The position numbers were made by a program, and so were the translations under genes. The notes under the pieces were generated by a model. It was not told the DNA's origin and searched no databases. It saw only the letters and a program-made list of their open reading frames with translations. Shown here one piece after another: positions 1-55,586 of a stretch of DNA of 55,586 nucleotides. This DNA comes from a virus, in IMG/VR virus record IMGVR_UViG_3300046674_000306, positions 1-55,586 of that record, one strand, 5' to 3'. Positions within the stretch are counted from its first letter, which is position 1, and every line of letters starts with the position of its first letter.

Positions 1-127
1 ACTGACATTCTTCTAGGTTTCGTAAACATAAATCTCTCCACTTTACAGCTTCGAGATTATACTATACGAATTCCCACCTGATGGAAAGAAAAAGCTGCAA
101 AATCAATCACGATGCGTCGAGCAAAAC
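1..127. repeat. Direct terminal repeat, left copy
   Basis: These bases are identical to the last 127 bases of the window (55460-55586). The length equals a common maximum assembly k-mer, so it is most simply the overlap left by assembling a circular or circularly permuted genome rather than a biological terminal repeat. It contains the stop codon of the capsid gene and, in the right-hand copy, the start of the 54.8 kb endonuclease gene, so those genes are complete on the closed circle. Confidence 0.95.
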
Positions 128-882
128 CCCCTGTAGCGATCTGTTACTGGAAACTAAGTTACCCATCCAGTAAAACGGGAGAACCACGGCGTCCTGGTTG
201 ACGGGCTTCTTCTCGTCATCCTGCGTCCACTGAGCGTCCTTGTGCTGGTTGACGTAAAGATAATCGGTATTCAAGAAGTAGCCTTTTTCGGCCGTCGTCG
301 TGAAGTTCGTGTTGTCGTCGAAGATCACGTCGGCGGTCTTGTACTTCAGGCCGATAAAGCCGGAATTGGCCATGTCGGCATCCATGTAGCGCTGGAGCTG
401 CTGCTCGCCTGCTTCATAGGTCGAATAGAAGTCCTGACTGAGAACGATCAGGTCAGGCTTGTCGGCGCCGCGGACGAGGGTCAGCCAGAGCGCATTGAAT
501 TCGCCCTTGATGGTCGCCGAGGTGTAAGCGTTCGTGCCGGCGATTTCCCGGAACTTGTTGCGCCAGAAGGAAAAGGTAGCACTATTTATGCCGCCGACGG
601 TGCCCTGTCCGTTGGTCTGGATGATCGAGGCGAGGCCGCCGACCTGGTTGGCCAGCGAGCCGTCCGAATACAGATCGATGGAGAAGTTGTTCGCCGCCGT
701 CTTGAGAGCGTTCGCCTTCTTCGACTTGGCCAGGTTGATCATCTGGCTTTTGCCGGCGTTCATGCGCAGTTCCTTGCCGGAAGCAACGACATGGATGGCG
801 ACCTGAGCCCAATCGAACTTCGCGGACGTGATGACGTCGGAAGCGTTGGTGTTTAAAGTATCAAAACCTGAGTAGCGCTGAT
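107..882 (-). CDS. Major capsid protein, exon 2 (C-terminal part)
   Basis: This is the 3' exon of the interrupted major capsid gene. In frame it reads QRYSGFDTLNTNASDV and continues to the stop at 107-109. Joining it to exon 1 (1629-1818) gives a 966-nt frame (321 aa) with the junction GT-Y-QRYSG, the continuous sequence expected in podovirus and siphovirus capsid proteins of this type. An internal Met at 763 is not the real start, because homology-like sequence runs upstream to 882. The protein should form the HK97-fold head shell. The gene follows portal and scaffold, as expected. The fold and family are inferred from recognised sequence style and position. Confidence 0.85.
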
Positions 883-1628
883 CGTTTTTGTTACTCTTTT
901 CAGTGATTTAGTGATAAAATCACGTCCCAAGAGGATAGGTCATTTCTGCCTACCTCTGCATGTTCCCATGCAGTCCAGAGCACACCTTCGCTTTCGCGGT
1001 CAGTCCCTGCTCGTTACACACGCCCAGCGGTTTTGGAGGCCGCTTGCTTGGCTCGGTATTACCCTTCCGCACCCTTTCGGGCCGGGCATCGGGCTTCCAC
1101 CGACTTCACTGACATCCCAAATAACCAGAGGCCAACACATGACATTGGAATTGCCATACGTAGCAGGAATATTCGACGGCGAAGGCTATGTGACTATCAA
1201 CAAATATCATCATCCAAGCGGGAAACACATTCGATACCAATTATTGGTCGGGATCGGGATGGTCGATAAGCCTGTGATTGAAGCTATTTCAAAGCAATTC
1301 GGCGGGATGTTAACATCCTACAAATCGCCTAAGAAAGTCACGCATCGTCGCGTCTTTGAGTGGCGCGTCTCGTCCAAAGCCGCAGTCCCATTTCTTCGCG
1401 CTGTCCAACCATGGCTGATCGTAAAGCGTGACCAAGTGGAACTGGTCTTACGGTTTCAAGAACACATCACAAAGAATGCATCAATCTTCAGATACCAGCC
1501 ACACCGCCGCGAGGAGATGTATGCCTTCCGCGAGGAAGTGCTGGCAGACCTGAAAACGCTGCACAATGTTTCCTATGACCTCTAACTAAGTGGCCCTATG
1601 CTTGCGGTAGGTTAAGCCGCAAGCGCCA
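883..1628 (-). ncRNA. Group I intron in the major capsid gene
   Basis: This 746-nt insertion splits the capsid frame; without it the last exon 1 codons run into a stop 12 residues on. The boundaries fit group I rules: the 5' exon ends in U and the intron ends in G. On the minus strand the 3' half holds a Q-like element (1050-1060), a P7-like pair GAGCA/UGCUC (1008-1012 with 978-982), a P8-like CGC-GAAA-GCG hairpin (989-998), and a P9 hairpin (956-973) almost identical to that of the T4 td intron. Two more hairpins lie before the 3' splice site. A GCTTGCGG/CCGCAAGC hairpin follows the 5' splice site. P1 is not clear to me. The intron contains a homing endonuclease gene on the opposite strand. 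Confidence 0.85.
1139..1585 (+). CDS. LAGLIDADG homing endonuclease, antisense to its intron
   Basis: The 148-aa protein has one LAGLIDADG motif near its N-terminus (LPYVAGIFDGEG, residues 5-16, with Glu15 the likely metal ligand). Single-motif members of the family act as homodimers that cut intronless alleles. The start ATG at 1139 has an AGAGG ribosome site 7 nt upstream; the longer open frame upstream overlaps the conserved intron core and is not coding. The gene lies inside the capsid-gene intron but on the plus strand, so it cannot be translated from the capsid transcript and needs its own promoter. Its 3' end overlaps the intron's 5' core on the other strand. Confidence 0.9.
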   Translation: MTLELPYVAGIFDGEGYVTINKYHHPSGKHIRYQLLVGIGMVDKPVIEAISKQFGGMLTSYKSPKKVTHRRVFEWRVSSKAAVPFLRAVQPWLIVKRDQVELVLRFQEHITKNASIFRYQPHRREEMYAFREEVLADLKTLHNVSYDL

Positions 1629-1818
1629 AGGTCCCATTTTCCGCATATTCGAGCGGAACCTGGATTTCGTAACCGCCGTCGAGATCGACGAACTTGTTCT
1701 TTTTCTTCAGGCGGTTCATCAGCGCGTTGTTGCGACTTACATTGTCCGACACGTCCCGCGCGGAGTTGCGGAGCGTGGTCGACACCATTTCTGTGAAGAT
1801 GGTGCTGGGAGATGCCAT
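1629..1818 (-). CDS. Major capsid protein, exon 1 (N-terminal part)
   Basis: The start is MASPSTIFTEMVSTTLRNSA at 1818, three bases after the scaffold gene stop. Exon 1 covers 63 codons plus one base and ends in ...EYAENGT + T. Conserved capsid sequence resumes at 882 after the group I intron; the split codon TAT (Tyr) is restored on splicing. Read without splicing, the frame continues LALAA and stops at 1612, giving a useless 68-aa fragment. Capsid production therefore depends on splicing, so intron activity can limit late gene output. Confidence 0.85.
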
Positions 1819-1821
1819 TGT

Positions 1822-2931
1822 TTAGCCCTTTTTGTGCTTGTCCCACACGGCGCCGAGAGCCTCTTCTTCAGTGGCTTCGCGCGGCTTGCCGGTAGACGTT
1901 GAACGGATGTTTGTGGAATTTGCCTTTCGGGCATCCGCGACAAGCTTGGGATCGGTCACTGCGGCGGTCTGAAGCGCGGCAGCTTTCTTTCTCAAGTCGG
2001 GGTCTGCATTGACGGCCATGTCGTAGGCGGCCTTCAGCACGGCATCATGCGATGCGGTGCTTCCGAGCCTGACCTGAGACTTTTGAATGTAGAACGGGAG
2101 TTCTTCCTCGACGTCGGCATACAGCGGCATGTCTTTCTGACTGCGGCTGATGGCTTCGTTCGCGGCGTTCATTGCCCGGTCTTCAGTCATTCTTTCGGTG
2201 ATGCGCTGATCGATCTTCGACGGGTCGCTTGATTCCCGGATGATCTGCTTCAACTGGCCTATTTCAGCCATGAGCGCGTCGGTATGTGCCTGCTGATGGT
2301 TTGGCTGCTGCTGGCCTTCGACTGGCGTGCCGAACATCTCCTGCAACTTGGGACGGAGCTTGTAGTTGTCCGCGATCCACAGCAGCGTTTCCACCGGGTT
2401 GTCATCCATGGCGCGCTGGATGCCGAACATCGTCCGGATGGCTTCATCCGGCTTGTTGTTGCCGCGTTCGCCGCCGAAATATTCCTTGAATTCACCAATC
2501 ACGTCGCCAATCGGCTTATAGGCTGCGAGAGCCTGGCCCTGCTGCGACAGCGTCTGGTGAAGCTTGTTCTCATGCGCGGCGATGCGGTCGAGTTGATCGG
2601 CCGGCAGTTTTGCCCAGACATCTTCAAGCCCACGCCAGTTAGACGGGAGAGGCACAGTTGCAGCCGGCGTCGAAGGGTCGACCACAGCCTCCGCCTCTCC
2701 CGCACCACCTTCCAGTGGATCGGCTTGTCCTTCACCTTCGATAGCAGCCTCTACAGGCTTCGTGGACGCGAATTTGCCACCGTCACCCCTCGCAGCACCG
2801 TTGTCGCGCTCCAGGCGATCCCAGACCGCGCCAAGGGCATCATCGCCGCTCGGGTTCGGATCGTTGATCGGGTTGTTGTGTTCAATTATGGCGCCATCGG
2901 TTGCGGGCGCGGAAGCTTCGACGCTGTCCAT
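1822..2931 (-). CDS. Scaffolding protein (probable)
   Basis: This 369-aa protein is acidic and low in aromatic residues, with an N-terminal Pro/Ala/Glu-rich disordered stretch (about residues 1-95) and a helical, Gln-rich middle. It is encoded between the portal module and the major capsid gene, the classic scaffold position. The motif ALGAVWD occurs twice: near the N-terminus (about residue 33, DDALGAVWDRLE) and at the extreme C-terminus (EEALGAVWDKHKKG). The C-terminal copy, ending in a basic tail, is a candidate capsid-binding helix by analogy with P22 scaffold. Function is inferred from position and composition, not from a diagnostic domain. Confidence 0.7.
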   Translation of the reverse strand: MDSVEASAPATDGAIIEHNNPINDPNPSGDDALGAVWDRLERDNGAARGDGGKFASTKPVEAAIEGEGQADPLEGGAGEAEAVVDPSTPAATVPLPSNWRGLEDVWAKLPADQLDRIAAHENKLHQTLSQQGQALAAYKPIGDVIGEFKEYFGGERGNNKPDEAIRTMFGIQRAMDDNPVETLLWIADNYKLRPKLQEMFGTPVEGQQQPNHQQAHTDALMAEIGQLKQIIRESSDPSKIDQRITERMTEDRAMNAANEAISRSQKDMPLYADVEEELPFYIQKSQVRLGSTASHDAVLKAAYDMAVNADPDLRKKAAALQTAAVTDPKLVADARKANSTNIRSTSTGKPREATEEEALGAVWDKHKKG

Positions 2932-2969
2932 GCTGGTGATTCCTTATTGGGTTCTGGAAGGTGTTGGTG

Positions 2970-3266
2970 TCAGCGATACTCTTCGGAAACCTGCAGCCCG
3001 TATCGCTTGGCAAGCTTCTCACTCTTGATCCGTCCGCCTGTTGCGGATGGGAAATCGCGAGCATCGATGCAGTTGTTGCGCTTGAAGTCTTCCCGACGTT
3101 CGGAGCGGGACGTGATCATCCGTCCATCGATCGGGCTTTCATACGCAGGGATATCGCTGAGGACGTAAGGCAGCGGCAAAGGCGCACTGCGCTGGTCATC
3201 GGTCAGCATCGGCTCGCCAGTGGATGGATTTACCCACTGGCCTGCTCTCATCACGTATTTGGTCAT
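2970..3266 (-). CDS. Hypothetical virion-module protein
   Basis: The product is a 98-aa basic protein beginning MTKYVMRAGQWVNPSTGEPM. I prefer the ATG at 3266, which has TAAGG 8 nt upstream and lies 10 nt after the previous stop; an upstream ATG at 3296 would overlap that gene by 20 nt. Lys/Arg-rich (KSEKLAKR near the end). It sits between a small protein gene and the scaffold in the head operon. Unknown function; perhaps a minor head component. Confidence 0.7.
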   Translation of the reverse strand: MTKYVMRAGQWVNPSTGEPMLTDDQRSAPLPLPYVLSDIPAYESPIDGRMITSRSERREDFKRNNCIDARDFPSATGGRIKSEKLAKRYGLQVSEEYR

Positions 3267-3276
3267 AGCGACGGCC

Positions 3277-3606
3277 TTACGGGATTTCGCGATCAAGACG
3301 GTTCAGGGCACCATTGGCGGCGCGGATGCGTTCAGTGGTCGAGACCGAGCGTTCGCGGAGCATGGAGAAGACAGAACCCGGAGGACCTGATTTTTCGATC
3401 CCACCGACAGGGACAGGGACGGAACCGCAAAGACGGTCGACAAGGCTTTCCACGCGGAGCGCTAACTGAGCTGCCTCTTCCATGGCGTTGTGGGCCAAGT
3501 CTACGGCGACGGGGCCTCTATCGTCTACGTCCTGGCTTTGAATGCCAGTAGTGGAATAGTAGCCTTTCCCGGTATGCGCGACTGGGTCTATGTATTCTTT
3601 GGCCAT
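3277..3606 (-). CDS. Hypothetical head-module protein
   Basis: This 109-aa protein (MAKEYIDPVAHTGKGYYSTT...) has a helical central part (AMEEAAQLALRVESLVDRL) and a helical Arg-rich C-terminus. It follows the portal gene by about 55 nt and precedes the 98-aa gene. No domain is recognised. Small genes at this position in related phages are usually minor structural or head-assembly proteins; that is inference from context only. Confidence 0.7.
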   Translation of the reverse strand: MAKEYIDPVAHTGKGYYSTTGIQSQDVDDRGPVAVDLAHNAMEEAAQLALRVESLVDRLCGSVPVPVGGIEKSGPPGSVFSMLRERSVSTTERIRAANGALNRLDREIP

Positions 3607-3661
3607 GTCATGTTCCTTTGCTTCGACTCAAGGGGGTAGGCACGTTTCAGCCGATCACCGG

Positions 3662-6004
3662 CTATGCTTGGGGAGCAGGTTGGGGCTGCTGTGGTGGCGC
3701 TGATTGCTGCGGCACCGGTTGCGGCTGAGCGGCTGATATCTGCCCATTGATGACGGCCAATTCCTTTTCATGCTGCATCTGCGTCAACCCGAGAATGCCT
3801 TCGAGCTGTGCGGCAAGGCCGGCGCTGTCCAGTTCGGACTTGGCGGCAATCTTCGCCGTCTCAATCTGGGTCAGCGATGACAGAACGGCTTTCCGCCACT
3901 CCATGTCGTTGGTCATCTTCGCCTTGGCAATGTCCACCTGGTTCTGATCGCGGCTGGCCTGTGCCTGCTGCTGGATATGGGCTGCTGCCTTGTCGGCTTC
4001 GCCCTGCTGCTTCTGCTGAGCAAGCTGAAGCTCGCCCTGCACCTTGACCGTATTCGGGTCTGGCGGTGGCGGCTGGCCCTGTTGCTGAGCCTGCTGCTGC
4101 TTCATAGCTTCGGACTTCGCCTTGGCCGTGGTGACCATTTCCTCGATCGTGTCTTCGACGCTGCGGCCAAGATTGAACATGCGAGCGGTGGAAGCGAAGA
4201 TCTCGACTGCGGCTTCGGCCGGCAATGCGCCTTCCTGGACGAGCGGCGCGACGGCCTTGAAATAGACAGCAGCACCTTGAAGGAACTGGCTGACTTCCTG
4301 CTTCTGCTGCGTGAGATCGGCGCGAATGGTGCTGTCGCTCTCGACGTCGATGCGGAAATAGGTGGAGAGCTTCTCCTTCAGCAGAGCCATGACGGCGTTC
4401 TTCTGCTGAAGCACGTCCGGCATATCCTGCGGCGTCGGCAGGATCGGAATGCCGGTCATCTTCTCCAGCGTCTGCGGTGAGAACTTGGCCGGGATGATTT
4501 CAGCCATCATCACGAACAGATCGCGGGCACAGCGCTCCATCATCCGCTGCATCTTCTGAATACGCAGAGAGCCCCATTGGCTCTTGATGTTCTGAGCCGT
4601 CGCCGTTTCACTGGCCTGCGATGCACCGCGGACAATGTCCGAAATGCCGGTGATCTCATAAATCCATGACTTGTAGGTCTGGATTGCCAAATCGAGCTGG
4701 TTGATGGCCGGGATGAACTTTTCCATCGGCCAAAAGGCGACGGCGCTCTGAAGGCCACCATTAGCAGCGAATATCTCTGGATCCTTGATAGGCGCGAATG
4801 CATTGTCCTCAAGATCGAGGATGGCCTGCATGTCGGCTTCGGAAATGCCATACCAGCCCTTCGCCTTCATGGCGCGGATCAGGATGTTCTTGCGGCGGAC
4901 AGCGTCGTCCAGGTCGTTGGCGAGGCGTCGATAGATCGAGAACGGGTTGACCGGCATTAACCGGCCGTTGACCTCGATCGGCTGCATTGGCTGTGTGATG
5001 CAGAAGAAGCCCGACAGTCCGAGAGGGTCGTCGATGGTCTTGAGCACCACGCCGTTGTCATCGATGAAGATGACGGAGCGCGATGCCTCATCCCATACTT
5101 CCCAGCCGGAAAGCTCGTCTTCGTTGTTGCGCTTGTTGAGCTCCGAGGTGGAAAGCTGCTGGCCAATCAGGCCGCTGTCGAATGACTTGCTCTCCTCATC
5201 GCGAGGAATGCAGAAGCGGAAGGCGTCCCACGGACGTTCAGACCAACGCTTGGCCGGGCCATGGCGATAGTCGAGCCAGCTTACGGCTTCGAAGCAGATG
5301 CGCTCGTTGGCGAGAGTTTCGAGTGGAGGGCCGCCATTGCCGCCTAGACCTGTCGATCCGAACCCGGATGCTGCAGAGGGGTCTGTAATCTGGTCTGCTG
5401 AAGAAACCGTTCCCAATCCGGATAGGTCTTCACCGGGATTGTAATCGTCTTGCCCCACGGCGCCATAACCACCTTGGGCACTATCAGAGGAACCCAGTCC
5501 TTCGGCGGCATTGTCGGCAGCATCTTCGATATCCTCGCTTGTTGGCTCTCCACCGACGACATCGCTGTAATAGCGAAGCCTGACGACGCCACGGCCAGCT
5601 AGAAACGAATCCTGAGCGCTGGCCTCCATCTCCACCTGGAGACGGCTGTCATCGATCTGGATGCGAATAGCACGCTCAAGAATCTGTGAAACGACACGTG
5701 CTGCCGGGTCAGGGTCATTGAAACGCCGACGGATGTCAGGAACCGGGGCAGAATTGATGACGGCCGGAACAATCGTCTCGACATTCGAAAACAGAATATT
5801 GAAATCGTAATTGCCTTCGGAAACATAGGTCGAGCCCGTTGCTTCGGTCGAGCCTTCGCCGGTATAGGCATCGACCGCCTTCTTGGCATCATCTAGCCAT
5901 TTCTTCTCGGCTTTTCCAGCGGCCTCGATGCGATCGAGCCATTTCTTGCCCTGTTCGCGCAAGGATTTGCCCGGATCGGACTTATTCTTACGTGCCTGAG
6001 CCAA
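3662..6004 (-). CDS. Portal protein
   Basis: This 780-aa protein is the right size and position for a P22-type portal, the dodecameric ring at the head vertex through which DNA is packaged and ejected. The N-terminal region (YDFNILFSNVETIVPAVINS...PVPDIRRRF) and central clip/stem regions (GISDIVRGAS...ETATAQNIKSQWGS) are typical of the family. The last 130 residues or so are Gln/Ala/Pro-rich and probably helical then disordered, like the extended P22 barrel but of low complexity. It is preceded by a minus-strand intrinsic terminator and lies downstream of terL. Confidence 0.9.
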   Translation of the reverse strand: MAQARKNKSDPGKSLREQGKKWLDRIEAAGKAEKKWLDDAKKAVDAYTGEGSTEATGSTYVSEGNYDFNILFSNVETIVPAVINSAPVPDIRRRFNDPDPAARVVSQILERAIRIQIDDSRLQVEMEASAQDSFLAGRGVVRLRYYSDVVGGEPTSEDIEDAADNAAEGLGSSDSAQGGYGAVGQDDYNPGEDLSGLGTVSSADQITDPSAASGFGSTGLGGNGGPPLETLANERICFEAVSWLDYRHGPAKRWSERPWDAFRFCIPRDEESKSFDSGLIGQQLSTSELNKRNNEDELSGWEVWDEASRSVIFIDDNGVVLKTIDDPLGLSGFFCITQPMQPIEVNGRLMPVNPFSIYRRLANDLDDAVRRKNILIRAMKAKGWYGISEADMQAILDLEDNAFAPIKDPEIFAANGGLQSAVAFWPMEKFIPAINQLDLAIQTYKSWIYEITGISDIVRGASQASETATAQNIKSQWGSLRIQKMQRMMERCARDLFVMMAEIIPAKFSPQTLEKMTGIPILPTPQDMPDVLQQKNAVMALLKEKLSTYFRIDVESDSTIRADLTQQKQEVSQFLQGAAVYFKAVAPLVQEGALPAEAAVEIFASTARMFNLGRSVEDTIEEMVTTAKAKSEAMKQQQAQQQGQPPPPDPNTVKVQGELQLAQQKQQGEADKAAAHIQQQAQASRDQNQVDIAKAKMTNDMEWRKAVLSSLTQIETAKIAAKSELDSAGLAAQLEGILGLTQMQHEKELAVINGQISAAQPQPVPQQSAPPQQPQPAPQA

Positions 6005-6024
6005 GCGGATACCCTTCGGTCAAA

Positions 6025-6053
6025 GAAAAAGGCCCGCCAGAATGACGAGCCTT
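6025..6053 (-). terminator. Intrinsic terminator or attenuator upstream of portal
   Basis: On the minus strand an 8-bp stem (AAGGCTCG/CGGGCCTT, 6046-6053 with 6029-6036, one G-U pair) is followed directly by a T-run. It lies between the 107-aa gene and the portal start, so it would attenuate packaging-gene transcripts before the portal gene. Two similar hairpins occur at 43.5 and 54.3 kb. Confidence 0.7.
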
Positions 6054-6077
6054 GATATGCTGTGATGTGTGGAAGCC

Positions 6078-6401
6078 TTAAGCGGCTGGAGCGGGTTCGG
6101 CTGGCTTATCACCGAGTGGGATAGGTGGCAGATCGGCTGCCGGCTCCGGAACGATTGGCGGGGCCTCACCCGAGGCAGGATTGCCGTCCGGATCAAGCGG
6201 CAATTCTTCTGCCGCGGCAACCGGCGCAATGACGGGCGCGACGAGATAGGCATCGATGCCGGGAGCACCGTCACGGATTTCCGCAAGCACGTCATCGTTC
6301 AACGAGCGGTCAGCGCCGTAGACGAGCTCGCTTGCGCGTTCACCGGCCAAGCGGTGCTCGCCGCCCTGCCACTGCTTGATGATGGATTCAACTGTTGGCA
6401 T
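6078..6401 (-). CDS. Hypothetical protein with Pro/Ala-rich tail
   Basis: The 107-aa protein has a helical N-terminal half (MPTVESIIKQWQGGEHRLAG) and a disordered, acidic Pro/Ala-rich C-terminal half (about residues 60-107). It lies between the large terminase and portal genes, 15 nt after terL, and is followed by an intrinsic terminator. No family recognised; perhaps a packaging or head accessory. Confidence 0.65.
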   Translation of the reverse strand: MPTVESIIKQWQGGEHRLAGERASELVYGADRSLNDDVLAEIRDGAPGIDAYLVAPVIAPVAAAEELPLDPDGNPASGEAPPIVPEPAADLPPIPLGDKPAEPAPAA

Positions 6402-6416
6402 GATCTCGTCTCCAAG

Positions 6417-7817
6417 TTATCGGCCTGATCTGGCCTTGCGTCTGCGGACCATCTCATCGACGGCCTGGCGAATCGTGAGGTTCGAGACAATCGACCCATC
6501 GGCCTTGGCCTCGTAGACGTGGCCAGGCTTTGGAATCTTCGGGGGCGCGGCTGCAATCTCTTCCCGCCACGCTAGCCCGAGATAGCGCCAGCTTGATCCG
6601 ATGTGTTCCGCCCAATCCTTCACCGGGTTGTCGCGGAACCGCTTCAGATCGTCGTCCCATTCGCGGCGGTAGTTCTTCAGCCCCTCGATACCAGTCTCGC
6701 ACCGTCCAGCATCGAACTTGGCCACCTGGATCGTCTTGCGCCCGGCGTTGATGCCGTCGGCGACACTGACAAGGCCTACCATCTTCGGCCGCCGCCCCAG
6801 AGCCTTTAGCGTGTCAAAGCGGGTGCGTTTGCTGCCCCAGACCGGGTGCATGATGTCATGCGGCACATAATCGTTGCCGTGATACCCGCGCTCATTCAGC
6901 CAGCGACACCAGTCCTCGACGTCGTCCGTCTCTGGACGGTAGAAATCGACGATGTGCGGAACACTGCCAATAACCTGGAAACACCAGATCGGGTTGTTGA
7001 CCGCCTTCCCCAAGTCCCATGCGGTATGGACCGTATAATCGGGATTGACCGGAACAACGCCGATGCGCCCGACGCGCTCGGCTTCCGCCATCTCGGCTCC
7101 CCAATAGGAGCCAATCATCGCGCCGGCAAACGAGCAGAAGAATTCCTGCTGGATCAGCAGATCAGCAATCGCTTGGCCAAACAGAGCGGCGTATTCCGCC
7201 CGCTGGTCCTCGATCGCTTCAACCGATATCGCGCCGGTGTCTTTCACCGTGAGCGTCTGAACAAACCATTTTGGATCGGTCTTGAACCGGTCATACATGG
7301 TCTTGACGTGGTTGGCGCCACGAGGCGTCGTGATGAACGAAGCCCACCCGCCGTTCTCAGCTAGGATAGGCGCGAGATAGGCCCATGCCGTTGGATTGGC
7401 GAGCGCCCATTCTGAGCCGGTCAGCCCAACAGGTGGCGTTCCAACCAGAGCGTCGTAATTGTCAGACCCTACCGCCTGCCACGTCGATCCGTTCTTAAAC
7501 CGGATGAACATATCGCTATCACGGGTGCTGGCCCTGATTGCGTGCGGGAAGGCTTCATCAATGCGCCGCTTGCCTGTCCTCGGGTTGACCGCATCCCAGA
7601 TAGCTTTGCGAGCCTGGGCGTATTGAGGCAGCATATGCCAGTATGTGCCAACGCGATTGAAAGCGCCGACGGCGTGCTGGCGAAGATTGATGTCGTCCTT
7701 GCCGGCTCGACGATGCCAGACCAGAAGCTGCCTGTTGCAGCCCGACATCCAGCTATCCCATGCTGGCTTCTGATAATCCCTCGGCACCCATTGGTATGGA
7801 AGGCTAATCTCCCCCAC
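6417..7817 (-). CDS. terL: Terminase large subunit
   Basis: This 466-aa protein is the packaging motor: an N-terminal ATPase with a Walker A-type motif WHRRAGKD (about residues 34-41) and a C-terminal nuclease domain with several Asp residues (e.g. HTAWDLGKA, about residue 265, a typical terminase nuclease metal site). It begins QWVPRDYQKPAWDSW, the adenine-recognition style opening of the family. It overlaps the terS 3' end by 14 nt and is followed by portal-module genes. Length is normal for the family. Confidence 0.93.
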   Translation of the reverse strand: MGEISLPYQWVPRDYQKPAWDSWMSGCNRQLLVWHRRAGKDDINLRQHAVGAFNRVGTYWHMLPQYAQARKAIWDAVNPRTGKRRIDEAFPHAIRASTRDSDMFIRFKNGSTWQAVGSDNYDALVGTPPVGLTGSEWALANPTAWAYLAPILAENGGWASFITTPRGANHVKTMYDRFKTDPKWFVQTLTVKDTGAISVEAIEDQRAEYAALFGQAIADLLIQQEFFCSFAGAMIGSYWGAEMAEAERVGRIGVVPVNPDYTVHTAWDLGKAVNNPIWCFQVIGSVPHIVDFYRPETDDVEDWCRWLNERGYHGNDYVPHDIMHPVWGSKRTRFDTLKALGRRPKMVGLVSVADGINAGRKTIQVAKFDAGRCETGIEGLKNYRREWDDDLKRFRDNPVKDWAEHIGSSWRYLGLAWREEIAAAPPKIPKPGHVYEAKADGSIVSNLTIRQAVDEMVRRRKARSGR

Positions 7818-8487
7818 GCTTCACCACGTTGATTGTCAGGTTGCCGCCGATTTCGATATCAGCCTTGAACATTCCGAGATGCTTAGCGACGTTCTCAAGG
7901 GCCTTATCCTGGTCGCGGAGCTTCACCTCAAGACCTTGAGCCGTCTGCTTGGCGCCTGCATAAAGCGCCTTCGCAACACCCTTCAGCTTGCGTGTGTCGG
8001 CGGCGTGGACTTCGCCCAATCCTTCGCCGCTGCAATCCGGGCAATCCGGATGAGGCTCTCGCGTGGCATCAAAGGCGTATCCGCCGTCATCACTTGGATA
8101 GGCGGGCTCTTTGTCCGAACCCTTGACCGCGAGATCAGCGGCATCCATCGCTTCTTGGTATTCCCGCGCGCGCCACTGATATTTGTGATCTTTGCCATGA
8201 CAGTAACGGCAGCAGATGCGCCGATGCTGCACAATCGAATTAGGATCGGCTGTGGCGATGGCCCACCACTGCTGGAGCACCATGTCGGCCGTTATCTCTA
8301 CCCGCTCCGAGCGAGCTTGCTTGGCCGTAGAAATGGCAACTTGAATTTCAGGTTTCGTAAGGTTCTCTGCGCCAACAGAACCAGCCGTCTTTTTGCTGTA
8401 CCCAGCGCGGATGGCGGCTTGCGTGGCGTTCAGGTCGATCAGGTATTCCTTTACGAACGCCTCTTGCCTCGCGGTAAGCTTGCCCAT
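7804..8487 (-). CDS. terS: Terminase small subunit
   Basis: This 227-aa protein starts with the XtmA/Terminase_2 signature (LTARQEAFVKEYLIDLNATQAAIRAGYS, here residues 4-31), an HTH that recognises the packaging site. The middle contains two CxxC pairs (CRYC near residue 93 and CPDC near 152), which could bind zinc. The C-terminus is basic and likely contacts the large subunit. Translation of terL overlaps its end. It is the first recognisable packaging gene of the late operon. Confidence 0.92.
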   Translation of the reverse strand: MGKLTARQEAFVKEYLIDLNATQAAIRAGYSKKTAGSVGAENLTKPEIQVAISTAKQARSERVEITADMVLQQWWAIATADPNSIVQHRRICCRYCHGKDHKYQWRAREYQEAMDAADLAVKGSDKEPAYPSDDGGYAFDATREPHPDCPDCSGEGLGEVHAADTRKLKGVAKALYAGAKQTAQGLEVKLRDQDKALENVAKHLGMFKADIEIGGNLTINVVKRGGD

Positions 8488-8493
8488 TATCGG

Positions 8494-8640
8494 TTAAACC
8501 GCTCCAGCAGTCTTCAACAGATCCTCAGCCGCCGATATCAGCTTCTCCCACTCAACCTTCGTCTCTGGCTTTTTGGCCAGGGCATCGATTACTCGCTTTC
8601 GCGCGTCTCCGAATGATGGCTGCGAATTGGCTGTCGACAT
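8494..8640 (-). CDS. Small protein upstream of terS
   Basis: A 48-aa ORF (MSTANSQPSFGDARKRVIDA...) starts at ATG 8640 with AAGG 7 nt upstream and stops 6 nt before terS. It is charged and helical, with Lys/Glu-rich content and codon use like its neighbours. Unknown function. The 236 bp upstream (8641-8876) hold no convincing gene; a TAATAT near 8690-8695 (minus strand) could be a -10 for a late promoter, but no good -35 is visible. Confidence 0.6.
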   Translation of the reverse strand: MSTANSQPSFGDARKRVIDALAKKPETKVEWEKLISAAEDLLKTAGAV

Positions 8641-8876
8641 CAGATAAGCCTTATCAATGGGATAGCGACACGCTTGTCAGCATCCTTAGAATATTAATTC
8701 TTTCCACCTGCTGAGCACTTGCCATTTCGAGCAAGTTTTCGATGCTGCTGGTAGAAATTTATTCCGCCTTACCTTGCTTATCCGCTCTAATGATTATGGG
8801 GCACGGATGTTTCCGAGACGCGAGCAAGGTCATGGAGCATATGGACGGGCATATGGCGGAAAATGCCCCAGAGAGG

Positions 8877-9011
8877 CTATTGGGCAAGCACCTGCTTGAG
8901 GCCGTCAGAGCAACCTTCGCAGCCCATCGGCTGATATCCGCGGTGCGATGCGCACCCTGGCAGCATGAGCGCGATGGCCAATATGACCACGAAGCTTGCG
9001 ATTGATCTCAT
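8877..9011 (-). CDS. Small lipoprotein
   Basis: A 44-aa ORF with a signal sequence and lipobox (LMLPGC, Cys20), leaving a mature peptide of about 25 residues with two further Cys residues (MGCEGC). The start ATG at 9011 lies 1 nt past the stop of the upstream membrane protein gene, so the two are probably translated together. A membrane protein followed by a tiny lipoprotein resembles the arrangement of i-spanin and o-spanin, but the partner lacks the usual long coiled coil, so this is only a possibility. Confidence 0.65.
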   Translation of the reverse strand: MRSIASFVVILAIALMLPGCASHRGYQPMGCEGCSDGLKQVLAQ

Positions 9012-9012
9012 C

Positions 9013-9273
9013 TCAGCACTTCCGCTCGATCTCGCCATGCACCACCAGAATTACCCCGTCACCAACGCGCACGAACCACAGCACGGGCACCGGCTCATCT
9101 TGCCTCTCCCAGCACCTCGGGACGTCCGTCTTCGCGTACAGCGGCCTCTGTGTGGCAAGGGTGAAGCGTTCCTGCTTCGTCTGTTCCTGATCTGCCTTGG
9201 CAATTACCACCATCACCGCATAAGCCGAGAAGGCTATGCCGCATATTGCAAGCCAGTAGAACAGAGGGCGCAT
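9013..9273 (-). CDS. Small membrane-anchored protein
   Basis: An 86-aa protein with one N-terminal membrane segment (YWLAICGIAFSAYAVMVVIA, residues 6-25) and a 60-residue basic/polar C-terminal part probably facing the periplasm. It is coupled to the 44-aa lipoprotein gene downstream and lies 1 nt after the 58-aa gene upstream. A lysis accessory (inner-membrane spanin-like) role is conceivable from the pairing; no family match is claimed. Confidence 0.65.
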   Translation of the reverse strand: MRPLFYWLAICGIAFSAYAVMVVIAKADQEQTKQERFTLATQRPLYAKTDVPRCWERQDEPVPVLWFVRVGDGVILVVHGEIERKC

Positions 9274-9274
9274 G

Positions 9275-9451
9275 TCAGTAGAAGTTTCCGCACGGCTGAT
9301 CGCAGACGAGCTTTTGACCGGGCTTAATCCTGATCTTGCCGATGCGGCTGTGTGTCTTCCACGCGACGTTCACGACTCGGCAATTGTGCTCGAACCGGTT
9401 TGCGACGTTATACGTGGCAAGGAGACGGTCACGGGTGGAGGGGATGGTCAT
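9275..9451 (-). CDS. Small basic protein
   Basis: A 58-aa ORF (MTIPSTRDRLLATYNVANRF...) starting 2 nt after the preceding stop with GGAG just upstream. It is basic and has three Cys residues (CRVVN, VCDQPC) that might bind a metal. Found by reading the strand; it is too short for ordinary ORF cut-offs. Function unknown. Tight packing with neighbours supports that it is expressed. Confidence 0.6.
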   Translation of the reverse strand: MTIPSTRDRLLATYNVANRFEHNCRVVNVAWKTHSRIGKIRIKPGQKLVCDQPCGNFY

Positions 9452-9453
9452 GC

Positions 9454-9630
9454 CTACTCCGCCAAAGCCTTGATGACGTCGCCGGCGTCCTTGCCTAGGC
9501 GCTTTGCCTTCGTGAAGGTGTATGGCTCTGGACGGTCAACGAGCGCGCCGCCTAACGTGACGACATCTGCCGCTAGCGATACCGGAAGCGTTACCGTATC
9601 GATCGCAGCCTTGATCAGACGTTCGAACAT
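9454..9630 (-). CDS. Small phage protein, head of late small-gene cluster
   Basis: A 58-aa ORF (MFERLIKAAIDTVTLPVSLA...) with GGAG 7 nt before ATG 9630. The N-terminal half is amphipathic or hydrophobic (residues 3-31) and the C-terminal half basic. It resembles short proteins of unknown function common in proteobacterial phages near lysis or packaging genes; I recognise the style, not a named family. Followed 2 nt later by another 58-aa gene. Confidence 0.65.
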   Translation of the reverse strand: MFERLIKAAIDTVTLPVSLAADVVTLGGALVDRPEPYTFTKAKRLGKDAGDVIKALAE

Positions 9631-9746
9631 ACCGATCTCCGAAACGAGTAAAGCCCCAGCGCAATGCCGGGGATTGTCTGCCAGTATATGGCGTTTGTGG
9701 AACTCAAGCCTGTTTGACTTGCATGGATGGCAGTCAGGAAGGCCAC
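9615..9746 (-). CDS. Possible tiny membrane protein (GTG start)
   Basis: A 43-aa frame from GTG 9746 reads VAFLTAIHASQTGLSS..., with a hydrophobic segment IPGIALGLYSF near the end and a stop overlapping the next gene's start. There is no good ribosome site. Compatible with a small membrane peptide coupled to the 58-aa gene, but weakly supported. Confidence 0.3.
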   Translation of the reverse strand: MAFLTAIHASQTGLSSTNAIYWQTIPGIALGLYSFRRSVCSNV

Positions 9747-9837
9747 GGCTGCCGCGCGTCGAATTGACTGTCAGCGCCCTATGCTGACCTTACCGGGTTC
9801 GAACACCTACCCGGATCGGCGCCCCGTGAGGGAAGTT

Positions 9838-9909
9838 TGGAGCGGAGACCCGGAATCGAACCGGGCTTGCCTGCTTGGAAGGCAGGACCTTCTCCTTGAA
9901 GACCCCCGC
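9838..9909 (-). tRNA. tRNA-Gly (UCC), compact D-arm, CCA encoded
   Basis: On the minus strand this gives acceptor GCGGGGG/UCUCCGC (two G-U pairs), anticodon arm CCUGC-CUUCCAA-GCAGG with anticodon UCC, T-arm CCCGG-UUCGAUU-CCGGG and an encoded CCA (9838-9840). The D-arm is shortened to CUUC-AAGGA-GAAG with a 5-nt loop, which may alter tertiary pairing. It sits 7 nt after the end of the 218-aa gene in the same direction. It would read GGA/GGG glycine codons. It is probably functional, but a decoy or decayed gene is possible because of the small D-loop. Confidence 0.85.
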
Positions 9910-9916
9910 GTATTCT

Positions 9917-10573
9917 CTATGCCGCCTTCTGCTTGCGAGCCTGAAACTCACGAGCACGGTTGCGGCGCCGCTCGTTTTGAATGCTTGCCCAATCGAAACA
10001 CTTAAGATCGCGATCAAAATCGCAGATCATTGGGACGGCATCTTCAGAACGCCAAACTTCTATGATGGACTGTTTATCGCCTTTTTCGACCTCTTTTGTA
10101 AAGGTGGGTTCGGCACCCGTTTCGTTATGCTGCAATGCCTTGCGGGCGAAAGCTCTGATAATGCTTTCGATGGCAGCCGACCGGCGGTAGTTTCCGAGCT
10201 GTGGGCTGATCGCCTTTCTCGTGTCCGGATCGATCTCTTTCCGGCACCACTTGGCGAAAACATGCTCGTCAGTCTGGGCTCTTGCCCATGCCCAAAGAGC
10301 GCGGCGGTTCTTCTCGCTCGGGACCAGCTTCATGATCTCCATGGCCAGTTCCCATATCCCGATATCGTTACGGGACGCCTTGAGGCCTTCAGGATCGAGC
10401 CATGCCCATCGTATCTCGTGCTTTTCCTCGTCAGGCCAATGGACCATATCCGCGAAGGTATGGACGATGCCTATGTTGACGGCCTTGAGTTTAGCCGGCC
10501 CGACCGAGATAGGTAGCTTCTTCTCGATCTTGGCAGCTTGTGCGAAAATTTCAATGATCTCGTGCTCAGTCAT
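9917..10573 (-). CDS. DUF6362-like hypothetical protein
   Basis: This 218-aa protein has a central helical segment with NRRALWAWARAQ (about residues 90-101) and a basic C-terminal tail (NERRRNRAREFQARKQKAA). The style matches the DUF6362 family of alphaproteobacterial phage proteins, though the assignment is from memory of the family motif only. It overlaps the HNH endonuclease gene upstream by ATGA. Likely an early DNA-associated protein; exact role unknown. Confidence 0.65.
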   Translation of the reverse strand: MTEHEIIEIFAQAAKIEKKLPISVGPAKLKAVNIGIVHTFADMVHWPDEEKHEIRWAWLDPEGLKASRNDIGIWELAMEIMKLVPSEKNRRALWAWARAQTDEHVFAKWCRKEIDPDTRKAISPQLGNYRRSAAIESIIRAFARKALQHNETGAEPTFTKEVEKGDKQSIIEVWRSEDAVPMICDFDRDLKCFDWASIQNERRRNRAREFQARKQKAA

Positions 10574-11133
10574 GCCGGTCTCCCATGATTTCGGTGATAT
10601 CCTAAAACCCTTTCTGCGGCCAAACGGGCTATTTGCGCATCTCTTAGATCTTTGAAAGAGCCGAGGAACACCTTCCTTTCTCCATCAAAAATTTCCGCCA
10701 TATAAACCCCGCGCTTAGTCAGTTTAACCCCGATCACGCCGGTCTTATTATGGAACGGCCTTTGCTTATTCCGATGATTTGTCGATTTAGAAACATCTCG
10801 TAGATTATCGATTCTATTATCTGCTCTGTCCCCATTAATGTGATCAATTTCTCCATCAGGAAATAACCCATGCGTATAAAGCCATACTAACCTATGCGTG
10901 CCATAGTAATAATTGCCAATTTTTGTGTGGGCATATCCATCAGGGTGTACATGCGCGGCGTTTTTCCCAGCATAGTTCCTGTTCCATCTTTTCATTTGAG
11001 CTTGATTTGTGAATAGATGACATGGGCGTTCTTGCCATATCATAGAACCTGTTACCCCATCATACTGAACAAGGCTTCGCAGCAATTCACCAGATAGATT
11101 CTCGTTGCCTTTAAACTGCAGTGCGAGGATCAT
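10570..11133 (-). CDS. HNH homing endonuclease with AP2 domain
   Basis: A 187-aa free-standing homing endonuclease. The HNH core lies around residues 92-115 (GEIDHINGDRADNRIDNLR), and a C-terminal AP2-type DNA-binding domain covers about 130-182 (GVIGVKLTKRGVYMAE... FKDLRDAQIARL). It is inserted between two genes with perfect 4-nt ATGA overlaps on both sides, so it rides on operon translation. Its base composition (AT-richer, e.g. 10630-11100) differs from neighbouring genes, consistent with recent acquisition. Confidence 0.9.
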   Translation of the reverse strand: MILALQFKGNENLSGELLRSLVQYDGVTGSMIWQERPCHLFTNQAQMKRWNRNYAGKNAAHVHPDGYAHTKIGNYYYGTHRLVWLYTHGLFPDGEIDHINGDRADNRIDNLRDVSKSTNHRNKQRPFHNKTGVIGVKLTKRGVYMAEIFDGERKVFLGSFKDLRDAQIARLAAERVLGYHRNHGRPA

Positions 11134-11576
11134 TTAAATCTCCCATCAAACAATTCCCCCTGCGTCTCACCGAAGACACGAACTGCTCTCTCCCATAGCA
11201 GCCCAACCAATGCCGCACGCTTGTTTGTGATGCCATCCAGGCCAAGACACCAATATTGGAGCAGGCCGACCGGCACGGCGTCGTAGAAGGCAAGGAAGCG
11301 CGACACATCGTTTTCCATGATGCTCGGATAGTTCTTCCTGAATGCCAGGACGACGTCTGATGTTGCCCAGAGCCCTGTCTCATCGAGCGCGCAACTATTG
11401 TTGGCACAATCGGCCAAGGCCATGACGATGAACCGGGCGTGATCCTTGCCGTGCCGCTTTGCAATCCGATGAAGGGTGGCCACAGCCCGCGTCTCCCGAA
11501 CCGCAGGAACGACGTTCGCTGGCACGATACGGATACCGAACTCCTCGAAGATCGCTTCTGCGTCTGGGTATTTCAT
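11130..11576 (-). CDS. Hypothetical early protein
   Basis: A 148-aa, mainly helical protein (MKYPDAEAIFEEFGIRIVPA...). It is coupled by ATGA overlaps to the DnaA domain IV gene upstream and the HNH gene downstream. The conserved-looking stretch HGKDHARFIVMALADCANN suggests a folded helical domain. I do not recognise a family. The context in the replication-like operon suggests a DNA-metabolism or host-takeover role. Confidence 0.75.
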   Translation of the reverse strand: MKYPDAEAIFEEFGIRIVPANVVPAVRETRAVATLHRIAKRHGKDHARFIVMALADCANNSCALDETGLWATSDVVLAFRKNYPSIMENDVSRFLAFYDAVPVGLLQYWCLGLDGITNKRAALVGLLWERAVRVFGETQGELFDGRFK

Positions 11577-12049
11577 GCGCTAGCCGCCTTCATAGCTGCC
11601 TGCCTGCGCACCGCCGCAAGTGCCGTGGTGTGATCACGTCCCCCGAACACCCGCCCCAATTCCGGATAGGAGATCGACGGTTTCACGATGGTTTTCAGTT
11701 CCCACATGATCAATTGCCGAGCGCGGACAGCGGGCCGCTTCCGATCTGGCCCGACCATATGGGCGAAGGTGAACCCGAGTTCGGCGGCGCGGCGCTTGAT
11801 ATAGGCCTTGACCGGTTGTCCCTGTTCAAATTGCCAGCGGTGGAAATCCATGACATGCGCGTCGAAGTGGACATCTACCCATTCCCAAGCTGGGGCTCGC
11901 TGAGTGAGAAAGACGACTTCTGCCTTGTGTTCTACCGGTTCCGGCTGTTTCGCGACCCTTGGAGCCCACAGACGGCGTTTCCATGCCTTTGCTCTTTCGA
12001 GGTATTCGGCTTCGGAGGTGAAGGGCTTGGAGGAGATCTGCATGTTCAT
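11573..12049 (-). CDS. DnaA domain IV (oriC-box-binding) protein
   Basis: A 158-aa protein whose C-terminal 55 residues match the DNA-binding domain of DnaA: RPAVRARQLIMWELKTI followed by ISYPELGRVFGGRDHTTALA, the DnaA signature (about residues 105-150). The AAA+ ATPase domain is absent. It could bind DnaA boxes on the phage or host origin, either recruiting the host initiation machinery or competing with DnaA. The N-terminal 100 residues are unassigned. Coupled by ATGA overlaps on both sides. Confidence 0.85.
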   Translation of the reverse strand: MNMQISSKPFTSEAEYLERAKAWKRRLWAPRVAKQPEPVEHKAEVVFLTQRAPAWEWVDVHFDAHVMDFHRWQFEQGQPVKAYIKRRAAELGFTFAHMVGPDRKRPAVRARQLIMWELKTIVKPSISYPELGRVFGGRDHTTALAAVRRQAAMKAASA

Positions 12050-12621
12050 GCTGCCTCACCTCGGACTCTTTTGAGCGCCGCAGAAAACGCCTCAGACACA
12101 AAGCGGCTCGCCATCCCCTTTTCGATATAGCCATCATCTCCCGTATAATGGCTCCCCCAAACTGATATACGGGCGCGAGCCTCATCAAGGACGCCGTTGA
12201 GAAAGCTCTGCATCTTGTCGGCTGCTCTTGCCTCGATAGAAGCTACGCGCCTGGTTGAGACGACGCCGATCTGCGAGCGAATGGCCGTGCTCAACCCCTT
12301 CCCTGGCGCTTCGTGAAAGCTCACCAAGCCCCGCTTCAGGAATTCGTACCCCAGCGCAGCCGCCATATTTTCATGAACCGAGCGCCGCACTTCCGCAGGA
12401 TATCGTTCAAGTTCGAGGTTATTGACGAAGGTTTCCGAGCCGAATATTGCCACCTTCTCATCAGGCGCAGTGTTCGAACATTCTGGACAGGCATAGGTTC
12501 GCGATGATCGCTCCATCGAAATAGTGACTTCAGCACTGAAATCGATCGAAGCAGCCATCCGCTTCCTTATGGGCAATCGGATTGAACCTTCGCCAGAACA
12601 GATATCGCAATCGTGTTTCAC
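12046..12621 (-). CDS. Hypothetical protein with Cys-pair motifs
   Basis: A 191-aa protein beginning MKHDCDICSGEGSIRLP, with a second Cys pair further on (YACPECS, about residues 43-49), suggesting a small zinc-binding N-terminal domain. The C-terminal two thirds are helical and mixed-charge. ATGA-coupled to its neighbours. Family not recognised; the DnaJ-like CxxC motifs may merely be structural. Confidence 0.7.
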   Translation of the reverse strand: MKHDCDICSGEGSIRLPIRKRMAASIDFSAEVTISMERSSRTYACPECSNTAPDEKVAIFGSETFVNNLELERYPAEVRRSVHENMAAALGYEFLKRGLVSFHEAPGKGLSTAIRSQIGVVSTRRVASIEARAADKMQSFLNGVLDEARARISVWGSHYTGDDGYIEKGMASRFVSEAFSAALKRVRGEAA

Positions 12622-12896
12622 GCCCTCACTCCTCTTTTTTCAAACAGCGCCTCTGCCCTTGCACGAGGTGTCGAGACTATCTCGCCGCTACGGTGCATCA
12701 CGGATTGCTCGGCGGCGCTCAGGGCTCGCCATGCCGCGACCTCGGCGCTGTCTTCCGTCGGGAAATACTCCGGCCCAATTTCTCGGCCATTCTCGTCTCT
12801 ACGGAGGACTGGTTGATATGTGGAACGCCAAACTGGGCGATATTCGCCGATGTAGCCGTTGAAGGTTTTTATGGCTCTTGCTCGGGAATGGTTCAA
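12618..12896 (-). CDS. Hypothetical early protein
   Basis: A 92-aa basic protein (MNHSRARAIKTFNGYIGEYR...) that overlaps the methyltransferase stop upstream and the 191-aa gene downstream by ATGA. Arg-rich with a helical C-terminal half (SAEVAAWRALSAAEQSVM). No family recognised. Confidence 0.65.
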   Translation of the reverse strand: MNHSRARAIKTFNGYIGEYRPVWRSTYQPVLRRDENGREIGPEYFPTEDSAEVAAWRALSAAEQSVMHRSGEIVSTPRARAEALFEKRGVRA

Positions 12897-13747
12897 AGCC
12901 CCATCTCCTCTTGTCTTGCTTTGCGCGGCGCTTGAACAAACATATCTGGTTGGTCATACGCCAGGCGGATTCGAGCGCACGCGCCTTCGAAATAGCCTTC
13001 ATCAATCTCGATGCCGACGAAATCTCTTTCGGTTTTGATGCACGCAATTGCCGTGGTGCCGCTGCCCATGAAAGGATCAAGGACCGTTTTTGCCGTATTG
13101 GTTTGGAGAATATTAAGTGGCAGCTTTAGTGGATACGGAGCCGGGTGCTTATCGTTGGCTTCCTGCGGGATATACCAGACGTCACCAATGCCTGAGGCAG
13201 ATTTATCGCGTAACCGGAAATCTGGCTTGGCGACTATGACTACCCATTCATGCGTCGGGACATAGAATGCCGGCGAAAAATTTATGCCGCCGGCGCGCGC
13301 CCATATGATCACCTGTCTAACTGGCAAATCCGGGATGTAGGCCAGCGGCGTTACCAGACAGCCATTTAGAACGCGGGGCTTGTGATTGTAGAATATGGCG
13401 CCAGCATCGGTTAGCCGCTCATAAAGCGCTGAGATCAAGCTGTGCTGCCACGCTACATACTCTTCATGAGGCATCGCATCATCATAGGACGCGTAACCAT
13501 TTCCAAGCCCGTCCGCGGCTGAAGCTCTTGACCATTTGCCTTGTCCGCCGCGGCCCTTCATCTTTGCCTCTGTAGAATAATGGCCCATCTTCTTCCCAGG
13601 GAAGCCGCCGCAGCTCGTATTGCCGAGATTATACGGTGGCGACGTTATCACCGCCTCGACAGGATCAAGCGTCGGGATGATCTCCATGCAATCGCCAAGA
13701 TATAACGTGCAGCGGCCGATAGTTTCTTTGCGCCGGTAAGCCGTCAC
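12893..13747 (-). CDS. DNA methyltransferase (N6-adenine or N4-cytosine type)
   Basis: The 284-aa enzyme has the catalytic motif TSPPYNLG near residue 35 and the AdoMet-binding motif DPFMGSGTT near residue 235. This order (catalytic motif first) marks the beta class, which includes CcrM and other amino methyltransferases. It lacks the C-terminal extension of CcrM, so its site cannot be assumed to be GANTC. It could protect phage DNA from restriction or mark promoters. It shares the operon with a GcrA homologue, which in the host senses CcrM methylation. Confidence 0.88.
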   Translation of the reverse strand: MTAYRRKETIGRCTLYLGDCMEIIPTLDPVEAVITSPPYNLGNTSCGGFPGKKMGHYSTEAKMKGRGGQGKWSRASAADGLGNGYASYDDAMPHEEYVAWQHSLISALYERLTDAGAIFYNHKPRVLNGCLVTPLAYIPDLPVRQVIIWARAGGINFSPAFYVPTHEWVVIVAKPDFRLRDKSASGIGDVWYIPQEANDKHPAPYPLKLPLNILQTNTAKTVLDPFMGSGTTAIACIKTERDFVGIEIDEGYFEGACARIRLAYDQPDMFVQAPRKARQEEMGL

Positions 13748-13787
13748 GCGCGCCTCCTGGCTGTGGTATTGGGGAACGAGAACAACA

Positions 13788-14357
13788 TCATGCTCCTAGC
13801 TCCCGTCTTGAAAGGATATCCGGTGCTCCGGTTGTCTCGATATGCCGACGAATCCCGTTGCGATAAGCGCTCTGATCCTTCTTGAAAAAGGCGGCGCGCT
13901 GGTTGAATGTCAGATCGTCGCGCTGAGAGTAAATCTCGTAGTAGCAATGGAACTTCGCCGCTGTCGGTCCGGGCTGACGGGAATTACCGAAAATATGCCG
14001 GTATGGAACGCCAGGATGATAGGCGTCCAGAATCCCTTCGCAGATTTCCTTCATGGTCTTGGCGCTTGCCGGTTCGCGACCGAGATAGAAGGTGAGCGTG
14101 TTCTTCAGCTTCTCGTTTTCTTGATTGACGGTGCGCAATTCGTGCTTCATCCTATCCAGCTCCTCGCGAAGCGTCTTGTTGACGTATCGGACGCTCGTGA
14201 TGATTTCCGTGTAATATTGTTCCGTGCGGACAACCTTTGGCTTGGCCGGAGGATTGTTCATCAGCTTCTTGCGAAGCTCGACGGCTTGGCGCTGGGAATC
14301 GGTAATGGGGAGAGGAGCGTTCAATTCACCGCCTCCAACACTGCCGGCGGCATCCAT
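13788..14357 (-). CDS. Coiled-coil hypothetical protein of the replication operon
   Basis: About 189 aa from ATG 14357 (an upstream ATG at 14381 is also possible). A coiled coil (REELDRMKHELRTVNQENE, about residues 72-95) precedes a conserved-looking C-terminal domain with Tyr/Phe-rich segments (KFHCYYEIYSQRDDLTF) and a basic helix (AYRNGIRRHIET). The C-terminal part may bind DNA, but I cannot place it in a family. It overlaps the end of the upstream 168-aa gene. Confidence 0.65.
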   Translation of the reverse strand: MDAAGSVGGGELNAPLPITDSQRQAVELRKKLMNNPPAKPKVVRTEQYYTEIITSVRYVNKTLREELDRMKHELRTVNQENEKLKNTLTFYLGREPASAKTMKEICEGILDAYHPGVPYRHIFGNSRQPGPTAAKFHCYYEIYSQRDDLTFNQRAAFFKKDQSAYRNGIRRHIETTGAPDILSRRELGA

Positions 14358-14827
14358 GCTTCCTGTATGCTCCAAAACCACGTTGATCCGGGACGAATTC
14401 GCCCTCGCCTAGCGAGAAGCCTGAACTCCTCGTGCTCAATTTCCTTCGGATATTTTACCCAATACAGTTCCTTGAGCGCATCTGCAGCCTGTCGATGGAT
14501 GATCCGCCAGTCCTTGAAGGGAACCTTGACGACGGAATAGGAGATCGCTGGCGGCCGGTTGAGCGCGTCCAACCGGCGTTGTTCAGCGCGGGCAAACCGC
14601 CCCAGTTCCGCCGTGGATGGGCAGAACTTCGCGTTGGCCTCTTCGATCCTTCCGGCCGTCAAAGCCTCCACAGTCGAGCGCACGGCCATAGGCGAGCAGT
14701 CCTGAACCGCCGTCAGATAGACGTCGAGCACTTCCTTCGGATCAGTGACTCCGCGAATAGGGAGCGCCGTCCAAAGCATCTGAAGCGATAAGATCACGTC
14801 GGGTCGATAGGCTGCTTGTCCGGTCAT
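14321..14827 (-). CDS. Hypothetical replication-operon protein
   Basis: A 168-aa protein (MTGQAAYRPDVILSLQMLWT...) with a helical N-terminal domain of the sort seen in phage replication accessory proteins (KFCPSTAELGRFARAEQRR, residues about 67-85) and Trp-rich C-terminus. Its start overlaps the preceding gene by 86 nt; a later Met at 14779 is possible but less likely given the good opening. Located after a DnaT/replisome-organiser-like gene, it may assist helicase loading; inference from context. Confidence 0.65.
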   Translation of the reverse strand: MTGQAAYRPDVILSLQMLWTALPIRGVTDPKEVLDVYLTAVQDCSPMAVRSTVEALTAGRIEEANAKFCPSTAELGRFARAEQRRLDALNRPPAISYSVVKVPFKDWRIIHRQAADALKELYWVKYPKEIEHEEFRLLARRGRIRPGSTWFWSIQEAWMPPAVLEAVN

Positions 14828-15122
14828 TGAATTGTTCCATTAAGTCACGCGTATAGTCGCTCATGTCGCCAGCACGACGCTGCGGTATGGCTCGTTGTGG
14901 AGGGCTGATTTCGTCTTCAAACCGTCCCTGGTTCAGCCAGGTAGCGGCATGAGGGATAAACTGCTCGTCACGCGTGGCGAAGTGTGGGAGCTGCCGACGA
15001 AGGCCTGCAATGATCAGCGCCGGATCGGTCCCGGCTTTCATTTCCTTGTCCCAAGCCTTTTGAGCTGCACGCTTCGAAACGCGGCGTGGGAACAATGACC
15101 AGAATTCTGCGAAGTCGTTCAT
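14742..15122 (-). CDS. Replication-initiator C-terminal-like protein
   Basis: A 126-aa protein starting MNDFAEFWSLFPRRVSKRAA, coupled by ATGA to the methyltransferase gene upstream. The pattern W..FPRR..K..A.KAW followed by IPHAATWLNQGRFEDE (residues 56-71) is the conserved C-terminal block of many phage replication proteins (helicase-loader or primosome-type). The N-terminal winged-helix part usual for those proteins is missing, so this is a reduced form. Longer frames upstream are overlaps with the methyltransferase and not coding. Confidence 0.7.
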   Translation of the reverse strand: MNDFAEFWSLFPRRVSKRAAQKAWDKEMKAGTDPALIIAGLRRQLPHFATRDEQFIPHAATWLNQGRFEDEISPPQRAIPQRRAGDMSDYTRDLMEQFNDRTSSLSTRRDLIASDALDGAPYSRSH

Positions 15123-15640
15123 GCTGCCAAAGCCTCCTTCGGATAAAATCGAGGGCCTCCGACGTGCTGGTCGTGAAAACGATACCAAGCAGCGTTGTCC
15201 TTGCCGGTGAATTTTGAATCCTCGATCCATTTCACGCGGCCGACGCTCACGATATGGCTGCATTGATCAAGGAAGGGATATGCCTGTCTTGTATGCGGCC
15301 AATCAGCGTCGAAAAGCAGCCAAGTTGGTGCGATCGACTGAAACCGCAGGATCATTGGGTGGAGAATTTCGCGGGTCCAAGGCGGGTTCGTAATGATCGC
15401 ATCGAACTTCACGTGATTGATGGCAATCCCCGTGAGGGCATCGAAGCCCGTCTCAATATCGCCAGAGAAGGCGCAGGAAAGGCCATAGCCCTCCAAGGTG
15501 CGGATAAGTCGCCCCTCGCCCGCACAAGGCTCTGCGAACGACCGTATGCCCCTAAGATGTGGAAGCAGCGGCGCGACAGGTGCCGGCGGCGTTTGATAGG
15601 CATCGTTTTTTCGACGCTCGAAGGTTGATCTCTTTCCCAT
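15119..15640 (-). CDS. AdoMet-dependent DNA methyltransferase-like protein
   Basis: A 173-aa protein with the AdoMet motif FAEPCAGEGRLIRTLE (about residues 35-50) and the catalytic-type motif NPPW (about residue 84), the order of gamma-class adenine methyltransferases. It lacks an obvious target-recognition domain and is short. Phages often carry such proteins to modify their DNA; it could also act on RNA. It overlaps rusA by one base (TAATG) and is ATGA-coupled to the next gene. Confidence 0.82.
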   Translation of the reverse strand: MGKRSTFERRKNDAYQTPPAPVAPLLPHLRGIRSFAEPCAGEGRLIRTLEGYGLSCAFSGDIETGFDALTGIAINHVKFDAIITNPPWTREILHPMILRFQSIAPTWLLFDADWPHTRQAYPFLDQCSHIVSVGRVKWIEDSKFTGKDNAAWYRFHDQHVGGPRFYPKEALAA

Positions 15641-16002
15641 TATGCTGCCAACCCCTGTTCAAAGGGTTGGACCAGCACGACGCAACTCGCCGGCAGACCT
15701 TCGCCCCAGGTCATGATCAGTCGCTGGCAAAGGCTATCGTCCTTGACGATGCCGTGCATGACGAGAAAATCTGAGACCACCTTCTCATAGTTGCCTAGAT
15801 CGCGTTGGCGCTTGTCTGGACGCTGTAGGCATATCGAGAGGCTGTATTCTCCCATCCCCTGCCTATGGCTTTCCTTGACGAACGTGGAGGCGAACTTCTC
15901 CCATGCGAGATATGCAGGTGTCTTGTGCCGGCCGCGCTTATTGCCGCCATTGGCATAGGCTGAATTCACGGAAGGGGGGAAAGGGAGGTGGAGACGGATC
16001 AT
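15640..16002 (-). CDS. rusA: RusA-family Holliday junction resolvase
   Basis: A 120-aa protein with RusA signatures: the opening LHLPFPPSVNSAYANG, basic loop KRGRHKTPAY and catalytic block RDLGNYEKVVSDFL (about residues 74-87), whose Asp residues coordinate metal, followed by GIVKDDS. It resolves branched DNA before packaging. The true start is ATG 16002, overlapping the GcrA stop by ATGA; upstream in-frame sequence is a GcrA shadow. Length is that of E. coli RusA. Confidence 0.93.
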   Translation of the reverse strand: MIRLHLPFPPSVNSAYANGGNKRGRHKTPAYLAWEKFASTFVKESHRQGMGEYSLSICLQRPDKRQRDLGNYEKVVSDFLVMHGIVKDDSLCQRLIMTWGEGLPASCVVLVQPFEQGLAA

Positions 16003-16658
16003 GACTGCGCCCTCGGCTGGTAAGCAATCCGCGCGTGGTAGCCGCAATAGGAACCGTGGGTGCGCTCGGTGCCACAGAAGCCAAAGCCTTCCTGATGGAC
16101 GTCGCCGATTGGCCATCTGCATGTCTTGTCGGTTAGTTCTTCCAGGCTGAGACGGAGCGGAATAGGCGGGATGCCGCTTGCAATCTGCGGCGTGTATGGC
16201 CGGGGCGTGGGTGGCAGCCCTGCCGCATCCCGTTCACGGCGTGCGTTCTGGATGCCCACGCGATCTAGGTATTTTGCCTTTGGTTCGGCAGCCTGCGTTT
16301 CGGGATGCGCAGCGCGTGCCTTTGATCGCGGCTGGCTTGCACCTTGTTTACGATTGCGAGGAATCTTAAGTCGCAATGCCTTGCCGATAACAGCATTGCG
16401 ACTGCATCCTATGACGTCGGAAACATGCCTGGACGTTCTCCCCTTGGCCAACATCTCCGTCATGATGGCAACGTTTTCTGGCGTCCATCTGAAAGGCGGA
16501 TTTTCCTCAGGTATGTCGAGGACGGCTGTATCGGCTTCGATCTTCTGTATCAGCAAGTGCGGGCCCTCGGAGGTGGGAGAAAAGCCGAGCTGCATTTGCG
16601 CAGTCTCGGAGTCTTCGGACGCTTTGGGGGGATCAAACGAGCGTCCGGTCGAAATCAA
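15999..16658 (-). CDS. gcrA: GcrA-family cell-cycle transcription regulator
   Basis: A 219-aa GcrA homologue. The DNA-binding region lies at about residues 57-100 (FRWTPENVAIMTEML ... CSRNAVIGKALRLKIPR) and the conserved C-terminal RNA polymerase sigma70-contact module at about 170-215 (ELTDKTCRWPIGD ... FCGTERTHGSYCGYHARIAY). GcrA is a sigma70 cofactor that activates promoters carrying methylated GANTC in alphaproteobacteria. A phage copy could redirect host RNA polymerase to phage promoters or alter the cell cycle. ATGA-coupled to rusA. Confidence 0.92.
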   Translation of the reverse strand: MISTGRSFDPPKASEDSETAQMQLGFSPTSEGPHLLIQKIEADTAVLDIPEENPPFRWTPENVAIMTEMLAKGRTSRHVSDVIGCSRNAVIGKALRLKIPRNRKQGASQPRSKARAAHPETQAAEPKAKYLDRVGIQNARRERDAAGLPPTPRPYTPQIASGIPPIPLRLSLEELTDKTCRWPIGDVHQEGFGFCGTERTHGSYCGYHARIAYQPRAQS

Positions 16659-16664
16659 AGGTCG

Positions 16665-17138
16665 CTAATCTCCGGCGCGATCCAGTTGGCGAGTTTGTCT
16701 CCCCAACCTCTCAATTTCAGCGCCAAAAAAATCCGGGTCCGTGTGCTCAAGAAACGTAGCAATACGGGCGGTCTTCTGGATGAAGTCGGCATATTCTTTC
16801 CTCGCCTTGTCGAAGAGTTCGCGCTCTTCTTTTGCTTTTGATGCCGCTGCGTGGAGCTCGATCATTTGCCAATGACGGACGATATCCGTGTCATGGTTCC
16901 ACCAGGCGCGCAGTCGGCGTTCGGTCCATTGCTTTTCCGGCTCCCCCTTGTGGGGGAACAGTTCATTCAGTTTATCCAATGCCTTGCCGATCATGGCATA
17001 GACTTTGCCACCGCCGCCGATGGCTTGGATGTAGAATTTCGCCTGAGATACATCTGAAGCTACGTTAGACATCTGCTTTCCCTGTTCATGCTTTCCCGGT
17101 TTCCGGGTTGAAATTCCCATGATTTCATTTTCCTTCAT
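16665..17138 (-). CDS. Hypothetical helical protein
   Basis: Up to 157 aa from ATG 17138; a Met at 17072 (MSNVASDVSQAKFYIQ) preceded by AGGGAAAG is an equally likely start. The region after it has a conserved look (SQAKFYIQAIGGGGKVYAMI) and a basic TERRLRAWWNHD motif, then a helical coiled region. It may be a DNA-binding accessory. Ends 6 nt before gcrA. Confidence 0.65.
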   Translation of the reverse strand: MKENEIMGISTRKPGKHEQGKQMSNVASDVSQAKFYIQAIGGGGKVYAMIGKALDKLNELFPHKGEPEKQWTERRLRAWWNHDTDIVRHWQMIELHAAASKAKEERELFDKARKEYADFIQKTARIATFLEHTDPDFFGAEIERLGRQTRQLDRAGD

Positions 17139-17289
17139 GTGCGATGTTTCTCTTGTTCAAGGAGTTACACGCATGCACACGAAGAGTTATTCAGTCCGGA
17201 GCCACGAGGAGGAAGCTTCTTGCAAAAGCCCTCTCCTCGTCGTTCCTCAGTTTGACCAGGGCAAGCCCGCACTGGTCGTGACGACGTCG

Positions 17290-17424
17290 CTAAATCCGCC
17301 GCAGCTTCTTGGCGACGTCGTCTTTTCTATTGTCGAAAGGCTTGCAGTCGCTCGGCTTGAGCGGGCTGCAGAAAGGATGCGGGGCGAACGTGGGTGATAT
17401 CTCCCTCGCCTGCGCCAAAAACAT
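17290..17424 (-). CDS. Possible small protein overlapping a membrane-protein gene
   Basis: A 44-aa frame from ATG 17424 with GGAAGAGG just upstream, basic at its end (NRKDDVAKKLRRI). It overlaps the 72-aa gene in another frame, so only one may be real in the overlap. Weak evidence. The 150 bp beyond it (17139-17289) contain a GAGGAG/CTCCTC hairpin and no clear minus-strand gene. Confidence 0.35.
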   Translation of the reverse strand: MFLAQAREISPTFAPHPFCSPLKPSDCKPFDNRKDDVAKKLRRI

Positions 17425-17545
17425 CACCCTCTTCCTCGCGAGAAATCCGCGCCGATAGAAGACAAGCCGCAAGCGCAAAGCCGGTACAGATGACACAGCC
17501 GAGAACGGTGATTGCAACGAAGGACCAACCGAGAGCGCACATCAT
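17327..17545 (-). CDS. Small membrane protein
   Basis: A 72-aa protein with an N-terminal membrane segment (WSFVAITVLGCVICTGFALA, residues 7-26) extending to about residue 31, and a short acidic cytoplasmic or periplasmic tail. ATGA-coupled to the preceding Cys-rich gene. Function unknown. Confidence 0.6.
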   Translation of the reverse strand: MMCALGWSFVAITVLGCVICTGFALAACLLSARISREEEGDVFGAGEGDITHVRPASFLQPAQAERLQAFRQ

Positions 17546-17862
17546 GCCGACACCCTCTCAATTCCGAGACGAGCGGCGACGATAGGATGCTCGTTTATGA
17601 ACCATTCCGGCTCAACGACGTCTGTTCCTTCGTCGCAGAGGAAAGGATAGGTGTCTTCGTGAAAACCACCGTCAGTGAGATCGATGAGGGCCAGCCACGC
17701 CTTCCGGCATTCGATGTGCTCGCGATAGGAGGAGAAATCCCCGTCGCATTTCATGGCGCAGTAATGATGCTCGGCGCCGATCTGAATTTCATGGCGGCAC
17801 TGTTCGCAGACATGCGACTTTCGGCCGACGACTTTTCTCTCGTTGAAGAATTCGATACTCAT
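17542..17862 (-). CDS. Cys-rich zinc-binding-like protein
   Basis: A 106-aa protein starting MSIEFFNERKVVGRKSHVCE. Cys/His pattern CEQC ... HHYCAMKC ... HIEC (residues 19-53) looks like a zinc ribbon, as seen in small phage proteins thought to bind nucleic acid. The start at 17862 overlaps the preceding stop by ATGA; the longer frame upstream is a shadow. Family known only as phage hypothetical. Confidence 0.75.
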   Translation of the reverse strand: MSIEFFNERKVVGRKSHVCEQCRHEIQIGAEHHYCAMKCDGDFSSYREHIECRKAWLALIDLTDGGFHEDTYPFLCDEGTDVVEPEWFINEHPIVAARLGIERVSA

Positions 17863-18188
17863 GCCGGCACCTTTGAAGGATTGAGCATGGCGCGGAAAAT
17901 CTCGATGGATGTCTTGCGCTCGACGACCGGGCGAAAATCCTTCGCATCGAAGGTGATCTCGGCTTCCCAAAGCTCGCCTTCGAAAAGCAGATCGACTTTC
18001 TGATCAGGGATTTCGACAAGCTTGATGCAGGGCTCACCGCCGACGAAGCCGAGTGATATCGTGCGAACGGTGTAAACGCGCCCAACCTTCGGGCCGATGA
18101 TCTCAGAGAGGATCACATGCCCGGCAGGTCCCGCCAGGACGTCATCGACGCAACAAACCTTCTGCCCAACGTGGAAATTGCACTTCAT
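17859..18188 (-). CDS. SH3-like hypothetical protein
   Basis: A 109-aa protein (MKCNFHVGQKVCCVDDVLAG...). The opening FHVGQKVCCVDD, then GRVYTVRTI and IKLVEIP blocks, suggest a small beta-barrel (SH3-like) domain, common in rhizobial phage early operons. Coupled by ATGA to the HNH gene upstream and the Cys-rich gene downstream. Function unknown. Confidence 0.75.
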   Translation of the reverse strand: MKCNFHVGQKVCCVDDVLAGPAGHVILSEIIGPKVGRVYTVRTISLGFVGGEPCIKLVEIPDQKVDLLFEGELWEAEITFDAKDFRPVVERKTSIEIFRAMLNPSKVPA

Positions 18189-18703
18189 GACCTCGATCCT
18201 TCTTCATTATCTGGGGCCGAAAGCCTCGCAAATTCACCGTAAAACTCGATGGCTTCCGCGGCATAGGCGGCATGGGCCTCGTGCTCCGTGTCAAACAAAC
18301 CGAGATAATAGTTATTTTTGCCCTTCTTGATTTGTGCTTGAAAACGACCAGACCCTTTATGGACGGTCACTCCCTTGGATCGAACAGCTCCCCATGGAGC
18401 GCGATTGGCACTATTCTGCGATCCAGATGCTTTTCTAAGGTTCACGAACCTATTGTCGCTGCCATTGAGGTTTCGGTGGTCAACCAAACAATCAGGCCAT
18501 TCACCTGTCATAAGGAACCAAGCGAGCCTATGTGCAGAATAAGAGCGTTCCCTGAATCTAACCTTTCGATATCCGTCTGGAGCCGGGACGTCGGCTCTTC
18601 TCCCCATTTTTAGACGACCACTAAGTCTAGTGAAGATGCCAGAATGCGGGTCATAACCGATATGATCAGCGATTTCAGAAACAGGAGGCAAACCGATGGT
18701 CAT
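18185..18703 (-). CDS. HNH homing endonuclease with AP2 domain
   Basis: A 172-aa free-standing homing endonuclease. N-terminal region IGYDPHSGIFTRL precedes an HNH core (CLVDHRNLNGSDNRFVNLRK, about residues 75-94) and a C-terminal AP2-type DNA-binding domain (GVTVHKGSGRFQAQIKKG...). Like the 10.6 kb copy it sits between genes with ATGA overlaps on both sides. The two share domain order but differ in sequence, so they are not recent duplicates. Confidence 0.9.
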   Translation of the reverse strand: MTIGLPPVSEIADHIGYDPHSGIFTRLSGRLKMGRRADVPAPDGYRKVRFRERSYSAHRLAWFLMTGEWPDCLVDHRNLNGSDNRFVNLRKASGSQNSANRAPWGAVRSKGVTVHKGSGRFQAQIKKGKNNYYLGLFDTEHEAHAAYAAEAIEFYGEFARLSAPDNEEGSRS

Positions 18704-18912
18704 GATTTCCCCCTCCCAGGTCTGGGTTGATCTTTCCGAGTGCCGTCAGCACCTTCGATTGCCGCTTGAACGACTTCGCACTGACATGCTGGAAAGCGCG
18801 GGACGATTGATGCCGACTGAATTGCTCCGCTATCGTCACAACGCCAGCATTTCGCGGCGCCGAAATTCTTCGAGAACAGGGTTTCAAACTCGTCTATTAG
18901 GGCGGTGGTCAT
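18700..18912 (-). CDS. Hypothetical protein with Cys pairs
   Basis: A 70-aa protein (MTTALIDEFETLFSKNFGAA...) with CWRC and CQC (about residues 22-45) that could form a zinc site, and a basic C-terminal end. ATGA overlaps tie it to the 43-aa gene upstream and the HNH gene downstream. Family unknown. Confidence 0.65.
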   Translation of the reverse strand: MTTALIDEFETLFSKNFGAAKCWRCDDSGAIQSASIVPRFPACQCEVVQAAIEGADGTRKDQPRPGRGKS

Positions 18913-19040
18913 TTCGTTGCCCTCAGCCCACTCGCCCGCTCAACAGCCTCAGCTTTCCGGCCGTCCTCTATCCACATGCGGGTTATGAAGGCGAGCCAGC
19001 CAAGGGTGATGAGGGCACATGAGAGGTAATATTGGGTCAT
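18909..19040 (-). CDS. Tiny single-pass membrane protein
   Basis: A 43-aa ORF from ATG 19040 with AGGGG upstream, encoding a membrane segment (YYLSCALITLGWLAFITRMW, residues 4-23) and a charged tail. It begins 1 nt past the previous stop and overlaps the next start by ATGA, so it fits the operon exactly. The longer frame upstream is a shadow of the 154-aa gene. Confidence 0.65.
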   Translation of the reverse strand: MTQYYLSCALITLGWLAFITRMWIEDGRKAEAVERASGLRATK

Positions 19041-19041
19041 T

Positions 19042-19506
19042 TCATTCCCCTGTAGAGCTATGGGCAGTGGCGAGCGCGTCTCCGAGTATCTGCCGCAACG
19101 CCGCGATGTCTTCTGGCGTGAGAGCGGCTTTGGGCGCATCAGACGGACCCACCATGGACGAAGGTGGCCGCGGTATTTCAGCATCCAGCGGGCGCCAGAG
19201 ATGAAGGCATGTCGGGTGGCAATTGATATGATCGGACGGCGGCACGTGCAGTTGCATGGCCGTTTCTTCGTCCTTGAAGAACAGGCGCTTGACGTGCTCC
19301 ATTTCCGCCCAGTTCGGGCAGCGGTTGCGCCGCGACACGGAAACATGATCCCACCCATCGCCAGCAGACGCGACGATAGTCAGTTCGGCTTTGTCCACAG
19401 GCGACGGAACCTTGAACATTCCGCACGTGTCGTCACCAGCCCAGCCCCAAAAGGCGTTGCCTCCGGATACGTTGCGATACATTTCGAGGAGATTGAGATT
19501 TCTCAC
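19042..19506 (-). CDS. Hypothetical phage protein (GTG start)
   Basis: A 154-aa protein; I choose GTG 19506, which overlaps the previous stop (GTGA) and has a strong GGAGGGGAG site. The core reads GDGWDHVSVSRRNRCPNWAE and later HPTCLHLWRPL (about residues 106-116), a pattern I recognise from a widespread phage protein family of unknown function (DUF7694-like). Trp, His and Cys residues are prominent. Role unknown. Confidence 0.7.
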   Translation of the reverse strand: MRNLNLLEMYRNVSGGNAFWGWAGDDTCGMFKVPSPVDKAELTIVASAGDGWDHVSVSRRNRCPNWAEMEHVKRLFFKDEETAMQLHVPPSDHINCHPTCLHLWRPLDAEIPRPPSSMVGPSDAPKAALTPEDIAALRQILGDALATAHSSTGE

Positions 19507-19748
19507 GTGCGCTCCCCTCCGTCTATCTGGGTGGGGAGTGGGAAGGACAGAGGCGCCCAATGCGTATAGTGAGCTTCGGGCAATTCCCGGTAAAAGCCGC
19601 CGAACCCGCCGCCCCTATCGCGGAAGAAATCTACCTTCCAGTAAGGCTTGCGAGCGTTGCCGTTGTGAGCCCGACGATTCCCAGGCGAAAAGCAGAGAAT
19701 GTCTGTTCCGTCCTTCGGAGCGGTTTCGATAGGTTGCCAGACGGTCAT
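19503..19748 (-). CDS. DUF551-like protein
   Basis: An 81-aa protein opening MTVWQPIETAPKDGTDILCF and containing YTHWAPLSFPLP near the end, both hallmarks of the DUF551 family common in temperate phages. ATG 19748 overlaps the preceding stop by ATGA. Function of the family is not known; a nucleic-acid or nucleotide-related role has been guessed. Confidence 0.85.
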   Translation of the reverse strand: MTVWQPIETAPKDGTDILCFSPGNRRAHNGNARKPYWKVDFFRDRGGGFGGFYRELPEAHYTHWAPLSFPLPTQIDGGERT

Positions 19749-20242
19749 GCTGCCACCTCTAAGATTTGCCGGCGCTTTGCCGACCAAACCTCCATGAAAT
19801 CATCAGCCGAAACGTCTCCGTTCGTTGCCTCAATGATCGTGAACATCGTATCCAGCAACGTGTTGTCACCATTCATGATGCGCCAGAGCTGCACCCTGCT
19901 CAGTCCAACCATGCGGGAGAATTCGCCAACGCCGATTTCATTAGCTCTGAGGTATTGGGCCAACGGATGATTGTTGCCGCTGCTCGCCGCATCCACTCGT
20001 GGTTCTATGGCTCTAGAGGCCATGAAATCGCTTATCTCAGGAGTGAGCTCAAACCATTCCCCGCGAATTCTGTTCGCCTTGAACCGTTCGTGAAGATCCT
20101 TCTCGTCGGACATGCTGCCTTCGATAATGGCCAGCAGCACGCATCTCGTAGGGCAGCCAACTGTAAGGTCGCTGAAACGGCGCTGCGGATCGTTCGAATA
20201 CCCGATCTTCACGCGGCCTTGTGTCTCGATGAAATAGATCAT
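19745..20242 (-). CDS. GIY-YIG (T5orf172/MUG113-type) and HTH fusion
   Basis: A 165-aa protein. Residues 1-70 resemble the T5orf172 branch of the GIY-YIG nuclease superfamily (IYFIETQGRVKIGYSNDPQR ... DLHERFKANRIRGEWFEL), with Tyr, Lys, Arg and Glu in the expected order. Residues 88-130 form an XRE-type HTH (LRANEIGVGEFSRMVGLSRV). It is the second gene after the cro-like gene, with an ATGA overlap. It could be a site-directed nuclease or an autoregulator with a degenerate nuclease fold. Confidence 0.82.
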   Translation of the reverse strand: MIYFIETQGRVKIGYSNDPQRRFSDLTVGCPTRCVLLAIIEGSMSDEKDLHERFKANRIRGEWFELTPEISDFMASRAIEPRVDAASSGNNHPLAQYLRANEIGVGEFSRMVGLSRVQLWRIMNGDNTLLDTMFTIIEATNGDVSADDFMEVWSAKRRQILEVAA

Positions 20243-20439
20243 GCCGCGTTCTCCGTCTTATCGAAAACGTCCGGACGGAGCTCATACTTTGGAATGCCAG
20301 TCGCTAGCGAAACCGCATTGACGCGGTTCAGCGGAACCTCGTTCCATTGGGAAATGGCAGAGGGGTTGATTTCAAGCGAAGCTGCCAGAGAGATCCGGCG
20401 TCCGCGTTCGGCGTTGAGGTATTCTCGAAGCTTGTCCAT
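20239..20439 (-). CDS. Cro-like repressor (YdaS/Cro-type HTH)
   Basis: A 66-aa HTH protein (MDKLREYLNAERGRRISLAA, then SLEINPSAISQWNEVPLNRV) of the short YdaS/Cro type, in which the second helix pair and the PLNRV turn are typical. It is the first gene of the long leftward operon and is divergent from a CI-like gene; TTAAG-type operators lie between them. By analogy with lambda it should favour lytic growth by shutting off the repressor gene. Confidence 0.88.
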   Translation of the reverse strand: MDKLREYLNAERGRRISLAASLEINPSAISQWNEVPLNRVNAVSLATGIPKYELRPDVFDKTENAA

Positions 20440-20448
20440 GAGCCCAGT

Positions 20449-20515
20449 TTAAGTGGTGCTTAAGTTAAGTCAAGCTGAATTTTTAAGTGAGGCGATATGG
20501 AAAGCATTTTAAGTG
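20449..20515. promoter_or_regulatory. Divergent operator region of the lysis-lysogeny switch
   Basis: Between the cro-like and cI-like starts lies a perfect inverted repeat TTAAG-N5-CTTAA (20449-20463), followed by half-sites TTTAAGTG at 20482-20489 and 20508-20515; the last overlaps the repressor coding start if ATG 20497 is used. The same element recurs at 22.2 kb. Presumed binding sites for the CI-like and Cro-like proteins. Confidence 0.75.
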
Positions 20516-20877
20516 CGGGCGAATATAGGGACATGAGCAGAGTCGTCCCTAATTTCAAAAGGCCGAAGCCAAAGTACTTCTTCAAAGAATGGAGAAAGCA
20601 CCGCGGTATGACGCAGGAAGAGCTCGCCGAAGCTATCGGCGTGACGCCTCCGAGCATTTCGCAGCTCGAGCGTGGCATTCAGGGTTTTTCGGATTCGACG
20701 CTCGAGGCGCTAGCCTATTCGCTCAATTGCAATCCAGGGGATCTCCTCATGAGAAACCCGCTGGATGAAGATGCGCCTTGGACGATCTGGGATAATGTAA
20801 AAAAGTCGGACCCGGTTAAGCGCAGAGCGATTATAGCCGTCGTCGAAACAATGCTGAAAACCGGGACCGGTGGTTAA
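20497..20877 (+). CDS. CI-like repressor (XRE-family HTH)
   Basis: A 126-aa protein with an XRE HTH at about residues 34-88 (HRGMTQEELAEAIGVTPPSI ... ERGIQGFSDSTLEALA). The C-terminal 35 residues are short, so it lacks the LexA-like autocleavage domain of lambda CI; prophage induction would need another route. Start may be ATG 20497 (GAGG upstream) or ATG 20533 (AGGGA upstream). Divergent from the cro-like gene with operators between. The probable lysogeny repressor. Confidence 0.85.
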   Translation: MESILSAGEYRDMSRVVPNFKRPKPKYFFKEWRKHRGMTQEELAEAIGVTPPSISQLERGIQGFSDSTLEALAYSLNCNPGDLLMRNPLDEDAPWTIWDNVKKSDPVKRRAIIAVVETMLKTGTGG

Positions 20878-21071
20878 ACGTGAAGCGCCAAAATCATCAA
20901 TGGCACCTTCTTGTCAGCCGGATCATACTTGACCTGGACGTAGTTCAGGTGCGGCATTTCTCTCCGAATCATTGCCTCAATTCTGGCGACAATGGCGGCG
21001 ACCGATTCTGCTCTTGCATCCGGGACGGCGATAAACGGCGTGGCAGCTACTCCGAAAAACTCTCTACGCAA
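20874..21071 (-). CDS. Small protein with twin-arginine-like signal
   Basis: A 65-aa protein starting MLRREFFGVAATPFIAVPDA: an RR-x-FF motif, a short hydrophobic stretch and an A-x-A-like site (ARA) make a compact Tat-type export signal. ATG 21071 has GGGGAG 6 nt upstream. It converges on the repressor gene, whose stop it overlaps, so it could be expressed in the lysogen. The mature part (about 42 aa) is unassigned. Confidence 0.6.
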   Translation of the reverse strand: MRREFFGVAATPFIAVPDARAESVAAIVARIEAMIRREMPHLNYVQVKYDPADKKVPLMILALHV

Positions 21072-21190
21072 CATTGGCATCTCCCCCACGTGCAAGCTAT
21101 CAACTATGCGTATAGAACTGTGGTAGGCAATCGGTAAGTCTACCTAAAATTAAGTATTTTTGTTAGGTGTCTAATTAGTGTCACACTTGC

Positions 21191-21619
21191 TTATATCTGT
21201 GTCACTTTTTCATAATTCTTGATCAGCTTTTCGCGCCATCCCTTCGGCGGCGGCCAACAAATGCCCCAATTACCGAGCGTGCCAGCTTTCCAGCCACCTT
21301 TCGGTGTCATCGCCGCTCTAATCTCCTCGTCGCTCACCGCAGCGGTTATTTTGTCGAGTGGCGATTTTCCTTTCGATTTCTTCGATGGTTTTGTCACTGG
21401 CTTAGAACGATATTCTAAGAACTCCTCCATGCGCGCTAGGAGCGCCGGGCCTTTCATCACATGAAAATTAATGCCGCCGAATTTCTTGAGCTCCTTTTCG
21501 GTGAAGCTTTCCGCGACACAGAGCGCGAGCCAATATTCGTTCATGCCAGGCTCGTCAGGTTTCCCGCGCATGGCCTTAACGTACGCGACACATCGCGGGT
21601 ACTTGTTCAGATTCATCAT
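21191..21619 (-). CDS. Hypothetical protein
   Basis: A 142-aa basic protein (MMNLNKYPRCVAYVKAMRGK...) with a helical middle and Lys/Ser-rich linker (KPVTKPSKKSKGKSP) before a C-terminal Trp/Pro-rich segment (GNWGICWPPPKGW). ATG 21619 is preceded by GAGG. Located between the repressor and the structured 21.6-22.2 kb block, on the strand opposite to both early operons' first genes. May be lysogenically expressed. Family not recognised. Confidence 0.6.
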   Translation of the reverse strand: MMNLNKYPRCVAYVKAMRGKPDEPGMNEYWLALCVAESFTEKELKKFGGINFHVMKGPALLARMEEFLEYRSKPVTKPSKKSKGKSPLDKITAAVSDEEIRAAMTPKGGWKAGTLGNWGICWPPPKGWREKLIKNYEKVTQI

Positions 21620-21639
21620 GGGTACTTCCTCTTTTAGAA

Positions 21640-22147
21640 CTATCCATTCTTCTCTTAAGGCCATTGTATTTCAGGGGCTTCGAACCGGTTCAGACTTTAG
21701 GAAACGCACAGAAATCCCTAGCCTACCGGGTACCCCCAGCAGCCGGATCTCTGTGCGAAAGGAACTTCGAGCTCGGACGAGCTTTGAGGTTTCCACACAT
21801 CCACGGCACGCCATATGTCGACGCGTTGCCTGTCCGCTTCATGCTGCATTTCTATTGGCTCAGGAGCCTCATGCGCCGGGGTGCAGTCCCGTTGTCGTTG
21901 CGCCGTCCCTCTGGTTTTTCATTGGATGTCCAGCCACCCTATGCGGTCCCTATCGTCCGACGTACATCCCAGGTCCGATACCACCGCAACCCTTCAGCGA
22001 TAGACACAGCCGGGGCCGCATCGTCGCATCGCCATCCCTTGCGGGGTAGGCCTACCTGAGACGACTGGTGGAAAGGATTGGCAAGAGGGTATCGAAATGA
22101 TATCATCGATATCACTGGTTCCGGTCGCCAAACCTTTTTCACCAGTC
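21640..22147 (+). ncRNA. Structured intergenic block, candidate plus-strand RNA
   Basis: About 500 bp with no convincing gene: frames are open on both strands, yet translations lack protein character. It has many inverted repeats: CGCACAGA/TCTGTGCG (21705-21712 with 21750-21757), AGCTC/GAGCT (21770-21783), the 12-bp palindrome GGTAGGCCTACC (22045-22056), and a long hairpin 22063-22147 built on GACTGGTG/CACCAGTC and GGATTGGC/GCCAAACC with GATATC repeats in its loop. A plus-strand intrinsic terminator follows. A noncoding RNA is the simplest reading; its promoter and 5' end are not clear. Confidence 0.4.
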
Positions 22148-22150
22148 ACC

Positions 22151-22190
22151 GCCCCGGCTCTCGCAAAAGAGCGCGGGGCATTTCTTTTTC
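22151..22190 (+). terminator. Strong intrinsic terminator
   Basis: GCCCCG-GCTCT / AGAGC-GCGGGGC around a CGCAAA loop (22151-22179), followed by ATTTCTTTTT. It points rightward and ends just before the operators of the plus-strand early operon, so it should end the candidate RNA of the preceding block. Confidence 0.85.
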
Positions 22191-22221
22191 TACATCCGCG
22201 ATTCCCAGACGTCAATATTTT

Positions 22222-22273
22222 TTAAGTGGCACTTATTTTAGTGCTTGCAATAAATTTAAGTCGGGCTTAAGTT
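22222..22273 (+). promoter_or_regulatory. Early rightward promoter with operators
   Basis: A palindrome TAAGTGGCACTTA (22223-22235) and TTAAG-N5-CTTAA (22256-22270) match the operators at 20.45 kb. A promoter TTGCAA-17-TAAGTT (-35 at 22245, -10 at 22268) has its spacer and -10 covered by the second operator, so repressor binding should block the operon that begins at 22343. This would be the second, lambda OL-like operator locus. Confidence 0.7.
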
Positions 22274-22342
22274 CGTTCTCACAAGACCACGGAACTTGAC
22301 GGCGCAAACCTGATCTTCCGCTCTCAGACACGGAGAACGACA

Positions 22343-22630
22343 ATGGCCAACATCATTTGCATCAACGGATACGACCAGCCCGACAATTGCGAGCATTGCG
22401 GCAAGCGTCTGATCCACGGCGTCCGTACCAACACGCACGGCACGATTGGCGCTGACTGCTTCGTGAAGCTCATCAAAGCCGACAGGAAGCGTTTCAGCGG
22501 CAACGGCAAGCCTACTGCTTCGATGGTCCGCGACTTCGCCAAGATGGTCGAGCGCCGCTCCGCACAGCGTCTTTCGGAAATGGGCTACAGCCCGCGCCAC
22601 TTCCAGTTCGAATTGGGAGAGGCAGCATGA
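22343..22630 (+). CDS. Small zinc-finger-like early protein
   Basis: A 95-aa protein, first gene of the rightward early operon. NCEHCGKRLIHG (about residues 15-26) with a later Cys (IGADCFVKL) suggests a small zinc-binding element. Residues 48-95 are basic. It starts about 70 nt after the putative promoter and overlaps the next gene by ATGA. Possibly a nucleic-acid-binding host takeover factor; no family named. Confidence 0.75.
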   Translation: MANIICINGYDQPDNCEHCGKRLIHGVRTNTHGTIGADCFVKLIKADRKRFSGNGKPTASMVRDFAKMVERRSAQRLSEMGYSPRHFQFELGEAA

Positions 22631-22905
22631 GCGCGAACCTCAAAGCGGTTTCTGCCGCGATTGATGCCGTTCACAAGGCTTTCGGCGCTCCCGGCGACTA
22701 CGGCTACGGCACGCCAAAAGGCGATGCGCTGATGGCTCTCTATCGCTCGCAGATAGCGATTTCCACAGCCTCAGAACCTGTTGCCTGGGCCTCCAGTTCC
22801 GAGATGCGACGCAATCAGCTTCTGAGCGCTGCTCAATACAAAAACGCCCTGCCGAAGAACGTGGTGGATTTCGACATCCCTCTCTACGCGCATCCCTCAC
22901 GCTAA
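22627..22905 (+). CDS. Hypothetical early protein
   Basis: A 92-aa protein (MSANLKAVSAAIDAVHKAFG...). The C-terminal half (VAWASSSEMRR ... FDIPLYAHPSR) carries a motif found in many small phage proteins in which a variable segment precedes PLYAHP. ATGA-coupled to the upstream gene. Unknown function. Confidence 0.75.
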   Translation: MSANLKAVSAAIDAVHKAFGAPGDYGYGTPKGDALMALYRSQIAISTASEPVAWASSSEMRRNQLLSAAQYKNALPKNVVDFDIPLYAHPSR

Positions 22906-22943
22906 CCCACCACGAGGCGGGCCCTTCCGCTGACAGACGCAGA

Positions 22944-23573
22944 ATGGAGAACACGGATATGACGCACGAAGACCAGAAGTCGATCAACGACTGGATCACC
23001 GAAACCTTCGGTGAGGCTGGCAGCAATTTCTCCGTCGCTTCCCGCGCCAATCAGGAAATGTCCGAATTGCTCATGGCGCTTGCTGTGGACGATTTCGACC
23101 CGAAGGCAGTCGAGGAAGCGGCTGACATCGTGATCGTGCTCTACCGGCTCGCTGAGAGGCTTGGCGCTGATCTCATGGCCGAGGTTGACCGAAAGATGCT
23201 CATCAACCGAAGTCGCCAGTGGAATGTCGCTCACGGCCACGGCTACCACGTCAAGGATCAGGATCACCTCGCTCTGCCATCAGATGTCATCGAAACCCTA
23301 CTGGCAATAGGTCCTGTTGAGTGGGGTCGGACACACAATCAGAACGACGGCAAGCATATCGATGATCTTGAGAACACGCTGAAACTGACACGCCAGCACT
23401 TCGGTATCGAAGTGAAGGAGACAACTATTCATGGCGTGTATTTGGCCGGAACCGCCACTGTTCTTGCCCACACCGGAATGAGCCCGAACTCACCCCAACA
23501 CGCTCGTATCCTTGTAGGCGCATGGAACCAGCTTGTTGAAGCCGCCAAATCTCATCTCCAAGCCACAGCCTAA
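22944..23573 (+). CDS. MazG-like pyrophosphohydrolase with C-terminal domain
   Basis: Up to 209 aa; ATG 22944 or ATG 22959 (with GGAGA 8 nt upstream). Residues about 10-95 resemble an all-alpha NTP pyrophosphatase: ANQEMSELLMALA, then VEEAADIVIVLYRLAERLG and DRKMLINRSRQW, giving the E..E...E..D metal pattern. The remaining 110 residues form a second domain found alone in other phage ORFs. Such enzymes cleanse nucleotide pools or lower ppGpp during infection. Confidence 0.8.
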   Translation: MENTDMTHEDQKSINDWITETFGEAGSNFSVASRANQEMSELLMALAVDDFDPKAVEEAADIVIVLYRLAERLGADLMAEVDRKMLINRSRQWNVAHGHGYHVKDQDHLALPSDVIETLLAIGPVEWGRTHNQNDGKHIDDLENTLKLTRQHFGIEVKETTIHGVYLAGTATVLAHTGMSPNSPQHARILVGAWNQLVEAAKSHLQATA

Positions 23574-23641
23574 CCCTCAACTCACCACCCCCGGAACCTC
23601 AGCCCTGTCTGATCTTCCCCTGCGGTAAAAAGGAAATGGAA

Positions 23642-24079
23642 ATGGCCAAGATCCAAGCAGATATCGTGAAAACAGCCATAGAGGTTGCAGCGCGCTATCA
23701 TAGCGGGCCGTCCGCTTCCGGTGATCTAGCTGGGATGATTGGCGAGGCACTGACGGCAGAGCGCAGGCGTTGCGCAGAACTAACGATGCCAGCTCTTACC
23801 GAGTGCGCTGAATATTTCGCGCAAAGATCTGATGCCGATTGCGATCAGGACGGCTTTATTCCGAACGAGGAAAACAAGCTGCTGACACTGGTCGATGATG
23901 TGGTCAATCGCATCAAACAAGTGATGCCAACAGTAATCATTGGCGAGGAGACAATCGCTCGTCTCCGGTCTGGTGAAGCGGTCGAGGCGGCGGGAATCGT
24001 GATGTTTCCGGCGAGCAATCTTAGACCATTTTCCAAAGCTATTTCAAGCACCACGCCTCAAGACGAGGTGAAGCCATGA
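23642..24079 (+). CDS. Hypothetical early protein
   Basis: A 145-aa protein; I prefer ATG 23642 (AAGGA 7-8 nt upstream) over the in-frame ATG 23636. It has a helical segment with ALTAERRRCAELTMPALTEC, a pattern common in phage early ORFs, then an acidic segment and a low-complexity C-terminus. The stop overlaps the next ATG. Unknown function. Confidence 0.7.
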   Translation: MAKIQADIVKTAIEVAARYHSGPSASGDLAGMIGEALTAERRRCAELTMPALTECAEYFAQRSDADCDQDGFIPNEENKLLTLVDDVVNRIKQVMPTVIIGEETIARLRSGEAVEAAGIVMFPASNLRPFSKAISSTTPQDEVKP

Positions 24080-24228
24080 GAGTTCATTGGAGGCCAGCGA
24101 CTGGCAATATCCGCTGCGACAATTGCGGTTCCGGAGAAGTCGTTTTGCACTCGGAATGCTGGAAATGCCTTCGATGCGGAGAAAAGTGGTCCAGCGCCGC
24201 TTCCCCCTCCTCTCCTCCAACTGAATAG
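24076..24228 (+). CDS. Zinc-ribbon microprotein
   Basis: A 50-aa ORF found in the ATGA overlap after the previous gene. It contains RCDNCG and CWKCLRCGEKW (Cys14, 17, 28, 31, 34), a clear two-knuckle zinc ribbon, with a Ser/Pro-rich tail. Likely binds DNA, RNA or a polymerase subunit. Too short for usual ORF filters. Confidence 0.7.
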   Translation: MRVHWRPATGNIRCDNCGSGEVVLHSECWKCLRCGEKWSSAASPSSPPTE

Positions 24229-24237
24229 GACGCGGAC

Positions 24238-24669
24238 ATGACCGAATACGTGATTTCAGACACGCAAGCTCTCCTGGCGGTCGATACCGTAAAGGGTGGC
24301 AAGCGATATTTCCGCGAGAGCGAATTCTTCGGAAAGAACCTGACGGCGCAGGACGTCATCAGCGAAGTTGGCGACACGGCAATACGCATTTACCGCCTCG
24401 ACGTTGATCCGATGGGCTTGATTGAGGACATCACCGAGCGCGTTGCCCGCGAATATCTCAACATCGCCGACAACGATGAGTTCGGCGTCCAACCATCGGC
24501 GCTCCCCACCTATGTCCGTCAGAGCACCGCATGGGCCGTCTGGCAGGACGATGAGCGGGATATGTCCCCTGTAGGCGTCAACGCTGCCCACCGGCTCGCT
24601 TTGTCACATGCTACAGGTACTCTCGACCACAAGTCGCAGGGCCTCGTTCGCGGGGCGGTGATGTCATGA
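24238..24669 (+). CDS. Hypothetical early protein
   Basis: A 143-aa acidic protein (MTEYVISDTQALLAVDTVKG...). An N-terminal beta-rich part and a helical part ending TERVAREYLNIAD are visible; no family recognised. It starts 9 nt after the zinc-ribbon gene and is ATGA-coupled to the next. Confidence 0.7.
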   Translation: MTEYVISDTQALLAVDTVKGGKRYFRESEFFGKNLTAQDVISEVGDTAIRIYRLDVDPMGLIEDITERVAREYLNIADNDEFGVQPSALPTYVRQSTAWAVWQDDERDMSPVGVNAAHRLALSHATGTLDHKSQGLVRGAVMS

Positions 24670-25127
24670 GCGAGCTTTCACGAAGCACCGAACGTTGGGC
24701 CGCTTGCAGCCCGAAGGCCATCTCAGAAGGATCACAGGCGCAAGTCCTCTATGCGCTGCAGGATGCGCAGCACGATATCGCTTTTCTCGCAGATGAGATC
24801 AAAGCCGGAAACTTTGGCTTGTCTCTCGCAAACGCTGAAATCGAACGGCTAAACGCTGTTCTTGAAGCAACTCAGGCTGCTCCGAAGGTGAATGCGTTGG
24901 TATGGAACAAGTCGATTATGCCGAGTTGGAATGACGACTGGCATACGACTTACCCGCTTCAATACACGATACGCTGCGCTGATGAGTATGGCTGGAAGTG
25001 GTCTCTGGCAAATGGTTTTGGCTATGCGTCTAGCGCCGAGCAAGCCAAGCGTGACGTTCAGGCCGATTTTGAACGCCGCGTTCTCTTCTCCATCTCCGCA
25101 CAATCCGATGAAGGGGAAGATAGATGA
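24666..25127 (+). CDS. Hypothetical early protein
   Basis: A 153-aa protein with a helical N-terminal half (QDAQHDIAFLADEIKAGN) including a short coiled coil and an aromatic-rich C-terminal half (PSWNDDWHTTYPLQY, YGWKWSLANGFGY). Coupled to neighbours by 4-nt overlaps. Function unknown. Confidence 0.7.
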   Translation: MSELSRSTERWAACSPKAISEGSQAQVLYALQDAQHDIAFLADEIKAGNFGLSLANAEIERLNAVLEATQAAPKVNALVWNKSIMPSWNDDWHTTYPLQYTIRCADEYGWKWSLANGFGYASSAEQAKRDVQADFERRVLFSISAQSDEGEDR

Positions 25128-25402
25128 TCAAGCGCTACACTGAAACATTTACCGGACGAGTGCTGGATAAAACCGGCGATTACGTCCTCTACACAGATCA
25201 TGTAGCCGCTCTCGAAGCCGAGAAGGCGACTGACCGCACGCCCGTTTCAAATGTGAGGGGGATAAATACTGACCTTCTTGAGGCTCTGAAATACGTCAGG
25301 CGTTTCCTCAACCCCGAGGATCACGACGTCTCCTATGTTGATGATGTCATTGACAACGCCGAGGGACGGGGCTTGTACGCCGCCACGAAGGAGGGCGAGT
25401 AA
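25124..25402 (+). CDS. Hypothetical early protein
   Basis: A 92-aa acidic protein (MIKRYTETFTGRVLDKTGDY...). The phrase YVLYTDHVAALEAEK is common in small phage proteins, often followed by a variable segment. Its stop immediately precedes the next ATG. Function unknown. Confidence 0.65.
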   Translation: MIKRYTETFTGRVLDKTGDYVLYTDHVAALEAEKATDRTPVSNVRGINTDLLEALKYVRRFLNPEDHDVSYVDDVIDNAEGRGLYAATKEGE

Positions 25403-25759
25403 ATGAACACCTGCCCTTTGAAGCCGCAGCCTGATGATCGGTTGCCGTATGACCTTCGTCTTCAAATCGGTAAGGCGCTTGATCGTCTAGTCTGTGACGA
25501 AAGCACGCCAGAGCAAGTTGATACATTCATAGAAACGTTCGCCGCATTTGGCTTAACAGTTTCCGCCATCATTCCATCTCCCGCTCTCGAAGCCAATCAG
25601 CAGGTTATCGAAACACTGCGGGCGGCGCTGCAAGCACTGTTGATCCAAGCGCTCCAAAGCGAACTGAACACCCCGGCTAACGAATGGGGTTGGGAAGCGA
25701 TTGGCATGGCCCGCGCCGCTCTCTCCGACAATCCGAAGGGAGAGGGCAATGCGCTGTGA
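25403..25759 (+). CDS. Hypothetical early protein
   Basis: A 118-aa, largely helical protein with an ALQALLIQALQSELN segment (about residues 75-90). It directly abuts the previous stop and overlaps the next start by 11 nt. Unassigned. Confidence 0.65.
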   Translation: MNTCPLKPQPDDRLPYDLRLQIGKALDRLVCDESTPEQVDTFIETFAAFGLTVSAIIPSPALEANQQVIETLRAALQALLIQALQSELNTPANEWGWEAIGMARAALSDNPKGEGNAL

Positions 25760-25955
25760 TTTCCGATCCGACAATGCTTGCTCGTGCGTCTCATCCTGCG
25801 CAGTGCAGCCCAAGACAGTACCTCCGCTCATCCGTCCAGAGCGCCAGGACATCAAGACGGCAATAGCCTTCGGCATTCTCGTGGCCGGGCTCGTGTTCGG
25901 CGGGGCGCATGTTCTCAATCACTATGAACATCAAGCGGTTTTAGCGAGCGTGTAA
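25749..25955 (+). CDS. Small membrane protein
   Basis: A 68-aa protein with four Cys residues in the N-terminal 20 (CDFRSDNACSCVSSC) and a C-terminal membrane segment (TAIAFGILVAGLVFGGAHVL, about residues 38-57). The ATG at 25749 overlaps the previous gene and its stop overlaps the ERF start (TAATG). Function unknown. Confidence 0.55.
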   Translation: MRCDFRSDNACSCVSSCAVQPKTVPPLIRPERQDIKTAIAFGILVAGLVFGGAHVLNHYEHQAVLASV

Positions 25956-26842
25956 TGCCGAACCTATTCGAAATGCCGAGCACCGAAGAGAAATTGATCG
26001 AGCCAGTCAACCGAGTGCTGGCAACCGCAAAGACAGCCATGGAGGCGAGAATGGGAAATGCAGTAGAAATCCAACGGCCTAACGAAATCGCGCCAGCGGA
26101 GCAGCCACGGGCCATCATGACGCCTATGGAGATGCTTGACCGCGCTGTGTCCAGCAATGCGAGCGTCGAAACGTTGACGCAGCTCATGGTGCTGCAGGAG
26201 CGTTGGGAAGCCAACCAGGCGCGCAAGGCGTTCGACAATGCCATGGCTGCGGCCAAGGCAACCATGCCCTCGATCGTCAAGAACAAGAAGGTGGATTTTA
26301 CCACAGCGAAGGGCCGCACGAACTATCAATACGAGGATCTGGCATCGATCATGAACCAGATCGGGCCGGTTCTGTCGGCAAACGGCCTATCTGTTCGCTA
26401 CCGCACGCAAGCTGAACCGAACCTGCCGATTTCTGTCACATGCATCATTTCGCACCGCATGGGCCATAGCGAGGAAAATACCCTCATGGCCGGCCGCGAC
26501 GACAGCGGCAACAAGAACAGCATTCAAGCGATCGGCTCTACCGTGACCTATTTGCAGCGCTATACGCTCAAGGCGGCGCTAGGGCTAGCAGCGGCGGCTG
26601 ATGATGATGGCGGCAAGTCCGAGCAGACAACGGACGAAACGAAGCTCATCACGGAAGCGCAGGCATCTGTCATTCGCGATCTCATTGAACAGGCGGAACT
26701 TGACACCGCGAAATTCTGCGAGCGCTGGCAGATCGACGCGGTCACCGACATTCCGATAAAGCAGTTCAACGAAGTCGTCGGCTCGCTTCGCCAGCGCATC
26801 GCATATCTTGCTAACCAGCAGAAGCAAGGGAGCGCAGCATGA
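25955..26842 (+). CDS. erf: ERF-family single-strand annealing recombinase
   Basis: A 295-aa ERF (essential recombination function) protein. After a Glu/Pro-rich N-terminus come the ERF core segments FDNAMAAAKATMPSIVKNKK, NYQYEDLASIMNQIGPVLS and GSTVTYLQRYTLKAALGL (about residues 90-220), ending AAAADDDGG, the family hallmark. The C-terminal 70 residues are helical. It anneals complementary strands, probably on ends made by the adjacent YqaJ-type exonuclease, and may circularise phage DNA. Confidence 0.93.
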   Translation: MPNLFEMPSTEEKLIEPVNRVLATAKTAMEARMGNAVEIQRPNEIAPAEQPRAIMTPMEMLDRAVSSNASVETLTQLMVLQERWEANQARKAFDNAMAAAKATMPSIVKNKKVDFTTAKGRTNYQYEDLASIMNQIGPVLSANGLSVRYRTQAEPNLPISVTCIISHRMGHSEENTLMAGRDDSGNKNSIQAIGSTVTYLQRYTLKAALGLAAAADDDGGKSEQTTDETKLITEAQASVIRDLIEQAELDTAKFCERWQIDAVTDIPIKQFNEVVGSLRQRIAYLANQQKQGSAA

Positions 26843-27453
26843 CGCTCCAAATCTTCGATTGCGACCAGAATTCGCCGGAATGGCTGACTGCCAGAATGGG
26901 AATTCCGACGGCCAGCAAGTTCGCCACTGTCATGGCGAAGGGCGAAGGCAAGACGCGCAGCGAATATCTCCGGAAGCTTGCCGGGGAAATCCTGACCGAG
27001 GAGCCGTCAGAATCCTTCTCCAACGTTCACACTGAACGAGGACACGACATGGAGGAGTTGGCGCGAACGGAATACGCCTTCATGACCGGCAACGAGCCGG
27101 TGCTCGTCGGGTTCATCCGCAACGGCAACAAGGGCGCGAGCCCTGATAGCCTTCTCGGGACCAATGGCGGCTTGGAAATCAAGACGGCCATGCCTCACAT
27201 CCAGATCGACCGGCTTGAGCGCGACCGCTTGCCACCCGAGCACAAGGCCCAGGTTCAAGGCAACCTCTGGATATCCGAGCGCGAGTATTGGGATTTCGTT
27301 TCGTATTGGCCAAAGCTGCCGATGCTTACCGTCCGCGTCTATCGCGAGGAAGACTACATCAAGACAATGTCCGACGAGATCGATCGGTTCAACGATGAAC
27401 TGGCGGAGCTTGTCGAGCGCGTGCGCCGCTATGGCACGAAGGAGGCCGCATAA
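26839..27453 (+). CDS. YqaJ/lambda-exonuclease-type recombination nuclease
   Basis: A 204-aa nuclease with N-terminal NSPEWLTARMGIPTASKFA, the YqaJ opening with its Trp and Arg, and the catalytic block ASPDSLLG ... GLEIKTAM (Asp, then Glu-x-Lys; about residues 100-117) and HKAQVQGNLWIS. It should chew one strand to give 3' overhangs for the ERF protein encoded just upstream (ATGA overlap). Confidence 0.92.
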   Translation: MTLQIFDCDQNSPEWLTARMGIPTASKFATVMAKGEGKTRSEYLRKLAGEILTEEPSESFSNVHTERGHDMEELARTEYAFMTGNEPVLVGFIRNGNKGASPDSLLGTNGGLEIKTAMPHIQIDRLERDRLPPEHKAQVQGNLWISEREYWDFVSYWPKLPMLTVRVYREEDYIKTMSDEIDRFNDELAELVERVRRYGTKEAA

Positions 27454-28226
27454 TGTTTCTGTCCCGATACAATGACCGCCCATCCTCGCTGAAGCTTGAC
27501 CACGAAATTGATAATGGTGGCCGCAAGGGGAAAATCCATTCGCTGAATGATTTCGATATCACTGTCTGGGAGGACGGAGAGGTCACGGCTCAGCGCAAGC
27601 ATTACGTGACAACTGATCCCGGAAAGCATTTTCCAAACATGTCCGTGAGCGACGGGGCAATCAACTTCCCAATTGAAGATCTGGTTTCCTTCATCCTTGA
27701 CCGTATCTCGGCCGAAGAACTTGCCGATGGCCTCTTGAACGATGCCGATGCCCGAGCCGCCCTCGTCTACAAGATGGCAGAGCGTTATGCATCGCCGGGC
27801 TTTGAGGATGTGGACCGTCGAGAATTCCTCAATAAGATTCAGGTGCAAATACACGCCAGATCAGTCGACAAGGCCATTGAGCGGCTCAACGATCAGGAGA
27901 CAGCGCACCGTTCAAGGTCAGATTACTACCGGTGGAAGGACGTGGAACTTGGCCACTACACGGGCCTATTCGAGCGTTACCGCGAAGCACTGTACGAGCT
28001 TCGGGAAGCTGGGAAACTGGATGACGAAGGGGTGCTAAACCGCACCAAATACCTGACCACGCCCGAACGGCTGGACGCATATATTAAGGAAAATCGCGAC
28101 CCAATCGCGAAAGAGAGCGTCGGGCCGCAGTGGTATGAGAGCCGCGATTACTGGCGCTTGGAGCTGATGAAGTTCTTTCCAGAGCCGGAAGTTGAAAACG
28201 ATACCGCCGAAGCGGAGGCGGTATAA
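27453..28226 (+). CDS. Hypothetical recombination-operon protein
   Basis: A 257-aa acidic protein lying between the exonuclease and NinB genes, with TAATG overlaps on both sides. The N-terminal 60 residues look beta-rich and the rest helical (HARSVDKAIERLNDQETAHR). It may be a recombination or replication accessory, but no family is recognised. Confidence 0.75.
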   Translation: MFLSRYNDRPSSLKLDHEIDNGGRKGKIHSLNDFDITVWEDGEVTAQRKHYVTTDPGKHFPNMSVSDGAINFPIEDLVSFILDRISAEELADGLLNDADARAALVYKMAERYASPGFEDVDRREFLNKIQVQIHARSVDKAIERLNDQETAHRSRSDYYRWKDVELGHYTGLFERYREALYELREAGKLDDEGVLNRTKYLTTPERLDAYIKENRDPIAKESVGPQWYESRDYWRLELMKFFPEPEVENDTAEAEAV

Positions 28227-28987
28227 TGGGCAGAGCGCTTCTGGTTCTGGAAACACCGCATGATCGCCGCAAGGCAGTCGACTGGATTGGCAGAGCGCCG
28301 GTCGGGACGCGCGTTGAATTTAAAGCGTCGAAGCGCAGTCTTCCCCAAAATGATCGTCTTTGGGCCATGTTGACCGACATCCAGTCTCACATGAAAGCGC
28401 TTGGCCAGGACTTCACGACCGACCAGTGGAAGGTGATTTTCATGCATGCGGCCGGCAATGAAATGACGTTCCTGCCGACGCTTGATCGCAAGACCTTCAT
28501 CCCCTACGGCCATTCGTCATCGGACCTTTCCAAGGAAGAAATGACGGACCTTATCGAGTTCATCATGGCCTGGGGTGCTGAAAACGGGATCATCTTCAAA
28601 GACCCGAAAGACAATTCCAATTCCGGCCCCCCCTCGCCGGATGCTGCGGACGTCCCTCCAACGTCTGCTACTGAGGCTGGCGATTCTTCCCCTGAGTTGC
28701 CAGCCTCAGATCCTTCCGATGACATGCGAGGCCAGCTTATCGCTTTCACGGCGGTAATCGTCGGCATCCTCAAGAACAACCCGCTTGGCTATAAACAGCA
28801 GCTATACCAGTGCGAGCAAACCCTTGCTGACTGGAAATACGCCGTACCGGAAGCCGGCCACGCCAAGATGGATTCCATCTCGCTCGGCGCTGAGGCTGTC
28901 ATTCGCGGCAAGAGAAGCCTCACCCAGTTCATTAATTACGTGGCGACCGATCTGCTTGATTGCACTGTCGGCGAGCTAGGAGGCTGA
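28226..28987 (+). CDS. ninB: NinB (Orf-family) recombination mediator, extended
   Basis: A 253-aa protein. Residues 1-125 match NinB/Orf: KRSLPQNDRLWAMLTDIQSH, DQWKVIFMHA and a C-terminal YGHSSSDLSKEEMTDLIEFI block. In lambda, Orf binds single-stranded DNA and replaces RecFOR. A Ser/Pro-rich linker (about residues 130-170) leads to an extra C-terminal helical domain not found in lambda NinB, so this is a fusion. Part of the ERF recombination operon. Confidence 0.9.
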   Translation: MGRALLVLETPHDRRKAVDWIGRAPVGTRVEFKASKRSLPQNDRLWAMLTDIQSHMKALGQDFTTDQWKVIFMHAAGNEMTFLPTLDRKTFIPYGHSSSDLSKEEMTDLIEFIMAWGAENGIIFKDPKDNSNSGPPSPDAADVPPTSATEAGDSSPELPASDPSDDMRGQLIAFTAVIVGILKNNPLGYKQQLYQCEQTLADWKYAVPEAGHAKMDSISLGAEAVIRGKRSLTQFINYVATDLLDCTVGELGG

Positions 28988-28988
28988 G

Positions 28989-29213
28989 ATGGCTGATGAG
29001 AAGGACTACTTCGCAAGCGCGGTCGTCACGATGAAAATCCGCGTCACCAGCAACGGCCATTGGGGCAGCGAGGCGACCGTCTCCGAAGTCCAGCGCATGG
29101 GTGGGCAAGAGACGATCAACGCCATCCAGAACGCGCTTCGCGAGAGCCGATTGAAATATGAAATCGTCGGCACTCCTGAGGTTGGCGCCGTCACGTGGGA
29201 GATCAAGAAATGA
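28989..29213 (+). CDS. Hypothetical small protein
   Basis: A 74-aa protein (MADEKDYFASAVVTMKIRVT...) with an alternating pattern suggesting a small alpha-beta fold. It starts 1 nt after the ninB stop and overlaps the next ATG. Function unknown. Confidence 0.7.
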   Translation: MADEKDYFASAVVTMKIRVTSNGHWGSEATVSEVQRMGGQETINAIQNALRESRLKYEIVGTPEVGAVTWEIKK

Positions 29214-29416
29214 AACTCGAGCGTTTAATCCGAAACACCATCGATTCCTGGCAAGCCTGGTTCCTCCGCAAGAAGCTGCACAGGAAAAGCCCGACGCTTG
29301 CCGATCTTGACCGCAAGGAAGCCGCAGCACGCGCTTTGCACCGTCCGACAAGGGAAATAGCCGCTGAACGCCGGCAAGTCATACTGGGGCTGCTGGGTGG
29401 AAAGGTGGGGATGTGA
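29210..29416 (+). CDS. Hypothetical small basic protein
   Basis: A 68-aa highly basic helical protein (MKLERLIRNTIDSWQAWFLR...). ATG 29210 overlaps the previous stop; an upstream in-frame start is less likely. It may bind nucleic acid. ATGTGATG junction with the next gene indicates coupling. Confidence 0.65.
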   Translation: MKLERLIRNTIDSWQAWFLRKKLHRKSPTLADLDRKEAAARALHRPTREIAAERRQVILGLLGGKVGM

Positions 29417-29619
29417 TGTTCGAGCATAAGATCAAGGATGGCCTCCTCCTTCTCTGCATCGTCAAATCCCACGACCGAAAGGCTGCGATCAATGCTGCCG
29501 TGAAGCGGGCTGTCGAGTTTCAGGAGATGGGCTTTGCCCCGATGATCGACAACGTCGACGCCGAGACATGGGCGCTTGTGGATGACGTTCATGATTGGGA
29601 AAAGAGTACCATCCAATGA
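29416..29619 (+). CDS. Hypothetical small protein
   Basis: A 67-aa protein (MFEHKIKDGLLLLCIVKSHD...) with a predicted alpha-beta fold and acidic C-terminus. Coupled by overlapping stops and starts to both neighbours. Function unknown. Confidence 0.65.
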   Translation: MFEHKIKDGLLLLCIVKSHDRKAAINAAVKRAVEFQEMGFAPMIDNVDAETWALVDDVHDWEKSTIQ

Positions 29620-30020
29620 GCGGCTTCCGAATAGCACGAGACATCCGTCCCGACGCCACGCCTAAGGCCAAGGCTGTGAAGTCGAAGGACTTTCTGTCGT
29701 TCATCCACGACTGTCCAAGCGTGATCAGTGGCCAGTCCCCAGTTCAAGCCGCACACCTGTCGGCCGCTGATCCTTACTACCTTCACTATGGACGCGGGAA
29801 AAGCTCGAAGGCAGGCGACCGTTGGATACTTCCAATCACATTTCAGGAGCATCTCGCCAGCCATGATTACCCCGGCGGCGAACTGGCGTTCTGGGCAGCG
29901 CACGGCATCAATCCTCATGAGCTTTCAACAATCATCTGGGGCGCGTTCTGCGAGCGCGGGACCGATGCTCTGCCGTGGGTGATCGCCAAGATCAATGCTG
30001 GACTGAGGACGGAGTCATGA
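29616..30020 (+). CDS. HNH-like nuclease (DUF968/Ref-like), Cys-poor
   Basis: A 134-aa protein with the pattern SPVQAAHLSAADPYYLHYGR ... GDRWILPITFQEHLASH, then GGELAFWAAHGI (about residues 42-100). This matches phage HNH-type nucleases with a conserved AH..., D..H and GE..FW run. The paired zinc cysteines of the usual family are missing, so the fold may be metal-independent or degenerate. Operon neighbours suggest DNA processing. Confidence 0.7.
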   Translation: MSGFRIARDIRPDATPKAKAVKSKDFLSFIHDCPSVISGQSPVQAAHLSAADPYYLHYGRGKSSKAGDRWILPITFQEHLASHDYPGGELAFWAAHGINPHELSTIIWGAFCERGTDALPWVIAKINAGLRTES

Positions 30021-30502
30021 CAATCGAAGAGCTAATATCGGCGCTAGAAAAGGCTGACGGGCCAAGCCGGGAACTGGACGCGGAAATTGATGCCGCGCTC
30101 CGTATCGGCTCTGACACGCTCCCTGCGTGGGCTTGGAAGAATTTCGCCAACTGGCGAGCCAAGCACAAGGGAACATGCGAGGTCATGCATGACAATGGCC
30201 AAGGTGGCCTCTGGTGGGATAGCCAGCCGTTCACGTCATCGATAGACGTGGCGCTTGGTCTCCTAGCCCGCGTGCTCCCCGGTTGGCACTGGTACGCTGG
30301 GAGTTGCCCTCCTGATTTTCGGACGAACAAGGACAAACCTTTCAGCGCTGAGCTGATCGGACCGGTAACGTACGCCGTTGTCGACAGAGACGTGGGCGAA
30401 GAGCCGATATACGACACATCGAATGCCATGGCCTCTTCGTCACCGATTGCTCTCGTCCTCGCTATCATTACCGCCCTCAAGGCCAAGCAGGTGCAGCCAT
30501 GA
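30017..30502 (+). CDS. Hypothetical early protein (phage family)
   Basis: A 161-aa protein starting MTIEELISALEKADGPSREL, an opening shared by many small phage ORFs of unknown function. The central part is Trp-rich (GGLWWDSQP, PGWHWYAGSC) and the end hydrophobic (SSPIALVLAIITALKA). ATGA-coupled to both neighbours. Not assigned. Confidence 0.75.
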   Translation: MTIEELISALEKADGPSRELDAEIDAALRIGSDTLPAWAWKNFANWRAKHKGTCEVMHDNGQGGLWWDSQPFTSSIDVALGLLARVLPGWHWYAGSCPPDFRTNKDKPFSAELIGPVTYAVVDRDVGEEPIYDTSNAMASSSPIALVLAIITALKAKQVQP

Positions 30503-30711
30503 CCGATAATCCAAGAGGAAACTGCATCTATTGCAAGGGCCACGGCTGGAATTGGCAATTGCCTCCCGGCATGAATGCCTTTGCCATGCGGATGGAAGCT
30601 ATCACACGGCTGTCCCGTAAGGTGACGTGCCATTGCTGCCTTGGAACCGGGTCTTCAGAATTTGCAATCCCGGTAGACAATACGGCCCTCAAACCCGAGG
30701 AACCGAAATGA
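30499..30711 (+). CDS. CxxC zinc-finger small protein
   Basis: A 70-aa protein with CIYCKGHGW and CHCCLGTG (about residues 9-17 and 44-51), a DnaJ-type pair of zinc knuckles. It probably adopts a small zinc fold. ATGA overlap with neighbours. Function unknown. Confidence 0.7.
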   Translation: MTDNPRGNCIYCKGHGWNWQLPPGMNAFAMRMEAITRLSRKVTCHCCLGTGSSEFAIPVDNTALKPEEPK

Positions 30712-30890
30712 AGCTCACTCCCACCCAACGCGAATACCTAGACCGCCTCACCAAAGGCCCTCAGTGGCTCGTAAACCGGCAGATGCCTTGGTTAGACAGC
30801 CTCGACAGCCGCGAATTGATCAAGATCGTCGGAAATTCTGTCTATATCACAGACGCAGGGCGTGCCCTCTTGGAAGGGGGGACGGCATGA
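30708..30890 (+). CDS. Small winged-helix-like protein
   Basis: A 60-aa protein (MKLTPTQREYLDRLTKGPQW...) with a helix-turn pattern ending in VYITDAGRALLEGG, typical of small winged-helix domains. It might regulate transcription or act as an antirepressor. ATGA overlaps on both sides. Confidence 0.65.
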   Translation: MKLTPTQREYLDRLTKGPQWLVNRQMPWLDSLDSRELIKIVGNSVYITDAGRALLEGGTA

Positions 30891-31210
30891 GCGGGATACC
30901 AGAAGACGTTTGGGTTTCGGCGCGGGAAACGTTCGATTTGGTGCGCGGCCTTCAGGGTGAACTTTCGCACGCTAAGATAACCGTGATCGCCAACGCCATC
31001 CTTGCCGAGCGCGAACGGTGCGCCAAGCTCGCTGAAACCGTTCCCCCAGCCAAAGACATCGTGAGCCCGGAACGCTGGGTGCCAATAACTGACGACTACG
31101 GCGAGCCAACCGGCATGATGATGAAGAAAGGTGAGGTTCATCGGGTCAACTTTCGCCGGTCGATCGCGGCCGCTATCCGTGCGCTTGATTGCTTTCCGGA
31201 GGTCGAATGA
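30887..31210 (+). CDS. Hypothetical early protein
   Basis: A 107-aa helical protein with NAILAERERCAKLAET (about residues 34-49), a segment recurring in many phage early ORFs, and a basic C-terminal part. ATGA-coupled. Function unknown. Confidence 0.65.
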   Translation: MSGIPEDVWVSARETFDLVRGLQGELSHAKITVIANAILAERERCAKLAETVPPAKDIVSPERWVPITDDYGEPTGMMMKKGEVHRVNFRRSIAAAIRALDCFPEVE

Positions 31211-31428
31211 CCCGCACCCTCCCCCCTCATATCACCCCCACTGCTGTCCTAGCCGCAGCCGAAGTCCTGTTTCGATCCGATGCGACGAAGCTTGTCCACG
31301 ACGAAGCTCGCCGCCGTAAAATCCATCCCAATGACCGACAGGCATGGATAGAGCACTATATTGCCGTTCGTGTTTATGAGCTTGGGCTGAGGCTGGAAGT
31401 GGGAGGGTGCGATGATTATGCGATCTGA
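31207..31428 (+). CDS. Hypothetical small protein
   Basis: A 73-aa protein (MTRTLPPHITPTAVLAAAEV...) with a helical core (AWIEHYIAVRVYELGLRLE). ATGA overlap upstream; overlaps the excisionase start by 17 nt. Function unknown. Confidence 0.6.
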   Translation: MTRTLPPHITPTAVLAAAEVLFRSDATKLVHDEARRRKIHPNDRQAWIEHYIAVRVYELGLRLEVGGCDDYAI

Positions 31429-31684
31429 CCAAGTGCCGTATTGGCCAGCAGCGATGGACCAGAAATCTGCCGCAGCATATTGCGGCGTCTGTGTCGAGAC
31501 CTTCAAGAAGGTTTGTCCGGTTCGTCCACTGAAATTCACACAATCCACAAGGGGAGAGCGTTATCTTCGCCAGCGTCTCGACGAATGGCTGGTTTCGATC
31601 GATCCCAACACGCAAAGTGCCGCACCAAGAAAAAGCTTGGCGGAGCGGCTTTATGGTGGTCACGTTGAAAATCACAGGGCTTAA
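31412..31684 (+). CDS. xis: Excisionase-like (Xis/AlpA) DNA-binding protein
   Basis: A 90-aa protein with a winged-helix pattern: DQKSAAAYCGVCVETFKKVC (about residues 16-35), then RYLRQRLDEWLVS, as in AlpA/Xis-type recombination directionality factors. It overlaps the start of the integrase gene by 32 nt, the normal xis-int arrangement. Start is ATG 31412 or 31418. Confidence 0.8.
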   Translation: MIMRSDQVPYWPAAMDQKSAAAYCGVCVETFKKVCPVRPLKFTQSTRGERYLRQRLDEWLVSIDPNTQSAAPRKSLAERLYGGHVENHRA

Positions 31685-32750
31685 CATCGTCAACGCTCGC
31701 GGCAAGCTATACGTCTACGCCCGCGATACCGGAGAGCGCCTGTACGGGCCATACGAGGGCACCAAGCCCGATCTCAAGCGGTTGCTGGCTGATGACAAGG
31801 ATTTCATCGCCAAGTGGAACGCTCGACGCAGACCGGAAATCAAACGCACCTATGAACCTGGAACGCTTGGCGATCTGGTGCGATGGTTCGAGAACGAATG
31901 CCCGAAATACAAAAAGCTATCTGTCGCGACCAAGAAGGATTATACCGCCGCTTTCCAGCACTTGCGCGGGTTATTCGATGCCAAACTTGAGGAATTCGAT
32001 ACCGCCGAACTATACGATCTGCGCGATAAATGCGCGATGGAGAAATGGCCGCGCTTTGCCGACAAGATGATTTCCGCCCTTTCGTCCATGTTTGGGCAAG
32101 GCGTGAAGCGCAAGAAGCTGCGGTCTAACCCGGCGCGAGGTATCGACAAAGCCCACACCTCGGACAAGAACGCGAATCGGGAATGGATAGCGGGTGAGTT
32201 CGAAGCCGCTATTGCTGACGCCCCAGCCAATCTAAAAACCATTATGATGATTGCTAGACACGCCGGCTTTCGAGGACAGACGATCGCCGCGCTCACCTGG
32301 CGGGAATATCAAGCTGACGTTTCGTATGGGAAGTGCTTCCGCGTCGTCACAAGGAAGAACAACGAGGTAGTTTGGGTGCCCGCCGCTGTCGAGCTTCAGA
32401 CGCACCTGGACGAGATCAAGGCAAACGCGACGACGATAGCCACGCACATCACGACACGAGCCGACGGGACGCCTTGGGAGAACGAGGTGCAGATGCAGAC
32501 TGAGATCAGCCATTATCTGCGGGACTTGGAAGGTAAGGGGAAGATTGGTGCTGGAACGACCCTGCATGGGCTGCGGGTTACGTATGCCGCCGACCTTAAA
32601 CGGTCTGGGGCGGATACGGGAGACATTGCCGCAGCACTAGGCGACAAGTCGGAAAGAATGGGTGCTCACTATACCCGGCATGTTGAAAACGAGGCGAAGG
32701 TTATAAGGGCTTTTGCCGGGAAAAGGTCGCGGGCCAAGAACGGTGAGTGA
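31653..32750 (+). CDS. int: Tyrosine integrase
   Basis: A 365-aa tyrosine recombinase. ATG 31653 has GGAGCGG upstream. N-terminal arm-binding and core-binding (SAM-like) domains are followed by the catalytic domain with Arg in ARHAGFRGQTIAAL, the H-x-x-R block LHGLRVTYA and the nucleophile Tyr in GAHYTRHV (about residue 340). It catalyses integration at attP, which lies directly downstream and includes a tRNA-Leu half. C-terminal residues are basic. Confidence 0.95.
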   Translation: MVVTLKITGLNIVNARGKLYVYARDTGERLYGPYEGTKPDLKRLLADDKDFIAKWNARRRPEIKRTYEPGTLGDLVRWFENECPKYKKLSVATKKDYTAAFQHLRGLFDAKLEEFDTAELYDLRDKCAMEKWPRFADKMISALSSMFGQGVKRKKLRSNPARGIDKAHTSDKNANREWIAGEFEAAIADAPANLKTIMMIARHAGFRGQTIAALTWREYQADVSYGKCFRVVTRKNNEVVWVPAAVELQTHLDEIKANATTIATHITTRADGTPWENEVQMQTEISHYLRDLEGKGKIGAGTTLHGLRVTYAADLKRSGADTGDIAAALGDKSERMGAHYTRHVENEAKVIRAFAGKRSRAKNGE

Positions 32751-32754
32751 ACAG

Positions 32755-32962
32755 GTTTTGCAAAACACGAGGGATTGTTTTGCAAACTCCGACTTGACGG
32801 AATCGCCTAAGTGGTTGATTTGAAGGGGATGCGGACGTGGCGAAACTGGTAGACGCAAGGGACTTAAAATGCCTTGCAAAGCCCATAGAATATGGATTCT
32901 TGCCGCAAAACATCTCTAAATTTTCGACTAAATACCATGGAACATAATGAGATTTGCAAAAC
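32755..32962 (+). other. attP: Phage attachment site (attP) with tRNA-Leu 5' half
   Basis: Immediately after int, 32831-32870 match the 5' half of a bacterial tRNA-Leu (UAA): GCGGACG acceptor strand, D-arm, and anticodon loop CTTAAAA; similarity stops at the anticodon 3' stem. Repeats of TTTTGCAAA(A)C flank it: 32755-32766 (palindromic GTTTTGCAAAAC), 32777-32787 and 32952-32962, candidate integrase arm sites. The core is probably at the anticodon loop of a host tRNA-Leu gene. Carrying the 5' rather than the 3' half means the integrated tRNA would have phage DNA upstream. Confidence 0.75.
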
Positions 32963-33100
32963 AATTTCAGTGCGAATTTTGAACCGTGCGTGTTGCAATA
33001 TGCAACGTGGCATGCGATAGGTGATTTGCCAATCGTGGTGAAAGCAACGGCTACTTCTTTGAAACAAGCCAACCGTTGCTGCTTGTTCCCGAATGGTTTG

Positions 33101-33250
33101 AAACAGCAGGCGTGGCGTAGAGTTCGGGTACTTCGCTTTGGGAGCCGTAGGTCGCAGGTTCAAATCCTGTCTCCCCGGGCAATCCGGGGAGTGGCGCAGT
33201 CTGGTAGCGCGACGTCACGTTCCGAGTTCGATTGTTCCCGCCTGCTGTTT
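33101..33250 (+). ncRNA. Y RNA-like RNA 1 with permuted tRNA-Pro domain
   Basis: The ends pair in a perfect 12-bp stem (33101-33112, AAACAGCAGGCG, with 33239-33250). A second stem follows (5' GAGTTCGGGTAC with 3' GTTCCGAGTTC), the likely Ro60-binding helix. Inside is a tRNA in circularly permuted order: anticodon arm with TTTGGGA, T-arm GCAGG-TTCAAAT-CCTGT (33154-33170), acceptor stem closed into a hairpin CTCCCCGG/CCGGGGAG by GCAAT (33171-33191), then D-arm GCGC-N9-GCGC (33194-33210). The sequences are those of tRNA-Pro (UGG), permuted at about position 26. TTTT follows the terminal stem. Identified as a Y RNA from architecture and the adjacent Ro60 gene. Confidence 0.85.
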
Positions 33251-33263
33251 TATTCCGTTTGGG

Positions 33264-33426
33264 TGAAAGTCATTTGGTGGATCGGTGCCGAAGATGTCGG
33301 TTACTTCCATGCTAAGGACGGGGTCGGTGGTTCGAATCCACCTGTCCAACTTCGGTTGGATGTAGCTCAGGGGTAGAGCACGTAATATCCGGTGTCGCTT
33401 GTTGCCCGGTCCTCCAAATGACTTTC
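33264..33426 (+). ncRNA. Y RNA-like RNA 2 with permuted tRNA domain
   Basis: The ends pair over 13 bp (33265-33277, GAAAGTCATTTGG, with 33414-33426). The permuted tRNA-like core has an anticodon-like arm, T-arm GGTGG-TTCGAAT-CCACC (33326-33342), acceptor hairpin GTCCAAC-TTCG-GTTGGAT (33344-33361, UUCG tetraloop), and D-arm GCTC-N7-GAGC (33365-33379). Flanking 5' and 3' strands share motifs with RNA 1 (5' TCGG-n-TACTTC; 3' TCCG ... TCG-n-TTGTT), presumably the Ro60 site. The parent tRNA is unclear. It ends 20 nt before the Ro60 start codon. Confidence 0.83.
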
Positions 33427-33445
33427 GTTCAACCTGGAGAGAAAC

Positions 33446-34747
33446 ATGCGTTTGAATACCGCAACCAATATCCCCCGCCAATTCACCCATGAAGGCGCTC
33501 CAGCGAAACATATTTCGCCAGAGCAGACTTTGCGGCGCTCCGTCCTTTCCTGCCTCCTCTGGGAGAAGGAATTCTATGAGGACGGCAAGACGATTGCTGA
33601 TCGCATCATGGAGAATGCCGCTGCGGTTTCACTTGAGACCGTCGCCGCACTTTCGGTCGAGGCCAGAAACGTCCACGGCCTTCGCCATGCGCCGCTCCTG
33701 TTGCTGCTCGATCTCGTCCGCCGTGGTGGCCCTGATGTTTCGGAGGCAATCGCCAAAACGATCCGCCGCGCCGATGAAATGGCCGAACTGATCGCGCTCT
33801 ATTGGCGGGACGGCAAGAAGCCTATTTCTAAGCAGATGAAGCTCGGGCTGGCGAAGGCGTTCGGCAAGTTCTCCGAATACCAGCTTGCGAAATATGATCG
33901 TGAAGGAGCCGTCCGCATCCGCGACGTGCTGTTCATGACACATCCGAAGCCGAAGGATGCCGAACAGGTTGCCTTGTTCAAGCGCGTTGCCGAAAAGCAA
34001 CTCGTCACCCCTGACACATGGGAAGTCGCACTCTCCGGCGGCGCCGACAAGAAGGAGACGTTTGAGCGCCTTATTCGCGAAGGCCAGTTGGGCTATCTCG
34101 CCCTGCTTCGCAATCTGCGTAATATGATGGAGGCCGGCTGTGACCGCGATCTTGTCAAGGATGCCATCGTTGCCCGCAAGGGTGCGGAACTCGTGTTCCC
34201 GTTCCGCTATGTCGCTGCGGCACGAGCTTGCCCGCAGATGGAGCCCGTCATCGATCAGGCGCTATGCGAGGCGGTAGCCTCAGGACCGCGCCTGTCGGGC
34301 ACCACGGCTGTTCTGGTGGATGTTTCGGGGTCGATGGATGTCCAGTTGTCCGCGAAGTCGGATATGAAGCGCATCGATGCCGCTGCGGCTCTCGCATCGG
34401 TTATCAATGGCGACGTTCGGGCGTTCACGTTCTCGACGTCGGTTGTCGAAGTGCCGCCTCGTCGCGGGATGGCTGGCGTTGATGCCGTGATCCGTTCGCA
34501 GCCTCACGGCGGCACATATCTTGGCGCGGCAGTTCAGTTGATCAATGAGAACGTCAAGCATGACAGGCTTATCGTGATCACCGACGAGCAGTCTGCCGAT
34601 CGCGTGCCAGACCCGATCGCGAAGAACGCGTACATGATCAACGTCGCGTCGGCAAAGCATGGTATTGGATATGGGAAGTGGTGCCACTTGGACGGGTTCT
34701 CTGAAACCGTCATTCGGTTCATCTCGGAAGTAGAGAATGACCAGTGA
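33446..34747 (+). CDS. rsr: Ro60/TROVE-domain RNA-binding protein
   Basis: A 433-aa Ro60 orthologue. Residues about 15-270 form the TROVE domain of HEAT-like repeats that makes a ring around RNA ends (HISPEQTLRRSVLSCLLWEK at the start). Residues about 285-430 are a vWA domain with a complete-looking MIDAS: DVSGSM (about 292-297), GGTYLG and VITDEQS. Ro proteins bind Y RNAs and misfolded RNAs and, with exonucleases such as PNPase, degrade structured RNA. Two Y-like RNA genes lie directly upstream. The start has GGAGAG 4 nt before ATG. A phage-borne copy is uncommon. Confidence 0.93.
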   Translation: MRLNTATNIPRQFTHEGAPAKHISPEQTLRRSVLSCLLWEKEFYEDGKTIADRIMENAAAVSLETVAALSVEARNVHGLRHAPLLLLLDLVRRGGPDVSEAIAKTIRRADEMAELIALYWRDGKKPISKQMKLGLAKAFGKFSEYQLAKYDREGAVRIRDVLFMTHPKPKDAEQVALFKRVAEKQLVTPDTWEVALSGGADKKETFERLIREGQLGYLALLRNLRNMMEAGCDRDLVKDAIVARKGAELVFPFRYVAAARACPQMEPVIDQALCEAVASGPRLSGTTAVLVDVSGSMDVQLSAKSDMKRIDAAAALASVINGDVRAFTFSTSVVEVPPRRGMAGVDAVIRSQPHGGTYLGAAVQLINENVKHDRLIVITDEQSADRVPDPIAKNAYMINVASAKHGIGYGKWCHLDGFSETVIRFISEVENDQ

Positions 34748-34922
34748 AGAACTGAAAAACGCAGCTATCAAGCTGTTCGGTGAGCGCGGGTGGCAATCCG
34801 CGCTTGCTTCACATTTAGGTGTCGATAGGACGCAGATTTGGCGCTACGTCACGAATGACAAAGTGCCGGGGCCGGTTGCGGCCGCTGTAAATTGCTGGCT
34901 GAAAAATGGAAATGCAGAATAA
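34737..34922 (+). CDS. Small HTH protein coupled to Ro60
   Basis: A 61-aa protein (MTSEELKNAAIKLFGERGWQ, then LASHLGVDRTQIWRYVTNDK) with a Cro-like HTH. Its ATG lies within the last codons of the Ro60 gene, so the two are co-expressed. It may regulate the Ro60/Y RNA cassette. The 3' end converges on the DUF1515-like gene only 3 nt away. Confidence 0.8.
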   Translation: MTSEELKNAAIKLFGERGWQSALASHLGVDRTQIWRYVTNDKVPGPVAAAVNCWLKNGNAE

Positions 34923-34925
34923 TAC

Positions 34926-35285
34926 CTAGCCATTCAGCCAAGCCAGAATCTTATGGTAGGAATTCGTCAAGACCAGCGTGATGAGAAACGTGATTGCTGC
35001 CGTGCCGATGCCTATGACCGCGAGCCCTCCGACTCCTTTGTTGCGCCAAATTGAAATTTGGTCGACAATCGGTTTCATCTCCGTCACGTCTTCCTGCACG
35101 TTGATGACGGTCGCCTCGACCTTCCCCACCCGTTCGATCATCGCATCCATGCGAGAGTGCATCGTTGCCCTGCTGGCGTCTGATTTGTCTTCAGACCGCC
35201 GAACGCTCTCCTGAAGATTCCGCATCCCGGCAACGAGTTCGCCAAGTTGCTGATGAACGCTCGGGCTAAATTCACCTGGGGTCAT
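34926..35285 (-). CDS. DUF1515-like membrane protein
   Basis: A 119-aa protein with a coiled-coil N-terminal half (QQLGELVAGMRNLQESVRRS ... RMDAMIERVGKVEATV) and a C-terminal membrane segment (GGLAVIGIGTAAITFLITLV, about residues 86-105). This matches the DUF1515 family of rhizobial phage proteins, sometimes placed near lysis genes. It is the last gene of the minus-strand 40-35 kb cluster. The 227 bp upstream (35286-35512) contain no gene I can defend. Confidence 0.75.
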   Translation of the reverse strand: MTPGEFSPSVHQQLGELVAGMRNLQESVRRSEDKSDASRATMHSRMDAMIERVGKVEATVINVQEDVTEMKPIVDQISIWRNKGVGGLAVIGIGTAAITFLITLVLTNSYHKILAWLNG

Positions 35286-35512
35286 TTCATTCTTTCAGTT
35301 TATGGGGACGGAATTCCAGGCGAGTCCTATCAGGCAGACGAAGGCGCTCGTTAGCAGCAAGAACGAGACCACGCTTACGGAGATTGGCATTGGAGGCCTG
35401 ACTGACGATTGGCTAAGATGTTCGGCGTTGGCGACTCGACCATTTGGTGCGTGCAGCTTGGCAAGAAGTGGGCTTGGTTTGACACCCCATGACTGAGTTG
35501 GGCGGGGGCGGG

Positions 35513-36868
35513 TTATGCCCCGATAAAAGCCATGTTCAGCACATTAATTGTTCCCGCGATGGCGCTGGTATTCAAGGCACGGACCCCAAGGATGATACGC
35601 GGTGTAGTCGCCGTCAGCGCGAATGGAGGGGTAATCATCAATCCTGGCCCGACAGCGGGCGGCATATTTCCTATTTCGTTACCAACCGTCGCGCCAGTGT
35701 CAAAACTATGCATATCCGCAACGCCGGGGGCGAATGTAGGACCATTGGCGTTGATAACTGCGGAAACAGCCTCCACGTTCGTCAACCCTGACCATCCATC
35801 AAGTTCAATCGCGAGACGCACATTGTCGCCTATCGTCAAACCGCTCAAGCTCTTAAACAGAGCAGTTATATCTGCAGTCGAATTCATCGTTCCGCCAAAA
35901 ACGATCTGTTGAGCGGGGCGGCCTGTATTTGGCCCCGTGACCTTTGCATAGGTGCGAGTGTGGCCGGTATCGCCGGAATTACCACCGGACCAGCCGTTCG
36001 CCAAAGAACCAGAACCACCGGTCCCAACCGTGCCACCAGTGCTGTCGAGGGCAGGATTCGTGGATCTGGACCCACTCAGGTTATAGGTCGCATCGTAATT
36101 ATCGGTATTCGTCATCGCCGTAAGGCCGGATGCGGTCATGAACCTGGCTTGGAATATCGGCAACAGACGCAATGCGCGCTGGTATGATCCATAAGGGGAT
36201 GGATGGATTTTCGGGCTTGCACCACCAGCAAGAGACACGAGCCCGTCAATCGCGCGGCCATCTCCGGAGGACGTAAGGGCATAACCAGGCTCCATGTCAG
36301 CAACAGCCACGCCGGGGGTATTCTTGTAAAGCTCTCGAATCTGCCTGCGGATATAGAGACGGGCTTTTGCCTGATTGGCATCGAGATAATATCCAGCCGC
36401 GCTATCTCCCGCAGCAGCGGGAGTGCAGATGACCAGAAAGCGGCCGGCGGCTTGGCAAAGCGATACCGCCGTTGCAGCCGCAGCGAGTTCATCGTTGACG
36501 ACGTTGGTATTCGGCGTTGTAGAGTTATAACTGTTGATGCTCATATTCAGAACGACGGTATCGGCGTTGTCGGCCGCTAGAATTGCGGGCATGCGAGCAA
36601 CAATCGTCGGCGTAATCTGCCCGAAAAAACCATAGTTGCAGGTGCCATCATAATCGAATGACTGATAGGTGAGGTAACGCAGCCAGTTCATGTCACCAAC
36701 GGCGGTATATCTGTTGCCACCTCCTCCTGCCGCAGTGTTCCATACCAGAGCAGCGTGCAGGCTGTCTGCCGGAGCACCGGAACTGAACGTGCTGCGGAAT
36801 GGGAAACTGTCCCCAATGACAATCACGCGCCGATTTAGTGGGGCGATGCGGAAATTGATTTCTACCAT
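35513..36868 (-). CDS. SGNH/GDSL hydrolase-like tail protein
   Basis: A 451-aa virion-type protein. The N-terminal domain has the SGNH block I motif VIVIGDSFPF (Ser21), a block III-like VLNMSINSYN and a block V-like HPSPYG with His, though the usual D-x-x-H Asp is replaced by Lys-Ile before His. The C-terminal half (after about residue 260) is beta-rich and Gly/Thr/Asn-rich, as in receptor-binding proteins. It may deacetylate surface polysaccharide. GAGG lies 7 nt before ATG. Confidence 0.78.
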   Translation of the reverse strand: MVEINFRIAPLNRRVIVIGDSFPFRSTFSSGAPADSLHAALVWNTAAGGGGNRYTAVGDMNWLRYLTYQSFDYDGTCNYGFFGQITPTIVARMPAILAADNADTVVLNMSINSYNSTTPNTNVVNDELAAAATAVSLCQAAGRFLVICTPAAAGDSAAGYYLDANQAKARLYIRRQIRELYKNTPGVAVADMEPGYALTSSGDGRAIDGLVSLAGGASPKIHPSPYGSYQRALRLLPIFQARFMTASGLTAMTNTDNYDATYNLSGSRSTNPALDSTGGTVGTGGSGSLANGWSGGNSGDTGHTRTYAKVTGPNTGRPAQQIVFGGTMNSTADITALFKSLSGLTIGDNVRLAIELDGWSGLTNVEAVSAVINANGPTFAPGVADMHSFDTGATVGNEIGNMPPAVGPGLMITPPFALTATTPRIILGVRALNTSAIAGTINVLNMAFIGA

Positions 36869-36869
36869 T

Positions 36870-36998
36870 TTATATCCTCACCGTGACCGGGGATTGCCCG
36901 CGAACTGTGGTTGATAGTGAACGAACGACGGCGATGGCATGACCTGGCACCACTCCACCCGAGCCCGAAGTGAGGCTCTGCGGACCGAGCGCCAACAT
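36870..36998 (-). CDS. Small protein between tail genes
   Basis: A 42-aa ORF (MLALGPQSLTSGSGGVVPGH...) whose ATG overlaps the preceding stop by one base (TAATG) and which ends 1 nt before the SGNH-protein start. Gly/Ser/Val-rich with a likely beta structure. The exact fit between the neighbours argues it is real; function unknown. Confidence 0.55.
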   Translation of the reverse strand: MLALGPQSLTSGSGGVVPGHAIAVVRSLSTTVRGQSPVTVRI

Positions 36999-37366
36999 TA
37001 CACTGCACCCACGACAAACCAGGAGCCGTCATCAAGGGTCATGACATTGGCCAACTGGTTTTGAGCGATAGTCGTTCCTCCTACGTGGGTTCCGGAAATG
37101 GTTGCACCGCCAGCGCCAAGCGGGATGATCGAGGCAAGGAAGCCTGAGGCCAGCGCCGGCAACGTAACGGTTACGAGCGCCGCGTTGGTGAGGAGAATCG
37201 TCGCGCCACGATGATCATCCGTGAGCGTCAATGTGGTGTCCGGGATGCGGATATACCGCGGCGAAAACATGCTCTCGATAAGAAAGGCTAGGGCATCGTT
37301 ATTATTTGTCTGCCGGCCAAGGAACTGCATTAACGCAGCTTTGGAAGAAGCGAAGGGAAGCGGCAT
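36998..37366 (-). CDS. Hypothetical structural protein
   Basis: A 122-aa protein with helical N-terminus (FASSKAALMQFLGRQ) and beta-rich C-terminal two thirds with repeated Gly-Thr turns (GGATISGTHVGGTTIAQ), as in phage tail or decoration proteins. It is in the tail cluster and overlaps the next small ORF. Function unknown. Confidence 0.7.
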   Translation of the reverse strand: MPLPFASSKAALMQFLGRQTNNNDALAFLIESMFSPRYIRIPDTTLTLTDDHRGATILLTNAALVTVTLPALASGFLASIIPLGAGGATISGTHVGGTTIAQNQLANVMTLDDGSWFVVGAV

Positions 37367-37384
37367 TTATGCTTTTCCTCTTAA

Positions 37385-38440
37385 TTATGGGGCAACAAAG
37401 CCTTGAAGATTGACGTAGACGCCGCCGGTAATCGTCGCCGTCAGCGTGGCGACTTCCAGAAGCGTTGCCGCCGTCCCCTTGAGGGGCTTGTCGAAGATGA
37501 TGGTTTCAACGCCTGCAATCCCTGCCGTGGTGACAAAACCTCTCCACAGAACCGTTCCTGCAGCGCCGTCGCGGATCACGACTTCAGTTGCCGCTCCGAG
37601 GGCGCCAGCCGCGAGTTGCATCGATTTGACGTAGTTGCGCAGACCAGCGCCATCAGCCGCCTTCACCGTCACAGCCGTCGTCGTATTGGAAATACCGCCT
37701 GCTGCCGCCGCATAAGACCAATAATCAGGCGTCGAAGAGTCGTGAGTAACCAGCAGCGATCGGTTCGGCGACATGCGCAGATTGCCGAACTGATTTTCAG
37801 TAATCGCCGTCGGGGCCGTGTCGTCAAGCTGGGCCACCAGACCGGAGGCCGTAATGCCTATGCCGTTCGAATTCGTGGCATTGGCGATCGAGCGCTGGAG
37901 ATCAGCGGTCGTGCCATTATAGAGAGTCTGAACGGAGATCGACTGATCGAAGTCGTTTTCCAGCGTCATCGCATCGCCAGGCCGTGCGCAGACCGAACGC
38001 GATTGGAACGGATTGAGGAAGGTCTGAAGCTGGAATGTCGTGGTAAGCGTGCCGCCGTTGGTATAGACGACGCGGAAATATTGTCCCTGTCTCGGGACGA
38101 CAACCGATGTCTTGCTCGTCGCGGAAACCGTGAACGTGTCGGTGATGAACCAATTCACGTTGTCCATGCTCTGCTGGACCGATAGGCCGTTGGTCGCCGA
38201 GGCATGCGATGAATAGACGGTGATCGTCGCCGAACCGTAAAGCGTCCAGTCGAGCGCCGTGCCGGTAAAGGCGGCGGCGCCTGCCAGGTTGACCGCCGAC
38301 GAATTGGCTGCGGACAGAACCGGGGTGCCTCCCGTTCCTCCGCCTGTCGTAACAAGCGGGTTTCCTGCCGTGCCTATCGGCGTTCCGTAGGGGTTCGCTT
38401 GGGTTGGCGTGACATCCATCAGTGTGACGGGTTGGGCCAT
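37385..38440 (-). CDS. Hypothetical virion (tail or decoration) protein
   Basis: A 351-aa Ala/Thr/Gly-rich protein, beta-rich, with a motif NSSAVNLAGAAAFTGTALD near the N-terminus and a central SVQQSMDNVNWFITDTFTV, seen in phage surface proteins. It follows the putative holin gene and precedes other tail-like genes. Perhaps a capsid fibre or tail accessory. No diagnostic domain is recognised. Confidence 0.75.
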   Translation of the reverse strand: MAQPVTLMDVTPTQANPYGTPIGTAGNPLVTTGGGTGGTPVLSAANSSAVNLAGAAAFTGTALDWTLYGSATITVYSSHASATNGLSVQQSMDNVNWFITDTFTVSATSKTSVVVPRQGQYFRVVYTNGGTLTTTFQLQTFLNPFQSRSVCARPGDAMTLENDFDQSISVQTLYNGTTADLQRSIANATNSNGIGITASGLVAQLDDTAPTAITENQFGNLRMSPNRSLLVTHDSSTPDYWSYAAAAGGISNTTTAVTVKAADGAGLRNYVKSMQLAAGALGAATEVVIRDGAAGTVLWRGFVTTAGIAGVETIIFDKPLKGTAATLLEVATLTATITGGVYVNLQGFVAP

Positions 38441-38471
38441 GATGTTATCCTTTCACTCTGATGGATTTTGC

Positions 38472-38855
38472 TTAAGTCGCGGCTTTGACGGCCGCTTTCT
38501 TCTGTTTGTACCGGGCGTAGAAGGCCAAGGCAGACGGAACCGCCGCCATCACGCCGAGGATGACCGTCAGCACGGTTCCTTGCAGTTCCGCGGGGAATGC
38601 TATGCCGACTAGCGCCAGCAGCGTGGCGAGCAGCGAGAGAACGCCGGCCCAAACCGTCTTTGAGAGATACCAGGGCTGCAAAGCCGTCGAATTGACGATG
38701 GCCTCGATCACCGGGATAAGCTCGTTCATGATCGCCGGGATGGCCGTAAGGCTTGCTTCGACGTTGGGCTTGGCGACGGCGGTTGTTACAGCCGCTTCCA
38801 CCTTGTCTGTCAGTTTGGTCGTTGCCGATGGCATGGTAACGTCCGCCATGGTCAA
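38472..38855 (-). CDS. Putative holin
   Basis: A 127-aa protein with a helical N-terminal half and two membrane segments (VWAGVLSLLATLLALVGIAF, about residues 68-87, and VLTVILGVMAAVPSALAF, about 94-111), then a Lys-rich tail (YKQKKAAVKAA). This is the layout of class II holins, and the endolysin gene is three genes upstream. The start may be 38855 or Met 3 at 38849. Holin role is inferred from topology and context. Confidence 0.65.
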   Translation of the reverse strand: MTMADVTMPSATTKLTDKVEAAVTTAVAKPNVEASLTAIPAIMNELIPVIEAIVNSTALQPWYLSKTVWAGVLSLLATLLALVGIAFPAELQGTVLTVILGVMAAVPSALAFYARYKQKKAAVKAAT

Positions 38856-39223
38856 CCCGCTCCCTGCTGGGAAACCAGGTCCGAGAGCTGCGATACCGAG
38901 TCCGAGGATTGGACCTGAACCGTCAGCGGGGTCACCTTTTTTTTTGAGGCTAGATAAGCGGCGACCGAGGACTGCCAGTTGGCATCGATTTCCGAACTGA
39001 GCTCGTCGAGGACCGCCAATTGATCGGTGGTGAGATTGCCTCCGGCTTTCATCGTGGTGATGACGGCCTGAACGGATCGGATGATGTTCTGGCTTGCCCC
39101 GACGACAAGGGGAACGATCTGGATAAGCGTGGTGAGGATGGTGTTGACGGCGGCGCTGCTGACGCCGATCTGCGGTAGCAGGCTCTGGACGAGCTGCAGC
39201 AGGGCAAGGACGATGGTTTCCAT
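38852..39223 (-). CDS. Hypothetical hydrophobic protein of lysis cluster
   Basis: A 123-aa protein with amphipathic to hydrophobic N-terminal helices (METIVLALLQLVQSLLPQIG and IQIVPLVVGASQNIIRSVQA) and a polar C-terminal half. ATGA-coupled to the putative holin gene. It could be a pinholin-like or antiholin protein; uncertain. Confidence 0.65.
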   Translation of the reverse strand: METIVLALLQLVQSLLPQIGVSSAAVNTILTTLIQIVPLVVGASQNIIRSVQAVITTMKAGGNLTTDQLAVLDELSSEIDANWQSSVAAYLASKKKVTPLTVQVQSSDSVSQLSDLVSQQGAG

Positions 39224-39251
39224 AGTCTGAGTACTCCGAGAAGGGAAAGGG

Positions 39252-39641
39252 TTACGAACGCTTGTCGTTGGCGGCCAGAAGCGTCTGTAGAGTGCTCGTC
39301 GTGGTTACGAGCACGTCATACAAGCCTTTGTCGCCAAGAGCGCCGGGATGGGCCGCAAGGAAGGTCTTCAGCGTGTTGCGCGCATCGATCCCCTTGTTGA
39401 TCGCCGGGATGATGCTGCCCTGGATAACTGCGTCATTGCAGCCAACAGGCGTCGGGTTAGGCGTGCAATATGTCACGTAGCCGGCGGCGGCCGTTTCAAC
39501 GACGTTGAAGGCGTTCGCGGCGACATAGATTGACTTGGCCGGAACCGTCGAAGTGGTGACGGCGTCGTAGGCCGTCTGAATGTTAGCGCACGAGCCGAGT
39601 GTCAGGCACAGGGCTACGGCGGCGTATCCAATGGATCGCAT
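39252..39641 (-). CDS. Lipoprotein of the lysis cluster
   Basis: A 129-aa protein with a type II signal (YAAVALCLTLGSC, lipobox LGSC at about residue 18). The mature part is helical with two further Cys (YCTPNPTPVGC). It lies between the endolysin and holin-like genes, so it may be an outer-membrane lysis accessory (spanin-like) or a superinfection-exclusion lipoprotein. Confidence 0.75.
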   Translation of the reverse strand: MRSIGYAAVALCLTLGSCANIQTAYDAVTTSTVPAKSIYVAANAFNVVETAAAGYVTYCTPNPTPVGCNDAVIQGSIIPAINKGIDARNTLKTFLAAHPGALGDKGLYDVLVTTTSTLQTLLAANDKRS

Positions 39642-39669
39642 GGGAGGATTCCTTTGATTGATGGGAGGG

Positions 39670-40098
39670 TTAAGGCGTTAGAAACTGCTGGCGTTCGGCC
39701 TTGCGACGGCCGGTCAATTCTTTTTGTTTGACCCAAACTAGAAACTGGTCTGCCGCTCCAGCAAAATCATGGGCGTTTAATTTCTTCAGCAAAGTGGATT
39801 TGCGGAAGGCCGTGCCGCCGATGTTGAAAACAAACGAGACAAGGGCGTCGAACTGGTTCTGAGTAAGAGGCACATTGACTGCGGAATTCACATCATTTTC
39901 GACGGAGACCAGATCACGCGACAGGATTTCGTCAGATTGCTCTGCGGTGATTTTCATCCCCGGCGTGACGATGGGAGGACCGGCTGCCGAGGTGTGTCCT
40001 ACACCTATGGTTAAAACTGAAACGCTATCTCGATATGCGGTGAGTATATTTCCCTCACGTTTCGAAATAGCGGCACGACCTGAAGCGCTCGTTTTCAT
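39670..40098 (-). CDS. Endolysin, T4-type lysozyme (GH24)
   Basis: A 142-aa lysozyme. The catalytic triad spacing matches T4 lysozyme: Glu15 (KREGNIL), Asp24 (AYRDSV) and Thr30 (LTIGVGHT), giving E-N8-D-N5-T. NQFDALVSFVFNIGGTAFRK is the conserved second block. It cleaves peptidoglycan between MurNAc and GlcNAc. No signal peptide is present, so release should need a holin. Confidence 0.95.
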   Translation of the reverse strand: MKTSASGRAAISKREGNILTAYRDSVSVLTIGVGHTSAAGPPIVTPGMKITAEQSDEILSRDLVSVENDVNSAVNVPLTQNQFDALVSFVFNIGGTAFRKSTLLKKLNAHDFAGAADQFLVWVKQKELTGRRKAERQQFLTP

Positions 40099-40152
40099 AG
40101 GAAAACTCCATTGCGTTATTGATAACCGACGCAGTCATGATATGATCCCCTC

Positions 40153-40824
40153 ATGACAAAGAACCCGAGACTTATAGATTTGAGTGGCCAGCGCTTTGGC
40201 GGCTGGGCCGTACTGAGCAAGAGCGGCAATACACCTGGCGGAGGTGCTCTTTGGCTTTGCAAATGCGACTGCGGCACGGAGCGATCTGTCCTCGGTGCTG
40301 ATCTCCGAAAGGGAAAATCAACGAATTGCGGATGCGTCGGCTACGCGCGGATTGGGGCCCTAAGGCGAACGCATGCTTCCAGTGGTACCCGGCTTCATCG
40401 CATATGGAAGAACATGCGAAAGCGGTGCTTGAACCCGAATGACCCGGGCTTCGAGAATTATGGTGGTCGCGGCATTATGATTTGCCCCGAATGGAACAAT
40501 TTTACCGCCTTCAGTGAGTGGTCTGGCAACGCAGGTTATGCGGGCAACCTATCGATCGAGCGACTTGACGTTAACGGAAACTACGAGCCAACGAATTGCG
40601 TTTGGGCGACCGCTCAGGCTCAAAATGAAAATCGGAGATTTGTGGCTAAGGCTCCAAATGGTCGTTTATGGGTTCATATTGCTCGCGACAACGGTATCTC
40701 AAACGCAGCTTATCGGTCTCGCCTCACGGATGGGTGGTCCTATCATGAAGCATCGACTTGGCCGATGGGTAAGAAGCACAAAGAAAACCCTCGGAATAAT
40801 AAGGGTCAGTATCAAGCGTCATAA
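40153..40824 (+). CDS. Free-standing homing-endonuclease-like protein (YGGRGI family)
   Basis: A 223-aa protein with an N-terminal zinc-ribbon-like part (CKCDCG ... NCGCVG, about residues 37-66), a central core (WKNMRKRCLNPND, YGGRGIMICPEW, SIERLDVNGNYEPTNCVWAT; about 85-160) and a C-terminal DNA-binding repeat region. I recognise this as a widespread phage mobile-endonuclease type, but the nuclease fold is not certain. It lies on the plus strand between minus-strand endolysin and a membrane gene, with its own ATG. A paralogue is at 54.8 kb. Confidence 0.75.
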   Translation: MTKNPRLIDLSGQRFGGWAVLSKSGNTPGGGALWLCKCDCGTERSVLGADLRKGKSTNCGCVGYARIGALRRTHASSGTRLHRIWKNMRKRCLNPNDPGFENYGGRGIMICPEWNNFTAFSEWSGNAGYAGNLSIERLDVNGNYEPTNCVWATAQAQNENRRFVAKAPNGRLWVHIARDNGISNAAYRSRLTDGWSYHEASTWPMGKKHKENPRNNKGQYQAS

Positions 40825-40958
40825 GGATATTTCCTTCGCGCAACGCGATTGCCTTCCGACCCGCTGGGCTGGTTTTCATTTGGCATTCCTTTTATTAATT
40901 CAGTTGATCGCTGGGAAATTCGCTTTTAAGTAGATCGACCAAACATGGGACGGTGAAA

Positions 40959-41243
40959 ATGATTACTGCAAACGACGCGATGATGCTGCGATCCGAACTG
41001 CGGGAAATGGTATTTCCTGCTCATCGGTTTATCCGGTGCATCGGCTATTTCGTGGTTTCCCATCTGCTGCTGTCGATCAACAGTTATGGCGTTGGCCATC
41101 AAACCATAATCCCGATCATCCTTGCTATCCTCGCGGCCGGGTCGTCCAGCGCCCGCATCGCCCAGTTGGTGATTGCGATCCTAGCGATTATGACGGCAAT
41201 CCCGGTTGATGTTCTGCGTACAATCGCAGCAACGTTCCAATAA
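40959..41243 (+). CDS. Small membrane protein
   Basis: A 94-aa protein (MITANDAMMLRSELREMVFP...) with hydrophobic segments at about residues 31-46 (GYFVVSHLLLSINSYG) and 50-87 (IIPIILAILAAGSSS ... LVIAILAIMTAIPV). ATG 40959 has GGGACGG upstream. It faces the convergent tailspike gene, ending 1 nt before it. A lysis accessory or superinfection-exclusion role is possible. Upstream 40825-40952 hold nothing clear. Confidence 0.6.
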   Translation: MITANDAMMLRSELREMVFPAHRFIRCIGYFVVSHLLLSINSYGVGHQTIIPIILAILAAGSSSARIAQLVIAILAIMTAIPVDVLRTIAATFQ

Positions 41244-41244
41244 T

Positions 41245-42531
41245 CTAGGCGGCGACGGTCACGTTCGGACTGCAATTGACAAGCGGCGTGGTGACAGTGT
41301 CGTATTCGTTATGCCCAACGTGCCCGGACGTCCCGACATCCAGGGAAATGCCGGTACTCGCGCCGCCAAACGACTTGAGTAGATTGTCCGATATCGTCAG
41401 TTTCTTGCAACTATAGGCGGCAATCCCGATGCCTGCGAACTGCAGAATGTTGTTGGTGACGATCGCCCTTGAAATGAAGCCGGAATTGTCGTCCAGAGAA
41501 ATTATCGGGTTTACCATCGCGCCGGCGAATTCATTGCCGTTGATGATGACTTTATCGAACGTAGCCAGTGACCCCGGCTCGCGGCGCAGCATGATCGCGC
41601 CATTGATCTGGTTCTCAAACGAATTTCCCTCAATTATGAGAACCGACGTTGACCCTGCGGCTGTTCCGATGAGATCCAGTTGATAGGCGTAGGAGGCTCG
41701 ACCGCCCTTATTACCGATGATCCTCGCACCGCCGGCATTGTATTGAATGATCCCGGCGCTGGCCGTGGCAATGGCGGTATCCCATGTATTTCCGTGGATG
41801 TAGTGATCACCGTTATCAGGGTAATCGGTGTTGAGGATTGCCAGGAAAACGCTGGCGAAGTTGGTGGAGAAATTCCCTGAAACCTCGGCTATCGTCGATC
41901 TGGCAAGAAAAATGTCGCGAAAGCCACCCTGAAAGACGTTGTGGCTTATCTTCGGCTTGTAAGTGACGCTACCAACCGGTGCATCCACATAAATCGTTGC
42001 TTCTGCCGTCCTGGTCACCGTGGCTAGATAGTGAATTCCGGAATATTCCGCTCCAAGCTGGGTGCAGGAAGTGATTATCCGGTTGGTCGGGTGGGTAATA
42101 AAGAGCCGGCAGGCCCAGCCTGTCCCGTAGCCGCAAAGGCCAAAATTGAACGTGTGGCCGCCCAAGACCGGGCCGCTCGGCGGGATGCCGGTGGTAGCAA
42201 AGCCGAACGTCGTCGGCCGGATATAGGCGCAGCGGCCCTTGGCGTTGCTATAGCTGGCGAGCGCCTCGAAAGCTGCAGTATCGTCGGTTGCCGTCCCGTT
42301 ATCCACGCCACCAAACTGGAGGATATGCGGAAAATCCTCGCGAAGCTCCCACCATGCACCATCGGCGGATTGCACCTTGCCGGCATGGTTTGGCTGAGAA
42401 CATGGACCAACGTAAAGCCCACCGCCGCCATCGCCGATTGTCACGCAACCGTAGGTCTGAATTGCACCCGCCCCAGCCGGAGGGCATAGAGACGCTATCG
42501 CGGCAAGCGTGGCAACGAGAATGGTACTCAA
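41245..42531 (-). CDS. Tailspike, right-handed beta-helix
   Basis: A 428-aa protein. The N-terminal region resembles a tail-attachment segment (TYGCVTIGDGGGGLYV, then QSADGAWWELRE), followed by FGGVDNGTATDDTAAFEAL, the usual start of pectate-lyase-type beta-helices. Then come irregular repeats rich in N-x-F/I turns (HNVFQGGF, GNSFENQ, GNEFAG, NNILQFAG). It probably binds and degrades host surface polysaccharide. ATGA-coupled to the 66-aa gene. Confidence 0.85.
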   Translation of the reverse strand: MSTILVATLAAIASLCPPAGAGAIQTYGCVTIGDGGGGLYVGPCSQPNHAGKVQSADGAWWELREDFPHILQFGGVDNGTATDDTAAFEALASYSNAKGRCAYIRPTTFGFATTGIPPSGPVLGGHTFNFGLCGYGTGWACRLFITHPTNRIITSCTQLGAEYSGIHYLATVTRTAEATIYVDAPVGSVTYKPKISHNVFQGGFRDIFLARSTIAEVSGNFSTNFASVFLAILNTDYPDNGDHYIHGNTWDTAIATASAGIIQYNAGGARIIGNKGGRASYAYQLDLIGTAAGSTSVLIIEGNSFENQINGAIMLRREPGSLATFDKVIINGNEFAGAMVNPIISLDDNSGFISRAIVTNNILQFAGIGIAAYSCKKLTISDNLLKSFGGASTGISLDVGTSGHVGHNEYDTVTTPLVNCSPNVTVAA

Positions 42532-42728
42532 AGTTTCGCCGCAGCATCGAAAAATGCGCCAATCTGGTCGTCGCTAAGCCCCATGGCGATAAGCTGTGAC
42601 TTGGTCTGTTGCTCAGACACTTGTGCCATGGATAAGGGGGATTGATCGAACGCTTTCTGCGCCTCAAGAAGCTCCGCTTCCTGCTCTGACGTAGCCGCAA
42701 TAACAACCCCGTCAATCATGATTTCCAT
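42528..42728 (-). CDS. Small tail-module protein
   Basis: A 66-aa acidic protein (MEIMIDGVVIAATSEQEAEL...) with a helical C-terminal half. It lies between the tail-fibre and tailspike genes with ATGA coupling to the latter. Small proteins here can be fibre chaperones or the last part of an adapter; the role is inferred. Confidence 0.65.
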   Translation of the reverse strand: MEIMIDGVVIAATSEQEAELLEAQKAFDQSPLSMAQVSEQQTKSQLIAMGLSDDQIGAFFDAAAKL

Positions 42729-42730
42729 GG

Positions 42731-43513
42731 TCAGCCCCTCATTCCTTCGAGAATAATGCGACCTGTCATGGTCGACGCTCCGCTCAGAAACCGCAACGCA
42801 TTGCGAGCAGCTACTCCATCCTCGGATGCGACTGTCATTGTCTGAAACAGCGTCGCGTTTGATTCCGTGTAATTGGTAATCAGCGAACGTGACCGTTCCG
42901 CTTTATTGAAACTGCCGATCACAATCATAAATTCAGCACCATTGATGACGGTATTGTTGGCTGCGGTGCCGCCTGTCACTTTAACAAATGTTGTCGTGGC
43001 CAGCGCTGCTGAGACGGTGGCTCCGGTAGACGCCTGTATTTGGGAGCGGTATGAGCTAGCCCCGGATATCCAGGTTGAGCCATTGTCGGTGCTGAATTGC
43101 ATACCGAGTTCACCAAGCACGGATGGATAGAGGAATCCGTGAATGCGCAATCTCTCGAACGCCGAAAGATTGGTGAAGACGACGGCGGCTGCCGATGGCG
43201 TGACGTAGCTAATAGGTTCCCATATTCCCAACGTGGCGTTTGCATCCGGCATGCGTACCGTTCGGTTAGTCGCCGTCGTAAGTCCGGATAGATCCCATGT
43301 CACTGTTTTCGTCGGGTCGGCCGAATCCGAAGCTTGAGCAGGGAAAGCCCCTTGCGTTCCGCCAGTGCCGCCAGCTACCTTTGGCCGAGGCGTGTTCGCA
43401 TCGGCCGCGAGGTCATCGATGACAGAGTTGAACGGGCCAGACGCTATCGTGGTATTGGGGACTGCGGTTGTCCCCGCTGGCTTTGAGTATACTCCCGACC
43501 CATTTCTAGGCAT
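42731..43513 (-). CDS. Tail fibre / head-binding protein
   Basis: A 260-aa protein opening MPRNGSGVYSKPAGTTAVPN, then SGPFNSVIDDLAAD, a signature of phage tail-fibre N-termini that attach to the tail. The remainder is beta-rich with T/S/N content (GELGMQFSTDNGSTWISGAS). It probably anchors the tailspike encoded next. Confidence 0.82.
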   Translation of the reverse strand: MPRNGSGVYSKPAGTTAVPNTTIASGPFNSVIDDLAADANTPRPKVAGGTGGTQGAFPAQASDSADPTKTVTWDLSGLTTATNRTVRMPDANATLGIWEPISYVTPSAAAVVFTNLSAFERLRIHGFLYPSVLGELGMQFSTDNGSTWISGASSYRSQIQASTGATVSAALATTTFVKVTGGTAANNTVINGAEFMIVIGSFNKAERSRSLITNYTESNATLFQTMTVASEDGVAARNALRFLSGASTMTGRIILEGMRG

Positions 43514-43542
43514 TCACAATTCCACTTCCATTTCTCGGAACG

Positions 43543-43569
43543 AAAAAGGCCCCCGGTGAAGGGAGCCTT
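43543..43569 (-). terminator. Intrinsic terminator upstream of tail-fibre gene
   Basis: On the minus strand AAGGCTCCC/GGGGGCCTT (43561-43569 with 43546-43554) forms a 9-bp stem with a 6-nt loop and is followed by TTTTT. It would end transcripts from the ejection-protein operon just before the tail-fibre operon. It resembles the 6.0 kb hairpin. Confidence 0.75.
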
Positions 43570-43660
43570 GCCTATAATTATCCTTGGTGATGATGCCCGA
43601 GGGCTACTCGACTTTTACGCGACTGCGCGTATTCTTCCCTCAATCATTAAGGGGAGTTTC

Positions 43661-44011
43661 ATGAAACGCCTTAGCTCTGCCGTCGCCGCCTTATCTCTTC
43701 TTGCCCTTTCGGGCTGCATCGCCGAACAACCGGCGACTGGCGATACGCTCGCCAAGATCGACAATCAGTGCAAAGCCTATGGTTTTAAGCCAGGAACCGA
43801 CCAGTTTTCAGGCTGCATCCTTCAACTCGATCAAAACCGGATAGCGTCCAATCGGCAGGCAAGGACCGCACTTGGCCAAGCCATGAGCGATACCGGCGCG
43901 CAGATGCAACAGAATGCCGCTAACCAACAGATGATAAATGCTGCGAACCGGCCATTGAATTGCACGTCCACGCCATCATATGGTGGGGCAGTCCGAACGA
44001 GTTGCTATTGA
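43661..44011 (+). CDS. Plus-strand lipoprotein
   Basis: A 116-aa protein with a strong signal and lipobox (AALSLLALSGC, Cys at about residue 18); AAGGGGAG precedes ATG 43661. The mature part is polar, Gln/Asn-rich with spaced Cys residues (CKAYGF, GCILQL, CTSTP, SCY). It is convergent with the large late operon, so it is probably expressed separately, perhaps in the lysogen. Possibly exclusion or host-surface related; also compatible with an o-spanin. Confidence 0.75.
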   Translation: MKRLSSAVAALSLLALSGCIAEQPATGDTLAKIDNQCKAYGFKPGTDQFSGCILQLDQNRIASNRQARTALGQAMSDTGAQMQQNAANQQMINAANRPLNCTSTPSYGGAVRTSCY

Positions 44012-44244
44012 TGATCCGTCTCATCCAAATCACGTGCATCGCAGCGACCGTCGCGATCCTTTACGCTATCAGACGAACATTCTCTGCGTTGGCAGATTGG
44101 GGCGGCCCTTCATGGGTTGATGGCTTCCTATGCGGGGCCGCTTTTGTTGTAGGCTTATATTTACTCATCTGCTGGATGGACCCCTCATCGAGACCCCGCG
44201 GTAGCACTTCCAAGCATCAAGGCCCGAACGATCGGATCGGCTAA
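44011..44244 (+). CDS. Small two-pass membrane protein
   Basis: A 77-aa protein whose ATG overlaps the lipoprotein stop (TGATG), so the two are co-translated. Two membrane segments (LIQITCIAATVAILYAI, about residues 4-20, and GFLCGAAFVVGLYLLICWM, about 37-55) precede a polar tail. Its end overlaps the ejection-protein gene on the other strand by 60 bp. Function unknown; a membrane partner of the lipoprotein. Confidence 0.65.
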   Translation: MIRLIQITCIAATVAILYAIRRTFSALADWGGPSWVDGFLCGAAFVVGLYLLICWMDPSSRPRGSTSKHQGPNDRIG

Positions 44245-46164
44245 ACGTGGGGTTTGAGCCGGAGCCCGAGCAAGGGCTTGGACGACCGCTCCTCGATTGC
44301 TTGCGAGAATGTCGGCTAGTGCCGCATTTGTCGCCTGATTGCGACCAGCCAGAATAGAAGCGCCAATCTTCCCGCCGATCTTGACGCCAGCGCTCCTAAG
44401 CGCTCCCAAGATCCCGCCAGCAGCGTAAGCGTCCCTCATATTGAAGGTCTGCGGACCTCCGCCTAGCTCTCTAATCGCTTCCGTACGTCCTGCTGTGGCA
44501 CTGTTACCGGTGGCGAAGTTTCTCGTCCCGGCAAACGTGCGTTCATTATCAAGAACGTTAAAAAGCTGATCAGCCCGATCCTGGCCAAAGAGTGAAGCGA
44601 GGCGAGATCGGTTCCAATCACCTTCCGATTTTATCAGGGTGTTGAGCCGAGCCACGTCATTGGCATTGTTGCCAAGGATCCTGTCCACTTCTGCTCTGGC
44701 GCCTTGAGACATGCGGAATGGTACAGCAGATGGCCCGATCTGCGTTCCCTGCGGCAAAGCGCCCTGAGCGACCTCATCTGCAAGTTCCGCCGGGCGTGGG
44801 GCAGTCCTGCCGCTATCAAGAACCGTCTGACCGCGCTGTATTGCCTCTCTCTGGCGGGCCAATTCCGCGAATTGAGCATCGACATCTTTGATACCAGGAG
44901 CCGCATTAGCGAGAGTATCATCGACTGACTGCCGCGCGATCGTAAGTTGGCGGATCACCTGAGGATTGGTTTCATCGCTCAACAGCCCGTCGATTGCCTG
45001 CCGCGTTGCAAGGAGCGCCTGTGGGTTCGGGTCAAGTGTGTCCGTACCGGGGATATTGAGATACCCGCGGACTTGTTGAACAGCGCGTTGAGCAGGCCCC
45101 CTCAGATTTGCCGTATTGGCGTCGAGCGCATTCGCCAGCGGTTCCGTATCGACCCGCCGCGCTGCCGCCATGACCGGGTTATAGGCATTGCCAACGGTTC
45201 TTTGATTGGCGTCGATGCCGCTAATGATTTCTGACGGGACGACATTCGGCCCGAGGTTTTGGTCGACCGCCGCGCCAATGCGGGCGTTGGCCCCTGCGTT
45301 TCTGGCATCGAGGGCGCCACGGATGGTCTGCTGGGCTTCGCCTGGCATGTTCGCAAGTGCTGCCGCCTGCCCCTGAAGGTTTGGGCCGAGATCGGCGAAC
45401 ATCCCGTGCGGGCCAAGTTCTTGAAGCTGCGTCTGCATCGCAGCAGGATCAATCCCATCTCGCGCAGCAGCGGCAGCAAGCTTAGATATGGCACCAGGGG
45501 TGGTTCCGGCCGCGCTAGCGGCAGCACCGGCCTGGAAACGATCTACCAAGGCTCTGGCAACGCTGCCGACTGCTTTCCCGACGAGCGGCCCGGCTGCACC
45601 AGTCACTCCGCCAAGAAGAAGACCCTTCTTAATGGCAGATGGGTCGCCGCCAGATCTTACTTCTGCATCGCCGCCGCCAAGACTTGCCCCGGTCAACCCG
45701 GATATAACACTGCGGATGGCAAGCGGGCCTCCACCAGCCCCGAATACCTCTGGGGCTGCCATGATTAGAGGAAGCGTTCCCGCGACAGCACCTCCGACAC
45801 TGCCGACGCCAGTTGCTATCGGGTGAGCAGCCTGTGCGGCGTCCGTAAGGTTTTGAGCAGCCTTTAGTTTATCGTCGTAGCTACCGCCGTCAACCAAGGA
45901 GGATATGCCGGCTGCAGCACGCTGAACGCCACCAAGAGCCGCTGGCCCTATAATGGGTAAACCATTGGCCGCGCCGGTTAGTGCCGCCCCAACGCCACCG
46001 CTGACGCCTGAAGCGCCGGCTTGGGCGTCAAGAAGTGCTGCGCCTTCCTCATAGGACAGGTGACGCCCTACAGGGGGAGAATGCATCACGAAGCCATCAG
46101 GGGGAGCCGGCACCGCCGCCGGCGTCATCGCGAAGCCATCAGGTGGAGGAGGAAGTCCGTTCAT
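44185..46164 (-). CDS. Large ejection/DNA-transfer protein
   Basis: A 659-aa Ala/Gly-rich protein; ATG 46164 overlaps the upstream stop by ATGA (an earlier in-frame ATG lies at 46179). The N-terminus repeats a PPPDGF-type motif twice (PPPPDGFAM, PAPPDGFVM), then comes a hydrophobic Gly-rich region (about residues 100-190) and long helical regions. This is the composition of podovirus internal ejection proteins that form the channel for DNA. Function inferred from size, composition and place. Confidence 0.72.
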   Translation of the reverse strand: MNGLPPPPDGFAMTPAAVPAPPDGFVMHSPPVGRHLSYEEGAALLDAQAGASGVSGGVGAALTGAANGLPIIGPAALGGVQRAAAGISSLVDGGSYDDKLKAAQNLTDAAQAAHPIATGVGSVGGAVAGTLPLIMAAPEVFGAGGGPLAIRSVISGLTGASLGGGDAEVRSGGDPSAIKKGLLLGGVTGAAGPLVGKAVGSVARALVDRFQAGAAASAAGTTPGAISKLAAAAARDGIDPAAMQTQLQELGPHGMFADLGPNLQGQAAALANMPGEAQQTIRGALDARNAGANARIGAAVDQNLGPNVVPSEIISGIDANQRTVGNAYNPVMAAARRVDTEPLANALDANTANLRGPAQRAVQQVRGYLNIPGTDTLDPNPQALLATRQAIDGLLSDETNPQVIRQLTIARQSVDDTLANAAPGIKDVDAQFAELARQREAIQRGQTVLDSGRTAPRPAELADEVAQGALPQGTQIGPSAVPFRMSQGARAEVDRILGNNANDVARLNTLIKSEGDWNRSRLASLFGQDRADQLFNVLDNERTFAGTRNFATGNSATAGRTEAIRELGGGPQTFNMRDAYAAGGILGALRSAGVKIGGKIGASILAGRNQATNAALADILASNRGAVVQALARAPAQTPRLADPIVRALMLGSATAGSR

Positions 46165-49100
46165 TGCACCGGTACCCATTGCGTCCCGTCATATTCGACC
46201 GTCTGCCCGGTCTTCGGATTGGTAGCACGAGGGCGCGAAGCTGCAGGGGCAGGAGCTTGCTGCGGGACATAGGTCGGGCCGCCGTCGCGGATCATGCCGT
46301 TGATGGCAAGCCGACGGTTGGCCGCCTTCTGCTTGATCGTGTCTTCGCTATCGCCCGGCTGCGGGAAATACTGCTTGTTGGCGTTGTCGAATTCAGACGG
46401 TGCAATGGCAGCACCCGATTCCCGGCGAAGCTGGGCGTTGATGAAGTCCCGGCGTGCCTGGTCATATTGCTGGTATTTGTCGTTCACCAGCATATTGCCG
46501 ACGAGGGGTATTTTATCGAGGAAAGATTCCTTTGTGTCAGTCCCGACATTGCCGATATCGTCTAGGATGTTCCCGGAAGCCGTCATGCGATCGGCAAAGG
46601 TCATCGCCTTCTTTTCATCGCCATTCGCTGCCTTCGGCCCGGTCAACTGGATAGCACCGTTCGGAACATTGGCAGCGCGCGGGACGACTGTTGGAGCCGG
46701 CTGTGGAGCATTGGCCGGGGGAATAGGAGCCGGAGATGCAGACGAAGCCGTTGGCTGTGCAGGTGCGGCCGGATCATGTGCAAAGATGTCAATCCCCTGG
46801 TTGGTTGGTTGCGGTGCAGGGGCGGCCGGAGGCGAAACAAGCTGCGGCGGCCCTCCATTGGCTGGCTGGCTGACAAGACCCTGAGGGCTCATGAACAGGA
46901 TTTCGCCGTTCGGGCCGGTAATTTGCTTGCCGGCGGCGATCTGCTGGGCCTGATCTGCGGTCAACCTTCCACTGTCCATTTGCCCGTTGAGGGCCTGGCC
47001 TTCGATGGAATCGCCGTTGAAGCGGAAGCCTGGTTTACCACCTGCTTGCACCGCAGAGCGGACTTCACCAGTCTTTTCATTGAACAGCGCGCCGTTGTCG
47101 AGCTTCGTCCATTTACCGGCATCCCCGCCGTCGTAGAGAACTTTCCCCGAAGTCGTGTCAATCACCTTGCCTTCAACAACGGCGGTCTTCGGGTCAGAGA
47201 AGTCAGCGAGAACCTTGCCGGACTGCGGATCGACGAGCCGGTTATTCACCACGACCGGCTTCGCGCCGCTCTGATAAATAGGCTTTGCCTCACCAGTGCG
47301 CTTTTCAGTCCGGATAACCGTGCCATCGGGCAACGTTTCGAAACCATAGTCTGGCAACGGGTTCTTCTGCTGGTCGATCTTGGTCTGCAATTCCTGCACC
47401 TGAAGCTGGCGAAGCGGGTCGTTCTGCTGCTGCTGCTTTTCGAGCATGAATTGGGCGACAGACCGCTGTTCCGGCGTTGCGAACGGATTGGTCAGCACCT
47501 TGAGGATTTGCTGCTGGCTTGGGCCGTTCTGCTGGCCGGTCAGTGCTTGGGCAACAGCGGTCGAAGGAGCGCTTGCTTGACCACTGGCGGCAGATGCACC
47601 CGGAGCGGCCGGAAACGCGCCAGACGGGCCTGCCTGTGGCGCGGCAAGGGCCTGAGCAACGGGGCTGGGAGCCTGCGGAGCGGATGCAGCCTGCGGAGAA
47701 CCGGCAAGAGCATTGGCCACGCTCGAAGGAACAGGCTGGCCACCCAACAGCACCGGCATGATACCCTTGCTCGGGTCTGCGTTCATCAACTGCGGCGAAT
47801 TCTGGAATTCCGGGGGGATTTGCGCCGGGTTTGCGGGCGCTGGCTGGCTGCCGGGAGTGTTCGGGATCGATGCGACATCGACCGGGGCAGACAACGGAGG
47901 GGCTGATGAGGGCTGGCCCTGCTGGGGGGCATACATATCGGCCTGCTGGTTATGCAGGGACTGCGCATAAGCATCGGCGCTTGCGGGGCTATCGAAGACG
48001 CCGAGATTTTGACCGGTCTTGCGATATTGGGCCAAAGCCTCATCATTGCTCATGATGCGGCCGTCATCGGAGACGGTAGGGACAAGAATTTCCTTGCCGT
48101 CCTGGTTGAAGGAGACCGAGCGAACAGTGCTTACGCTGCCATCAGGGTTCTTGACAACAGGACGCTTGGATAGGTCGATATTGCCGGGGGACACGAGGCC
48201 CGGAACGTTCTGCGAAGCCATGGTCACCGGAGGGCGAGCAGCCGTCGTCACCATCGGATCACTATAAGGGGCGGCATCCGGCGCGGGACCGGAGCCAAGC
48301 GCGGCAAGCAGTTGCTGAGGAGAAGCGGACGCAGGATCGATCGGCTGGTTGGCAGCAGGATTGACGGGTGCTGGGGGAAATGGAGCCGCTGGCGCGTTCA
48401 CCTGCGGCTGGGGAGCGCCCATACCGGCCGATGGGTCAAGGCTTGCGACCTGTTGGCCGCCGTTCGTCCCTTGAAAGCGCGGGAGCAGCGATGCAGCCGA
48501 GGCCATGCGCCGTGCCGTCTCGCCGCCGGGCCGGTCATAGCCTGCGAACTTCCATGCATTGTTCATCGCTGCCTGCGCTTCTTCAACGCTCTTGGCGCCG
48601 TTCAGCTTGGCAACAAGGCTCGGGTCTTCCTGAAGAAAGAATTTGGCCTGCGTCTGCGGAGAGATGCTGCCGGGCTGCTCGCCATTGGCTTGGGCGAACT
48701 GCTTCAAGGCGTTCAGACGCTCGTTGCGCCACGACATGATACCGCCGGCTGTGCCTGCCTGTCCGCTCTGCGATGGATCGGCCCATGCAGCATTGGCCTT
48801 GCGCGGATCGAAACTGCTCTCGGCGTTGCCTGTTGCAGCGACAGCAGCGAGGCCATAAGGGTTCGTGATCCCGGATTTCACCGTATCGATGAAGCCGTTA
48901 TACGTGTCATTTTCATTCAACTTGGTGGGCGCGATCGATCCATCAGCCTTTGCCGTCGGCATAGCTCCGCCCGTCGCACCCGGTGTCGATGGAGAACCAC
49001 CGAAACCACTGATCAATGGCGAGAAGTCGGCGTTAGCGGCGCTCTGTCCGGCTGCGTCGGCTTTATCGGCCCTGCGCTCCAGAACATTGGCAACAATGCC

Positions 49101-49241
49101 GTCTCCGAGCGCGTTCAGGCCTTCCCCGACGTTGCGTGGCGCGTTCTGCGATGCAATGAGAGCCTGGACAATAGCCCGCTTTCTCTTGATGCTGTCCGGC
49201 GTCTCGCCGGTTCCTGCCCCGAATAAAAAAGATAGAGCCAT
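46161..49241 (-). CDS. Ejection protein with phage tail lysozyme-like domain
   Basis: A 1026-aa protein. About residues 115-260 resemble the phage tail lysozyme domain (NPYGLAAVAATGNAESSFDP with Glu, then GGIMSWRNERLNALKQFA and YDRPGGETARR). Long Pro/Ala/Gln-rich stretches follow, with Gln repeats and an extended region about 430-620. It probably opens peptidoglycan at DNA entry, like ejectosome transglycosylases. TAATG or similar overlap joins it to the next gene. Confidence 0.82.
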   Translation of the reverse strand: MALSFLFGAGTGETPDSIKRKRAIVQALIASQNAPRNVGEGLNALGDGIVANVLERRADKADAAGQSAANADFSPLISGFGGSPSTPGATGGAMPTAKADGSIAPTKLNENDTYNGFIDTVKSGITNPYGLAAVAATGNAESSFDPRKANAAWADPSQSGQAGTAGGIMSWRNERLNALKQFAQANGEQPGSISPQTQAKFFLQEDPSLVAKLNGAKSVEEAQAAMNNAWKFAGYDRPGGETARRMASAASLLPRFQGTNGGQQVASLDPSAGMGAPQPQVNAPAAPFPPAPVNPAANQPIDPASASPQQLLAALGSGPAPDAAPYSDPMVTTAARPPVTMASQNVPGLVSPGNIDLSKRPVVKNPDGSVSTVRSVSFNQDGKEILVPTVSDDGRIMSNDEALAQYRKTGQNLGVFDSPASADAYAQSLHNQQADMYAPQQGQPSSAPPLSAPVDVASIPNTPGSQPAPANPAQIPPEFQNSPQLMNADPSKGIMPVLLGGQPVPSSVANALAGSPQAASAPQAPSPVAQALAAPQAGPSGAFPAAPGASAASGQASAPSTAVAQALTGQQNGPSQQQILKVLTNPFATPEQRSVAQFMLEKQQQQNDPLRQLQVQELQTKIDQQKNPLPDYGFETLPDGTVIRTEKRTGEAKPIYQSGAKPVVVNNRLVDPQSGKVLADFSDPKTAVVEGKVIDTTSGKVLYDGGDAGKWTKLDNGALFNEKTGEVRSAVQAGGKPGFRFNGDSIEGQALNGQMDSGRLTADQAQQIAAGKQITGPNGEILFMSPQGLVSQPANGGPPQLVSPPAAPAPQPTNQGIDIFAHDPAAPAQPTASSASPAPIPPANAPQPAPTVVPRAANVPNGAIQLTGPKAANGDEKKAMTFADRMTASGNILDDIGNVGTDTKESFLDKIPLVGNMLVNDKYQQYDQARRDFINAQLRRESGAAIAPSEFDNANKQYFPQPGDSEDTIKQKAANRRLAINGMIRDGGPTYVPQQAPAPAASRPRATNPKTGQTVEYDGTQWVPVQ

Positions 49242-50464
49242 TATGCTGCCTTCTTCTTTCCCGCGGCGAACAGCCGTCCATAATCGACTTGCTTCAACCC
49301 GTCAGGACGGGTGGATACGGCCTCTGGCCGCGTTTTTTGAACTTCCTGCGCCATCACACCGATGTGTTTCTGCCCGTCGTCCTTGGCGCCCTTATAGGAG
49401 AAGGAGTAGATTTTCTGACCCATCAGCTTGCCGACAGGCTTGATATTTGTCTTGGCGCGTTTGTCGGACAGGCTGAGCAGCTTGCCGCCGAGACCGAACA
49501 GGCCGCCGAGCGTGCTTTGCGTTGCCGCGTTCTTCGCGTTCACGGCGTTGACGTTGTTCTGATAGGCCTGCTGCTGGATGCCGGCGACATCCGTGGTCGG
49601 AATGTTCGTCTGAGGCGTCGATGCATAGGTTGGCGCCGTGATCTGCGAGCCGCCCAACAGGGACGAAATCTCATTCAGCGGCTGGTTGCGCTGCGTCAGA
49701 ATTTCCTGGATCGCGTTGTTCCGCTGGGCCCCGTACATGTTGTCATGGGCGTTGGCGCGGCTGGTGGCGGCGTCGGCCGTGGCGCGGGTATAGGCTTCCG
49801 TTCCGTACCCGATGCCCTGGTTGGCGAGCTGCGTGCGAAGAGCTTCGGCCTGCTGGTCCTGCGTCCTGTTGAAGTCGTCGCTGTAATGCGAGTTGATATA
49901 GTTGTCGACGTTCGAATTCGACAGATCGACCGGCTGGTTCAGGTAATCGACCAGCTTTGCCGACTGCTGGTTGGCAAGCTTTCCAAGGTTGAGATTTGCA
50001 CCCTGCGTCTGGTCGAGGATAGCCTGCTGCTGCGGAGAAAGCGTCTGTGTCGCCGTGGTCTGCGGAATATAATAGCCAGTGACAGCGTTCCAACCGTCCG
50101 GGGTATAGGACTGGTTACTGGTCGAAGCCGCCCTGCTTCCGCCTGTTGACCCATCGTTGATCGGCTGGCCGTTCTTGTCGTACCTCACCACACCGCCGGA
50201 GCCTCCGGACGTAGCAGGCGTAGTTACCGAATGTGTCGGCAGGCTTGAATGGTATTGCCCGGAAGAATCCACATAATATTTCTGGCCGTTCGGATCGGAG
50301 ATGAATTGCTGGCCGGTCTGCGAATACATCAGACTACCATACGGAGTCCGCTGGTTAACTTGGTTCATCGCGGCGTTTGCTTGAGCCGTCGAGACATTTG
50401 TCGCGGTTTGCGCAGCCGCAGTCTTTGCAGGATCGGGTGCAGCCGGTGCAGAACTTTTCCCCAC
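49241..50464 (-). CDS. Virion protein with C-terminal S74 chaperone domain
   Basis: A 407-aa protein. The N-terminal 270 residues are Gln/Asn/Ala-rich with a KTAAAQTATNVSTAQANAAM helix typical of podovirus internal or tail virion proteins. The C-terminal 70 residues form an S74 intramolecular-chaperone domain: SLSDKRAKTN has Ser and Lys five residues apart, the autocleavage dyad, followed by IGVMAQEVQK and GLKQVDY. The domain may be released after trimer folding. The gene lies upstream of the ejection genes. Confidence 0.82.
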   Translation of the reverse strand: MGKSSAPAAPDPAKTAAAQTATNVSTAQANAAMNQVNQRTPYGSLMYSQTGQQFISDPNGQKYYVDSSGQYHSSLPTHSVTTPATSGGSGGVVRYDKNGQPINDGSTGGSRAASTSNQSYTPDGWNAVTGYYIPQTTATQTLSPQQQAILDQTQGANLNLGKLANQQSAKLVDYLNQPVDLSNSNVDNYINSHYSDDFNRTQDQQAEALRTQLANQGIGYGTEAYTRATADAATSRANAHDNMYGAQRNNAIQEILTQRNQPLNEISSLLGGSQITAPTYASTPQTNIPTTDVAGIQQQAYQNNVNAVNAKNAATQSTLGGLFGLGGKLLSLSDKRAKTNIKPVGKLMGQKIYSFSYKGAKDDGQKHIGVMAQEVQKTRPEAVSTRPDGLKQVDYGRLFAAGKKKAA

Positions 50465-50922
50465 TATGCAGCCCTCTTTTCAAACTTGTTCATTTTCCAA
50501 TCGTCGTCCGTCAAGGTGAGGACGCATTGGTCTTTGTCGCGGCCCAACAGCCGTTTGACGATGTATTCCTGAAACCCGTAGGCCTTGAAGATACGAACAG
50601 TCGCCTTGTCCTCCGGATCGACGCGGGCAACTACCATCTGGCAACCGGCATCATTGAACGCATAGCCGAAGATGGCTTTCAGCACCGGACGCGTCAGCCA
50701 GCGTTTGCTTTCGGATGCCGCCGATATCTCGATCACGCCGGCCCATGGGTCATAGTTATGAAAGGCAACCCCTGCGAAAATCTTGGCATGTTCGTCAAAC
50801 AGCCCCATGGTGAGTGACGGCGGCAGCGTCCGCCCATCGGACCAGATATGGCTTTCGATCCATTGCTTCATCGCCTCATTGAGTTCCGGCCGCTCTGGGC
50901 CACCCCACGCGATATCGGTCAT
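50464..50922 (-). CDS. GNAT-family N-acetyltransferase-like protein
   Basis: A 152-aa protein from ATG 50922 (ATGA overlap with the tail gene; the longer frame upstream is a shadow). The fold pattern is GNAT-like: a central strand (GVIEISAASESKRWL), then FNDAGCQMVVARVDPEDKAT with a VRIFKAYGFQE helix-turn, corresponding to the acetyl-CoA binding and C-terminal motifs. It lies within the virion operon, so it may modify a virion or host protein, or be packaged. Confidence 0.75.
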   Translation of the reverse strand: MTDIAWGGPERPELNEAMKQWIESHIWSDGRTLPPSLTMGLFDEHAKIFAGVAFHNYDPWAGVIEISAASESKRWLTRPVLKAIFGYAFNDAGCQMVVARVDPEDKATVRIFKAYGFQEYIVKRLLGRDKDQCVLTLTDDDWKMNKFEKRAA

Positions 50923-52487
50923 GTCATGATACCGCCGCGCTCGAACAGGACGTCGAAGGCGATCAATTCGGTTCGCGGGTAAGGCGTGACGCCGTTGGTG
51001 ATCTGGATCTGCGGCGACACGACGAAGCCGTTCTTGCCGATCGAGACCCACTGCGTCTTGACGGTCCCGGTCCCGGAGCTATCCCACTTGGCGACATCCC
51101 AAAGGGCCGAATCCCATTCGTCGGTGGTATAATTCGCGACCGATGATGGCGGGGTTGGCAGGTTGATGTTGTAGTTCATCGAGGCCGAAATCTTGGCTTT
51201 GAATGGCACGTTCGATAGAAAGATAGACCGGGCCGAATGGATGTATTTCTGAACGCCTAGAGTTCTCAGGTGCTCTGGCAACCCGACATAGGTGCAGGTG
51301 TAAGGCAGACCATTGTCATTGCCGCCGACTTCCATCTGAAAGACCTTGCCGGTGTTGTTGCCGAAATAGCCGTAACCGGAGTAGAGCGCGATGCTGCGGG
51401 TTTCCCAATTGGTATATTTGCACCACGCCCCGGTCTCCAGATTGGCAACGAAGCAATAAGGCGCTATCCCGACGTCCGGGACAGGAAGTGAGACAACCGC
51501 CATGTTGAACGTCGGCCATTTGATGATTTCAAACGGCAGCGTCTTGCGGGCGATAACTTCCTTTTTCCATTCGGATTGAATGTTCTTGGTCACGGCCGAG
51601 AGAGAAAGCGCCGCGGCATCCTTCTGGACAGCCTGCGAGATCGGCACGATACCGTCCTCAGTCGCAATCAGCAGATCGCCACCAGCCGACATCGTGGCGT
51701 TTGGCCCGACCGGAGGGGTGATCTGATAAAGCCCGACCTTCGACCAAGTAGCGGCCGTAGACGGGTCGGTGCCCTGGTAGATGACCACTTCGCCAGTCGT
51801 CGAGACGAACACACACTTGTCGTCCAGCCCGTTGCCGGCGTCCATCGACCACTTGCCGCCGAACAACAGCGAGCCGCCATTTTGAAACACGCCGGCAAGG
51901 CTGAACTGCGTCAAAGCCCCGTTGATCGAGGTCACCGGCAGATACCAGGCGTTCATGGTGTTCTTCTGGACATACCAGAGCCGATTGCCGAACGTCCAAA
52001 CGAAAGACAGCGTCTTCGGATCAGGGATGACCGTGAACGCGTGGTTGGCCCATGTCGTCCCATCATAGGTCTTTGGCGTATCGGTGCCATTGACGACAGA
52101 CAGGTAATTGCCACCCGCCGTGCCGAGCTGCGCCGTCGAATAATAGCCAGAGGTCTGCCCGGTGACGACAGGCGTTGGAATGACTGCGGGATTGGCGACG
52201 GTCGTGATGTTGAAGATATTGGTGAGATCGGAAGCGAAAAACTGCTCGACGGCGCCGCTCTTATAGGTCCACATTCTGAGAACCGGCCCGGTTGATACCG
52301 TTGCATATAGGCGCGATCCGCCGCGAAGCCGCGCGCTGGTCTGCGTCGGAAACCAGTTTTCCAGCACGCGAGCCCCGCCCGGCTTCGAATTGGCCAACGG
52401 CTCGCTGACGATCCACCCGCGCGTCGGCGGCAGAAATTGATAAGACAGCGACGGCGCAATCATCGCTGTCTTCGGCATGACGACCAT
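50919..52487 (-). CDS. P22 gp10-like tail/packaged-DNA stabilisation protein
   Basis: A 522-aa protein, beta-rich with spaced aromatic repeats (YYSTAQLGTAGGNYLSVVNG, AFTVIPDPKTLSFVWTFGN) as in a beta-propeller. This is the size and position of P22 gp10, which with gp4 and gp26 closes the tail. It is coupled to the adaptor gene upstream and GNAT-like gene downstream. Assignment rests on synteny and style. Confidence 0.8.
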   Translation of the reverse strand: MVVMPKTAMIAPSLSYQFLPPTRGWIVSEPLANSKPGGARVLENWFPTQTSARLRGGSRLYATVSTGPVLRMWTYKSGAVEQFFASDLTNIFNITTVANPAVIPTPVVTGQTSGYYSTAQLGTAGGNYLSVVNGTDTPKTYDGTTWANHAFTVIPDPKTLSFVWTFGNRLWYVQKNTMNAWYLPVTSINGALTQFSLAGVFQNGGSLLFGGKWSMDAGNGLDDKCVFVSTTGEVVIYQGTDPSTAATWSKVGLYQITPPVGPNATMSAGGDLLIATEDGIVPISQAVQKDAAALSLSAVTKNIQSEWKKEVIARKTLPFEIIKWPTFNMAVVSLPVPDVGIAPYCFVANLETGAWCKYTNWETRSIALYSGYGYFGNNTGKVFQMEVGGNDNGLPYTCTYVGLPEHLRTLGVQKYIHSARSIFLSNVPFKAKISASMNYNINLPTPPSSVANYTTDEWDSALWDVAKWDSSGTGTVKTQWVSIGKNGFVVSPQIQITNGVTPYPRTELIAFDVLFERGGIMT

Positions 52488-53185
52488 CAGCCACCCACCG
52501 TCTGCGGAAAGGCCAGCTTGACGCCGCGTCCGTAGCGAGTGGTGTTGCCATTGACGACGCCACGCGAGCCACCGTCACGTTTCATCTCCTTCAACAGCAG
52601 ATCGTCATATTCGGCCTTGGCAGCATCGAACGGAAGGCCCTTATCCTTTTTCGAGCGCCAGATGATGCCGAGTTCCAGCAAGCGCTCGTTGATCTTGAAG
52701 CTGTCGGTATCGGCAACGAATGCCGTCTGCCCGGCCCCGCCCGCGCCGGTAACAATCAGCGTCGAGATATAAAAGAACTTGATGGTTTCCGCGACCTTCA
52801 TGATTGGCAGAAAGTGATACTGCCCGCCATAGATGATCCAATTGCCGGAAATGAAGGTGTACGGAACTACCAGATATTCCAGCCAGTGATCGGTACTGAC
52901 GATGTGATTGAACGACCACGTCCACTTGCTCGACCACATGGAGGACGTTTCGGCCATCCGGTCGTAATCGGTTGGCAGCGGAAACGTCTCGGAAACTCCG
53001 TCTCCGGTAAAGGTGTTGAGCTTCTGCAATATCTGCCAGTCGAAATCCTCGCAGATCATGCGGGCCGTGTCGTTGCACAGGCGTGCCAGTTCCTGATACT
53101 CGCGATCGGTGCTGGACATCAGCACGTCAGGCTGATCGAGCCCGAGAACGAGGGCTGCGCGCTGTGCAACGGCAAGGACAGTCAT
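52487..53185 (-). CDS. gp4-like head-tail adaptor
   Basis: A 232-aa protein (MTVLAVAQRAALVLGLDQPD, then ARLCNDTARMICEDFDWQIL), matching the phage gp4-type adaptor/tail accessory family that extends the portal to the tail. The middle (SGNWIIYGGQYHFLP) is beta-rich. ATG overlaps or abuts neighbours. In P22 the homologue also has lytic activity, but no such site is evident here. Confidence 0.85.
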   Translation of the reverse strand: MTVLAVAQRAALVLGLDQPDVLMSSTDREYQELARLCNDTARMICEDFDWQILQKLNTFTGDGVSETFPLPTDYDRMAETSSMWSSKWTWSFNHIVSTDHWLEYLVVPYTFISGNWIIYGGQYHFLPIMKVAETIKFFYISTLIVTGAGGAGQTAFVADTDSFKINERLLELGIIWRSKKDKGLPFDAAKAEYDDLLLKEMKRDGGSRGVVNGNTTRYGRGVKLAFPQTVGG

Positions 53186-53186
53186 A

Positions 53187-53969
53187 TCAGGCAGCCTTCG
53201 ACTGTTCTTCGAGAAGGGCGCGTAGCGTCTCTACGCCGGCCTTGTGGTGGTATTTGATGCCTTTGCGGTCCAACTCCTGCCGAAGGTGGTCAAGCTCGCT
53301 ACCGGGCGCGTCTGGGGCTGTTTTGGCTTCGAGAAGATCCATGGCCGCGGCAAAGCGTTCGTTGGTTTCTGTGAGCTGTGCCTTCAGTGCCGCGATTTCA
53401 TTGTCGCGTTCGGTCTCACGTTCGGCCGCTTCGGCGGCACCCCGGCCCTGAAGGAAGATGCCGGCCGCCTTGCGCAGATCGCGCATGTTCGGAAGCTGGA
53501 TACGCTCAAGCTGGCTTTCGACCAGATCGCGGACCTCTTCGACGGTGCGGATGGTATAACGGCGCAGGACTTCCGCCTTTTCAGGCGTTACACCCGGCCA
53601 TGCGGCAAGCGGCGTGCCAGTCAGCGGGACTTCATGGCCGGCTTTCCATGCCTGATACTTCGGTGCCACCTGGTCCCAACGGACCTTCATGGAGCGGAGC
53701 TTTTCGGTAACTTCGCCCTGCAGCATTTCATCGCTCACGGCGATGTGCTTGATCCGCTCCCAGTTCTGGGTGTTGATCGGGGAGTGCGCCGGGGCATAGA
53801 GCACCCAATCAACTTCCTGCATTTCCATGATGCGCTTGCCCTTCGCATCGATCTTGAAATCCTTGATGTCAATATTGTCGTCCATCGGCCCTGCTTTCAC
53901 CGGCAGGCGTTCGAACGTGGTTTTGAAGTCGATCACCTTGATCAGGGGATCTTGCGTCAGATCAGCCAT
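53187..53969 (-). CDS. Hypothetical virion-module protein with helix-hairpin-like segment
   Basis: A 260-aa protein. The middle contains WPGVTPEKAEVLRRYTIRTV, resembling a helix-hairpin-helix pattern in which GVTPEKAEVLR is typical, and the C-terminal third is a coiled coil (ERETERDNEIAALKAQLTET) with a SAP-like end (RQELDRKGIKYHHKAG). It sits between the Acb2-like gene and the adaptor. Possibly a head-completion or DNA-binding protein; family not assigned. Confidence 0.7.
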   Translation of the reverse strand: MADLTQDPLIKVIDFKTTFERLPVKAGPMDDNIDIKDFKIDAKGKRIMEMQEVDWVLYAPAHSPINTQNWERIKHIAVSDEMLQGEVTEKLRSMKVRWDQVAPKYQAWKAGHEVPLTGTPLAAWPGVTPEKAEVLRRYTIRTVEEVRDLVESQLERIQLPNMRDLRKAAGIFLQGRGAAEAAERETERDNEIAALKAQLTETNERFAAAMDLLEAKTAPDAPGSELDHLRQELDRKGIKYHHKAGVETLRALLEEQSKAA

Positions 53970-54008
53970 TGTCGTGTTCTCTCGTTTGGAAGGTGGAGTG
54001 GAAAGGCG

Positions 54009-54236
54009 TTAAGCTGTGATATGCTTAACCGCCCACATGACGGCTTCTTCGATCTTCGTCTTGGCCAGCGATATCTCGCGGCTGTTGCCAAGGCCTTCGA
54101 TGAGGGCGTGGAATTCCAGCCCTTTATCCTTGATCGCGGCCATGTTGGCCTTCTCTGCATCGGAAAGGACGCGGTAGGCGTGGCGCATCGTGTTGTTGAC
54201 TGTGCGATCGTCCGAAGTGCTGTCTACATGGGTCAT
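54009..54236 (-). CDS. acb2: Acb2/Tad1-type cyclic-nucleotide sponge (anti-CBASS)
   Basis: A 75-aa helical protein. The C-terminal motif SREISLAKTKIEEAVMWAVK matches the Acb2 hallmark (R-x-x-S-x-A-x-T-K-x-E-E-A-V-M-W-A) seen in T4 Vs.4 and Pseudomonas phage Acb2. Those proteins form hexamers that bind and hide cyclic di- and trinucleotides, disarming CBASS. The gene lies near the capsid gene, a usual acb2 position. AAGGATGG precedes ATG 54236. Binding specificity cannot be read from sequence. Confidence 0.8.
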   Translation of the reverse strand: MTHVDSTSDDRTVNNTMRHAYRVLSDAEKANMAAIKDKGLEFHALIEGLGNSREISLAKTKIEEAVMWAVKHITA

Positions 54237-54272
54237 TTTGCTGCCATCCTTGGTTCAGCGTTGACGGGAACG

Positions 54273-54297
54273 AAAAAGGACGGCCCGAAAGCCGCCC
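54273..54297 (-). terminator. Intrinsic terminator after decoration-like gene
   Basis: On the minus strand GGGCGGC/GCCGTCC (54291-54297 with 54278-54284, one G-U pair) with a TTTCGG loop is followed by TTTTT. It lies between the 163-aa capsid-associated gene and acb2, so it may lower transcription of acb2 and downstream tail genes relative to capsid. Confidence 0.75.
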
Positions 54298-54322
54298 CTC
54301 GTGTCAGATTGTCAGTTTGCGA

Positions 54323-54814
54323 TCAGCAATCGCAGTTCAGCATCACGGTCTTCGTACCGCTGTCGATGAGAACCGCGCCGCCTGCGTCCGTCACGGCGCC
54401 ACAGACCTTCAGCGAGCCATCCGTGGTCGATGAGAGGGTCATTGCGTTGCCGTCGGCGCCAGAGACCAGCGCCGGGGTGATGATCGCCACGCCGCCAGTC
54501 TGTACCCAACCGTATTGACCATCGGCCGGAGCACCGACCAAGACGCCGGCAAGGGCGCCGTTGGTATCGGAGACATCAGACGAGACGGTATTGGTGACGC
54601 CGGTCGAGTTGCCACCAGGGCCGTAGAAGCCGACAGCGTTGCCGGCGGCCCCGGCGATTGCGCCCGCGCCTGCGTTGTAAAGGCAGAAGCGATACTTCTT
54701 GTTGTCATGCGACACGTAGAGGTCGCCGATGCCGGGAGCCTTGGCCGCATTGGCCCCGACCAGATCAGCCGCGGCATAAACCGCGTCAAGGATTGCACCT
54801 ACAAAAGCAGTCAT
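54323..54814 (-). CDS. Putative capsid decoration protein
   Basis: A 163-aa Ala/Gly/Thr-rich protein, beta-rich with two Cys residues in a CDC end (MLNCDC). It lies directly downstream of the capsid gene apart from the endonuclease, the usual place for decoration or head-stabilising proteins. Its ATG overlaps the endonuclease stop by 4 nt (54811-54814). Function inferred from context. Confidence 0.65.
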   Translation of the reverse strand: MTAFVGAILDAVYAAADLVGANAAKAPGIGDLYVSHDNKKYRFCLYNAGAGAIAGAAGNAVGFYGPGGNSTGVTNTVSSDVSDTNGALAGVLVGAPADGQYGWVQTGGVAIITPALVSGADGNAMTLSSTTDGSLKVCGAVTDAGGAVLIDSGTKTVMLNCDC

Positions 54815-55488
54815 AGGAGGTTCAGCTTTCTCCGGCGCTTGCCGGTATTTTGAAGAGGTTCAGTGAGAGCCCGGTCGACTGTCCACCCATGGTCAAGACG
54901 ACCGATGATGACGCTTTTCCCGAACCCGGTGTAATGGCCCCATCCGGTCAACGTCCTCGTTTCACCATTGAAAGTGATGAGGGTGTTCGTCCGTCTGTTG
55001 CTGGCCTGTACGAGCCTAGATGCCCAAATGACATTTCCAGGCTCATACCCTTTTTCATTGTCGACTCTTTCCAAGGTCGCGTCTTTCGGACGGTCGCCCA
55101 CGTCGCGATGGAAGTTTTCGAAGAGGTGCCAAGCTGGGCAAAGAGTTATCCCTCGGCCACCGTAGGAGGCAAAATGCGTGCTCTTCGGGTTTGTGCATCG
55201 CTGCTTCATGTTGGACCAAATACGGTATTCCTCCGATCTGGACTTCCCATGCGTGGCGTCATCCTTCCGCATCTCTTTCGTAATGCATCCGCATGACTTT
55301 GTTGACCCACGCCCCAAACTTTGACCGCTGGTCACAAGCTTGTTTCCGCAATCGCAAACACATTCCCATTGAGCACGCACCGCGCCCGAAGGCTCGATCT
55401 TGTTTTCGGCACGCGACGTTACGACAAGGCGTCCGTGGCGTTCTCCAACACGATCAACAACTGACATTCTTCTAGGTTTCGTAAACAT
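54811..55488 (-). CDS. Free-standing homing-endonuclease-like protein (YGGRGI family)
   Basis: A 225-aa paralogue of the 40.2 kb protein: zinc-ribbon-like N-terminus (CVCDCGNKL ... SCGCIT), core WSNMKQRCTNPKS, YGGRGITLCPAW, ATLERVDNEKGYEPGNVIWA, and a C-terminal DNA-binding region (TLTGWGHYTGFGKS). Start ATG 55488 has GGAGAG just upstream; a GTG at 55500 is less likely. It begins 78 nt after the capsid stop on the closed circle; ATTATA at 55515-55520 (TATAAT on the minus strand) may be its own -10. It ends in an ATGA overlap with the decoration gene. Confidence 0.75.
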   Translation of the reverse strand: MFTKPRRMSVVDRVGERHGRLVVTSRAENKIEPSGAVRAQWECVCDCGNKLVTSGQSLGRGSTKSCGCITKEMRKDDATHGKSRSEEYRIWSNMKQRCTNPKSTHFASYGGRGITLCPAWHLFENFHRDVGDRPKDATLERVDNEKGYEPGNVIWASRLVQASNRRTNTLITFNGETRTLTGWGHYTGFGKSVIIGRLDHGWTVDRALTEPLQNTGKRRRKLNLL

Positions 55489-55586
55489 AAATCTCTCCAC
55501 TTTACAGCTTCGAGATTATACTATACGAATTCCCACCTGATGGAAAGAAAAAGCTGCAAAATCAATCACGATGCGTCGAGCAAAAC
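55460..55586. repeat. Direct terminal repeat, right copy
   Basis: Identical to 1-127. It contains the 5' end of the 225-aa endonuclease gene and the 3' end of the capsid gene, showing that the two are 78 nt apart on the circle. Removing one copy gives a 55,459-bp circular map. Confidence 0.95.

What the first reader, a model, noticed from the sequence alone, without database searches (positions are those of the whole stretch)
33101..34922. Phage-encoded Ro60 with two tandem Y RNA-like genes beside attP
Seen: two RNA units, each with a 12-14 bp end-to-end stem closing a tRNA-like domain, lie directly upstream of a complete TROVE/vWA protein gene with a MIDAS motif, then a small HTH gene overlapping it. 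Known: bacterial Ro60 binds Y RNAs, some of which mimic tRNA, and works with exonucleases. Inference: the cassette is a self-contained RNA-quality-control or RNA-degradation module carried as a prophage moron; it could tune host RNA decay, protect phage RNA, or serve as a defence or counter-defence device. Two divergent Y RNAs in one cassette suggest division of labour.
Basis: partly seen in the sequence, partly recalled or inferred. Interest (0 to 1): 0.92.

Follow-up and report, generated by a model that had tools for sequence, protein, structure and literature searches.

The report
Phage Ro60 with three Y RNAs
This temperate phage carries its own Ro60 RNA-binding ring protein, three partner Y RNAs (two of them shaped like tRNAs cut open and rejoined, anticodon loop included) and a small DNA-binding protein; such sets are known from bacteria and phages, but the anticodon loop suggests testable ideas about what they do.

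Summary
The finding is real and larger than described. At 33446-34747 lies a full Ro60/Rsr gene (TROVE plus vWA; the closest solved fold is Ro60 of Thermus phage phiLo). Upstream are three Y RNAs, not two. Two tRNA-like ones follow at 33101-33250 and 33266-33425. Covariance models built without the window find them at E 7e-14, 2e-32 and 6e-32, with strong compensatory pairing. Model hits accompany Ro60 in 75 of 90 viral and 70 of 75 bacterial relatives, always on its strand. The small HTH gene after Ro60 is the only recurrent neighbour. The tRNA-like RNAs belong with YrlA (Rfam RF02553, below its cut-off): circularly permuted tRNAs. Beyond the Rfam consensus they also form an anticodon arm whose stem is split by the Ro60-type stem, with a 7-nt loop. 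RNA1 put back in tRNA order reads as tRNA-Pro(UGG). Gamma-proteobacterial YrlAs have the same loop, so it is a family feature. Phage-borne Ro60 with YrlA is already reported, so this is a new member of a known kind. Most likely role: a Ro60-Y RNA particle steering host PNPase-type RNA decay (inferred). A tRNA decoy is the more novel rival.

The parts
31617..32750 (+). tyrosine integrase gene (context)
   Evidence: Pfam Phage_integrase 9.6e-9; phrog_1 integrase 5e-25
32831..32870 (+). attP-like core: 5' part of tRNA-Leu(UAA) through the anticodon loop (context)
   Evidence: single copy in the window, no chance matches in shuffles; 38 of 40 bases identical to a site in a Caulobacter genome
   Evidence: model R2 built without the window: match 33019-33107, 54.5 bits, E 7.3e-14; coordinates; R2 pairs 95.8% formed, 119 double-change cells vs 35.8 shuffled
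33101..33250 (+). tRNA-like Y RNA 1 (YrlA type): P1 33101-33112/33239-33250, P2 33120-33127/33222-33229, anticodon-like loop 33137-33143 (UUUGGGA), T arm 33154-33170, capped acceptor hairpin 33171-33191, D arm 33194-33210
   Evidence: R1 116.4 bits, E 1.8e-32; Rfam YrlA 48.0 bits, E 1.7e-9, below the gathering score 69; fold z -3.2; reads as tRNA-Pro(UGG) when put back in order
33266..33425 (+). tRNA-like Y RNA 2 (YrlA type): P1 33266-33277/33414-33425, P2 33293-33300/33389-33396, anticodon-like loop 33309-33315 (AUGCUAA), T arm 33326-33342, UUCG-capped acceptor hairpin 33343-33362, D arm 33365-33379
   Evidence: R1 114.6 bits, E 5.8e-32; Rfam YrlA core 27.6 bits, E 0.0013, below gathering; fold z -4.6; nearest real tRNA is tRNA-Gly(GCC)
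33446..34747 (+). Ro60/Rsr protein gene (TROVE ring plus vWA with MIDAS), 433 aa
   Evidence: Pfam TROVE 1.4e-11; phrog_850 RNA-binding protein 1.2e-50; AlphaFold model pLDDT 85.5 matches Thermus phage phiLo Ro60 E 2e-18, Xenopus and human Ro60 and D. radiodurans Rsr
34737..34922 (+). small HTH protein gene (61 aa) overlapping the end of Ro60; likely regulator of the cassette
   Evidence: weak YdaS-like hit below the Pfam cut-off, phrog_12501 HTH 4.8e-4; homologues downstream of Ro60 in 23 other viral loci and 22 bacterial loci

Best explanation
A phage-borne Ro60-Y RNA cassette: three tandem Y RNAs, Ro60 and a small HTH protein. SHOWN by sequence: Ro60 is a full TROVE/vWA protein; the three RNAs share a covarying two-part stem with conserved internal-loop letters; two of them carry a circularly permuted tRNA in the order anticodon loop - T arm - acceptor hairpin closed by a short loop - D arm, with the anticodon stem split by the Ro60-type stem. 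INFERRED: the common stem is the Ro60-binding handle. The tRNA-like body cannot be charged, because its acceptor end is sealed, so it acts as an adaptor or gate that holds a tRNA- or RNA-binding host enzyme, most likely the exoribonuclease PNPase, next to the Ro60 ring, as in the RYPER particle of Deinococcus. In the lysogen or during infection this would steer decay or quality control of structured RNAs (rRNA, tRNA and tRNA fragments). The HTH protein probably controls transcription of the cassette.
For: Ro60 identity. Y RNAs: models made without the window find them at E 1.8e-32, 5.8e-32 and 7.3e-14 with compensatory changes far above shuffled and slid controls. Linkage: R1 hits at E <= 1e-8 in 75/90 viral and 70/75 bacterial Ro60 loci with enough upstream sequence, all on the Ro60 strand, and R2 hits in most of the rest. 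The HTH gene is the only recurrent neighbour. Published precedent for the mechanism: Rsr tethered by Y RNA to PNPase, and YrlA modified by DusA and TruB (PMC8394870; PMC7790460).
Against: No expression, binding or phenotype data here. The PNPase link is taken from other species and, per PMC7790460, had been studied only in D. radiodurans, whose Ro60 gave weak sequence similarity here, although its fold matches. Neither Rfam YrlA hit in the window reaches the gathering score. Nothing in the cassette itself points to PNPase rather than another partner.
Confidence: 0.6

Rival explanations
1. tRNA decoy: the complete tRNA mimics, with anticodon loop but sealed acceptor end, bind host tRNA-recognising enzymes (anticodon nucleases of defence or toxin systems, or modification enzymes) and shield real tRNAs during infection, with Ro60 stabilising the decoys.
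For: Split anticodon stem with covariation and 7-nt loops: in 87 unique RNAs, 27-43 paired 84/87, 28-42 83/87, 30'-40 70/87, 31'-39 75/87, each above all 1000 shuffles; U33 in 73/87 of the unselected set; R37 64/67 and A38 62/67 in class I. RNA1 reads as tRNA-Pro(UGG). Large phages carry many Y RNAs (CcrColossus about 8 hits). PMC7790460 proposes that YrlA could competitively inhibit the anticodon nuclease, which does not cut it.
Against: The same loops occur in bacterial YrlA, so this is not a phage speciality. Anticodon and tRNA body agree in isotype in only 4 of 82 RNAs, no better than shuffled, so most are not copies of one tRNA. No PADLOC match. Two thirds of the loops (54/82) are not identical to a loop of the two reference genomes.
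Confidence: 0.15
2. RNA repair platform: Ro60 and the Y RNAs hold broken tRNAs for host or phage RNA ligases.
For: In some bacteria rsr and Y RNA genes sit in rtcBA operons (PMC7790460); the jumbo-phage survey discusses phage TROVE proteins among RNA repair systems (PMC7824862).
Against: Apart from the HTH gene, no recurrent conserved gene was found within 3 kb of Ro60 in the viral loci, so no recurrent ligase or RtcA/B.
Confidence: 0.1
3. The RNAs are unusual permuted tRNA genes that mature to working tRNAs.
For: Put back in order, both give full cloverleaves that ARAGORN accepts; annotators have called related RNAs tRNA genes.
Against: The acceptor stem is sealed by short loops with no CCA end in the parsed units; the Ro60-type stem with conserved internal loop covaries; the short sister RNA has no tRNA part; the RNAs go with Ro60 genes.
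Confidence: 0.02

Closest known systems
YrlA / Rsr (bacterial Ro60-Y RNA; Rfam RF02553; described by Chen et al. 2014, RNA)
   Same: Ro60 gene with upstream Y RNAs on the same strand; long closing stem; T arm - capped acceptor hairpin - D arm order; the additional short Y RNA recalls the yrlB-yrlA pair of Salmonella
   Different: Both RNAs score below the Rfam gathering score (48.0 and 27.6 against 69). They carry an anticodon-like loop that the Rfam consensus lacks, but gamma-proteobacterial YrlAs (one just above the cut-off) carry it too, as an insert
Ro60 of Thermus phage phiLo (PDB 9kop, 9l5y)
   Same: phage-encoded Ro60 with the same fold, Foldseek E 2e-18
   Different: 26% identity; no R1 or R2 match was seen at the phiLo locus in the searches made
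Ro60 cassettes of Xanthomonas phage 10KY502B, Caulobacter phage CcrColossus, Brevundimonas phage Kikimora
   Same: 57-63% identical Ro60 with R1-type Y RNAs upstream
   Different: more Y RNAs in the large phages; some Y RNAs there are annotated as tRNAs; no homologue of this integrase was seen beside them
RYPER of Deinococcus radiodurans (Rsr-Y RNA-PNPase)
   Same: protein fold (2nvo among the top Foldseek hits) and the proposed tether logic
   Different: partner enzyme not shown here; sequence similarity weak (E 2e-7 for 2nvo)

Membership tests
Ro60/Rsr (TROVE proteins) | TROVE domain over the curated cut-off and Ro60 fold | tested here: met
   Pfam 44.7 bits against 23; Foldseek to Ro60/Rsr structures E 2e-18 to 7e-10
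Ro60/Rsr (TROVE proteins) | vWA domain with MIDAS motif | tested here: met
   PF05762 and PF13519 over cut-off; D292, S294, S296 and D380 invariant in A3
Ro60/Rsr (TROVE proteins) | binds Y RNA | not testable with these tools
   needs a binding assay
YrlA RNA (RF02553) | score at or over Rfam's gathering score (69 bits) | tested here: not met
   48.0 and 27.6 bits, E 1.7e-9 and 0.0013
YrlA RNA (RF02553) | architecture: Ro60-type closing stem, T arm, capped acceptor hairpin, D arm, short stem | tested here: met
   R1 model and pair counts; R1 also finds the gamma YrlA loci L196-L198
YrlA RNA (RF02553) | encoded next to a Ro60 gene | tested here: met
   RNA2 ends 20 bases before the Ro60 start codon; linkage across relatives
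YrlA RNA (RF02553) | carries tRNA modifications (D, pseudouridine) | not testable with these tools
   needs RNA; reported for YrlA in PMC8394870
RYPER (Ro60-Y RNA-PNPase machine) | Y RNA tethers PNPase | not testable with these tools
   needs pull-down or structure
functional (permuted) tRNA gene | free acceptor end that can carry CCA | tested here: not met
   acceptor hairpins sealed by a GCAAU and a UUCG loop
known anti-phage defence system (PADLOC) | match to a PADLOC model | tested here: not met
   no family for Ro60 or the HTH protein up to E 0.1

The most novel reading that the evidence does not exclude
YrlA-type Y RNAs are complete tRNA mimics, anticodon arm included, whose anticodon stem is split open to take in the Ro60 handle. 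In phages they work as Ro60-stabilised decoys or bait for enzymes that read the anticodon loop (anticodon nucleases of host defence, or position-37 modification enzymes), with several loop types per phage for different targets.
Probability: 0.15. Interest if true: 0.78.

Novelty: new member of a known kind. Interest (0 to 1): 0.52.

Why it matters
Why phages carry Ro60 is open: many phage genomes have the gene, mostly annotated as hypothetical or RNA-binding protein, with the Y RNAs unannotated or called tRNAs. This cassette is compact, complete and on a temperate phage, so it can be deleted and tested. The anticodon loop gives a new handle: it predicts which tRNA enzymes should bind a Y RNA and lets the tether and decoy ideas be told apart with loop mutants. 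The two models built here would also let phage and bacterial genomes be re-annotated.

Tried and rejected
Whole-tRNA copying as a general rule: RNA1 looks like a captured tRNA-Pro, but across 82 RNAs anticodon isotype and nearest body isotype agree in only 4 (shuffled mean 5.1), so rejected as a rule. Anticodon loop as a phage-only invention: rejected, gamma-proteobacterial YrlA have it. A fully closed 5-bp anticodon hairpin: the outer pairs 27'-43 and 28'-42 do not beat shuffles, while 27-43 and 28-42 with the D-arm flank do, so the split stem is preferred. An early regular-tRNA filter wrongly dropped real Y RNAs; covariance models replaced it. Loop preference for U36-A37 or G36-G37 (t6A and m1G37 substrate motifs): 36/51 non-redundant against 18/42 natural loops, p 0.011, kinship not corrected; kept only as a hint. 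Intrinsic terminator and sigma-70 promoter: no terminator-like site, one promoter-like match against 0.8 expected. The key papers (Chen 2014, Wang 2018, Sim and Wolin 2018, Chen 2013) are not held.

Full report
What was checked. The window is a 55,586-base virus record. PHROGs matches show a tailed temperate phage: portal protein, terminase, Erf-like annealing protein, RecE-like exonuclease, NinB, endolysin, integrase. After the integrase lies a 40-base piece of tRNA-Leu(UAA), 32831-32870, present once in the window and matching 38 of 40 bases of a site in a Caulobacter genome. This is consistent with attP; integration itself was not shown.

The protein. ORF 33446-34747 (433 aa) has TROVE and vWA matches over the Pfam cut-offs. 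Its AlphaFold model (pLDDT 85.5) best matches Ro60 of Thermus phage phiLo (9kop and 9l5y, E 2e-18), then vertebrate Ro60 and Deinococcus Rsr. Relatives are common in phages: 89 records at E up to 1e-3. In a quick tree the window sits in a starred clade of 11 viral rows and one Mesorhizobium genome row. Chromosomal Caulobacteraceae versions form a separate group (support 94), and viral and genome rows interleave (at least 7 changes forced by starred branches).

The RNAs. A model of 34 tRNA-like RNAs from other loci (A4, R1) has 37 pairs, 94.9% of cells paired, and 30 pairs with changes on both sides; shuffles and slid controls are far lower. It finds only RNA1 and RNA2 in the window, at E 1.8e-32 and 5.8e-32. 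While reading the flank I noticed the same conserved motif upstream. A second model of 24 short RNAs (A7, R2) finds a third Y RNA at 33019-33107 (core 33029-33096), E 7.3e-14. So three Y RNAs lie head to tail, 4 and 15 bases apart, and the last ends 20 bases before the Ro60 start codon (coordinates).

Linkage. With at least 700 bases of upstream sequence, 75 of 90 viral and 70 of 75 bacterial Ro60 loci have an R1 match at E <= 1e-8, all on the Ro60 strand. R2 finds RNAs in most of the others. These loci were picked for similarity to this Ro60, so the figures hold for this branch, not for all Ro60. The HTH gene follows Ro60 in 23 other viral loci and 22 bacterial loci and is the only recurrent conserved neighbour.

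The tRNA mimicry. The order T arm - capped acceptor hairpin - D arm is that of YrlA, already known to be a circularly permuted tRNA in its crystal structure (PMC11472068). Positions taken by distance from the T loop and D arm, not by pairing, show more: in 87 unique RNAs, nucleotides 27 and 28 after the D arm pair with 43 and 42 (84/87 and 83/87), and two nucleotides from the 5' linker pair with 40 and 39 (70/87 and 75/87), each above all 1000 shuffles. Position 41 pairs with either side. Together they make a split anticodon stem with a 7-nt loop; the Ro60-type stem enters at the split. Shuffles keep column make-up but not kinship, so the counts are not probabilities. In the 67 RNAs of this class, chosen for U33 and both inner pairs, position 37 is a purine in 64 and position 38 is A in 62. 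A second class has a full stem with the D-arm flank and an open loop. RNA1 in tRNA order is a 73-nt tRNA-Pro(UGG): 58 of 73 identical to alphaproteobacterial tRNA-Pro, score 43 against at most 13.5 for shuffles. RNA2 is nearest to tRNA-Gly(GCC) but has the loop AUGCUAA. Over the family, anticodon and body do not agree beyond chance. Gamma-proteobacterial YrlA RNAs, including one just above the Rfam cut-off (L197), have the same loop, shown as an insert by Rfam. It is therefore a family feature absent from the Rfam consensus. Whether Chen 2014 or Wang 2018 already describe it I could not read.

Mechanism. Shown: cassette content, RNA structure by covariation, linkage. Inferred from published work: the common stem binds Ro60, and the tRNA-like part holds an effector such as PNPase (PMC8394870, PMC7790460). 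The sealed acceptor rules out charging of the RNA as it stands. The decoy idea follows a suggestion in PMC7790460 and gains some support from the anticodon loop, but has no direct evidence.

Novelty. Phage-encoded Ro60 and phage YrlA are reported (PMC7765460 citing Sim and Wolin 2018; PMC7824862). From memory, the abstract of Chen 2014 gives Y RNAs near Ro60 in more than 250 bacterial and phage species. The cassette is a new member of a known kind.

Noticed in passing
L033 2831-2898; L034 2766-2840; L035 2128-2195: Public records call Y RNAs tRNA genes: tRNA-Thr in Xanthomonas phage 10KY502B, tRNA-Ser in Brevundimonas phage Kikimora, tRNA-Gln in CcrColossus. Each overlaps a strong R1 match or an R1 seed sequence.
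   Followed up: partly
L035 1711-2922: CcrColossus has about eight Y RNA matches (long and short) in tandem upstream of its Ro60.
   Followed up: partly
L016 4338-4490; L026 4352-4658: In these two viral loci Y RNAs lie downstream of Ro60.
   Followed up: no
L034 6281-6747: Brevundimonas phage Kikimora carries a permuted alphaproteobacterial-type tmRNA (RF04321, 57.7 bits), with a tRNA-Cys annotated just upstream at 6143-6229.
   Followed up: no
L196 775-1633 (- strand): One gamma-proteobacterial genome (G244) has four YrlA RNAs in a cluster.
   Followed up: no
window 33111-33178: The 5' part of the tRNA-like Y RNAs (GUAG..CGGUUAC) can also be read as a D arm in normal tRNA order (weak tRNA match, 19.8 bits, for RNA1; ARAGORN calls several relatives tRNAs). 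This may be a trace of origin from a tandem tRNA pair.
   Followed up: partly
window 9838-9911 (- strand): A tRNA-Gly(TCC) gene of the phage, far from the cassette.
   Followed up: no
window 40153-40824 (+) and 54811-55500 (-): Two HNH endonuclease genes of the same PHROG (phrog_374).
   Followed up: no
L186 5001-5164: Streptomyces phage BRock has a manA RNA match just below its gathering score (49.7 against 55.2 bits) beside its Ro60 and tRNA array.
   Followed up: no

Follow-up and report, generated by a model that had tools for sequence, protein, structure and literature searches.

A phage-encoded Y RNA with the arms of a circularly permuted tRNA-Pro(UGG), anticodon arm included

Results

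A permuted tRNA-Pro(UGG) core in a Y RNA upstream of a phage Rsr gene

Upstream of an Rsr (Ro60/TROVE) gene in a virus record we identified a Y RNA (hereafter, Y1) whose core has the order of a circularly permuted tRNA-Pro(UGG), and we are highly confident of this structural identity. From 5' to 3', Y1 reads Y stem, anticodon loop TTTGGGA, variable region, T-arm, 3' acceptor strand, loop, 5' acceptor strand, D-arm and Y stem (Table 1). The explanation we favor is that Y1 is a phage Y RNA carrying a complete permuted tRNA and acting as an Rsr-linked tether or decoy. Taken whole we consider it likely, a judgment that blends the high confidence in the structure with an evenly balanced view of a general tether or decoy role and marked doubt about a role specific to the anticodon.

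The window (the whole 55.6-kb stretch of the virus record that was analyzed) contains Y1, a second such RNA (Y2) and the Rsr gene, together with genes for an integrase, portal and terminase, the recombination proteins ERF and YqaJ, and NinB, and its source looks like a temperate phage. The Rsr gene starts ~195 bp downstream of Y1, the TROVE neighborhood expected of a bacterial Y RNA, in agreement with the first-pass annotation, which had called this locus a Y RNA. Y1 also has the long end-to-end stem of bacterial Y RNAs, of which 12 pairs were tested (4 outer and 8 inner), and the YrlA-type permuted core of T-arm, looped acceptor and D-arm. A promoter and terminator scan revealed nothing above chance, i.e., no strong promoter, one promoter-like site against 0.6 expected, and no terminators. 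Directly after the integrase gene, a 47-nt segment (32831-32877, + strand) resembles the 5' half of tRNA-Leu(UAA) (38/47 against a Mesorhizobium gene) and is a likely attachment site. The window further encodes a phage-borne tRNA-Gly(TCC) with an odd D-arm (9838-9911, - strand; 39.2 bits).

Table 1 Features of the Y RNA locus, with positions in the window.
Feature	Position	Strand	Details
Integrase gene	31617-32750		
Probable third, minimal Y RNA	33028..33096	+	Y-stem hairpin with CTACTTC and CTTGTTCCC motifs, without a tRNA core; spotted by eye in comparison with L002 and L003, then folded
Y1, permuted tRNA-Pro(UGG) core within a long Y stem	33101..33252	+	Covariance model R1 33109-33255, 123.5 bits (Y1 is a training member); Rfam YrlA 48 bits
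Y1 outer Y stem, 5' strand AAACAGCAGGCG	33101..33112	+	Pairs with 33239-33250; 4 outer pairs tested, 100% of cells paired in 23 relatives
Y1 inner Y stem, 5' strand	33120..33127	+	Pairs with 33222-33229; 92.9% of cells paired in 23 relatives
Y1 conserved junction (G)TACTTC, Y stem to anticodon hairpin	33128..33134	+	T21 A22 C23 and T25 C26 invariant in alignment A1
Y1 upper anticodon stem and loop	33135..33145	+	nt 30-31 (GC), TTTGGGA with anticodon UGG, nt 39-40 (GC)
Y1 nt 41-43 (CGT)	33146..33148	+	Partner of nt 27-29 at 33212-33214; 28:42 in 35/37 and 27:43 in 36/37 relatives
Y1 variable region, nt 44-48 (AGGTC)	33149..33153	+	
Y1 T-arm	33154..33170	+	5/5 pairs; same sequence in the tRNA-Pro(tgg) of several genomes
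Y1 acceptor stem	33171..33191	+	3' strand 33171-33177, cap loop 33178-33184, 5' strand 33185-33191; without CCA
Y1 D-arm, Pro-type GCGCAGTCTGGTAGCGC	33194..33210	+	No difference from the D-arm of tRNA-Pro(tgg) in L040 and some others
Y1 nt 27-29 (ACG), 5' strand of lower anticodon stem	33212..33214	+	Covariation
Y1 Y stem, 3' strands	33222..33250	+	Inner 33222-33229, outer 33239-33250; T-rich end after
Y2, second permuted tRNA core	33265..33426	+	Anticodon loop ATGCTAA; composite stem 5/5; R1 108.8 bits (training member)
Rsr gene (Ro60/TROVE and VWA domain), 433 aa	33446..34747	+	PF05731 E 1.4e-11, VWA_2 E 2.6e-6

The Y1 core closely resembles tRNA-Pro(UGG)

In native linear order, no tRNA was called by ARAGORN upstream of the Rsr gene. 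The reading of the core as a circularly permuted tRNA-Pro(UGG), proposed at first pass, depended on how a tRNA scanner would treat the rotated sequence, and ARAGORN called rotated Y1 as tRNA-Pro(tgg). Rotated Y1 was also searched against 289 genomes of the class to which a Mesorhizobium relative belongs. It matched over its full 73 nt with up to 89% identity (96.9 bits), had matches in 266 of the genomes at E <= 0.001, and all ten of its best database loci were tRNA-Pro(tgg) genes. With the break corrected as described below, the best match to an alphaproteobacterial tRNA-Pro(UGG) was 65/73, short of the "exact" permutation originally claimed, with differences at tRNA positions 9, 16, 26, 27, 29, 41, 43 and 44. 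Outside positions 26-44 the identity was 52/54, and the differences in the anticodon stem were paired changes.

A loose scan for permuted T-acceptor-D cores scored Y1 at 28.25 and Y2 at 28.3, and 200 dinucleotide shuffles of the 55.6-kb window gave 0.005 hits per shuffle at a score of at least 28. At its free-energy minimum, Y1 folds the anticodon region into another small hairpin, and this fold is 1 kcal/mol lower than the one in which the 7-nt anticodon loop (33137-33143) is enforced. At the other end of the core, the acceptor is a 7-bp stem closed by GGCAATC; the loop GCAAT of the first description holds if an eighth G-C pair is counted.

Covariation supports a composite anticodon stem

The break in the cloverleaf lies between nt 29 and 30, inside the anticodon stem, and not at about position 26 as initially placed. 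In Y1, A27 C28 G29 (ACG, 33212-33214) pair with C41 G42 U43 (CGT, 33146-33148), and G30 C31 (GC, 33135-33136) pair with G39 C40 (GC, 33144-33145), giving 5/5 pairs. The stem had been regarded as decayed when a simple hairpin, with 3/5 pairs, was assumed. Three closer relatives (L139, L140 and L141) share with Y1 the exact segment TTCGC-TTTGGGA-GCCGT, and the stem is therefore unlike a decaying one.

We profiled these pairs in 37 related RNAs, selected as rows with AC[ATC]TC 20-23 nt before a five-pair T-stem and with a scored acceptor/D core (40 rows, three of which lacked five 5' letters and were dropped); L019, L023, L046, L138 and L142 were omitted as repeats or near-repeats. Pair 27:43 was formed in 36/37 and 28:42 in 35/37 (all Watson-Crick in both cases, and of four types in the latter), 30:40 in 36/37 and 31:39 in 34/37, and none of 5000 shuffles, which ignore sequence relatedness, reached the counts of these four pairs. 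Pair 29:41 formed with the linker nt 29 in 22/37, and when nt 29 was allowed from either side, 32 of the 37 RNAs had five of five pairs. U33 was present in 35/37 and a purine at position 37 in 36/37, in a register that was partly picked with those letters in view (a bonus was given for T33); a by-eye count in the fixed-register set A2 found T33 in 17/20. Together, the covarying anticodon stem and the near-constant U33 and purine 37 do not support the earlier suggestion that only the shape of the elbow and acceptor is under selection.

For a 33-pair structure in 23 full RNAs, 96.0% of cells were paired against 67.3% in shuffles that ignore relatedness (0/500 reached the observed value), and both-side changes were seen in 28 of the 33 pairs. 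All six slid controls, which retain relatedness, had <50% of cells paired. Alignment A1 comprises 23 of 25 references (one L039 RNA and the L052 RNA were omitted) and includes both RNAs of the window. We at first backed a simple anticodon hairpin whose 5' strand would hold nt 27-31 in full, and then dropped it; its 28:42 pair, taken with the 5'-side nt 28, formed in 25/37 RNAs against a shuffled mean of 25.7. It was replaced because nt 27-28 on the 5' side show no covariation while the linker covaries. Given these aligned sequences, covariation supports a composite stem in which nt 27-29 follow the D-arm and nt 30-31 precede the loop.

Permuted tRNA cores in related phage Y RNAs

ARAGORN called none of the 37 related Y RNAs as a tRNA in native order and 36/37 once they were rotated by one rule with ACCA added, against a mean of 9.25/37 when the 5' halves were swapped among them. 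A total of 19 different anticodons were represented. The sources were phage contigs, named phages of Xanthomonas, Caulobacter and others, and a few bacterial contigs. Because rotation turns 36/37 into ARAGORN tRNAs, the permutation is a trait of the family and not an event private to the Y1 locus.

The first-pass annotation had seen in Y1 a direct evolutionary origin for one Y RNA. That the Y1 core is unusually close to one real tRNA agrees with this; however, Y RNAs throughout the Rsr-linked family, and those of the YrlA class as well, have their tRNA parts in permuted order, and the permutation is therefore older than Y1.

The covariance model R1, built from 23 RNAs and searched on 64 sources that include those 23, also found RNAs outside its training set, in L136 (133.5 bits), L139 (126.5), L141 (115.1) and L140 (110.6). 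In the 289 bacterial genomes, R1 had matches in 147 at E <= 1e-5 and only 3 above 70 bits. Just below that score (about 62-48 bits, among the matches listed), many genome matches are confined to model positions 27-103, its tRNA-like part, and by analogy we take these for tandem tRNA genes. R1 missed the probable minimal Y RNA of the window, whose like also lies upstream of rsr in L002 and L003.

Five tandem Y RNAs precede rsr in two Xanthomonas phages (L043:1850-2500 and L136:1820-2500). One of the five has a T-arm in phage Olaya and is a bare hairpin in 10KY502B. GenBank annotations of tRNA-Thr, tRNA-Gln and tRNA-Ser lie over Y RNAs (L043:2331-2398, L045:1628-1695 and L044:2266-2340) and look like wrong calls, and the permuted Y RNA family accounts for such likely erroneous tRNA calls in phage records.

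Origin and turnover of the Y1 core

That the core of the Y1 lineage is Pro-derived is probable, as part of the joint judgment on the favored explanation. The L139, L140 and L141 RNAs, whose neighboring Rsr proteins are 68, 80 and 64% identical to that of the window, carry the segment shared with Y1; Pro-type D-loops occur in L139 and L140, and the GGCAATC cap is common to L015 and L141. The segment with the D-loops, and likewise the cap, agree with descent from an earlier, Pro-like Y RNA, as judged from these sequences.

The same evidence speaks against a different history, in which the Y1 core was pasted in, i.e., an existing Y RNA received a new tRNA module, by replacement or overwriting, from host tRNA-Pro sequence such as that of tandem tRNA genes. 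We give this history some weight, as a possibility that we do not favor. The Y stem and anticodon loop of L003 are almost those of Y1, but its acceptor and D-arm differ. Comparison of the Xanthomonas phages 10KY502B and Olaya, whose rsr DNA is 97% identical, showed that the core of one Y RNA differs within near-identical flanks: the anticodon TGT becomes GTT, one T-stem pair is flipped, the acceptor is replaced and the D-loop is changed. Such a change of core between close phages, with the Y stem kept, fits diversifying selection or recombination, and the phage of the window encodes ERF and YqaJ. Tandem tRNA genes, which score as YrlA, are perhaps the donors of cores. Because cores are replaced between close phages, a later re-copying of the Y1 core is as possible as an old Pro lineage.

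We consider it very improbable that the likeness to tRNA-Pro reflects merely the general tRNA consensus of every such Y RNA. Against 41 Mesorhizobium tRNAs, Y1 scored 0.84 and was no outlier, performing no better than the L004, L015 or L035 RNAs, which match other isotypes, and loop and body isotypes agree weakly across 17 relatives. Because Y1 is ordinary against the Mesorhizobium tRNAs alone, the assignment to Pro depends on the wider search. There, among the four Y RNAs tested in the 289 genomes, Y1 alone matched over its whole length, acceptor included (96.9 bits); under an earlier rotation rule, Y2 reached 81.5 bits (nt 7-63; nearest to tRNA-Thr(GGU)), L003 77.0 bits (nt 3-69) and L004 70.7 bits (nt 4-69). 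Moreover, the D-arm, T-arm, acceptor and anticodon loop of Y1 all name the same isoacceptor. The general proposal that each Y RNA derives from the tRNA named by its loop was rejected, as the trend is weak and concerns 17/31 rows, the other 14 being without a loop match of at least 6/7 in the library.

Y1 is unlikely to be a working permuted tRNA gene

Y1 has its 3' half before its 5' half and, once rotated, a full cloverleaf with a 5/5 anticodon stem and tRNA-Pro identity. A genuine circularly permuted tRNA gene, of the kind found in some algae and archaea, would show these features too; its transcript would be cleaved both in the acceptor loop and where the Y stem meets the core, and ligation would then give a functional tRNA-Pro(UGG). 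We regard this reading of Y1 as very unlikely. CCA is not encoded and the acceptor is capped by 7 nt, although CCA could be added after cleavage; Y2 likewise has a capped acceptor without CCA. Tight caps are found in many relatives (4 nt in 16/62 cores, often GNRA- or UUCG-like), whereas a vestigial NCCA lies in the right place after the acceptor in 7/62 permuted cores of the loose set, including that of CcrColossus, a frequency above 1 in 64 that comes from few lineages. The splicing endonuclease is not known from bacteria. A bulge-helix-bulge was not found at the Y1 junction, a 7 x 7 internal loop that differs from the 3-nt bulge-helix-bulge given for permuted tRNA genes in the available text of PMC3978253. 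Nor does a permuted gene explain why a long Y stem is conserved or why an Rsr gene lies alongside. The loop-capped acceptor without CCA therefore makes a functional permuted tRNA gene, and thus a working tRNA gene at Y1, unlikely. In two Caulobacter phage Y RNAs (L045:1671 and L046:1674), ACCA follows the acceptor strand and a spacer of ~30 nt precedes the 5' acceptor strand; this arrangement may be left over from an origin in tandem tRNA genes.

Discussion

Proposed role of Y1

If expressed, Y1 would be expected to bind the Rsr (Ro60) encoded just downstream. In its architecture, a short loop connects the two acceptor strands, and the long Y stem interrupts the anticodon stem on its 5' side, between nt 29 and 30, which leaves the cloverleaf with all four of its arms, the anticodon loop included. 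Y1 would thus present the outside of an unchargeable tRNA-Pro(UGG) on the Ro60 ring and might be modified as tRNAs are. Its most likely use would be to tether or occupy proteins that read the tRNA body and anticodon loop, i.e., modification enzymes, PNPase-type nucleases and host-defense anticodon nucleases. Whether by tethering or as a decoy, a role of this general kind appears about as probable as its absence; a decoy specific to the anticodon is doubtful.

In its most specific and tentative form, the proposal is that phage Ro60 particles might display whole, uncharged permuted tRNAs with swappable anticodons, each core baiting one host anticodon nuclease or tRNA enzyme. On this view, a conflict over tRNA in which the cores serve as decoys or bait could explain why they diversify between close phages, and Y1 would take the place of tRNA-Pro(UGG). 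Permuted Y RNAs also offer a model for the permutation of a tRNA and its re-use as a scaffold.

Comparison with known systems

YrlA (RF02553; Salmonella structure 6CU1) is likewise Rsr-linked and has a Y stem with a permuted T-arm, looped acceptor and D-arm, and 6CU1 superposes on tRNAs with a circular permutation according to the available part of the ARTEMIS paper (PMC11472068). The Rfam YrlA model matched Y1 over its full length (1-114) with 48.0 bits (E 1.3e-9), which is under the curated cut-off of 69 bits. With the same model, pairs of ordinary tandem tRNA genes reach as much as 42.8 bits (L118, L119, L122, L124, L126 and L128-L131), because neighbors read as 3' half, spacer and 5' half. 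Such pairs often account for the weak YrlA matches in genomes, and sub-threshold YrlA matches thus call for a tandem-tRNA check.

Y1 differs from YrlA in having a whole anticodon arm and a break within the anticodon stem. The Rfam YrlA consensus has the permuted T-acceptor-D core and a helix like the lower anticodon stem, without an anticodon hairpin. In the available text of a review (PMC8394870), the mimicry of bacterial Y RNAs is limited to the D, T and acceptor arms. A literature search, the original YrlA papers (Chen 2014; Wang 2018) aside, found an anticodon arm in such RNAs nowhere described in the text available. The arm is not a clean divider between the RNAs of the window type and YrlA, a use that was ruled out: the YrlA-like L114 has an anticodon-like arm and L113 has none. 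Descriptions of bacterial Y RNAs present them as partial mimics of tRNA that lack the anticodon arm; a widespread, mostly phage-borne subclass with a complete, covarying anticodon arm and many anticodons alters the possible binding partners.

DusA and TruB modify YrlA (PMC8394870, in the text available). The discussion in PMC7790460, as far as its available text goes, suggests the tRNA-like domain of YrlA as a competitive inhibitor of an anticodon nuclease, and the same text reports that Salmonella YrlA is not cleaved by anticodon nuclease. By analogy, an RNA with a full anticodon arm that cannot be charged may be a better candidate for such inhibition, and the idea becomes directly testable.

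With tRNA-Pro(UGG) itself, Y1 shares the sequence identity given above after rotation and has all four stems paired, and it differs in order, in the absent CCA end and in the Y stem inserted at 29/30. As in the permuted tRNA genes of algae and archaea, the 3' half of Y1 precedes the 5' half; those genes have a bulge-helix-bulge and yield a mature tRNA (PMC3978253, available text), whereas Y1 has a capped acceptor, no CCA and a Y stem in the junction. A functional parallel may be the Deinococcus Y RNA of the RYPER complex (Rsr-Y RNA-PNPase), in which Rsr and the Y RNA tether PNPase: as the available text of PMC8394870 describes it, the Y stem is bound by Rsr and the other end tethers the effector. 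Y1 differs at this effector end, which is a full tRNA mimic with a putative partner.
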